Source: a virus. Taken from it: a DNA stretch of 29,587 bases. The notes beneath the pieces were generated by a model, which ran no database searches, had not been told where the DNA came from, and worked only from the letters and a program-made list of their open reading frames with translations. The position numbers and the translations under genes were made by a program. The stretch spans positions 1 through 29,587 of IMG/VR virus record IMGVR_UViG_3300033995_000688. One strand, written 5' to 3'. How positions within the stretch are numbered: position 1 is the stretch's first letter; every line of letters starts with the position of its first letter. Of this stretch, positions 1 through 29,587 are shown one piece after another.

Positions 1-127
1 AGTACTTCCTCACTACACCCTGAAACACTGCCCATGCCTTCGTGGATGCTGGTATCGCGAACGGTCGATTCTTTTGGAACTCGAGAATCTTGCCATAAGG
101 CGCCGCGATGCTGATCACATACTCGTA
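1..127. repeat. Terminal direct repeat, left copy (circular closure)
   Basis: These 127 bases are identical to 29461-29587. They lie inside the gp10-like tail gene, which has no stop when read through the junction from 373 to 1 and on into 29460-29450. A repeat exactly one large assembler k-mer long is the usual mark of a circular or circularly permuted genome assembled to closure. It is less likely to be a physical terminal repeat, because it falls in the middle of a coding sequence. The unique length is 29,460 bp. Confidence 0.95.
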
Positions 128-373
128 ATCGTTGACTTTGCCAATCGTGATCGATGTCCGCAGGAATCCTGTTCGCACAGCTGGTGCTTGTCCTGGCGCG
201 GATGCTTGATAGACTGTTCCGCCGACCTTGTAGCGTCGTCCTGACTTCGCACCTGTCATCAGTGCGATCATGCCGGTGTAGCTAGCGCTCACCGCATTCT
301 GGAGAAAAATAGCCAGCATGCGAAAACGTTGCTCCGCATCGTCAAAGCCGGACAGGTCGACCTTGACGGTCAC
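1..373 (-). CDS. HK97 gp10-like tail-completion protein (main part, crosses the circular junction)
   Basis: Read through the junction this is a 127-residue protein starting at GTG 373 and ending at TGA 29452-29450. The GTG overlaps the stop of the upstream Ig-like gene as GTGA, which fixes the start. The protein shows RTGFLRTSI and then PYGKILEFQ and RPFAIPAS, the pattern of HK97 gp10-type proteins that sit at the head-tail interface and complete the tail top. The position directly before the tail-terminator candidate and major tail protein agrees. In this linear window the C-terminal Phe-Asn-Gly and stop are found only at the right end. Family assignment rests on motif and gene order, not on a search. 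Confidence 0.8.
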   Translation of the reverse strand, partial: MTVKVDLSGFDDAEQRFRMLAIFLQNAVSASYTGMIALMTGAKSGRRYKVGGTVYQASAPGQAPAVRTGFLRTSITIGKVNDYEYVISIAAPYGKILEFQKNRPFAIPASTKAWAVFQGVVRKY

Positions 374-726
374 GGTGCTAGGACCTCGATGAGCAGTGGA
401 CCGAAGCGTCGCACGGTAGTCGACACGGTGAAGGACAAAGTCAGACGCACGACAGCTGCTGTCGGGTATGCAGCAGGGTTCAGAACCGTCACAATGCCCT
501 GTGAGGACAGAGACTTCGTGAGCGTGGCTGTTCCTGTCACGAAGCTATACGCGACGCCTGTGGCAGCATTCGTGTATGTCGCCGCAAGAGTGCCTGTCGT
601 GATGTCAATCGGTGAGCCGTTTGAATCCACCAATCGCACCACGTACGTGTGCCAGTCACCCGTCCAGGCTGCGAGCTGCACAACCTGTTCCGGATCTTCG
701 GTGATGTTGATGATGTTCACACTCAT
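370..726 (-). CDS. Small Ig-like (BppU-type) virion protein
   Basis: A 118-residue protein. It starts at ATG 726, overlapping the fibre gene stop as ATGA, and its own stop overlaps the next GTG as GTGA. Residues about 30-116 (VRLVDSNGSPIDITTGT ... RRFGPLLIEV) resemble the C-terminal domain of the preceding 695-residue fibre (VQVTDANGTGIDITGAT ... QIFGPLRLYV). Both have a conserved IDIT turn and a closing FGPL strand. This fits the all-beta N-terminal domains of baseplate proteins such as BppU, which join receptor-binding proteins to a baseplate. It is probably a fibre partner or a duplicated domain. Exact function is unknown. Confidence 0.7.
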   Translation of the reverse strand: MSVNIINITEDPEQVVQLAAWTGDWHTYVVRLVDSNGSPIDITTGTLAATYTNAATGVAYSFVTGTATLTKSLSSQGIVTVLNPAAYPTAAVVRLTLSFTVSTTVRRFGPLLIEVLAP

Positions 727-2810
727 ACTGGCCTCACATACAATCTCAATGGTCCAAAGATCTGCGTGTCGGTCGCTCCGGTTGTCCTGGTCACAAGAAC
801 AGTGTACGTGCCAGACGTCGCGGTCACCGTAGTCGTGAGACCAAATGTCAGGCGCCCATTGTCCGCGTACGTGGCGGTTCCACTGTATGTGGCCACGAGT
901 GTCCCCGCTGAACTGTAGACCTTCGCGGAGACGGTCGCGCCAGTGATGTCGATGCCAGTGCCATTTGCGTCAGTGACCTGGACATCGATGGAAGTAGCGG
1001 TGCCCACATTGACATCGAGCGGCTGATCAGCGCCCAAACCATCAGCCAGGAGTTGATAAGGCCCGATGTGAACGCTGGTCGCAGCTGACACAGGCGTCAA
1101 CAGATCTGCGGAAATGTAGTCTGTCCCGTTGTGAAGTAGCGCGCCAGAGAGCTCGGAAGCAGCTGCTGTTGAATCGACAATCGCGTGGACATTAGCCTGG
1201 ATGTGGAACGATGTCCCGACATCCACAGGACGATTGTCAACCGTTGTCTTTAGTGTTCGTGCTCCAAACGTGCTTGCTGTTGTGTGCGAGGTGTACGGCT
1301 CATCCCACACCGCTGCCGCTGTCTGCGCTGCCGTCAAACCACCAGAGGAAAGTGTAACGGTCAAGACTGCTCCATTTGTACCAGACGCACCACGCACCAC
1401 GATCGTGACATCAGAAGCACCTGCGGCGAAAGCGGCGTTAGGCACATCAAGCCGATACACGCCCGGCACTAGGCTCGACGATATCTCGGCAAAGCCACCA
1501 GATGTCCACGCGCCTGTAGGTGTCTGCGTGACCAGCGTGATAGGTGTAGGTGCTTCTCGGTTGCGGACGTAGTAGGCCGCTAGACCGGAGGTGGCAAAAG
1601 TCAAGCCTGTCACGCCGAGGTAGAGCTCGATGCTTTGTGAGGTGGACGCTGGAGCGATGGTGATGGCGGATGCGTTGCGCTCGGTTGGGAAGTACTGACT
1701 GTTATCACTTTCAATCTTAGACTCAACAGCACCGACTGTCGGGTTACCAGTCCACGTATTGTTGTAGAAGTCTACTAGTGGTGCACCAGTGGTTGAACCT
1801 GCCCCGATTAACGGTGAACCTGTCGCAGGTGCATACCAAGGTAACGTGCTAAATCCTTGCATCCTACTAGCACCGTAATCGAGTACAGGCGTAGCGGCAA
1901 TGGTATTTGTGGTTGGCAAAATATTTGTAAACGGCGTAGCTGCGATAACGACATTATTAGTTTGAGTAACAGTCATTGTGCTGGCATTGTTATTCCAGAT
2001 ACCTCTACCTGTACCACCAGTAAAAACATTGTTTCTAAAAATATTAGATGTTCCGGAAGCAATTGCAGGATTCGTGAAGACAAATGCCGCCTGTCCATTA
2101 CCCAAATACATTGAGTTATATGAAGATATTCCGGTGAACTGATTTGCAGTTGCACCAGAAATAAATCCACCAACATTTTCGTACAAACATATAGAATCAA
2201 TAATAGAAATATTTGCATTGTGTGGAGCAGTAGTCTGTGTATTCACAGTGACAAAAATGCAATATGCAGAATAAATAGAACAGCGATTTATTGAAATGTT
2301 GTTTTTGCCATCAGGCAATATGAAAACTAACCCTGAATTTGTACTTTCGGTATTACTTGTAATGACACATCTAAGAACAGATAAATTACCACCTGTCATT
2401 TTTAACACACCGCCAGAAGCGACTACTGCTGTTGTGTAACCATTGATGTACAAATCCTGTATGTCAATATAATCAGCCGTAACCGTCATAGTTACTGCCG
2501 CTGTTGGGTTGGTTGTATCAACTATGTAATTTGTGATTCTGACAGCACCAACGCTTCCAGATGTCCAGTTACGTGTGAATGTTGGGTCACCGTAAATCTT
2601 GACAGTGTTACCTGATGTACCACTTGCACCTCCATAGGTGATAGTGCCTCTATACGTGCCGGGAGCAATCCACACAGTATCACCAGCGGCTAACCCCGGA
2701 TTTGTACCAGACGCAACACCTAAAGCAAATGCAGGAGTAGCCCAAGGGGTAGTTGTGCTTGTGCCGTTGTTTGAATTGCTTCCGTATGGAGCCACATAAT
2801 ACGTTGCCAT
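723..2810 (-). CDS. Tail fibre/spike with right-handed beta-helix and C-terminal Ig-like domain
   Basis: A 695-residue protein. The ATG shares its first base with the stop of the upstream gene (TAATG at 2810). Residues 1-60 begin MATYYVAPYGSNSNNGTS, the typical opening of secreted and phage parallel beta-helix proteins, and contain AAGDTVWIAPGTYRG. Residues about 60-330 have repeated Asn-rich turns and alternating hydrophobics (DIQDLYINGY, NISINRCSIY, NNVFTGGTGRGIW). Residues about 370-560 form linkers. The last 90 residues form an Ig-like domain paralogous to the next gene. No catalytic residues could be assigned, so receptor binding or polysaccharide degradation are both possible. Bases about 1850-2560 are much richer in A+T than the rest of the genome, pointing to exchange of the helix part. 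Confidence 0.75.
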   Translation of the reverse strand: MATYYVAPYGSNSNNGTSTTTPWATPAFALGVASGTNPGLAAGDTVWIAPGTYRGTITYGGASGTSGNTVKIYGDPTFTRNWTSGSVGAVRITNYIVDTTNPTAAVTMTVTADYIDIQDLYINGYTTAVVASGGVLKMTGGNLSVLRCVITSNTESTNSGLVFILPDGKNNISINRCSIYSAYCIFVTVNTQTTAPHNANISIIDSICLYENVGGFISGATANQFTGISSYNSMYLGNGQAAFVFTNPAIASGTSNIFRNNVFTGGTGRGIWNNNASTMTVTQTNNVVIAATPFTNILPTTNTIAATPVLDYGASRMQGFSTLPWYAPATGSPLIGAGSTTGAPLVDFYNNTWTGNPTVGAVESKIESDNSQYFPTERNASAITIAPASTSQSIELYLGVTGLTFATSGLAAYYVRNREAPTPITLVTQTPTGAWTSGGFAEISSSLVPGVYRLDVPNAAFAAGASDVTIVVRGASGTNGAVLTVTLSSGGLTAAQTAAAVWDEPYTSHTTASTFGARTLKTTVDNRPVDVGTSFHIQANVHAIVDSTAAASELSGALLHNGTDYISADLLTPVSAATSVHIGPYQLLADGLGADQPLDVNVGTATSIDVQVTDANGTGIDITGATVSAKVYSSAGTLVATYSGTATYADNGRLTFGLTTTVTATSGTYTVLVTRTTGATDTQIFGPLRLYVRPV

Positions 2811-3037
2811 TATTCAGCCGTCCCCGCTACGATTTCTTGAGCCATTACAACTGCAAACTGGTTTGAATAGTTCTGCTGAAACTGCACATCCTGCGTGACC
2901 CACCAACCGAACACGCTCGTACCATCAGGGCCAAACGTTGCAAGGATATTCCCCGCATCATCGGTAATGTCACCGAAGACAATCCAATCACCGGGGCTGA
3001 GGGGATTAGGCTCCAGCCGGTAGTTTTGCAGGTTCAT
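2810..3037 (-). CDS. Small protein of unknown function before the fibre
   Basis: A 75-residue protein. ATG 3037 overlaps the upstream stop as ATGA and its stop shares a base with the fibre start (TAATG). It is rich in aromatic and acidic residues (GDWIVFGDITDDAGNIL, FGWWVTQDVQFQQNYS) and has no membrane segment or cysteine. Tight coupling on both sides suggests it belongs to the fibre or lysis block, perhaps as a fibre adaptor or chaperone. I do not recognise a family. Confidence 0.65.
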   Translation of the reverse strand: MNLQNYRLEPNPLSPGDWIVFGDITDDAGNILATFGPDGTSVFGWWVTQDVQFQQNYSNQFAVVMAQEIVAGTAE

Positions 3038-3285
3038 TTGCCCACCTTCAACGCGTTCATCTGCGTACCGCTAAAAGGCATCGTGAGGAACGCCAGCACA
3101 CTGCTCACCGCAGCAGAGACACCAGCCGCTACCGCCTTCGAGCCGTAGAGTGCCAGCACTGCGCCGAGCTCGCTGAGGTCGTGTGCTTCAGATGTCCGGA
3201 CGCCATCGCCAAAGACCGAGGTAAAAGCAGCTGTAAAAGCCACGATCACAACGACCACGAGTCTTTTAATTGAAATAGAGTTCAT
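3034..3285 (-). CDS. Small membrane protein, holin candidate
   Basis: An 83-residue protein. A first hydrophobic segment at about residues 9-25 (LVVVVIVAFTAAFTSVF) follows a basic start, and a second lies at about 52-68 (AAGVSAAVSSVLAFLTM). The middle is acidic and the C-terminus basic. Two membrane passes in a very small protein encoded next to a coiled-coil membrane protein is the usual look of phage holins, which time lysis by permeabilising the inner membrane. ATG 3285 is fixed by an ATGA overlap with the upstream stop. The endolysin lies elsewhere on the circle (20597-21142), so the holin role is an inference. Confidence 0.6.
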   Translation of the reverse strand: MNSISIKRLVVVVIVAFTAAFTSVFGDGVRTSEAHDLSELGAVLALYGSKAVAAGVSAAVSSVLAFLTMPFSGTQMNALKVGK

Positions 3286-3509
3286 CTGTTTATGACTGCC
3301 TCCAACGCGCTGACCTTGTTCTCAAGTTTACCGAGCCGTTGCTCAATGCGGCGCACTTCCTGCTGCTGTCCATCGAGCGTCGAGATGATGTGTGCCACCT
3401 GAGTCTCCAGGCGCGTCAGCCTGACCTGCAATGCCACCCAAGCGGCACCGATACTCACCGTCGTGATAAAAGCTTGGATACCGATCTGCACCCACATCTC
3501 TGGACTCAT
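3282..3509 (-). CDS. Membrane-anchored coiled-coil protein (XhlA/holin-partner-like)
   Basis: A 75-residue protein with one N-terminal membrane segment (about residues 8-28, IGIQAFITTVSIGAAWVALQ). A heptad-rich region follows at about 32-72 (LTRLETQVAHI, VRRIEQRLGKLENKVSALE). The layout resembles hemolysin-XhlA-type and other small phage lysis accessory proteins, where the anchor and coiled coil occur together beside a holin. The start at ATG 3509 has GGAG seven bases upstream. It is coupled to the next gene by ATGA. The role in lysis is inferred from topology and neighbour. Confidence 0.65.
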   Translation of the reverse strand: MSPEMWVQIGIQAFITTVSIGAAWVALQVRLTRLETQVAHIISTLDGQQQEVRRIEQRLGKLENKVSALEAVINR

Positions 3510-3580
3510 AGACTACTCCACCAATGACTTCACCTTTATCATGGTGCGATGGAGTCGAAGCTTGCACCACGCAGTCGATA

Positions 3581-3609
3581 TACGTGCGGTTACGTGCGAA
3601 ATACGTGCG
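3581..3609 (-). repeat. Three short tandem-spaced CGCACGTA repeats
   Basis: On the minus strand CGCACGTA occurs three times, at 3609-3602, 3598-3591 and 3588-3581. Centre spacings are 11 and 10 bp, about one helical turn. They start directly after the stop codon of the head-completion gene (3612-3610), in a 100-base gap that otherwise shows no gene. Such phasing suits a protein-binding site, but no function is shown by the sequence. Confidence 0.6.
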
Positions 3610-3990
3610 CTACCCGTTTGTCCTGGCGCGAAGTCCGATGGTTTGACTGACTGCGTTGGTGTGGCCGTAGTCTGATCCGATGACCTCATAGTATGGCGCG
3701 AGGTTCTGAGGATTTCCGCTGGTGTATATCCTGTCATCTGCCTTGACCTCGATGTCAGGTGAGCATGTGAGCGTCCATGTGCCAGACTGCTCGATCATGC
3801 CGCCGACCACGCCTTCGGTATCGCCGGTGTTACTTATGGTGCCACGGATCTCAGCGACCTGTATCCAGTGCTGTGACACGCCACCGATGCCATCCGCTTG
3901 ATTGACGGTCCGCCAGATCGCGACACGGTCAGCGTACGAATACGCCTGGATCGCGTTCTTGAGCGCGTTGCTGTAAGCTGCCGGGATCAT
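3610..3990 (-). CDS. Head closure / head-tail stopper protein
   Basis: A 126-residue protein. Its ATG 3990 overlaps the stop of the connector gene as ATGA. It opens with helical sequence (IPAAYSNALKNAIQ), then YADRVAIWRTVNQADGIGG and a beta-rich body ending GLRARTNG. This is the pattern of SPP1 gp16 / HK97 gp7-type stoppers (bent beta-barrel with N-terminal extension), which seal the head after packaging. Size and the place immediately after the connector support this. Assignment is by gene order and overall look. Confidence 0.65.
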   Translation of the reverse strand: MIPAAYSNALKNAIQAYSYADRVAIWRTVNQADGIGGVSQHWIQVAEIRGTISNTGDTEGVVGGMIEQSGTWTLTCSPDIEVKADDRIYTSGNPQNLAPYYEVIGSDYGHTNAVSQTIGLRARTNG

Positions 3991-4475
3991 ACGAACACCA
4001 TCGGGCTGAAGCGCTTCGCCTGGTCGAGACAGTGCTCACGGAGCACGGCCATCTTAGCATCGACCTGACCATCCTTGACGTCAATGAGGTGCGTGATGCT
4101 GGACGCTTTGCGAATCCAGCCCTGTCGCGCAGCTGTGCGGATGTCATAGCGTTCATTGTTGGCGGGACCGATGTCCTGCCACAAGAGGTCACCACTGCCA
4201 TCATTGACGCTGTAGCCGGTTGTCCTGGTCCACTGTGGGAACTGCGGTTCCGTGGCGCTCGATGTCCCTGCGATGACGCACTGATAGAGTCTGCCATTCG
4301 CTACGGTCGGGATGATGATGTCGCCGACGACGAAGGCTGTGGATGCAGACCAGACAGCCCAGCGAGCGTGATCGTCCACGAGCTGCTGTAGTGCAGTCGA
4401 ATCGAGGAACGGATACTGGTCGGATGCGGTCATCCATGCGAGTCGGTCGAGTGCTTGAGTTCTTGTGAGTGGCAT
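3987..4475 (-). CDS. Head-tail connector with inserted carbohydrate-binding-like domain
   Basis: A 162-residue protein. The outer parts (residues 1-40 and 105-162) are helical, as in HK97 gp6-type connectors that dock under the portal. Between them, residues about 42-103 form a beta module: WSASTAFVVGDIIIP, GRLYQCVIAGTSSATEP and DGSGDLLWQDIG. This motif (Y/F-x-VGD-x-x-x-P ... YxCxxAGTS ... DGxxxWxxIG) is familiar from many phage structural proteins. Here it would project outside the capsid near the neck. ATG 4475 has AGGATG upstream, just after the capsid-gene terminator. Confidence 0.6.
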   Translation of the reverse strand: MPLTRTQALDRLAWMTASDQYPFLDSTALQQLVDDHARWAVWSASTAFVVGDIIIPTVANGRLYQCVIAGTSSATEPQFPQWTRTTGYSVNDGSGDLLWQDIGPANNERYDIRTAARQGWIRKASSITHLIDVKDGQVDAKMAVLREHCLDQAKRFSPMVFV

Positions 4476-4490
4476 GTGTACATCCTAAAA

Positions 4491-4520
4491 ACAAAAAGGG
4501 AACGGGATAACCCGCTCCCC
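4491..4520 (-). terminator. Rho-independent terminator after the capsid gene
   Basis: Read on the minus strand, a stem formed by 4519-4511 and 4506-4498 (one internal mismatch, loop TTAT) is followed by TTTTTG at 4497-4492. It lies 22 bases past the capsid stop and just upstream of the connector start. It probably ends part of the capsid transcripts, so that capsid is made in excess over the neck and tail genes that follow. Confidence 0.75.
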
Positions 4521-4541
4521 TTGACTGCGAAGTCAGACAGC

Positions 4542-5837
4542 CTACGAAGCGGCTGCCTGGAGAACGATGATGGAACCAGGAACCTGATCGGCCACTGTTG
4601 CGGTGACGTTTCCGACATCGAAGCAGTTGAACGCATATCTCTCAGTCGCTTTGAACGTTAGCGCGTCCTCAATGAACTTGACCTGGTCACTGACTTCGAC
4701 TGATACACCACGACGATCGCCGAACGCGACACCCTTGGAGAGATCTCCGAGGACTGCCATCGTCTTGGATACACCGGTTGCGCTTGGCATGTTCTGAACG
4801 AACGAGATCGGGATACCGAAGAGTGTTGGTTCAGGACCGTAAGCATTCTGGATGTCCATGATCGAGTTCCCAGAGAGGGCGATCAGCTTGTCTGCGACGC
4901 CGTTGTAGAACACCTGCTTGTGCATGTACCAGCGTGGTTGCGTGGCATATGGCTGAAGCTTTGCGACCATGCTCTGGAAGTTCGCGAGCGTGAAGCTCGA
5001 GAGGTTGGTCTGTGAACCGGAAGGACCGACGACCATCGAGGCGATGCTGGAGAAGGTTCCAGAGAGGGCCTTGATGCGTGGCATGATTCCGGTGATGGAA
5101 CCATAGGTGCTCGTGCCATCGCCTTGGAATGCAGCTGCATCCTCAGCAAGTGCGAGACCGTATGCGAAGTCCTGCGCCAATGTGGCGCCGAAGTCGATGA
5201 CGGTGTCTTCGTTCAGTTCCTTGGACACGACGGTCAGGATCGCGAGTTTCTTCGCGGTCAATGCGACCTGTGTGAAGGTGATGTCACTCGCGGTGATGGC
5301 GGTTGCTTCACCAGGGTAATAGGTCGTGGTGCTGGTCGATGCGTTCGGGACATTGAGGACGTCAGATGTCATCGGATAGATGCGGCTGTAACGACGTGCG
5401 ATACCGTACTCGTTGCGAAGCCAGATCAGGCTGGACGAAACGATTTCAGGAACGGTGAATCCACCCTGTCCATTATCGCCTTCGGTCTGTGCCTTGACGC
5501 CATGCTCGTTGCACCATTGTGCAGCCTTTGCATTGCCGAGGACCGTACCGCGAACCCACTGGCCGAATGCGTATGCTTTGAAGTCAGCCTCAGCCTTTGG
5601 TCCAGGGAATGGATTCCGGACAACACTGCCGGACTTCCATGGCTCAGACTTTGGCGCTTCAGATGCGACAGGAGCAGGTACGGAGCCGAACTCCTTGAGC
5701 ATGTCGATGCGCTCAGAGAGAGACTTTGCAGATGCGTGGAGGCGATGGGCTTCGGCCATGTCGCCGCCATTGATGAGGACTTCTTTTGCAGCTGCGATAG
5801 TGGACTGTCGCTGTGCTTCGAGTTGTTCAATATTCAT
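4542..5837 (-). CDS. Major capsid protein (HK97 fold)
   Basis: A 431-residue protein. Residues 1-50 are a charged helix (NIEQLEAQRQSTIAAAKEVL, KSLSERIDMLKEFG) like the HK97 delta/scaffold region removed by the protease. The mature part begins around residue 70-110 with PFPGPKAEADFKAYAFGQW and shows the family landmarks GGFTVPEIVSSSLIWLRNE, FTQVALTAKKLAILTVVSKEL and GVAFGDRRGVSVEVSDQVKF. ATG 5837 shares its A with the protease stop (TAATG), and GGAG lies about nine bases upstream. The gene follows portal, MuF and protease in the normal order. A terminator follows at once. Confidence 0.93.
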   Translation of the reverse strand: MNIEQLEAQRQSTIAAAKEVLINGGDMAEAHRLHASAKSLSERIDMLKEFGSVPAPVASEAPKSEPWKSGSVVRNPFPGPKAEADFKAYAFGQWVRGTVLGNAKAAQWCNEHGVKAQTEGDNGQGGFTVPEIVSSSLIWLRNEYGIARRYSRIYPMTSDVLNVPNASTSTTTYYPGEATAITASDITFTQVALTAKKLAILTVVSKELNEDTVIDFGATLAQDFAYGLALAEDAAAFQGDGTSTYGSITGIMPRIKALSGTFSSIASMVVGPSGSQTNLSSFTLANFQSMVAKLQPYATQPRWYMHKQVFYNGVADKLIALSGNSIMDIQNAYGPEPTLFGIPISFVQNMPSATGVSKTMAVLGDLSKGVAFGDRRGVSVEVSDQVKFIEDALTFKATERYAFNCFDVGNVTATVADQVPGSIIVLQAAAS

Positions 5838-6823
5838 TAGGATAACTCCAGGATCATGAGCTGGCGGAGGAGAGCGTTCTTCGCTTCGTCCACTTCGCTC
5901 GGTTGGTCGACGATGGTTACATCTTCGCTCGACGCTTCATCCCGAAGCTCGGACCAGATGGTTTTTGCGAATCTTAGCGACTCGCTACGTGAGAGACGAA
6001 CTGCATCCCGCAGACGTCGCTCCACTTCTCGAATGGATGTCGGTCGCTCGTGCTTCGACTTCATCGATTGCACTTCCGCTGCCGGATCCTTAAGATTTGC
6101 TGTAAGTTCTTTGGCCTTCGATGCGAACGCATCGATGATGGCGTCGATGTGTCCTCGACCGAGACCAGCATCGAGAGCGGCCATCATGCCAGCACAGAGG
6201 CGATCATAGAGTGCCTCGATGCCTTCATGGACCATCTCTGCTGCCAGATCTCCGTAGACGTTCTCAACGAATGTCGCCACGTCTTCACCAGGCGCGACTG
6301 GAATCATCATCTCTTCTTCTTCCATGCCATCCTCCATGTCGCCATACATGTCCTTCAACGACTTGACCATGTTCATCGGTTCAGCAGGTGTCGGTGTGAG
6401 CGATGCCTCACCGATTGGCCAGCGTGTGATTTCGTAGCGGCCATCGGCCATCTTCTTCCGCTCGACCATGTGACCCGTGGCGCCGCTGGAATATCCAAGC
6501 TTGCCAGACTTCGCGAGTTCTTGGATCATCTTCTGATACTGGTCAGCCATCTCGACCTGGCTCTCATACCAGAGGCCCTTGTCGTCCATGGTGATGTAGC
6601 CGGTTCCGATGCGTGACTTTCCGACCTGCTTGTCCTGGCCGTGATGATAGTAGAGGTTCATCGGAACACGCTCGCCAGACTTCATCGGACGACCGAAGTC
6701 AGTCGACGCAGTGAAGTAATCGCCCTCGAGGTCGGCGCCGCCGAAGCGCACCAGGTAACCACGCACACGACCAGAATCGTCTGCCTTGATCGCATCGCCA
6801 AAGGACACCATAGTCTGCATCAT
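5837..6823 (-). CDS. Prohead protease (HK97/U35 family) with acidic C-terminal extension
   Basis: A 328-residue protein. The protease domain covers about residues 1-150: RGYLVRFG, a candidate catalytic His in LYYHHGQDKQVG (60-61), a candidate Ser in GYSSGATGH (112-113) and the closing WPIGEASLTPTPAEP. It cleaves the capsid scaffold region during maturation. Residues about 165-185 are very acidic and Met-rich (GDMEDGMEEEEMM), and the rest is helical. The extension may act as internal scaffold, since no separate scaffold gene is seen. The start is ATG 6823 (ATGA overlap with the MuF stop). A second ATG directly after it (6820) has the better distance to AAGGAG. Confidence 0.88.
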   Translation of the reverse strand: MMQTMVSFGDAIKADDSGRVRGYLVRFGGADLEGDYFTASTDFGRPMKSGERVPMNLYYHHGQDKQVGKSRIGTGYITMDDKGLWYESQVEMADQYQKMIQELAKSGKLGYSSGATGHMVERKKMADGRYEITRWPIGEASLTPTPAEPMNMVKSLKDMYGDMEDGMEEEEMMIPVAPGEDVATFVENVYGDLAAEMVHEGIEALYDRLCAGMMAALDAGLGRGHIDAIIDAFASKAKELTANLKDPAAEVQSMKSKHERPTSIREVERRLRDAVRLSRSESLRFAKTIWSELRDEASSEDVTIVDQPSEVDEAKNALLRQLMILELS

Positions 6824-7845
6824 AACTCCTTGACCGGCACGACCACGGCCTGTGGTCCCCACTGATTATCCTGCACCACTTTGCCGAATGCACTCAATGG
6901 TGTGCCTGTCTCATACAAACGATACCGTGAAGGTCCTAAGACCTGCCGACGCTCCGCCTCACTCAACATCCTGAACTGCTCTTCCTTGTCCGGCATCTCT
7001 TCCGGTTCATCAAAACTGCCTGGCGGCAGTCCTGCGAGTTCACTGTATGTCGGGCAGATTGGAATGACCGTACATCTACAGTTTGGATGCGAAGGTACAA
7101 CATCTGCAACAGGATTCGGATCGCCATGTAGCGACCAGCACACAGGGCACACGTTCACATCACCAGCTGAGATGCGACGCCAGCCACGAACGATGCTGAG
7201 ATTCGCCTCGAAGGTCTGTCGCTGTGCTTCGCGGTTCGCTCGAATCATCTCTGTTCGTGCGATGGTAGCAGCTCGTGAAGGAGCGAGAGTTTCGTACGTC
7301 CTTGCCATGCGTCGTGCGACCTGCAGAGGATTGAGACCCTGCGCGATGCCGATGGTGACATGGTCCAAAGCAAATGGACCGATAGCCTCGAACAGCACTC
7401 CAAGCGGTGAACCGTCAGCGGCGAAGCCAACGACGTTGGTTATCGCTTCGACGGGGAGCCGGTTCCACATCAGATCAGCCGTGAGCGACACTGACGAAGG
7501 AACACCCGCGACTGCTCGCACGAGATCCTCCTGAATGTCCAGCGACAGCTGTATGGCGCGTCGTTGTCCGCCTGTTGCGATGTCGGTCGCTTGTGGCGCC
7601 CATCGTGCGACTTCATCAGCCATCTGGACATTGAGCGCCTCGAGGCGGAGCATGTACTCAGAGAGACCACTGATGTCCTCACCTGCTGCCTGTGCCTCCT
7701 CGATGGCGGCTGTCACCGCTTCGAGGCGCTTGAGGTTGTCAGCCTGGAGGACACCGTACGTCCTGCTCATCTCAGCGAGAGCAGCGTTCTCACGGTATCG
7801 GAGCTTGTTCCTGTAGCTCTCGTTGACTTGATAGATATCAGGCAT
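6820..7845 (-). CDS. MuF-type minor head / head morphogenesis protein
   Basis: A 341-residue protein. The C-terminal MuF domain is recognisable: SRAATIARTEMIRANREAQRQ (about 190-210), then GWRRISAGDVNVCPVCWSLHG with CPVC at 233-236 and HPNCRCTVIPI with the paired cysteines at 256-258. These residues form the conserved core of Mu gpF / SPP1 gp7-like proteins, which bind the portal and are packaged in small numbers. ATG 7845 overlaps the portal stop by eight bases. The last 65 residues (LPPGSFDEPEEMP and on) follow the core domain and have no recognised partner. Confidence 0.88.
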   Translation of the reverse strand: MPDIYQVNESYRNKLRYRENAALAEMSRTYGVLQADNLKRLEAVTAAIEEAQAAGEDISGLSEYMLRLEALNVQMADEVARWAPQATDIATGGQRRAIQLSLDIQEDLVRAVAGVPSSVSLTADLMWNRLPVEAITNVVGFAADGSPLGVLFEAIGPFALDHVTIGIAQGLNPLQVARRMARTYETLAPSRAATIARTEMIRANREAQRQTFEANLSIVRGWRRISAGDVNVCPVCWSLHGDPNPVADVVPSHPNCRCTVIPICPTYSELAGLPPGSFDEPEEMPDKEEQFRMLSEAERRQVLGPSRYRLYETGTPLSAFGKVVQDNQWGPQAVVVPVKEL

Positions 7846-9727
7846 CGGTGTCGGTCAACTCGTATCCGTAGTATGGATGATAGGACTTGCCGTTCTCCTT
7901 CGGCGCCATCTTTTTGAGAATCTCTTTGCGCGCAGCTGTTGACCATCTGTAGCCAGCATCGCCACCCCATGCGGCCCATGCCACACGACCAGCGGAAGGA
8001 TAGCCATCCTCACCTGGTCGGAAACCTTCCGCTTGTTTGTCTACTTCGTGACGTCGAAAGAATGAGTACATTCGAAGGACAGTCGACTCGGACAACTTCT
8101 CACCACTGATGATCTGATTCGCCCTGGCCCATGCGACAGCGGTTCCGCCATCACGACCAGCATCACGCCATTCGATGGCGCGCTGTGCTTCCTCCTTCAT
8201 TTCTTTGGAGGGAAAGAACTTCAGTCCTGGCTCAGATGCATCGTCGAATGCTTTGGTCTCTTCCTGGCGAACTGTGACAGGCAACAGGCCGAGGTGCTGG
8301 ATGCTGTTGAGTCCGACAGCCTGGAGTGCCGCTTCTGGTTCAAAACCAGCACGAATCAATGCACCGGCAGCGCCGACCAGCTTCGCAGTCTCATCCGCAG
8401 TTCGAGCTGTCGAGACAGGCGCAGCATCAGGGACCAGAAGTTCCTGCGCGCCGATCTGCACAGGGACAGCTGTCGGATGGTAATAACCTTCGTCATCATC
8501 CGAAGGCGTCACGCCAGCGACACGCTTGGCTGTTGCGAGATCCACAATGCCACTCTTGTATAGTCGCTCCGCTCTCTCTGCGTCCTCATTGAGATCCGCT
8601 TGAAGCGCCGGAACATTCGATACGTCGAACTCGAGGTAGTCGCCTGGCTGCGTCTCTTCGTAGTCCGGTAGCAGTGCGATGGTGAGCGCTTCTGACATCT
8701 GACGCATCAGCGGAATCATGCCATCAGTCCATGCCGATCGTGTCGCTTGCTCGAGGTTGCTGTAGGTTGCGCGCTCGAGACCGCTGCCGAGTTGAAGGAC
8801 CAGCGGATTGAGACCGAGAGCTGCACAGACGCGCTCCTCCGGTTTGCGGCGGATCTCATCGAACGCCATCTCACTTGGTTTGTGTGATACCTGCTCGACC
8901 TTGAACGGTCCAGTCATCACCAACACACTGCCGGCATTGTCGCCAGTGAAGTCCTGTTGAAGTTTCCGCTTTGTCTGACGTGCATCGTCTTCGGACAAAT
9001 CCTCGACACCGCCCTTGTAGTCTGGTCCGACCATAATCGATGGCATGCCACCGTTGCGAACCATGCCAAATGCGGCGCTCGCTGCGACATTGTCTGTTGC
9101 AATCTCACGAAGCACAGACGTGACAGGAGAGCGTCCAAAGCGAGAGTCCTGCGGATCTCGACCGTATCGGATGTGAATGAGGTCCTCGAGCGCTATGTCG
9201 TACGACGTGCCATCGACGGTGTACTGGTATTTGATCAACGGATTGATCTTGTTACCGACTGGACGCATCATGTCAGCCGCAAGGTATTGCAAACCAACGA
9301 CACGTCCAGACACGCGCACCTTGCGGAAGTACGCGTTTCCGAGCAGCTGGTAGTCTGGAAGAATCCACGACCACACGAGCGATGGCGGCACGTTCGGTGT
9401 TGGCTGCGCGAGCAGCTGCAAGATCGGGTGATCTGCGACTGTCTCGACCTGTCCATCTGGCATAGGTCTACGGACGACAGGGACACCCTGGCTCCAGTTT
9501 CGAATGTACCAGTCCATGCCGATCGCGACGATAGAGTTCAGCATCAGGTCGCCGGCCTGGTTGCGCCAGTTGAAACTTGAGCCTGGAAGGTTACGTGTCA
9601 GCAGGGACCAAAAGTCGCCGTTCCCAGTGCCAGTGAAATAGGACGTTTGGCGCTGTATTAGCGGCGGCGGAAGCAGTGCATTTGGCGCGGCAGTTGCTTT
9701 GCCGATGAAGCGATCGAAGAGTCCCAT
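7838..9727 (-). CDS. Portal protein with C-terminal WGGD-type accessory domain
   Basis: A 629-residue protein. Residues about 1-410 follow HK97-type portals: ADHPILQLLAQPTPN, LLGNAYFRKVRV, DLIHIRYGRDPQDSRFGRSP, CAALGLNPLVLQLGSGLER and AMRSAWT-like helices. The portal dodecamer is the DNA channel. Residues about 507-600 are an added domain: AVAWARANQIISGEKLSEST, VLRMYSFFRRHEVDKQAEGF, GYPSAGRVAWAAWGGDAGYR. I know this RHExDK / GYPSxGRxAWxxWGGDxG pattern as an appendage on phage head proteins, with no settled function. ATG 9727 has AAGGA about 12 bases upstream. The stop overlaps MuF. Confidence 0.9.
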   Translation of the reverse strand: MGLFDRFIGKATAAPNALLPPPLIQRQTSYFTGTGNGDFWSLLTRNLPGSSFNWRNQAGDLMLNSIVAIGMDWYIRNWSQGVPVVRRPMPDGQVETVADHPILQLLAQPTPNVPPSLVWSWILPDYQLLGNAYFRKVRVSGRVVGLQYLAADMMRPVGNKINPLIKYQYTVDGTSYDIALEDLIHIRYGRDPQDSRFGRSPVTSVLREIATDNVAASAAFGMVRNGGMPSIMVGPDYKGGVEDLSEDDARQTKRKLQQDFTGDNAGSVLVMTGPFKVEQVSHKPSEMAFDEIRRKPEERVCAALGLNPLVLQLGSGLERATYSNLEQATRSAWTDGMIPLMRQMSEALTIALLPDYEETQPGDYLEFDVSNVPALQADLNEDAERAERLYKSGIVDLATAKRVAGVTPSDDDEGYYHPTAVPVQIGAQELLVPDAAPVSTARTADETAKLVGAAGALIRAGFEPEAALQAVGLNSIQHLGLLPVTVRQEETKAFDDASEPGLKFFPSKEMKEEAQRAIEWRDAGRDGGTAVAWARANQIISGEKLSESTVLRMYSFFRRHEVDKQAEGFRPGEDGYPSAGRVAWAAWGGDAGYRWSTAARKEILKKMAPKENGKSYHPYYGYELTDTDA

Positions 9728-9752
9728 GTGACTATTGTGTCCTTATCATGCG

Positions 9753-11198
9753 TTATACTGCACCCCACCCACCGCCACGACCGACCAGCTCGTCGTAGGC
9801 GTCAGTCAAAGCGTCGACGATGTCGTCATTCTTCCCCAGAGGAAAGGTTCGCATTTCGTCCAAGAGTTCGCGATTCCACGAAGCTGCGACCATGTAGACA
9901 TTGCCACCAGCGACCTGAGATGCGAACGGTTCAGCCCTGACATCCTTCGCACCGGTCACCGGCAGGACTGTCACAGCACTACCATGCAACAGCCGAAGCA
10001 TGTGCATCGCTTGACTCTTGCCAGCCTGGCCCGGGTCCTGCGGTAATCGAATCCTGATGCCACGACCATCAAGAGCAGCTGTCTGCTTGATAACTTTATC
10101 GCGTTGGTCGGTGTCATACTGGCCACGCACGACATCGAGGATCCAGATACGGCCATCAGCATCGCGTCCCATTTTGACACCGACCGTGAAGTCACCACTT
10201 CCAGCTGTCGCTGCAAGGTCCCAGGCGCGGGACATCTTCGCACAGTTTGGCATGGCGCTCTCGATGACAATCCGATCTGACTTGAAGAACGAACCCTCAC
10301 GAGGTGTTGGATGTTGCTGGTACAAAGCACTCCACCCATAGTCGCCGCTGTTGGCAACCATGACCTCTTTGATGCGTCCGAGCTCCTTGACGTCGTACCG
10401 TTCTGGCCACAAAGCTTCGCCAGGCATTCGACCGATCTGGTCCTTCTCCTCCGCGATGGCTGGAAGGTTTAGCACGGTCCATCGATGAGGTTCCGAACTG
10501 ATTGCGCGAGCGGTGATGTCATCGTGATGCCACCTGGTCGAGACAATGATGAGAGCGCCCTTCGGTTCGAGGCGCGTGTATAGATCGTCGGTGTACCAGT
10601 CCCATGCTTTGTCGCGGTATAGAGAAGATTCAGCATCCTCGCGACTCCTGATCGGGTCATCGATGATGATGCGCTTGAAGCCGACACCGGTTGGAGGAGA
10701 ACCGACACCACGCGCCATGAAGGTTCCGCCCTCCGGCAGTGACCACTCATCCTGTGCCGCGTTGTCCTTCGAGAGTTTAGTCCTGGACGAAACGATCTGT
10801 CTGGACTTCCTCGAAAAGCGTCTCGCGATGCGCTCGTTGTAGCCAGTGACCAAGACGTTTGCTGACGGATCTCTCTCGATGCAATAGGCGCCATATCGCA
10901 CGGTCACTGTCTCAGTCTTACCGTGGCGCGGCGGCATGTGGATCGCGAGTCGGTCGATCTCACCACGCTCCACAGCGTCAAGGTGTGAAGCGATAGCGAT
11001 GAGGTGCCGAGCTGTAAAGGACCAGCCATTCGGGAGAGTCTCTCGAAGGTAGTCGAGATAACAGAGAGCTGTCTGCGCGCTAGTTGTTGTCCTGGCTTGG
11101 TTCGGCTGCGGCGGAGAGAAGTTGTATCGAGAAGTTCGCAATGCGCTCATGGAGAGCTGCAATTTGGGCAGCTGATTGGCCATTGATGTAACGCTCAC
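9753..11198 (-). CDS. terL: Terminase large subunit (DNA packaging ATPase/nuclease)
   Basis: Numbered from GTG 11198 (481 residues). Walker A is PPRHGKTE (89-96), Walker B RIIIDD (176-181) and the coupling motif LIIVSTRWH (216-224). The RNase H-fold nuclease shows RAWDLAAT (D327), LPQDPGQAGK (385-394) and KNDDIVDA (456-463). It drives DNA into the prohead and cuts concatemers. The true start is uncertain: GTG 11198, ATG 11183 or ATG 11150 all lie inside the small-subunit gene and none has a clear ribosome site, so the N-terminal 16 residues may be absent. Coupling to the small subunit overlap is evident. Confidence 0.94.
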   Translation of the reverse strand: MSVTSMANQLPKLQLSMSALRTSRYNFSPPQPNQARTTTSAQTALCYLDYLRETLPNGWSFTARHLIAIASHLDAVERGEIDRLAIHMPPRHGKTETVTVRYGAYCIERDPSANVLVTGYNERIARRFSRKSRQIVSSRTKLSKDNAAQDEWSLPEGGTFMARGVGSPPTGVGFKRIIIDDPIRSREDAESSLYRDKAWDWYTDDLYTRLEPKGALIIVSTRWHHDDITARAISSEPHRWTVLNLPAIAEEKDQIGRMPGEALWPERYDVKELGRIKEVMVANSGDYGWSALYQQHPTPREGSFFKSDRIVIESAMPNCAKMSRAWDLAATAGSGDFTVGVKMGRDADGRIWILDVVRGQYDTDQRDKVIKQTAALDGRGIRIRLPQDPGQAGKSQAMHMLRLLHGSAVTVLPVTGAKDVRAEPFASQVAGGNVYMVAASWNRELLDEMRTFPLGKNDDIVDALTDAYDELVGRGGGWGAV

Positions 11199-11469
11199 TC
11201 TGCGCTGTACGTGCTATCGCCTGTAGCGCCTTTAGGCTGTCCTCGAGCACTGATGTCAGAAGATCATCGAGAGACTTTGTCGGGAGAATCGTCGTGGTGA
11301 TGTCATGTCGACTCTGTTCGACAGGAGTCGTCATTCTGTCCCTGATCGAGATGATGGTCGTGCGTGGTAATCCACACGACCGTGCAATGACCGAAGGGCT
11401 TTGACCAGCGATCAAAGCCGATTCGACCTGTGCGAGAATCTCAGGTTCTGTTGTATTACCTCTTGCCAT
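11080..11469 (-). CDS. Probable terminase small subunit (HTH DNA-binding)
   Basis: A 129-residue protein if it starts at ATG 11469. Residues about 10-45 form a helix-turn-helix (ILAQVESALIAGQSPSVIAR, SCGLPRTTIISIRDRM), followed by a helical oligomerisation region (TSVLEDSLKALQAIARTAQS, AAQIAALHERIANFSIQLLS). Small terminases recognise the packaging site and load the large subunit. The gene directly precedes terL and overlaps it by up to about 119 bases. AGGA lies close to the ATG. An upstream ATG at 11487 is possible but poorly spaced. Family identity is inferred from position and architecture. Confidence 0.7.
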   Translation of the reverse strand: MARGNTTEPEILAQVESALIAGQSPSVIARSCGLPRTTIISIRDRMTTPVEQSRHDITTTILPTKSLDDLLTSVLEDSLKALQAIARTAQSERYINGQSAAQIAALHERIANFSIQLLSAAAEPSQDNN

Positions 11470-11473
11470 GATC

Positions 11474-11830
11474 CTATTCTGTCTCATCCTGGCGCACTCT
11501 GCGCCTGTAGTGCAGCTGCCCGTGGCATAAGTAGCACAGGACCTGCACATCCTCCATCAGCTCACCACCGAGTCTGATGTAGGTGATGTGATGTACATCG
11601 AGCTTGTAGCCGTCATCCTGTCGACGGCCACACTGCTCACATGTCCTACCTGACCGCTCGAGCGCCTTGGTCCGGATGTCCTGCCAGCGCTGACTCCGCA
11701 TGTACTTGCGACGGTAGTCGCGCCATGCTTCGTCGACCTGGTCGCCGGACGCTCCGATGGCCTTGAGCAGACTGTAGGTGTTAGACCATGGCTTCGCCAT
11801 GATGCTCTTTACGATGTTGTCCGTGTCCAT
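11474..11830 (-). CDS. HNH endonuclease next to terminase
   Basis: A 118-residue protein with a complete HNH site: CEQC (64-67), LDVHHITYIRLGGE (78-90) and VLCYLCH (97-103). Phages with long cohesive-end packaging often encode an HNH protein beside TerS/TerL that is needed for cos cleavage, and the location here matches. It shares the motif HHxTYxRLxxE and the lead-in R-W-x(5-8)-A-x-x-R with the HNH protein at 19635-20297, so the two are probably related. ATG 11830 overlaps the upstream gene by 22 bases (GGATGAG upstream). ATG 11800 with AAAGAG upstream is an alternative. Confidence 0.85.
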   Translation of the reverse strand: MDTDNIVKSIMAKPWSNTYSLLKAIGASGDQVDEAWRDYRRKYMRSQRWQDIRTKALERSGRTCEQCGRRQDDGYKLDVHHITYIRLGGELMEDVQVLCYLCHGQLHYRRRVRQDETE

Positions 11831-12054
11831 ATGATCTCATCCTTGACCGGGTGATCTTCGCCCCACATCCAGTCAGTCGCGAAAAGCGACTCAGGATCGA
11901 GTGTGAGACCTTGTAGAGTCTTCGACTCAGGTCCGGTGTGCATGACGAATGCTTCGTACAAATCGGAATATCGGATGTACACATCATGATCGAAGCATGC
12001 GCGTGTGATCGGTTTACCGTGCATCAAGTGTTGTATTACTTCAGAGAACTTCAT
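11809..12054 (-). CDS. Small Tad2-like (DUF2829) protein
   Basis: An 81-residue protein. It starts MKFSEVIQHLMHGKPITR and has LDPESLFATDWMW at about 55-67. F-S-x-x-h-x-x-L-x-x-G-K-x-h-x-R followed by L-x-x-x-D/S-L-h-A-x-D-W is the signature of the DUF2829 / Thoeris anti-defence 2 (Tad2) family, whose studied members sequester cyclic ADP-ribose-type immune signals. The start is fixed at 12054 by ATGA overlap with the upstream gene, which ends in the same kind of domain. Length is slightly below typical Tad2. Whether it binds any nucleotide is unknown. Confidence 0.65.
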   Translation of the reverse strand: MKFSEVIQHLMHGKPITRACFDHDVYIRYSDLYEAFVMHTGPESKTLQGLTLDPESLFATDWMWGEDHPVKDEIIWTRTTS

Positions 12055-12623
12055 TCGATCACCGTCCAATCTCGCGCCAGGACATCATTGCCTGATAATG
12101 TTGCAAACCCCTTGCATCGCCAAACATTCGCACCATCGAGCTCGTATCGCATCAATGCAGATTCGACCAGCTGAAGCTTGAAACGAGCGCCTTCACGCCA
12201 CACAGGACGTCCTGCGCGCACGTCTACAAGGATTTGTTCAAAACTCTTGCGACCACCCCAATTGTTTTGTTTCTTCCCGATACATTCTTGGAACTCAATC
12301 CGCAGTGAAGGTTCGCTCATCATCCATCGATTTATCATCATGACCGGATAACCGACGACGTCGGCTGCTTTGCTTCGGGTCTCACCGCTTGCGATGAGCT
12401 CCGCCCACTTGATAACGGTCGCGGTCTTTTCATCGAGCGAAATGTACGGATCCATTTTCTTGACTGGCCTGTCTGGAGTTTCTTCCCTGATCCATCGATG
12501 CAATGTCTTCTCTGACATATCCATAATCTCAGCTGTGCGTCGTATGTTGTGACCAGCAGCTCTCAGATCTTTGATTCGCACCATGAGGAGTTTCCGCTCC
12601 TCAATGCTTGTATTCTTCGACAT
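12051..12623 (-). CDS. Double HTH protein fused to a Tad2-like (DUF2829) domain
   Basis: A 190-residue protein. HTH 1 is at about 25-45 (HNIRRTAEIMDMSEKTLHRW) and HTH 2 at about 82-101 (TRSKAADVVGYPVMMINRW). Residues about 125-190 (KSFEQILVDVRAGRPVWREG ... LSGNDVLARDWTVIE) match the DUF2829/Tad2 pattern of an N-terminal FxxhLxxhxxGxxhxR and C-terminal DhLAxDWxVhE. I know this domain usually as a stand-alone protein; coupling to a DNA-binding module suggests sensing plus regulation. ATG 12623 has a strong site (GAAGGGGAG). It sits between the SSB-like gene terminator and the packaging genes. Confidence 0.7.
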   Translation of the reverse strand: MSKNTSIEERKLLMVRIKDLRAAGHNIRRTAEIMDMSEKTLHRWIREETPDRPVKKMDPYISLDEKTATVIKWAELIASGETRSKAADVVGYPVMMINRWMMSEPSLRIEFQECIGKKQNNWGGRKSFEQILVDVRAGRPVWREGARFKLQLVESALMRYELDGANVWRCKGFATLSGNDVLARDWTVIE

Positions 12624-12642
12624 TGATTCTCCCCTTCAAAGT

Positions 12643-12679
12643 AAAAGACCAGGCACACCGTTCGGATAGTGCGCCTGGT
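12643..12679 (-). terminator. Terminator after the SSB-like gene
   Basis: On the minus strand ACCAGGC (12679-12673) pairs with GCCTGGT (12654-12648), extended by a three-pair inner stem (12671-12669 with 12058-type mate 12658-12656) across one mismatch. TCTTTT follows from 12648. It lies 32 bases past the stop of the SSB-like gene and separates the replication genes from the Tad2/terminase operon. No strong promoter was seen between it and the next start, so it is likely partial. Confidence 0.7.
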
Positions 12680-12710
12680 TCGTCAGCGAGTCGTTGGCAA
12701 CCGGGAGAGG

Positions 12711-13214
12711 TTACTCGCTGGCGTCTTCTTCACCGAATGGATCGCTGATGTCATCGGTCTTGATCGCTGGCTGTGCGATCTTTGTCAGCTTCTTCTTGGC
12801 TGTCACAGGAGAGACCGAAACGATGGCATTGGTCATGTTGCCACGCGTGTTCAGTTTGGCGTCTACAGTGACCATCCACTGCTTTGCAAGCAGGTCATCG
12901 ACATCGAGCTGGTGAAACTCCGCCTGTGTCAAGCGGCGCCCGAGCATGCCATCGAGTAGGATTGTCAGTGCTTGCTTGTCGTTGCCGTAACCTTGACGGG
13001 TGTACTTGAAGAAGCGGTAAGCATTGCCAGCAGAGTCGCCATACTCTGTGGTCTCAAACGTAAATTTGAAGTTAGGGACCATGACGTTCGGGTCATCGTA
13101 TGAAGGACGATCAACCGAGTCGAGGTTCGCCAGGCGGCAGACGTAGACGCCAGCCGGTGCTGACTCAAACTGTGAGCTGCCATCGCTGAACGAGGCGTTA
13201 CTAAAGAAACCCAT
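12711..13214 (-). CDS. DUF669/SSB-like single-strand DNA-binding protein
   Basis: A 167-residue protein. The start at ATG 13214 is chosen because GAAGGAGAA lies six bases upstream; the frame stays open further but without a site. It begins MGFFSNASFSDGSSQFES and continues with beta-strand-rich sequence (GVYVCRLANLDSV, VPNFKFTFETTEYGD) and helices around DDLLAKQWMVTVDAKL. It ends in an acidic tail DISDPFGEEDASE of the sort SSBs use to recruit partners. Phage replication modules often carry such DUF669 or SSB-like proteins beside helicase and primase. ssDNA binding is inferred. Confidence 0.65.
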   Translation of the reverse strand: MGFFSNASFSDGSSQFESAPAGVYVCRLANLDSVDRPSYDDPNVMVPNFKFTFETTEYGDSAGNAYRFFKYTRQGYGNDKQALTILLDGMLGRRLTQAEFHQLDVDDLLAKQWMVTVDAKLNTRGNMTNAIVSVSPVTAKKKLTKIAQPAIKTDDISDPFGEEDASE

Positions 13215-13228
13215 TTTATATTCTCCTT

Positions 13229-13242
13229 CGGCCATAAGGCCG
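13229..13242. promoter_or_regulatory. Small hairpin before the SSB-like ribosome site
   Basis: CGGCC-ATAA-GGCCG forms a perfect five-pair stem immediately upstream of the AAGGAG of the gene starting at 13214. It could modulate access to the ribosome site or stabilise the message. Confidence 0.4.
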
Positions 13243-13306
13243 CTCTGTGACAGTGCTGGCTCAGTTACCAATCCAGAAGGTGTTTCCACCAGCACCATCA
13301 AAGTTG

Positions 13307-13335
13307 ACATTACCAACAATCAAACCATCTGTCAA
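13307..13335 (-). promoter_or_regulatory. Candidate promoter for the SSB-like gene
   Basis: On the minus strand TTGACA (13335-13330) is followed after 17 bases by TAATGT (13312-13307). The -35 is consensus and the -10 only fits TAnnnT. It would give a leader of about 85 bases. GTTGACA at 13303-13309 and TGTCAAA at 13330-13336 form an inverted pair like the arms of the 17701-17719 operator, so the same regulator may act here. Confidence 0.5.
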
Positions 13336-13349
13336 ACATTTCGTCGATG

Positions 13350-13533
13350 CTGTTCCGTGGCCCAGCGTTAGCGCCCGGGCCGCAGGAACAGTTTCGACTT
13401 ATACCCCTAAGCCAGCACGCGTCTAAACATGCTGGCAGGGGGGGTTTCAAAAGGGGGGTTTTATTCAGTTGTTCCCGTTTTATGATACTTAAGGGCGGAA
13501 CAGGTCGGGAACAGGTCGCGGGAACAACTGAAT
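13350..13533. other. Candidate replication origin: iterons and inverted repeats
   Basis: This non-coding stretch of the 322-base gap 13215-13536 holds six copies of GGAACA/TGTTCC. A perfect 11-bp tandem repeat GGAACAGGTCG occurs at 13497-13507 and 13508-13518. A perfect 15-base inverted repeat ATTCAGTTGTTCCCG (13463-13477) pairs with 13519-13533. An interrupted inverted repeat joins 13350-13363 and 13377-13391, and a seven-pair stem joins GCCAGCA 13411-13417 and 13430-13436. Two runs of G (13437-13444, 13453-13458) lie between. Iterons beside a helicase gene are a familiar origin layout. An operator role is possible. Confidence 0.6.
13497..13518 (+). repeat. Tandem 11-bp iterons
   Basis: GGAACAGGTCG is repeated twice head to tail without a gap. 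A third partial copy (GGAACA) begins at 13521. They fill the loop and right arm of the 15-base inverted repeat 13463-13477/13519-13533. Confidence 0.75.
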
Positions 13534-13536
13534 CGC

Positions 13537-14844
13537 CTAAAGTAGCCCTGTCGGACGGTACATTTTCGCGTTGCGTGGACCCTTGTCAAACGCCACGATT
13601 CGACTCGCTTCGAGGTCCGCGAGTGTAGCCGCCACGACCGATTTTCTACTGCCACACAACTCCACAAGGCGCGACTGTGAGATGCCTGGTTCGCCACTGA
13701 TGAGCTCAATAAGCTTCGACCGGATCTCTTGTGTTATGACCTCACTCCTGGCGCCAGCGTCAAGCGTTCGCACCTGTGTGAGACCATCCTGGTCGCGAAT
13801 CTCAAACGTGACATCGATGGCGTCCTCATCACTGATCAGTCGACCTTTAGTGACGTACATGCGATACAGGCCGTTCGCTTGCTTCTCAACAGAGAACGCC
13901 ATATCAGCAGCTGCGACAATCTCCGCAGCGCCTCGCATACCTTCGTGCTTGACCGTCGAGTCAGTGCCACCCTTGCGATTGTGGTGAGCGATCAGGACAG
14001 TGATTCCGTTGTCCAGGAGTTTCTTGAACGCGTCGTAGAGTTTCCTCATCTGACTGTTATCATTCTCATCCATGCCATGGATGCGGACCAGTGAGTCGAT
14101 GAGCACCAGGCCAATACCCTGCGACTGACAGTGCTTGACAATCCTCTCGACATCAAGCGGCTGGTCGAACCTGATGCCTACACGGTTTAGGTAACCCATT
14201 CCCTCAGCCGAGCGCATTCCGAGCTTCCTCAGCCGTTCTAAGACCTTCTGGACGCCCATCTCTTCATCGAGGTAGAGGACGCGAGTCTGTGGGATCTCAA
14301 ACTCATTGAGCCACTTGCCACCAAAGCAACAGGCGCGAATAAGATCGCACATCACCCACGTTTTTCCACTGCCTGGCGGTGATGACAGGTAGTGCAGTCC
14401 ACCAGTTGAGAGAATGTTAGGGATAAGCCAGGACTGTTTACCGAGTTTCTCCTCCTCGACCTCCATCCGTGTCCAATCCCATACCTCCCATGGTGCGAGA
14501 GTCTGACCGCCCGGCAGGTCATCAGGCACGGTCCCTGCTGCCCATTGTGACCAGAATCGACCGACTGTCTCGAGGATGACTTCGCGGTCCAGTGGCGGAT
14601 CACAATACGTGTCACTCCACCAGACGGCTTGAAGCTGCGCGACGTCGATGGTGTAGCGCTTTGCCCGGAGAAAACCCAAGAGTGTCACGAGTGCGTTATT
14701 ACGACCACCGAAGGCGCCACCCGATGCCGGGTGAGGTTGCCACAGTTTGTCCCAGTGGTGCTCACCATGAGCGATGATACGGGCATGCGTCTGCATGTCT
14801 CCGGCAACCATGAGCCGGAGGTCGTCCAGTGAAAGTTCTTCCAT
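13537..14844 (-). CDS. RecA-like replicative helicase (RepA/AAA_25 type) with PriCT-like N-terminus
   Basis: A 435-residue protein. Residues about 45-100 (GRNNALVTLLGFLRAKRY ... CDPPLDREVILETVGRFW) resemble the PriCT domain normally fused behind AEP primases. The ATPase core has Walker A SSPPGSGKT (154-162), VLYLDEEM (189-196), Walker B GLVLIDS (245-251) and LIAHHNRKGG (284-293). Residues about 365-430 look like a winged helix (EIRSKLIELI, ISQSRLVELCGSRKSVVAAT). It probably unwinds the phage origin together with the upstream primase. ATG 14844 follows GGACTAGGAACAAC, with AGGAA as ribosome site. Confidence 0.85.
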   Translation of the reverse strand: MEELSLDDLRLMVAGDMQTHARIIAHGEHHWDKLWQPHPASGGAFGGRNNALVTLLGFLRAKRYTIDVAQLQAVWWSDTYCDPPLDREVILETVGRFWSQWAAGTVPDDLPGGQTLAPWEVWDWTRMEVEEEKLGKQSWLIPNILSTGGLHYLSSPPGSGKTWVMCDLIRACCFGGKWLNEFEIPQTRVLYLDEEMGVQKVLERLRKLGMRSAEGMGYLNRVGIRFDQPLDVERIVKHCQSQGIGLVLIDSLVRIHGMDENDNSQMRKLYDAFKKLLDNGITVLIAHHNRKGGTDSTVKHEGMRGAAEIVAAADMAFSVEKQANGLYRMYVTKGRLISDEDAIDVTFEIRDQDGLTQVRTLDAGARSEVITQEIRSKLIELISGEPGISQSRLVELCGSRKSVVAATLADLEASRIVAFDKGPRNAKMYRPTGLL

Positions 14845-14851
14845 GTTGTTC

Positions 14852-15688
14852 CTAGTCCAAGAAAGTCTGCGTGTCCAGCGCAGTGGTTACGAGTTTACGG
14901 CACTCTTCGGCATGTGCGATCATGCCCATACCTCGCATCTGCTCGATGCCGACGATGGCGTGATTGAAACAGTACAGCAGATAGTCGCCGTGCTTGTACT
15001 TGCCCAGATTCCAATTACCCCGCTCGCGCTTTGGGAGGTCCCCCGCTTTGGCGGCAATCAAAAGGCGTGACCACTCATCGCCCCATGGATGCGTGGATGT
15101 CGTCTCCTCGACGATTCTGGAGGCCTCTGGCGGATACTTTGCGAGTTCCACCAATCGAGGTAGTTCGCGATTCTTCCAGTTTAGAGTTCCAGGAACTCGT
15201 AGGATTCTTGACGGGTTCTTGCACTTGACGTCAGCGGACGCCGAGAGTGTGAGCATCCATCTCTCGAGCAGCTGTATAAACTCTCGCTGTTCGGTTGGCT
15301 TAGTCCCAATACCAGCCATTTTGAGTCGACGGTAGCAGTGGAGACCCTTCCCCGAGCGTACCGCGACTGTAACTCTAGCAAGCGTTGCAGTCTCATCCAG
15401 ACCAGCAAGATCATCAATATCGCACCACACCACAGCAGCAGAATGAACATCGGTGTCCCTTCCTCCTTTACGCCAGCGCGGCAACACGCCGACGTATACA
15501 TCATTTCCTTCATCGCTCCACTGAACGCATGCTTCTCCGATGCCGGTCCAGTCTTCGACCGTTCGTGGAAGCTCGTAGAAGCGCATCTGATTTCGTCCTT
15601 GATTCAGACATCGAATCTCGACGAAGCCGTCAGAGTACGGCTCAAATAGCCATGACAAAAATGTCACAGCCTGTGAAACTCTATTCAT
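14852..15688 (-). CDS. Archaeo-eukaryotic-type (AEP) primase, RepB-like
   Basis: A 278-residue protein. The three AEP motifs are visible: hhhDhD in VVWCDIDD (86-93), SxH in SGKGLHCY (112-119, H117) and KNPSRILRVPGTLNWK (157-172), the typical form in phage and plasmid RepB/primase proteins. A following helical region (NLGKYKHGDYLLYCFNHA) ends the protein. It should make RNA or DNA primers at the phage origin and work with the helicase directly downstream, which carries the PriCT-like part. ATG 15688 has AAGGGGTAG upstream. The gene diverges from the DUF3310 gene with only 22 bases between starts. Confidence 0.85.
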   Translation of the reverse strand: MNRVSQAVTFLSWLFEPYSDGFVEIRCLNQGRNQMRFYELPRTVEDWTGIGEACVQWSDEGNDVYVGVLPRWRKGGRDTDVHSAAVVWCDIDDLAGLDETATLARVTVAVRSGKGLHCYRRLKMAGIGTKPTEQREFIQLLERWMLTLSASADVKCKNPSRILRVPGTLNWKNRELPRLVELAKYPPEASRIVEETTSTHPWGDEWSRLLIAAKAGDLPKRERGNWNLGKYKHGDYLLYCFNHAIVGIEQMRGMGMIAHAEECRKLVTTALDTQTFLD

Positions 15689-15698
15689 TTCTACCCCT

Positions 15699-15710
15699 TA
15701 TAATCCCTGC
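15699..15710 (+). promoter_or_regulatory. TATAAT -10 element placed for a leaderless mRNA
   Basis: A perfect TATAAT at 15699-15704 is followed by six bases and then ATG 15711, so the predicted start of transcription is the A of the start codon. No good -35 is present (the best-placed hexamer is poor). The inverted repeat CCTGC(8)GCAGG at 15706-15723 overlaps the start codon and may be a binding site. The spacing equals that of the regulator gene at 17682. Confidence 0.55.
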
Positions 15711-15962
15711 ATGTCCAAGCAGGTCCCGACACATTACCGCACACGAACTGTTCAGCCCATCGAAATCATCGACGCCTATGGTCTCGACTTCAAACGAGGG
15801 AATGCTCTCAAATACCTACTCCGCGCCGGTTCTAAACCTAACGAAGAAAAGAACGACGATCTTCTCAAAGCGGTCTGGTACCTGATCTGTGAGATGCACA
15901 GCATCGAGCTCGCCGATGAGATCAACGAGCAGCTGTTAGTTGATGCCACTCGCGATGCCTAA
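15711..15962 (+). CDS. DUF3310 family protein
   Basis: An 83-residue protein with the family pattern PTHYRT-x-x-VQPIEII (6-18), FKRGNALKYLLRAGSK (27-42) and DDLLKAVWYLICE (48-60). DUF3310 proteins are common small phage proteins of early regions, often noted as nucleotide-kinase-like, but their reaction is not established. There is no ribosome site before ATG 15711; a TATAAT six bases upstream suggests leaderless expression. It stands alone on the plus strand between minus-strand genes, and its last 27 bases overlap the 3' end of the VRR-NUC gene tail to tail. Confidence 0.85.
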   Translation: MSKQVPTHYRTRTVQPIEIIDAYGLDFKRGNALKYLLRAGSKPNEEKNDDLLKAVWYLICEMHSIELADEINEQLLVDATRDA

Positions 15963-16298
15963 GTACTTGCATGTCGCTTCGACTGCTTCGTCCCAGGAAT
16001 ATGCAACGAACCACAGGTAAGCATCACCAACAGATTCACGAAACGCGATCTGTCCTGATGTCAGTTTGTTCTTGCCCGCCTTCATTTCAATCCACATGCC
16101 GCAGTGCTGCCCCATCTGCACCGGGATGAAGATGTCCCAAACGCCCGCCTTGAGTCCTTCGGACTTCATGCGGCCACCTGTGGCCTTGCTTCGATAGCCG
16201 CCATTCGGCACAGCAAAGATTGTGCCTAGGCGCGAATCACTTCCCGCCATGACTCGGCACCAGTTGAAATATGCGATCTGCTGTTCTGACTCGGTCAT
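15936..16298 (-). CDS. VRR-NUC domain nuclease
   Basis: A 120-residue protein, the usual size of stand-alone phage VRR-NUC enzymes (PD-(D/E)xK superfamily). The motifs are E4 and Q7 at the start (TESEQQIAYFNWC), FAVPNGGYRSKATGGRMKSEGLKAGVWDIFIP with D55, then GMWIEMKAGKNKLTSGQ with E71-x-K73 and Q83. It is expected to cut branched or structured DNA in recombination or resolution before packaging. ATG 16298 overlaps the sigma-factor stop as ATGA. Its 3' end overlaps the convergent DUF3310 gene. Confidence 0.9.
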   Translation of the reverse strand: MTESEQQIAYFNWCRVMAGSDSRLGTIFAVPNGGYRSKATGGRMKSEGLKAGVWDIFIPVQMGQHCGMWIEMKAGKNKLTSGQIAFRESVGDAYLWFVAYSWDEAVEATCKYLGIASGIN

Positions 16299-17203
16299 AG
16301 TTCCATCCTCTCGAAAATCTGCGCCAGGACATCAGCCCCAGCAGCCACCCGAAGTTTGTCGATTGCGCGCACCTGAATCTGTCTGATGCGCTCGCGACTG
16401 TAGCCGATCAGGATTCCAACATCCTCGAGTGAGCGACCATCCGACAGACCATCGAAGCCGAAGCGAAGGCGAAGACATGCAATCTCTCGATCTGTGAGGA
16501 CCTCCATGACCGTGCGCAGCTGCGCGTAGAGGATCTCTTTGTCGAGGTGATCACCGACTGGCGGCTCATTCGATGCCATGAAGTCGTAGCGACTTTGACC
16601 GTATGCGTTCGGTTCATCGATGCTCGAGACCAGCTTCACATCGTGCTGAAGGATCTCTGTCAGCGACTTGACATCGAGTGATTCAATCTGCTTGTGAAGG
16701 TATCGCGGGTAAGTGTGCACGACCTCACGGACGTACGCAAGCAGTTCCGCCGGTGTTGGAGTCTCACCGTGCTTGACGATGTACTCCTGTCGCGAGACTC
16801 TGATGTGCGACAGTTTAGCGATGGCGTGTGACGGTAATCTGATGTCTCGACCACGGCTCTCGATGCCGCGACCGATAGCCTGGCGGACCCAGTTGGTCGC
16901 GTAGGTGCTGAAGCGGTGACCGAGTGACGGGTCATAGCGCTGGACCGCGTGGTGTAGTCCGAGCATGCCATCCGTTAGCATGTCCTCGTGTTCGCATCCA
17001 CGGCCCCTGAACTTTTTGGCGATTGCGCTGACCATGCGGACGTTGTGATTGACGAACTCAGCAGTCGCTTTGTCTTTGTCACGCTGGACACCACTCTGGA
17101 CCATGCGTCCGAGAAAGAACTCCTCCTCGGGCGTCAGGAGTCCAGTGGTGCTCGTGCGTCTACTGCCCCGATACTGTGACCATGTTGTGATGGCGTCAGT
17201 CAC
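16295..17203 (-). CDS. Sigma-70 family RNA polymerase sigma factor
   Basis: A 302-residue protein from GTG 17203, which overlaps the upstream stop by eight bases; the frame is open further but the 108 extra residues are low-complexity shadow. Region 2 spans about 49-120 (EFVNHNVRMVSAIAKKFRGR, EHEDMLTDGMLGLHHAVQRY, FSTYATNWVRQAIGRGIES). A region 3-like helix set follows (IRLPSHAIAKLSH). Region 4 is at about 236-287 (LTDREIACLRLRFGFDG, SLEDVGILIGYSRERIRQIQ). Regions 2 to 4 are those of a primary or group-2 sigma, not an ECF. It probably redirects host polymerase to phage promoters, most likely those of the structural genes, which lack obvious sigma-70 sites. Confidence 0.9.
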   Translation of the reverse strand: MTDAITTWSQYRGSRRTSTTGLLTPEEEFFLGRMVQSGVQRDKDKATAEFVNHNVRMVSAIAKKFRGRGCEHEDMLTDGMLGLHHAVQRYDPSLGHRFSTYATNWVRQAIGRGIESRGRDIRLPSHAIAKLSHIRVSRQEYIVKHGETPTPAELLAYVREVVHTYPRYLHKQIESLDVKSLTEILQHDVKLVSSIDEPNAYGQSRYDFMASNEPPVGDHLDKEILYAQLRTVMEVLTDREIACLRLRFGFDGLSDGRSLEDVGILIGYSRERIRQIQVRAIDKLRVAAGADVLAQIFERMEL

Positions 17204-17465
17204 GAGCTTGCATCGCCTGATGTGCACGGTGATCCGGACTGTTCGGAGTGTTCCAGTCGGACGCCATTGCGCATGCTGTCCACACAGCCAGGACAACCAC
17301 GACGAAGCTGCCGACCATCTGGATGCGGCGCTGTGTCCGGAGGCGGCGCTCACGCTTGAGCTCACGCTGTGAGCAGATGTCACAGATGCGATGTCCACGA
17401 CCATAAGGCACCGCGTTCGTGCGATGGCATTCGATGCATGTAAGTTTGATGTTTCTTGTGTCCAT
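17196..17465 (-). CDS. Zinc-ribbon single-pass membrane protein before the sigma factor
   Basis: An 89-residue protein. C10-x-x-C13 (LTCIECHRT) and C28-x-x-C31 (RICDICSQ) make a zinc ribbon. A very basic stretch (RELKRERRLRTQRR, 34-47) leads into one membrane helix at about 51-67 (GSFVVVVLAVWTACAM), so the ribbon should face the cytoplasm. ATG 17465 is preceded by AGGACTAGGAC. The stop lies inside the sigma gene start (eight-base overlap), so the two are made together. An anti-sigma or polymerase-tethering role is an inference from coupling and topology. I know no exact family. Confidence 0.65.
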   Translation of the reverse strand: MDTRNIKLTCIECHRTNAVPYGRGHRICDICSQRELKRERRLRTQRRIQMVGSFVVVVLAVWTACAMASDWNTPNSPDHRAHQAMQARD

Positions 17466-17484
17466 TGTCCTAGTCCTATTCTGT

Positions 17485-17682
17485 CTATTGCGGAAGAGTC
17501 TGTCCTGTACGCTTGCACAGGATCCACAGCTGCACTTCGTATTCACTGCGACCGATAGCATCAGCGATGCGCTTGACGGTCGACTGTCTGACAGCATGAG
17601 CGCCGGAGAGCATCCGACACACTGCCGATTTGTGGATGCCGAGTTTCTCAGCGATATCCACCTGTGTATGTCCGTAAATCAT
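17485..17682 (-). CDS. Cro/CI-like HTH regulator, probably leaderless
   Basis: A 65-residue protein from ATG 17682. The HTH is HTQVDIAEKLGIHKSAVCRM (about 5-24), followed by STVKRIADAIGRSEYEVQLW, a normal HTH_3/Cro ending. It has no C-terminal dimerisation/cleavage domain. The start is chosen because the overlapping -10 (TATAAC 17694-17689) ends six bases before this ATG; an upstream TTG at 17718 would lie inside the -35. It probably binds the palindrome 17701-17719 and regulates both its own promoter and the rightward operon. Confidence 0.8.
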   Translation of the reverse strand: MIYGHTQVDIAEKLGIHKSAVCRMLSGAHAVRQSTVKRIADAIGRSEYEVQLWILCKRTGQTLPQ

Positions 17683-17688
17683 GCCATC

Positions 17689-17718
17689 GTTATACACACA
17701 GTTGACACAGTATGTCAA
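17689..17718 (-). promoter_or_regulatory. Leftward promoter of the regulator operon
   Basis: On the minus strand TTGACA (17718-17713), an 18-base spacer and TATAAC (17694-17689). The predicted transcription start is 17682, the A of the regulator ATG. The -35 is the right arm of the palindromic operator. Confidence 0.75.
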
Positions 17719-17719
17719 C
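17701..17719. promoter_or_regulatory. Palindromic operator at the divergent switch
   Basis: GTTGACA-CAGTA-TGTCAAC is a perfect inverted repeat with seven-base arms. Each arm contains the TTGACA -35 of one of two divergent promoters, so one bound dimer would block both. The HTH regulator gene lies immediately leftward. Confidence 0.8.
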
Positions 17720-17731
17720 CCGTGCTAGGAT
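17702..17731 (+). promoter_or_regulatory. Rightward promoter of the early/replication operon
   Basis: TTGACA (17702-17707), an 18-base spacer and TAGGAT (17726-17731). The predicted start near 17738 gives a leader of about 32 bases with GAAGGATTAGGAA before ATG 17770. Confidence 0.75.
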
Positions 17732-17769
17732 GTTGATGTGATTGGACATCACGACGAAGGATTAGGAAA

Positions 17770-17973
17770 ATGAAAAGTTCAGCTATCGCGACGGTCAAGT
17801 GGTTCATCGAGCAGGGTTTGACGATTCAACTTAGCAGCCCTTCCGGACTGCATGACATCGATCTCGATGAGGCCATCGATGCCATCGAAGAGTGCGAAGA
17901 CGATGACATTCGTGTCGATGATGACGTGGTCATCTTTGGCATGGGTGACGTTTGCATCAAAGCGAAAAACTAA
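17770..17973 (+). CDS. Very acidic small early protein
   Basis: A 67-residue protein, the first gene after the rightward promoter. The N-terminal third is ordinary (KSSAIATVKWFIEQGLTIQL), but residues 29-55 are extremely acidic (DIDLDEAIDAIEECEDDD and IRVDDDVV). No family is recognised. Small, early and strongly acidic phage proteins include DNA mimics that block host DNA-binding enzymes; this is only an analogy. It is separated by 11 bases from the next gene, with which it shares the operon. Confidence 0.7.
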   Translation: MKSSAIATVKWFIEQGLTIQLSSPSGLHDIDLDEAIDAIEECEDDDIRVDDDVVIFGMGDVCIKAKN

Positions 17974-17984
17974 AGGGGGACAGG

Positions 17985-18467
17985 ATGACACAGGAACGGG
18001 TTGACCTTAAATGGAAGTGCGGTCACACCGCACACATAACGGTTGGATATACGCAGGGGGACCTGAAGTACAAAATGGCCATGATGGCGTCGACGCTCCA
18101 GATCTGCGCCGCGTGTGAGAACAAACGATCAATCGAACGCGCATGGTCACTGACACAGCGACTCCTCGAGCCGAATCCGATTGTGATGAGCGGGTCAGAG
18201 AAACAGATCGAGTGGGCACGTTCGATTCGCACCACGAAGTATGAAGCACTCGCACATGTCCTTGACTGTCTGCGTCAAGCGTACGAGACACGCCAGGACG
18301 AATGGCCAGCCATCGCACGGGCAATCAGCCCAGTGGTCAATGATGTCAGCATCTGGCGGTCCTACAGCCAGTCAGGCGCCATCATCGATAGACGCAACAT
18401 CAACTGGACGACAGCGTTTAGGAACGCGCTCAGTCGGGCAGGATTACACATAGGGGGTTTAGCATGA
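17985..18467 (+). CDS. Unknown early protein with zinc-finger-like cysteines
   Basis: A 160-residue protein. ATG 17985 is chosen for the ribosome site AAAGGGGGACAGG; an in-frame upstream start lies in the previous gene. Residues 9-47 hold WKCGH and ICAACENKR, a possible zinc site. The middle has the motif PIVMSGSEKQIEWARSIR, a form (GSEKQhxWAxxIR) I know from several plasmid and phage proteins of undefined role. The C-terminal half is helical (AYETRQDEWPAIARAI). Its stop overlaps the Erf start as ATGA, so it probably belongs to the recombination/replication set. Confidence 0.7.
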   Translation: MTQERVDLKWKCGHTAHITVGYTQGDLKYKMAMMASTLQICAACENKRSIERAWSLTQRLLEPNPIVMSGSEKQIEWARSIRTTKYEALAHVLDCLRQAYETRQDEWPAIARAISPVVNDVSIWRSYSQSGAIIDRRNINWTTAFRNALSRAGLHIGGLA

Positions 18468-19012
18468 CAATGTCGGAAACAATCGGTGCAATCGCACCAG
18501 CGCTGGTCAAGGCCCAGGCTGAGATCAGGCCAATCGTGAAGGACAGCACGAATCCAGCGTTTCGCTCGAAGTACACTTCGCTAGATGCCATCATGGAGGT
18601 CGTTCGACCAGTGATGGCGAAACATGGTCTGTTCGTCGTGCAGTCGGTGTTGGACACCATCGACGGTGAGCATTCGACCAGCATCATGGTCGAGAGCCGT
18701 GTGATACACGCTAGCGGTGAGTGGATTGCTGGTGTCGTGCAGGTTCCTGTGATGCAACAGACCAGCCACGGATTCGGGTCAGCGCTCTCGTATGGTCGAC
18801 GTTACAGCCTCAGTGCGCTCCTCTCGCTGGCATCTGACGAGGATGACGATGGTAATGGAGCGATAGGCCAACAGCCACAGGCACGGCCACAAATCAAGCC
18901 AGGACCGCCACAGCAGACTACGCTGCGTAAGCTCGCACCAACACCTAAGCCGATACCTGGTTACCACAATGGTAGTCACTTTGTGATCGGAGAAGAGGAC
19001 CCGAACGCATGA
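18464..19012 (+). CDS. erf: ERF family single-strand annealing recombinase
   Basis: A 182-residue protein. The N-terminal Erf domain is clear: IAPALVKAQAEIRPIVKDST, FRSKYTSLDAIMEVVRPVMA (33-52), SRVIHASGEWIAGVVQVPV and QQTSHGFGSALSYGRRYSLS (96-117), ending LLSLASDEDDDGNG. A disordered Pro/Gln-rich linker and a short tail follow. Erf-type proteins anneal complementary single strands and circularise or recombine phage DNA. ATG 18464 is set by an ATGA overlap. The thyX gene follows by another ATGA. Confidence 0.9.
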   Translation: MTMSETIGAIAPALVKAQAEIRPIVKDSTNPAFRSKYTSLDAIMEVVRPVMAKHGLFVVQSVLDTIDGEHSTSIMVESRVIHASGEWIAGVVQVPVMQQTSHGFGSALSYGRRYSLSALLSLASDEDDDGNGAIGQQPQARPQIKPGPPQQTTLRKLAPTPKPIPGYHNGSHFVIGEEDPNA

Positions 19013-19638
19013 CGAAACTAGTATGGATAACGCCCGATGCCGAGAGTGTCATCGGGTATTGCGCCAGGGTCTCGAACCCAGCGAATCAAGACAATCCGGA
19101 CGTCACTAGACTGCTCCGGTTTTGTGTCGGTCACGGACACTGGTCAATCTTCGAGATGGCCAGCATGTGCATCGAGGTCAAGACCACGAGAGCCATCGCC
19201 GCGCAGCTGCTCCGACATCGGTCGTTCTCGTTTCAGGAGTTTTCCCAACGATACGCGACAGTGGTCGAGGACATTGAGGTCCCAAAGATGCGCCTCGCTG
19301 GCGCTCACAATCGCCAATCCAGCCTCCCATTACCTAAGATTGAGGAACTGACCAAAGAGCAGCAGGACGCGCTGTATTTGGTCGGGTCATCAATCGAGTT
19401 TGCGACCGATGTGTATCGCGATCTCGTGAAGAATGGCATGGCTGCGGAGACTGCTCGCATGGTTCTACCGCTTTGCACTCCGACCACGATGTACATGAGC
19501 GGAAGCATCCGCTCGTGGATTCACTATGTCCAACTGCGTACAGGCCAGGACACGCAGATCGAGCATCGCGACATCGCTCAGGGAGTGCAGAACATAATGC
19601 TCGAACACTTGCCGATCACGATGGAGGCGCTGGCTTGA
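19009..19638 (+). CDS. thyX: Flavin-dependent thymidylate synthase ThyX
   Basis: A 209-residue protein. The ThyX signature RHRxxSxxxxSxR is complete at residues 69-81 (RHRSFSFQEFSQR), followed by the C-terminal RMVLPLCTPTTMYMSGSIRS and WIHYVQLRTG ... TQIEHRDIA. The enzyme methylates dUMP to dTMP using methylenetetrahydrofolate and FAD/NADPH, supplying thymidine for phage DNA. The N-terminal LVWITPDAESVIGYCARVS and HWSIFEMASM are also typical. ATG 19009 overlaps the Erf stop as ATGA, and its own stop overlaps the TTG of the next gene. Confidence 0.96.
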   Translation: MTKLVWITPDAESVIGYCARVSNPANQDNPDVTRLLRFCVGHGHWSIFEMASMCIEVKTTRAIAAQLLRHRSFSFQEFSQRYATVVEDIEVPKMRLAGAHNRQSSLPLPKIEELTKEQQDALYLVGSSIEFATDVYRDLVKNGMAAETARMVLPLCTPTTMYMSGSIRSWIHYVQLRTGQDTQIEHRDIAQGVQNIMLEHLPITMEALA

Positions 19639-20297
19639 AGCTCTCTGACATGATGCCGCATGCAGACCTTCCTCCTTGGACTGAATACCTTGAAGCCTGG
19701 GAGAAGGAACACAAACCCGTGTATCCAACATTCGACGAATGTCTGCATGAGTCTACTGTCATGACACAAAAGATAGATTCTCTTGGTCATGACCATTATC
19801 GGCTTAGATGTTTAGTATGCGGACGCATGGTTAAGCCAATAAAGAAAGTTGATGCACTCAAAATTCTAGATGGTAGTCGCGCACCAAACGATGAACATAC
19901 ATGTGCTCAGGTACGACACGATCCAGATAATGGTTACTACCGAATACGCTCGTATTTACGTGATGAATATTACCGATTGTCATTTCAATACCCTCAGAAA
20001 CTCATCGAACAAAGGAGTATTTACTATCGAAGATATTTGAAGACAGCACGATGGAAAAAGCTCGCAGCAGCTGTGTTCGACCGTGACAATAACACCTGTC
20101 AGTCATGCGGTTCGACTGACTTCCTGCATTGTCACCATAATACCTATGTTCGCCTAAGCGTAGAGGAGATGAGTGACCTCATAACTTACTGCGCCAGGTG
20201 TCACAAAAACCATCACATTGACCAAGATATGGAGCGCGAACGCGAACGACTATGGCGAGAAAACCAGCTGACAATCAACCAGCAATTGAGCGAGTAG
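19635..20297 (+). CDS. HNH endonuclease, TTG start, AT-rich
   Basis: A 220-residue protein. The TTG at 19635 overlaps the thyX stop (TTGA) and has GGAGG seven bases upstream, so it is preferred over the ATGs 15 bases later. The C-terminal HNH module has CQSC (155-158), HCHHNTYVRLSVEE (165-178) and YCARCHKNHH (185-194). An N-terminal CLVCGRMVKP may add a zinc site. The motif HHxTYxRLxxE is shared with the terminase-side HNH protein. Base composition falls to near 42% GC over much of the gene, suggesting recent arrival, perhaps as a free-standing homing-type nuclease. Confidence 0.85.
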   Translation: MKLSDMMPHADLPPWTEYLEAWEKEHKPVYPTFDECLHESTVMTQKIDSLGHDHYRLRCLVCGRMVKPIKKVDALKILDGSRAPNDEHTCAQVRHDPDNGYYRIRSYLRDEYYRLSFQYPQKLIEQRSIYYRRYLKTARWKKLAAAVFDRDNNTCQSCGSTDFLHCHHNTYVRLSVEEMSDLITYCARCHKNHHIDQDMERERERLWRENQLTINQQLSE

Positions 20298-20473
20298 AAG
20301 AAAAGCCACAAGGACTCATGTGGCTATTGAAGGCCAGTGAGCACGAGATTCTTGAGCGCCTGAATCAGGATGGCGCGCTGATCTTCATTCACCCTGCGCT
20401 CGATGGCATCGTGAGTTTCCGCATCGAAGAGAATCCAGCACATGATCAAAAAGTGGTGCATGTCTGGCGGTAA
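20252..20473 (+). CDS. Small protein of unknown function ending the rightward operon
   Basis: A 73-residue protein from ATG 20252, overlapping the HNH gene by 46 bases; a second ATG at 20318 with AAGGA close by would give 51 residues and no overlap. Sequence KASEHEILERLNQDGALIFIHPAL, GIVSFRIEE and KVVHVWR suggests a small alpha/beta fold. No family is recognised. It is the last gene before the hairpin at 20521-20595. Confidence 0.55.
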   Translation: MARKPADNQPAIERVEEKPQGLMWLLKASEHEILERLNQDGALIFIHPALDGIVSFRIEENPAHDQKVVHVWR

Positions 20474-20520
20474 ATGTATAACAGTCTTGCCGGTGCTCCC
20501 ACATCGGTGAACGAACAACT

Positions 20521-20595
20521 AACCAAACAGAAACCATCTGTCGCATGGCCCCGGTTTACCGGACGAAGCCCATGCATACAGATGGTTTTTGGTTT
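20521..20595. terminator. Large branched hairpin, probable bidirectional terminator
   Basis: AAACCATCTGT (20531-20541) pairs with 20578-20588 and GCATGG (20543-20548) with 20570-20575. Inside lies a small CCGG-TTTA-CCGG stem, and outside AACCAAA (20521-20527) pairs with 20588-20594. T-rich flanks occur on the right, A-rich on the left. It sits between the convergent ends of the rightward operon (stop 20473) and the endolysin gene (stop 20597). The size, three stacked stems, is unusual for a simple terminator. Confidence 0.7.
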
Positions 20596-20596
20596 G

Positions 20597-21142
20597 TCAG
20601 AAGTTGACAAAGCCGAAGCCGCCGAACTTCCCAAACTCGCTCCAGTTTCGCTTTTTCGCATACAAGCCATCGCCATCACGCTCGACCGACAGCTCGTCGC
20701 TTGGCTCCGGTGATGTGTTTCCCTCGACCGTGTAGACACCCCACTCCTCGACCTTCGTGACGATGCCGATGTGAGCGATGCGAGACAACGCAGAGAAGTA
20801 GAACAGCGCCAGATCACCGCGACGTGGTCGCTTCGCTGTAGTGCCATCGCGGATGTGTTGGACAGGCAACCATAGACTGTTTGCTTTGAACCATCGCGAC
20901 CAGTCTGGACAATATGCCGAGCGCGGAAAAGTCTCATCGTATGTGATGCCGAGCTGCGTGGCTGCTTGCTTATGACGGAACCGGACATGTGCCGCGCACC
21001 AGGGGGAACCAGCAGGGACCGGAGGTTTGCAGGATGCTTGATACGCTTCGACAGCTTTGCCGCGATTCTCACCGACTTCCTGGACGCCCACATTCGCGAT
21101 GGCGAGATCTGTCGACAGTAGTGCTATTCGTCGTTCATCCAT
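20597..21142 (-). CDS. Endolysin, CHAP/NlpC-like peptidoglycan hydrolase
   Basis: A 181-residue protein from ATG 21142, which has AATAGGAG nine bases upstream. The domain shows the order of the CHAP family: GENRGKAVEAYQASC, then the active-site Cys in GSPWCAAHVRFRHKQA, PRRGDLALFYF, and the active-site His in RIAHIGIVTKVEEWGVYTVE followed by GNTS. It should cut the peptide part or the amide bond of peptidoglycan for lysis. No signal peptide or cell-wall binding domain is seen, so it needs a holin for release. It is the last gene of the tail transcript, far from the holin candidate at 3034-3285. Confidence 0.85.
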   Translation of the reverse strand: MDERRIALLSTDLAIANVGVQEVGENRGKAVEAYQASCKPPVPAGSPWCAAHVRFRHKQAATQLGITYDETFPRSAYCPDWSRWFKANSLWLPVQHIRDGTTAKRPRRGDLALFYFSALSRIAHIGIVTKVEEWGVYTVEGNTSPEPSDELSVERDGDGLYAKKRNWSEFGKFGGFGFVNF

Positions 21143-21186
21143 GTTGTATACTCCTATTGTCCAACCGGTTTCTGTTCCTAGTCCTA

Positions 21187-21224
21187 GCGCCTCCAGCACC
21201 CCTCTGGAGGCGTTTCCTTTTTAA
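21187..21224 (+). terminator. Hairpin with plus-strand T-tract between tail tip and endolysin
   Basis: GCGCCTCCAG (21187-21196) and CTGGAGGCGT (21204-21213) form a ten-pair stem with a seven-base loop, followed on the plus strand by TTTCCTTTTT. The T-run is on the strand opposite to the flanking genes, so as a terminator it would stop rightward (antisense) transcription entering the tail genes. On the minus strand it may protect or pause the message ahead of the endolysin. Confidence 0.65.
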
Positions 21225-24163
21225 GAGAAGGTCTCCGCATCATCCGACGATGACACGATCGTGATACCTGTCGAGGTGTGGTTATAGATGAGATAGATGA
21301 TTCCGAGGCGCCAGTAGCAGGCGAGTTCTTCGGGCTTGACGTTACCGATCACGACATCCGATGCAGCTGTAATAATGTTACCCATCGGGTCACGCTTGAC
21401 TCTGTGGATGTCTCCGCCACTAGTGCGAAAGAAGATATATTCCATCCCGTTCGGAGACACGCAGACCGTGCCATGTGAACCGGATCCGATCGTTGTAGCC
21501 ACTGATACTGTTATCCCTTCATCATCGGTTTGATAGCGTACGATGTTGTTCCCTGTTTTCGAATCCACGATAATGACCAGGTACATCGAGCTGCTATGCT
21601 TTGAATACGCCAGACTCAAACACTTTGCATTCGTGATCGGCGTGACAACTTCGTCCCAGTTTGTTCCGTTGTGCGCCCTGGCGTGATACAGCGTGACGCC
21701 GCCACCAGATGTCACAATGCCATACGTCGCCTGTTGCGCTGGACTGACATCGGCAGCTGTGCAGTTTCCTTCGAGATTTACTTCACGAAAAACAGCTCTC
21801 TGTCGCTTCGCGCTATACATCGGATTGACACCCACGCTCGATGTTCCGATGAGGATGCTGTGATTCGATTTACCTAGTCCAAACGGTGAGCCGGTCTGGT
21901 AATTGCCAAGCGTGTCGAAGCTCGAATCGGTGCCTCGAGATGATGAGTCACTTGAGAGTTGAAGCGTGACGGTCCCGCTGGTCGCAGGATCTCCTGATGT
22001 GTCGACGACAATCCCGTGTGCTGGTCCACGAAGAATGGCGCCGAATGGCAGATACAGTGCCGAGTCCGTGCCACCATTGACATCGAACGGGTCATACAGA
22101 TCTGGAATGAAATCGCCGTTTATCGAGTCGAACAGCGTCTGTGCTGTGATGGTGCCGGTCGCTATCTCGAAGCCATACGCGAAGTCTGTACCGGTTGTTG
22201 CGTTCGGTGTTGCAAGGATTCCGCCACCATATAGCCATGTACTGATACCAGTTCCACCATTCAGGAAACAGTCCCTCAATGGCGGCTGTGAGACGCTACA
22301 GGTACCACTTCCAGGATACGCCACGGAGTTCGTGGCGGTCCAGCCAGGATGCCGGACAATCGAATCATCGGACGTGTTGATTTGACCGACAATGTCAACG
22401 ATAGTCAGCGGTGTGACACTGTATGTCGTGACGCCGGTCGAGCCACCGACAGTCTTTTGCCATCGATAGTCGCTCTCTTCTTCGTGCCTGCCATCGTTGT
22501 TCTGTTGCCAGAAGCGCCTCGAATAGTAATACGTCGTGGTGTCCACTTCGGCGACAATCGCCGGTGTGATGCGTTCGTTTTCGTATCCCAGACCACTCGG
22601 AACATAGTGACTATTCGTGAAGCCATTGACCGTGTCCTGCTTGAGCGTCGTGGTGCCGAGGTCAATCGCGCCTGTAGCGATGCGTAGACGCTGGCATGAC
22701 GTGATGCCCCAATAAGCGCTATCGACGCTCTCTGAGCCAGCGTACGAACTGCTAGCGGTATTCTTCCTCGGATAGGGAGTATCCTTCCCGTCAGTGAGCG
22801 GAAGTGCGGAGACAGACCACGCATCCGGACTGCACAGGTCGATGGTCACTGTCTGATACGAGGTAGTCGCAGCTGTAACATTCCAGGTTTTTGTATTGCC
22901 ATGGTAGTCAGTGATGACGAATGTTCCAGCGACTGAGGTCCCGCTTTGCGCCTTGATCTGGATGTCCAGATATCGATAACCAGACATGCCTTCGTATGGT
23001 GCAAAGAGTCTGTCGTTACCTGTTCCGGCAATGCTTCGTGTCGTGGCATATGCCAGACTCCAGCCATTGAACCTGAAGCCACGGAACATGCACCGCGTCT
23101 CTGTATTCGCCTCGCCAGCAGCTGTGAGCGATGCACCAGTGATGGCACACGAGATGCTCGCTGGAACATCATCGAGCGATGTAGTCAGAGTGTTCGACCC
23201 GTAGTCCGGATCGGTAAGGACCGTCGTGGTCGAGTAGTCCACAAACGTGTCTGACCCCGACATCGAGCCTGTTCCGGTTATTGCCCTGGACGAACCATCG
23301 AAGCCTGTGACGGTCACTGTGAGTGAGTCTGGGTACGATGTGGACCACGCCCTGGTTCGACCAATCACAGCGACACTGCGATCTAGACACGAGCTCGTGC
23401 TGATGGTGGCCGCAGCAGTCTCGACGATACCTCCTCCACCTGTCGTGCCGAGAACGCTGAGACTCCACTCCGTGGCGCTCTGCGCGTGAAAGGTGTGAGC
23501 ATGCGTGATGTCATGCACAGCGACGGTGTTGACCTTGACCAGGCTGACAGCGAAGTCATGGCGTACATCACCGGAACTAAATCCATTCGCACTCAGGATC
23601 GCGGTGTAGTCTGCTGTTCGCCTCGATGTCGCAGCTGCGGACACGCTGACACTTCCGCCATTCGCGGTGATACTACAGGCAGCCGTTGCTCCACTTGTGG
23701 TCATCTCATACCATCGGTATGCAGTCTGTGGGGGAAACACAGTCGGCGCCACACTCGAGCTATAGGCTGTCTCAGTGACATCCCACAGCTTGTCTGTCGA
23801 TACCGATGCCGTAAACGTGCCAGCACATGTCACGCTCACATCCACATATGGTGTCGTCCCTGCGGCAGTTCCTGATGCAAGGATCACGAATCCGGTGTTG
23901 GTCGAACCGTGGCCGTTATTGACCGATAGGTTTGCACGAAGTTCCCATGTCCAGGTGGCGAGAGGTGCTGGACAGTTGACCGTCGAAACAATCGCAAGTG
24001 AACCAAGGAACCCCAAGTGTCCCCCAAAAGTGAAGTCGGTGTAATGCGTGTCGTAGTCTGGCTGCAACGGTTGCAGCGCGAACGTATTCCAAACGCGCTC
24101 CGTGACGTTTTGCGTGTGCGACATCGTCAGCGTCGATGTACGTGTCCCATCGATGTAGGCCAC
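21221..24163 (-). CDS. Large tail tip / receptor-binding protein with sialidase-like Asp boxes
   Basis: A 980-residue protein starting at GTG 24163 (TAGTG overlap with the hub gene). The N-terminal part (residues about 1-150) is beta-rich (LTMSHTQNVTERVWNTFALQ, APLATWTWELRANLSV). The long middle is Ser/Thr/Gly-rich with many short strands (TVTVTGFDGSSRAITGTG). The C-terminal quarter has two Asp-box-like motifs, TDDEGITV (about 879-886) and SSDDAETF near the extreme end. Such motifs mark beta-propeller turns in sialidases and fibre proteins. Probably an exposed tip protein. Catalytic residues are not assigned. Confidence 0.7.
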   Translation of the reverse strand: MAYIDGTRTSTLTMSHTQNVTERVWNTFALQPLQPDYDTHYTDFTFGGHLGFLGSLAIVSTVNCPAPLATWTWELRANLSVNNGHGSTNTGFVILASGTAAGTTPYVDVSVTCAGTFTASVSTDKLWDVTETAYSSSVAPTVFPPQTAYRWYEMTTSGATAACSITANGGSVSVSAAATSRRTADYTAILSANGFSSGDVRHDFAVSLVKVNTVAVHDITHAHTFHAQSATEWSLSVLGTTGGGGIVETAAATISTSSCLDRSVAVIGRTRAWSTSYPDSLTVTVTGFDGSSRAITGTGSMSGSDTFVDYSTTTVLTDPDYGSNTLTTSLDDVPASISCAITGASLTAAGEANTETRCMFRGFRFNGWSLAYATTRSIAGTGNDRLFAPYEGMSGYRYLDIQIKAQSGTSVAGTFVITDYHGNTKTWNVTAATTSYQTVTIDLCSPDAWSVSALPLTDGKDTPYPRKNTASSSYAGSESVDSAYWGITSCQRLRIATGAIDLGTTTLKQDTVNGFTNSHYVPSGLGYENERITPAIVAEVDTTTYYYSRRFWQQNNDGRHEEESDYRWQKTVGGSTGVTTYSVTPLTIVDIVGQINTSDDSIVRHPGWTATNSVAYPGSGTCSVSQPPLRDCFLNGGTGISTWLYGGGILATPNATTGTDFAYGFEIATGTITAQTLFDSINGDFIPDLYDPFDVNGGTDSALYLPFGAILRGPAHGIVVDTSGDPATSGTVTLQLSSDSSSRGTDSSFDTLGNYQTGSPFGLGKSNHSILIGTSSVGVNPMYSAKRQRAVFREVNLEGNCTAADVSPAQQATYGIVTSGGGVTLYHARAHNGTNWDEVVTPITNAKCLSLAYSKHSSSMYLVIIVDSKTGNNIVRYQTDDEGITVSVATTIGSGSHGTVCVSPNGMEYIFFRTSGGDIHRVKRDPMGNIITAASDVVIGNVKPEELACYWRLGIIYLIYNHTSTGITIVSSSDDAETFS

Positions 24164-26400
24164 TATTCTTCACCAAAGAGGTACTGACCTCGATAGATTG
24201 CTTTGCGGAACTGCACGGTTCCATTCTCCACCACGAACTCAATCGTCGGAATCGCTACGATTCGATACAGGCCCTTTACTGTCACACCATCAGGCTGCAT
24301 GATAGTCACGATGTCACGCACCCATAGAGGTCGATTCGTGGTACTCAGAACCAGAAAGTCACTTTCCCACTCGATCAGGATGCGCCCTTCCATTAACCGG
24401 TTCTGCAGTGATATTCTCGCCTGGTAAGCAACGTCAGCATTTGTGATGCTCGGATCAGCGAGGATGTATGGCACAGGTCGACCACGCCAGTTGTAAGGTC
24501 GGTCGGCTGGAAGCGTGGTCGCGTCCTGGCTCGCTGCGTCTGCATTGTACGAATACAGCAAATCGCCATTCCTCGGGTCCTGTCCGATGACTGTGATCTG
24601 ATTGCACTCAGGCGACTCATAATGCGCGGTCATACGACGGACCACACGCTTCTCACGGAGCGCCGCAGTGACTCCAGCAGCTGTCGCGGCAGGGACACTC
24701 TGGTACAGAGTCATCACGCTGTCGAATGACAGGTCGTACGGATTCGCCCACTGGTATTTGTAACCACTGGTAGTCGGACTCCATCCAGTAACAAATGTCG
24801 CAGCATAATCGGTTTTCAGTTTGTTCAGCATCGATGCGATCGTGTCGCCACGCTGAGGGACAAAAGAAGAATAACCACGAGCGATGTCTGGACTTCTCGA
24901 GATGTTGATGCCTGTCACATCGGTGTATAGCAGATAAGTCGCTGGAGGATAACCGGCGAGTGTCATCATGTCACCGATGGCGGCCTCCGCCGTGTAGCCG
25001 TCGTAGAGCAAACCATCTTGGAAGTAGTACAGCTCAAAGTCTCGTGAACGGTCCTGTCCTTCGAACTGAAGTTTGCTGAAGTTCTGTGACAGATCTGCTT
25101 GCTCATACTGAATCTGCGGAGGCGCCAGTGTGCCTCGGAAGATGTCGATGTATGCCGGCGTCGGTGTCGCGCTGTTCGAGATCGCCACACGAATAGGTCT
25201 GTCACTTGTGATCTGTGGCTGTTGAACGCCAGCAGTCTCGAGTGCTCCACGCCTGGCGCTCATCTTCAGCGTCGTCCTCGATGTCTCATCGACCGAAAGG
25301 ACCAGGTCATCAATGTACTCTGTGATGTCCACAGGTTGGTTCGCTGTCGCTGTTGCAGCTGGTGTATACGTTGCCATCGATGCCGCCACACCAGAGGTGC
25401 GCGTGTATGGCGATGGTGTCGTGACCTCGAGCTTCAAACGGACCGTGTCTATGACTCCATTAGGTGTATACGTGCCACCGGCTGACGTTGTCACGCTGAC
25501 GGTTTCGGTGATACTTCCGGTGGATGTTCCAACGACATCAGACCAGACAGTGCCAACGAAGGTCGCACCAGTCGGGGGAGCATAGCGCAGCTTGATGGGC
25601 TTTGAGTAGAACACGCCAGTGGTCTCATAGGCAATCGGTGCGATCTGCACAGTCGGTCGTCCATAGGGAACCTTCCAGGCGAAGCTGCCGGATGGCACGA
25701 TGGTTTGTCCAGGAGTGTCAAGCACATCCTCGAAAAGGTGTGAGAAGTTAGCACCGAATGTCGACGTCACAAGCAGCTCGCGACGCTTGAATGGAATCAT
25801 CATCAGTGCGATGTTGCGCTGTCCCACTGCACTCGCGCTTGTGACGCTTCGTCCTGGCGTTTTGTTGGTGTCACTCTGGTCATAGACACCCTTCTGGATG
25901 CCATCCTTGTAGACGATACAGGACCCGTTTGCACGAAAAACCAGTTCAACAGTGGACGCTCCACCGTAGCCCCACTGAACACGAAGGATAGGCAGTGGCG
26001 AAGCATCGACCCAGTTCGGAACGTACGCGCTTATGTACCAGCCCTGATTGACGCCATACGACGCAGTAGTCCGGACCCACTCGGTATTTGCTGTGCCGAG
26101 TGTTGTTGCCGTGAGGTAATAATCGCCGGAGGCGTTGACCTCCATCTGCTTCCATACACTGCCTGTAGTGAGCGTGTAGGCGCTTCGTGGCACACGCGCA
26201 TATAGTCCCGCGTAGTTCGTCGACCATCCTTCAGTGACAGGGAGAGGCGCAGGCATGGCCGTCATGGTCACACTGTCAAACCATCCAGTGGAGTTCTGTC
26301 GGTCCCATGAAGTTCCATCAGCACCGACGCACACACGACCTAAAGCAGGACGTGGTTCAGGACAGTCGACCTCGACCAAGAGTGGCCAGTTTGTCGCCAT
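24163..26400 (-). CDS. Distal tail / baseplate hub protein
   Basis: A 745-residue protein. ATG 26400 overlaps the tape-measure stop (TAATG). Residues about 1-240 form a beta-sandwich, LamG- or lectin-like (TEGWSTNYAGLYARVPRS, GWYISAYVPNWVDASPLPIL, VFRANGSCIVYKDGIQKGVY). Residues about 330-745 look like a gp27/Tal-type hub: SVDETSRTTLKMSARRGAL, YIDIFRGTLAPPQIQYEQ, RGDTIASMLNKLKTDYAATF, and RPLWVRDIVTIMQPDGV near the end. The position directly after the tape measure fits the protein that closes the tail tube and holds fibres. No peptidase motif is seen. Confidence 0.7.
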   Translation of the reverse strand: MATNWPLLVEVDCPEPRPALGRVCVGADGTSWDRQNSTGWFDSVTMTAMPAPLPVTEGWSTNYAGLYARVPRSAYTLTTGSVWKQMEVNASGDYYLTATTLGTANTEWVRTTASYGVNQGWYISAYVPNWVDASPLPILRVQWGYGGASTVELVFRANGSCIVYKDGIQKGVYDQSDTNKTPGRSVTSASAVGQRNIALMMIPFKRRELLVTSTFGANFSHLFEDVLDTPGQTIVPSGSFAWKVPYGRPTVQIAPIAYETTGVFYSKPIKLRYAPPTGATFVGTVWSDVVGTSTGSITETVSVTTSAGGTYTPNGVIDTVRLKLEVTTPSPYTRTSGVAASMATYTPAATATANQPVDITEYIDDLVLSVDETSRTTLKMSARRGALETAGVQQPQITSDRPIRVAISNSATPTPAYIDIFRGTLAPPQIQYEQADLSQNFSKLQFEGQDRSRDFELYYFQDGLLYDGYTAEAAIGDMMTLAGYPPATYLLYTDVTGINISRSPDIARGYSSFVPQRGDTIASMLNKLKTDYAATFVTGWSPTTSGYKYQWANPYDLSFDSVMTLYQSVPAATAAGVTAALREKRVVRRMTAHYESPECNQITVIGQDPRNGDLLYSYNADAASQDATTLPADRPYNWRGRPVPYILADPSITNADVAYQARISLQNRLMEGRILIEWESDFLVLSTTNRPLWVRDIVTIMQPDGVTVKGLYRIVAIPTIEFVVENGTVQFRKAIYRGQYLFGEE

Positions 26401-27959
26401 TAGATTCGTCTCATTTCAGTGACCAGGTTCTGACGTCCAGCCTGAATCATCATCTTACGCATCGATCGTTCGAGGTCAGTCGAAGCAGGAATAAGTGTCT
26501 GCGGGATGATACCGACGCCACCTTGGTTCGTCGCGTTGTTTCCTGCATTGAGTTCCGCAGCTGTCACACCGATCGCGCCCAGGCGCCCGCCACCGAAGGT
26601 CTGCTTCCGAAGGTCAAGCAGATCTCGAGTGGAGCCGGTGTTCTTCGCGATCTCATAGAGGTGTCCCTCCATTGACTTCGCCATGTCGACGAATGCTGCC
26701 TGCATCCTGGCCGCATATGCCGCGATGTCGACCATGGTATTGATCAGGCCACCGCCCTTGCCTTCTGTGGGCTTAGCTGCCTTATCACTCCCATCTAAAA
26801 GTGCTTGGACTTTTGGGCCAGGTGTATATCCTGCTCCCGCAGTTGCTGCGCCTGTAGCTTCGACTGTGGTTTTACCGACCTGTTGTGCCTTATCGATTTC
26901 ATTAAATAAGGCATAGGCACCAAATCCTGCCAGTGCAGCAGCTGCTAAAGCGGCAGCCGCGAGTGCTGGGTTTGCTGCTGCTTTACCAATAATCACCGCG
27001 ACATTCAATGCCTTCATGGCTGCGACAGCACCCATAATGGCCTTCGCCACCAGGGAGAACTTTGATGCAACATCGACGAGGACCGCTGCTACACCTAACA
27101 ATATAAAGGTCTTCATAACTATGTTTAAGGCAGTGCCTTGTGTGGCCATAGTCTTTATCAAATTGGTGGCTACTTCTAGACTTTTGATAATGTCTGGACC
27201 GAATGCAGACAGAAACGATGCGATGATTTGACCTAGTGCCACATTGAATCTGTATGTCGCATCACCGATGTTGTCCATGGCAGTCTGGATACCTGATGAT
27301 GCTTGCGGAAGTTTAGTGAGTTCGATTGCAATCTTCCGGACAGCTTGAGCACCAGTGATTCCCATCTTTGAGATCGCTTCACCACTTCGTGTTCCGAACG
27401 CCGCCTCGATGGCATTTCCTGCGACAGCACTGGCTTCGACCAACTGATTTATTTCTTCTTGTGAAACAGTTGCCTTGCCAGCCATGTCGGTCAGACCTTT
27501 AGTCATCTGACCTAGTGTCTCAGCAGATCCACCAGTAGCAGCGATAGCGTTCGCCATTCCTTTTAGTGCTGATTCCGCTTCTCCAGCGGTGAGCTTCACC
27601 GAACGAAGGCCTATAAATCCACGAATGGATTGTTCGAGGTTAATGCCTGGAAGCGCTGCGATCTGTTCGAGGCGTCCCATCTGCGCTGTGAGTTCGTCTG
27701 TTGTGGTAACAGTGGTCGCGACAGCGCGTGTCAGTGAGTCATATTGTGCAGCTGCATCAAGTGCACCTTTAGCAAATCCAATGACTGCGCCACCGACGAG
27801 TAGACCTTTGACTTGACCAGCGAGAGCGGATGTACTGTCTTTGGTTTTGTCCAGGCTGTCAGCCGTTGACTTTGCTTCGGTCTTGATGTTCTTGAGCGAC
27901 TGAACAGCATCACCGGCGCCTGTAATTTTGAAAACAATATCGAAAATGCCAAGCGCCAT
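26400..27959 (-). CDS. Tape measure protein
   Basis: A 519-residue, Ala/Gly-rich helical protein. The N-terminal part (VFKITGAGDAVQSLKNIKTE ... AGQVKGLLVGGAVIGFAKGA) and residues about 70-200 (YDSLTRAVATTVTTTDELTA, ALPGINLEQSIRGFIGLRSV, GQMTKGLTDMAGKATVSQEE) match tape-measure N-terminal regions. Hydrophobic helices occur around 290-370. It sets tail length and may enter the host membrane; at 519 residues the tail should be short, near 80 nm by the usual rule. ATG 27959 is coupled by TAATG to the frameshift product of the chaperone gene. Confidence 0.88.
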   Translation of the reverse strand: MALGIFDIVFKITGAGDAVQSLKNIKTEAKSTADSLDKTKDSTSALAGQVKGLLVGGAVIGFAKGALDAAAQYDSLTRAVATTVTTTDELTAQMGRLEQIAALPGINLEQSIRGFIGLRSVKLTAGEAESALKGMANAIAATGGSAETLGQMTKGLTDMAGKATVSQEEINQLVEASAVAGNAIEAAFGTRSGEAISKMGITGAQAVRKIAIELTKLPQASSGIQTAMDNIGDATYRFNVALGQIIASFLSAFGPDIIKSLEVATNLIKTMATQGTALNIVMKTFILLGVAAVLVDVASKFSLVAKAIMGAVAAMKALNVAVIIGKAAANPALAAAALAAAALAGFGAYALFNEIDKAQQVGKTTVEATGAATAGAGYTPGPKVQALLDGSDKAAKPTEGKGGGLINTMVDIAAYAARMQAAFVDMAKSMEGHLYEIAKNTGSTRDLLDLRKQTFGGGRLGAIGVTAAELNAGNNATNQGGVGIIPQTLIPASTDLERSMRKMMIQAGRQNLVTEMRRI

Positions 27960-28515
27960 TAGAATGTCCTTTTCGCCAGCACCGACATCACGGCCTTGAC
28001 GATCTCAACGATTTGATTTTCCCAGACTTCACCAGCCCATGCGACTTCGGCGAACTCATCCAGAGTCAAATCTGTCTCGCTGGGATGGCGCTTGAGATGC
28101 CTCACCGAAGTGTAGAGAATCCTCTGCGCCACCCCGCCTAGTCGTTTGGGACTTCGTCTACCGCCGCTTCGATGTCAATAGGAAATGCCTTCGCAAACTC
28201 TCCGACTACATAGAGGTATATTTCGGAGCGGTCACGGGCCAACTGTGCGAAACGACGTCCAGGATTGATTTCACCATCGCCAGGCTGAATCACATAACAG
28301 CGCGCCATGATCATCAGAATCTGGAGCATCTGATCAGGAAACTCAGGGAATCCAATCTTCAACGCCTTCTGTACTTCAGGTCGAGGGAATAGGTCGGATG
28401 CCTTCGGTTCACGAAATGTGAAACTGCCTGGCGCACCGATAAAGCGCTCGATGTCGACTACGTGATTTGGTCGACCGTCTGATTTAGGAATATTGTCGAA
28501 GATTGAATTACTCAA
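27959..28515 (-). CDS. Tail assembly chaperone, long -1 frameshift product
   Basis: Translation from TTG 28515 reads 124 codons to the slippery heptamer C-CCA-AAC (28150-28144). After a -1 slip it continues RLGGVAQRILYTSVRHLKRH ... ENQIVEIVKAVMSVLAKRTF to TAA 27961-27959, giving about 185 residues. The shifted frame fills the otherwise empty gap up to the tape measure and its stop overlaps that ATG. This is the G/GT arrangement of lambda-like tails, where the long form binds the tape measure and the short form the tail-tube protein. Confidence 0.85.
28138..28515 (-). CDS. Tail assembly chaperone, short (zero-frame) form
   Basis: A 125-residue protein. The TTG at 28515 is chosen because the stop of the major tail protein is one base upstream, AGGAT lies eight bases upstream and no ATG is available. 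It begins SNSIFDNIPKSDGRPNHVVD, has FREPKASDLFPRPEVQKALK and ends in helical and acidic sequence (AVDEVPND). Size, location between major tail and tape-measure genes and the frameshift site near its stop identify it as the gpG-type chaperone. Sequence alone has no strong motif. Confidence 0.85.
   Translation of the reverse strand: MSNSIFDNIPKSDGRPNHVVDIERFIGAPGSFTFREPKASDLFPRPEVQKALKIGFPEFPDQMLQILMIMARCYVIQPGDGEINPGRRFAQLARDRSEIYLYVVGEFAKAFPIDIEAAVDEVPND
28144..28150 (-). promoter_or_regulatory. Programmed -1 ribosomal frameshift site CCCAAAC
   Basis: The heptamer has the canonical X-XXY-YYZ form in the correct phase (GTC CCA AAC) and lies two codons before the zero-frame stop TAG (28140-28138). 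The -1 frame then runs open for 61 codons. Confidence 0.85.
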
Positions 28516-28516
28516 A

Positions 28517-28969
28517 TTATGATCCTGACAGACCAGTGATTCCGGACACGCCAAGCTTGATGGTCGCGGTTTCGGTCTGTGTTTCTTCCGGAGTCAGGGA
28601 CAGCCCTGCTTCAGTAACCATACCAAAATACTTAACCACGTTGCCAGCAACGGAAGCTGCGCCATCAAGGTCGACATCGATCTCACAACCGAATCCGACT
28701 TTGCTCGTGAAAAGAGGACCAGTGGTGTTGTCAATGTACAGCTCGAGGTTGACTGTTCCTGCCTGTGTCGTCGGAAGTGATGCTTCAAAAACGGCGCATA
28801 ATGCAGTCGCATTGACCATGTTCTGTGTGACCGTTGTGCTGAACGACTTCGCCAGACACTGGACCGAAGTCGCAGTCGTGGTCGGGAGTGCAGTCGTGTC
28901 GCCGGTCAAGGCGGCAGCGGTGAAAGTGATCGTCAGTGTGACGTCTTTTGCGAGTAACGGACGGGCCAT
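28517..28969 (-). CDS. Major tail (tube) protein
   Basis: A 150-residue, beta-rich protein: DVTLTITFTAAALTGDTTAL, VQCLAKSFSTTVTQNMVNAT, AGTVNLELYIDNTTGPLFTS and TVKLGVSGITGLSG-like end. This matches the size and character of small siphovirus tube proteins that stack as hexamers. It directly precedes the frameshifted chaperone gene and follows the tail-terminator candidate. ATG 28969 has AGAGGT about ten bases upstream. Confidence 0.8.
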   Translation of the reverse strand: MARPLLAKDVTLTITFTAAALTGDTTALPTTTATSVQCLAKSFSTTVTQNMVNATALCAVFEASLPTTQAGTVNLELYIDNTTGPLFTSKVGFGCEIDVDLDGAASVAGNVVKYFGMVTEAGLSLTPEETQTETATIKLGVSGITGLSGS

Positions 28970-28974
28970 GTTGG

Positions 28975-29457
28975 TTATACCTCTGGAGTTATTGTGGCAA
29001 CGTAAATCTGAGCGATGCCATTATCGACGCGACCATCCTGCGACACGTCGACAGATGAACTGACGGATGCGCGATTCAGGAAAAAGACAGGAGTCGTCGT
29101 GTTTACTGTCTGTCGGTTTAGTAGTGTATCGATTCGGTCCACAATGCTCTTGATGCGCGCCATTGAGACAGCACCAGACTGCGTGTCCCAGCACCACACC
29201 TGGTGCACGGAACTCGTGAGGATTCGACCGCCACACATGGCCGTGGTATCGTCCTGGCCATTGTCAGTGTGACGTACAACGATGTAGGGAACCTGTGGCT
29301 GTCGAAGACTGATCGGGTCTTTTTCAGGAGCCAGATACAGGTATATGCCCTGCTGGTACGATGGCGATCGGTTGTCCACCGCCAGCAGTCCCTGAAGCGT
29401 TGCATCAGCTGTGAGCGTGTCGAATATCCATTCGTCCACGACTAAAGACTCAACCAT
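28975..29457 (-). CDS. Tail terminator / tail completion protein
   Basis: A 160-residue protein. The N-terminal VDEWIFDTLTADATLQGLLA and VPYIVVRHTDNGQDDTTAMC, with a long helix MARIKSIVDRIDTLLNRQTV, resemble the DUF3168 / gpU-type tail-terminator fold, which caps the tail tube and joins it to the head. The order gp10-like, this gene, major tail protein is standard. ATG 29457 overlaps the gp10-like stop by eight bases, and AGGAAG is six bases upstream, across the repeat edge. Confidence 0.7.
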   Translation of the reverse strand: MVESLVVDEWIFDTLTADATLQGLLAVDNRSPSYQQGIYLYLAPEKDPISLRQPQVPYIVVRHTDNGQDDTTAMCGGRILTSSVHQVWCWDTQSGAVSMARIKSIVDRIDTLLNRQTVNTTTPVFFLNRASVSSSVDVSQDGRVDNGIAQIYVATITPEV

Positions 29458-29587
29458 TGAAGTACTTCCTCACTACACCCTGAAACACTGCCCATGCCTT
29501 CGTGGATGCTGGTATCGCGAACGGTCGATTCTTTTGGAACTCGAGAATCTTGCCATAAGGCGCCGCGATGCTGATCACATACTCGTA
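29450..29587 (-). CDS. HK97 gp10-like tail-completion protein (C-terminal part, second view across the junction)
   Basis: This is the 3' end of the gene that begins at 373 once the circle is closed. The frame runs from the right edge of the window, through the terminal repeat, to TGA at 29452-29450. The last eight bases overlap the start of the next gene (ATG 29457), so the two are translationally coupled. It is not a separate gene. Confidence 0.85.
   Translation of the reverse strand, partial: YEYVISIAAPYGKILEFQKNRPFAIPASTKAWAVFQGVVRKYFNG
29461..29587. repeat. Terminal direct repeat, right copy (circular closure)
   Basis: Exact copy of bases 1-127. It carries part of the gp10-like tail gene and, at its left edge, the ribosome site for the next gene (start at 29457). 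One of the two copies should be removed before gene counting. Confidence 0.95.

Follow-up and report, generated by a model that had tools for sequence, protein, structure and literature searches.

A conserved phage gene pair encoding a double helix-turn-helix protein with a C-terminal Tad2-like domain and a stand-alone Tad2-like protein

At the head of a packaging operon, an uncultured phage carries two adjacent genes, A and B. Protein A is composed of two helix-turn-helix (HTH) domains and a C-terminal domain homologous to Tad2, and protein B is a stand-alone Tad2-like protein. A and B are a core pair in this group of uncultured phages, and the Tad2-like end of A is held while its DNA-reading end diverges. 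The arrangement is tentatively read as a DNA-binding regulator built around a Tad2-like module.

Gene order and domain composition

The window, the whole stretch of DNA analysed, is a virus record of 29,587 bases. The head, portal, and terminase genes lie on its minus strand, and its plus strand carries a divergent operon with an Erf-like annealing protein and ThyX. The operon headed by A is sequentially composed of A, B, an HNH gene, a putative TerS, and TerL, along with head genes (Table 1). Gene A starts at an ATG behind a GGGGAG, and the ATG of gene B at 12054 overlaps the stop codon of A in an ATGA. Both open reading frames (ORFs) lie where the first-pass annotation had placed them, and the pair sits, as it had proposed, upstream of the packaging genes, directly before the HNH gene, the putative TerS, and TerL. 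The HNH gene overlaps the end of gene B. The start given for the putative TerS is a predicted one, its listed ORF beginning at 11550. The window also encodes a sigma-70-like factor (16295-17527), whose regions 2 and 4 both score over the Pfam cut-off.

Table 1. Coordinates of features in the window and in related loci (L numbers)
Feature	Position	Strand	Basis
Gene A, double HTH with C-terminal Tad2-like domain, 190 aa	12051..12623	-	ORF; HTH_23 over cut-off
HTH1, about residues 17-46	12486..12575	-	Pfam HTH_23 17-46; AlphaFold helices 7-22, 27-33, 38-48
HTH2, about residues 63-103	12315..12437	-	AlphaFold helices 63-78, 83-90, 94-103; pLDDT about 80-90
Tad2-like domain of A, residues 125-190	12054..12251	-	Profile-profile matches, decoy-tested profile scores; below Pfam cut-off
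Gene B, stand-alone Tad2-like, 81 aa	11809..12054	-	PF11195 22.7 bits; orthologues over cut-off
Ribosome-binding site GGGGAG of gene A	12629..12634	-	Read from sequence
Intrinsic-terminator-like hairpin in the leader (12-bp stem, T-rich tail), some 25 nt ahead of A	12648..12679	-	Pattern scan
HNH endonuclease, next after B in operon	11474..11830	-	Pfam HNH 30.9 bits; phrog_119
Putative terminase small subunit	11080..11469	-	Precedes TerL; weak HTH matches; without firm family match
Terminase large subunit	9753..11198	-	phrog_38 E 1e-90
Three-HTH versions of A	L043:4899-5621, L053:1569-2291, L057:107-817, L092:4941-5663
Tad2-like genes between erf and thyX	L007:1070-1330, L013:1045-1338, L022:993-1322, L193:1138-1386, L197:1110-1343, L199:1131-1364, L202:985-1257
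104-110-aa protein	L013:734-1048, L193:827-1141, L199:1361-1693		L013 copy: no PF11195 match in Pfam
PF11195 fusions in bacterial genomes	L214:1450-2394 (Phage_gp49_66), L215:1402-2262 (DUF7823)

Gene A matches Pfam HTH_23 with 32.2 bits (cut-off 24.6) in two stretches, the best of which coincides with HTH1. The place of the second stretch is not printed by Pfam, and the bounds of HTH2 are taken from the AlphaFold model, in which A contains two three-helix units. The Pfam match and the two modelled units bear out the two HTH motifs noticed earlier in A. In four contigs, A is 236-240 residues long and contains an apparent third tandem HTH unit at its front. The HTH part also resembles the small-terminase type of HTH (phrog_3218, E 0.006), and the small terminase of phage G20c appears among the rows of a fold search with A, with a Z of 6.0 but an rmsd of 8.8.

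The AlphaFold models, calculated from alignments of 34 and 38 sequences, are good for the HTH domains and of low confidence for residues 125-190 of A; the mean pLDDT of B is 47. A helix-then-strands order is predicted, at low confidence, for residues 128-175 of A and for B. The rows of the fold search with A span residues 3-60 and thus cover the HTH part only. In a second search with A, the best row is a 176-residue viral protein (E 7e-4) with low TM-scores, and the remaining rows are largely HTH proteins and endonucleases. The search with the low-confidence B model returned nothing significant (best E 0.59). Owing to the low confidence of the models in the Tad2-like parts, the fold searches reached only the HTH part of A and nothing for B, and the absence of Tad2 among the rows shown is uninformative either way.

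Homology of the Tad2-like domains

Gene B aligns with positions 1-71 of the 73 positions of PF11195 (E 1.5e-4), its 22.7 bits lying just below the 25-bit cut-off. Four B or B2 relatives were scanned. Three of them pass, with 30.1, 29.9, and 27.5 bits, and one, with 23.6 bits, does not; the two highest scores belong to the B orthologues L107_B and L050_B, respectively. HHalign of B plus B2 against a set of outside domains only aligns 28 columns with a P of 2.2e-6 and a score of 35.6 (shuffled maximum 22.8). The separate 81-residue Tad2-like copy recognized by the first-pass annotation is retained on this whole-profile match, B being classified as a Tad2-like domain through its orthologues. A search of PDB sequences with the B profile gave four matches up to E 10, none of them significant: a xylanase (0.24), SptTad2 (0.34), an entry named 'inhibitor of type II CRISPR-Cas' (0.6), and DinI (0.61). 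The six PDB matches of the A profile are all in or near the HTH part.

The C-terminus of A misses the PF11195 cut-off of 25 bits, with 12.8 bits over 14 residues. Among three relatives of A scanned, L097 scores 14.5 bits over positions 2-73, L083 scores 12.9 bits in a partial match, and L100 has no match. In 35 related records, the frame taken as A by its place matches PF11195 end to end in 8 (10.4-12.8 bits) and partially in 6. A home-made profile was built from 23 stand-alone Tad2-like proteins, with A excluded. Against this profile, 49 distinct C-termini of A score 8.8-18.6 bits, with a median of 13.9. The maximum of 5000 shuffled decoys (4897 scored) is 9.3; two decoys reach the lowest A score and none the median. 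Of 5318 scored 'other' ORFs among the distinct ORFs of the loci, so labelled by a crude pattern, 40 score at or above an A median of 10.9 bits; on sorting by eye, these 40 are whole or fragmentary proteins of the Tad2-like or A type.

Profile-profile comparison extends the match over the whole domain. HHalign of the A domain against the stand-alone Tad2-like set covers 64 columns with a P of 1.6e-7 and a score of 39.5, and the best of 200 column-shuffled controls scores 18.9. HTH1 and HTH2 do not match the same set. Against seven domains from outside the group, including SPO1 Tad2, the A domain aligns over 63 columns with a P of 3.4e-5 and a score of 29.0 (best of 100 shuffles, 16.2). The comparisons with smaller in-group subsets are borderline or weak: B alone or B2 alone gives a P of 0.0019 and a probability of 14%, B plus B2 gives a P of 0.0011, and the in-group early and gap genes alone give a score of 24.3 over 21 columns (shuffled maximum 23.5). 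The homology is thus settled only by the pooled set and the outside set. On these two alignments, residues 125-190 of A are assigned as homologous to PF11195 end to end, and A is named Tad2-like through this homology rather than filed as a Pfam member. The earlier proposal of a Tad2-like domain at the end of A therefore holds at the profile-profile level and falls short of the cut-off in a plain PF11195 search.

The likeness to Tad2 could instead be a product of chance, or of convergence on a short F..L..G..R / DW motif. The low Pfam score, the L100 protein without a PF11195 match, the low-confidence structure, and the borderline or weak in-group comparisons are in keeping with such an origin. 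However, the alignment with the outside domains runs end to end and exceeds all 100 shuffles, and the 49 C-termini stand apart from the decoys. The decoys and both HHalign controls thus reject chance and convergence, which we regard as very improbable.

B and the Tad2-like domain of A share with the PF11195 family (SPO1 Tad2, SptTad2, MoTad2, and AcrIIA7) a conserved N-terminal helix, an arginine behind it, and a DW near the C-terminus. The copy in A differs in its place behind two HTH domains and in scoring under the family cut-off. Both copies are also shorter, with about 63-66 residues compared to 89 in SPO1 Tad2, or about 20 fewer. Tad2 is described as a tetramer of V-shaped dimers, in which the gcADPR pockets are formed by loops of different protomers, and the studied protein as binding cyclic dinucleotides through an insertion between strands (PMC12043709). 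The stretch of that insertion is a gap in the alignments of both A and B. In addition, the tryptophan of the Tad2 'GWNGK' loop is absent in A, and B-type proteins have W or F at this position. The weight given to this tryptophan is drawn from a review in which the loop between the first strands is mentioned; its loss suggests that A may have lost the Tad2-type pocket. The missing insertion in A and B, together with the missing tryptophan in A, argues against a plain sponge.

Pairing, selection, and the leader

Relatives were collected from IMG/VR as 66 loci for A, the best 80 of 82 for B, the best 80 of 99 for the A alignment, and 24 loci for a 187-residue type of A. These sets overlap, many loci being the same contigs, and identical stretches were removed for the counts. 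Where the search with A yielded a locus extending 1300 nt or more downstream, B and the HNH gene are present (all 64 distinct loci); where the search with B yielded one extending 1500 nt or more upstream, A is present (all 42 distinct loci). With the loci of both searches pooled, the counts are 70/70 and 56/56. The pairing seen in the window is therefore general among these loci. No relative of A was found among cultured phages at E 0.01, and the 187-residue type has one weak match (E 0.1), in a Microcystis phage. Eighteen pattern matches in genome contigs include no relative of A.

A directly adjoins B in 59 of the 75 distinct A-B sequences. The intervening stretch contains one gene of B2 length in 8 of these sequences, one other Tad2-like gene in 5, two genes in 1 (L185), and an ORF without a Tad2-like match in 2. 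One of two B2 genes scanned passes the PF11195 cut-off, the L108 type of in-between gene scores 21.6 bits, and the L104 type has no Pfam match; in-between genes without a Pfam match are called Tad2-like by the home-made profile (22-27 bits). The two genes of L185 lie in tandem (L185:8546-9072) and score 27.2 and 25.2 bits with the home-made profile; against PF11195, one gives a partial match of 12.0 bits and the other none. If both count, L185 would contain four Tad2-like domains in series. A possible, very divergent Tad2-like gene lies between the HNH and small terminase genes in another locus (L111:6581-6934; 12.2 bits with the home-made profile, no Pfam match).

Further Tad2-like genes occur between erf and thyX. 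One or two are present in 11 of 24 distinct sequences and none in 13, window included; this tally counts genes of at least 9 bits with the home-made profile, which some of them helped to build, and excludes stretches fetched by a match. The best of the genes at this site, in G020, reaches 36.1 bits against PF11195. In the window, erf and thyX overlap by 4 nt, with no Tad2-like gene between them. One Tad2-like family is found at both sites, early in L197, L199, and L200 and between A and B in L108. All of 35 chosen records have a PF11195 match at E <=1, and 17 of them have one over the cut-off. The extra Tad2-like genes come and go among relatives, unlike the fixed A and B. Beside early Tad2-like genes, a protein of 104-110 residues (MKFELAFEAMRHGYCITVQ...) recurs, which is borderline by the home-made profile.

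Outside genomes were searched in two phylum samples; PF11195 occurs in 4 of 398 genomes in one and in 2 of 395 in the other, counting the seed genome each time. Ten places were found, and proteins from five of them were scanned with Pfam: one is fused to Phage_gp49_66, one to DUF7823, and none to an HTH. The first-pass description of DUF2829/Tad2 domains as usually stand-alone is thus fair but not absolute, two of the five scanned places being fusions. The genome with the DUF7823 fusion (G333) has five PF11195 places.

Selection differs along protein A. Median dN/dS values (Nei-Gojobori, same-length pairs of 75-99% identity) are 0.165 for the whole of A, 0.10 for its Tad2-like domain, 0.14 for HTH2, 0.38 for HTH1 (residues 1-55), and 0.09 for B. 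Purifying selection is strongest on B and on the Tad2-like domain of A, and HTH1 evolves fastest. Four relatives of 187-189 residues share 67-73% identity with the window in the Tad2-like domain, 20-22% in HTH1, and 32% in HTH2; for L083, the corresponding values are 77, 26, and 47%. Together with the versions containing an apparent third HTH unit, these values indicate that the DNA-reading end of A drifts or is swapped while the Tad2-like end is held. A held Tad2-like end with a drifting HTH1 fits a sensor or assembly unit better than a fast arms-race sponge.

For small-terminase types, HTH1 classes I and II compare as 5:8 and 12:18, with no difference seen, so that tracking of the small-terminase class by HTH1 is not observed between these two classes. 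Class IV, with 12 window-like and 5 other types, and the three-HTH class, with 0 and 3, do differ, but both sets are small.

The leader upstream of A contains a hairpin with a T-rich tail. A pattern scan for such elements found 2 sites against 2.3 expected by chance and is thus no better than chance. The stem is kept in 15 leaders chosen from 45 distinct ones, with 4 of 12 pairs changed on both sides, and the element resembles a terminator or attenuator separating the replication genes from the operon that A heads. Ahead of the hairpin lies an inverted repeat, CAGCGAGT...ACTCGCTG, whose right arm is invariant in the 15 aligned leaders though non-coding. Of 14 distinct leaders sharing one exact 23-nt end, three, each 88 nt long, are letter-identical between phages of HTH1 classes I and II. 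The leader is therefore probably not the site of HTH1, and we do not favour a model in which A regulates itself there through HTH1. HTH2 could bind there.

Possible roles of A and B

Phage sponges hide immune signals, and one-component regulators of transcription combine an HTH with a small-molecule domain to respond to ligands. A shares with the latter an HTH and a potential small-molecule domain, which is its conserved part. It differs in that its candidate sensor comes from a phage sponge family, a use not found in the literature searched. The first-pass suggestion of a signal-responsive regulator or an anti-defence pair would fit the co-occurrence of A and B, the purifying selection on the Tad2-like parts, and the place before the HNH gene, TerS, and TerL.

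The reading we favour, at somewhat less than even confidence, is that A regulates by binding DNA and that its Tad2-like domain either binds an effector or forms an assembly with B. It is favoured by the constant pairing of A with B, their coupling, the place of A in front of the packaging genes, and the conservation of the Tad2-like end, and is supported by an HTH over the Pfam cut-off, two well-modelled HTH units, and a C-terminus homologous to Tad2. The low-confidence models of that C-terminus and of B, the lack of the GWNGK tryptophan in A, and the leaders shared across HTH1 classes count against it. A would be an oligomeric phage regulator with both HTH domains on DNA, and its C-terminal domain would serve as an effector-binding and assembly module. 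B would be a separate copy of this type of domain, its synthesis tied to that of A through translational coupling, and would either join A in a mixed Tad2-type assembly or compete for its ligand. The ligand or the A:B ratio would then alter the DNA binding of A and thereby the expression of the A-headed operon or of another phage site. In this scheme, we infer the DNA binding of A, its ligand, the contact between A and B, and the regulated site.

A counter-defence role ranks close behind and is possible, if doubtful. A would be a self-repressing protein: its Tad2-like domain would act with B against a host defence, either by sponging up nucleotides or as an anti-CRISPR, and its HTH part would lower A-B expression. 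PF11195 includes Thoeris sponges, and the anti-CRISPR AcrIIA7 is described as having this domain too (PMC6739104). Autorepressors with an HTH and an anti-defence function are established. AcrIIA15 is reported to contain both parts in one protein and to repress its own promoter (PMC10901769); AcrIF24 is likewise reported to repress its own promoter, and AcrIIA1 and AcrIIA13-15 are named alongside it as HTH anti-defence proteins (PMC9001735). A similarly joins HTH units to a domain from a family with anti-defence members. It differs from these proteins in having two HTH units, apparently three in some relatives, a Tad2-like domain, a free copy downstream, and a place at the head of a packaging operon. 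The further Tad2-like genes that some relatives have between A and B also favour this role. However, both genes are fixed in the group and highly conserved, unlike accessory anti-defence genes, the operon headed by A carries packaging genes, and the domains of A and B are without the insertion of the studied Tad2. As for an autorepressor's operator, the inverted repeats of the leader are conserved, yet three leaders are common to different HTH1 classes, and HTH1 does not track the leader.

We consider it unlikely that the Tad2-like domains serve oligomerization only, with A as a DNA-binding accessory of the packaging operon or of late-gene control, B as its partner, and no small-molecule ligand. 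The fixed place beside the HNH and terminase genes and the HTH type that also occurs in small terminases (phrog_3218 and the G20c fold row) are consistent with it, and the diversification of HTH1 would match a packaging or operator site that shifts. A adjoins the packaging genes and has a similar type of HTH, but a putative small terminase and an HNH protein are present separately, and none of the packaging proteins examined has a Tad2-like domain. HTH1 classes I and II are alike in small-terminase types, and a packaging role leaves unexplained why the same family stands alone in the separate erf-thyX operon of relatives.

More speculatively, and within the regulator reading, A might sense an immune nucleotide of the host, or a related signal derived from NAD or a nucleotide, and switch the phage's packaging or late operon or its counter-defence genes. 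B would be a tunable decoy in the assembly, and the nearby Tad2-like genes would be exchangeable sponges. We hold this full scheme to be rather unlikely as it stands. An HTH-Tad2 fusion was not found in the titles and abstract openings of the open-licence papers searched. With a domain family and a type of layout that are both known, the fusion counts as a variant, and a sensor role would be new. If true, the Tad2 sponge fold would have been turned into a phage sensor: DNA-binding domains and a sponge-type domain in one conserved protein would let a phage read an immune signal and respond to it. The A-B pair and the variable Tad2-like genes at two sites provide natural variants for ligand questions outside Thoeris and CBASS.
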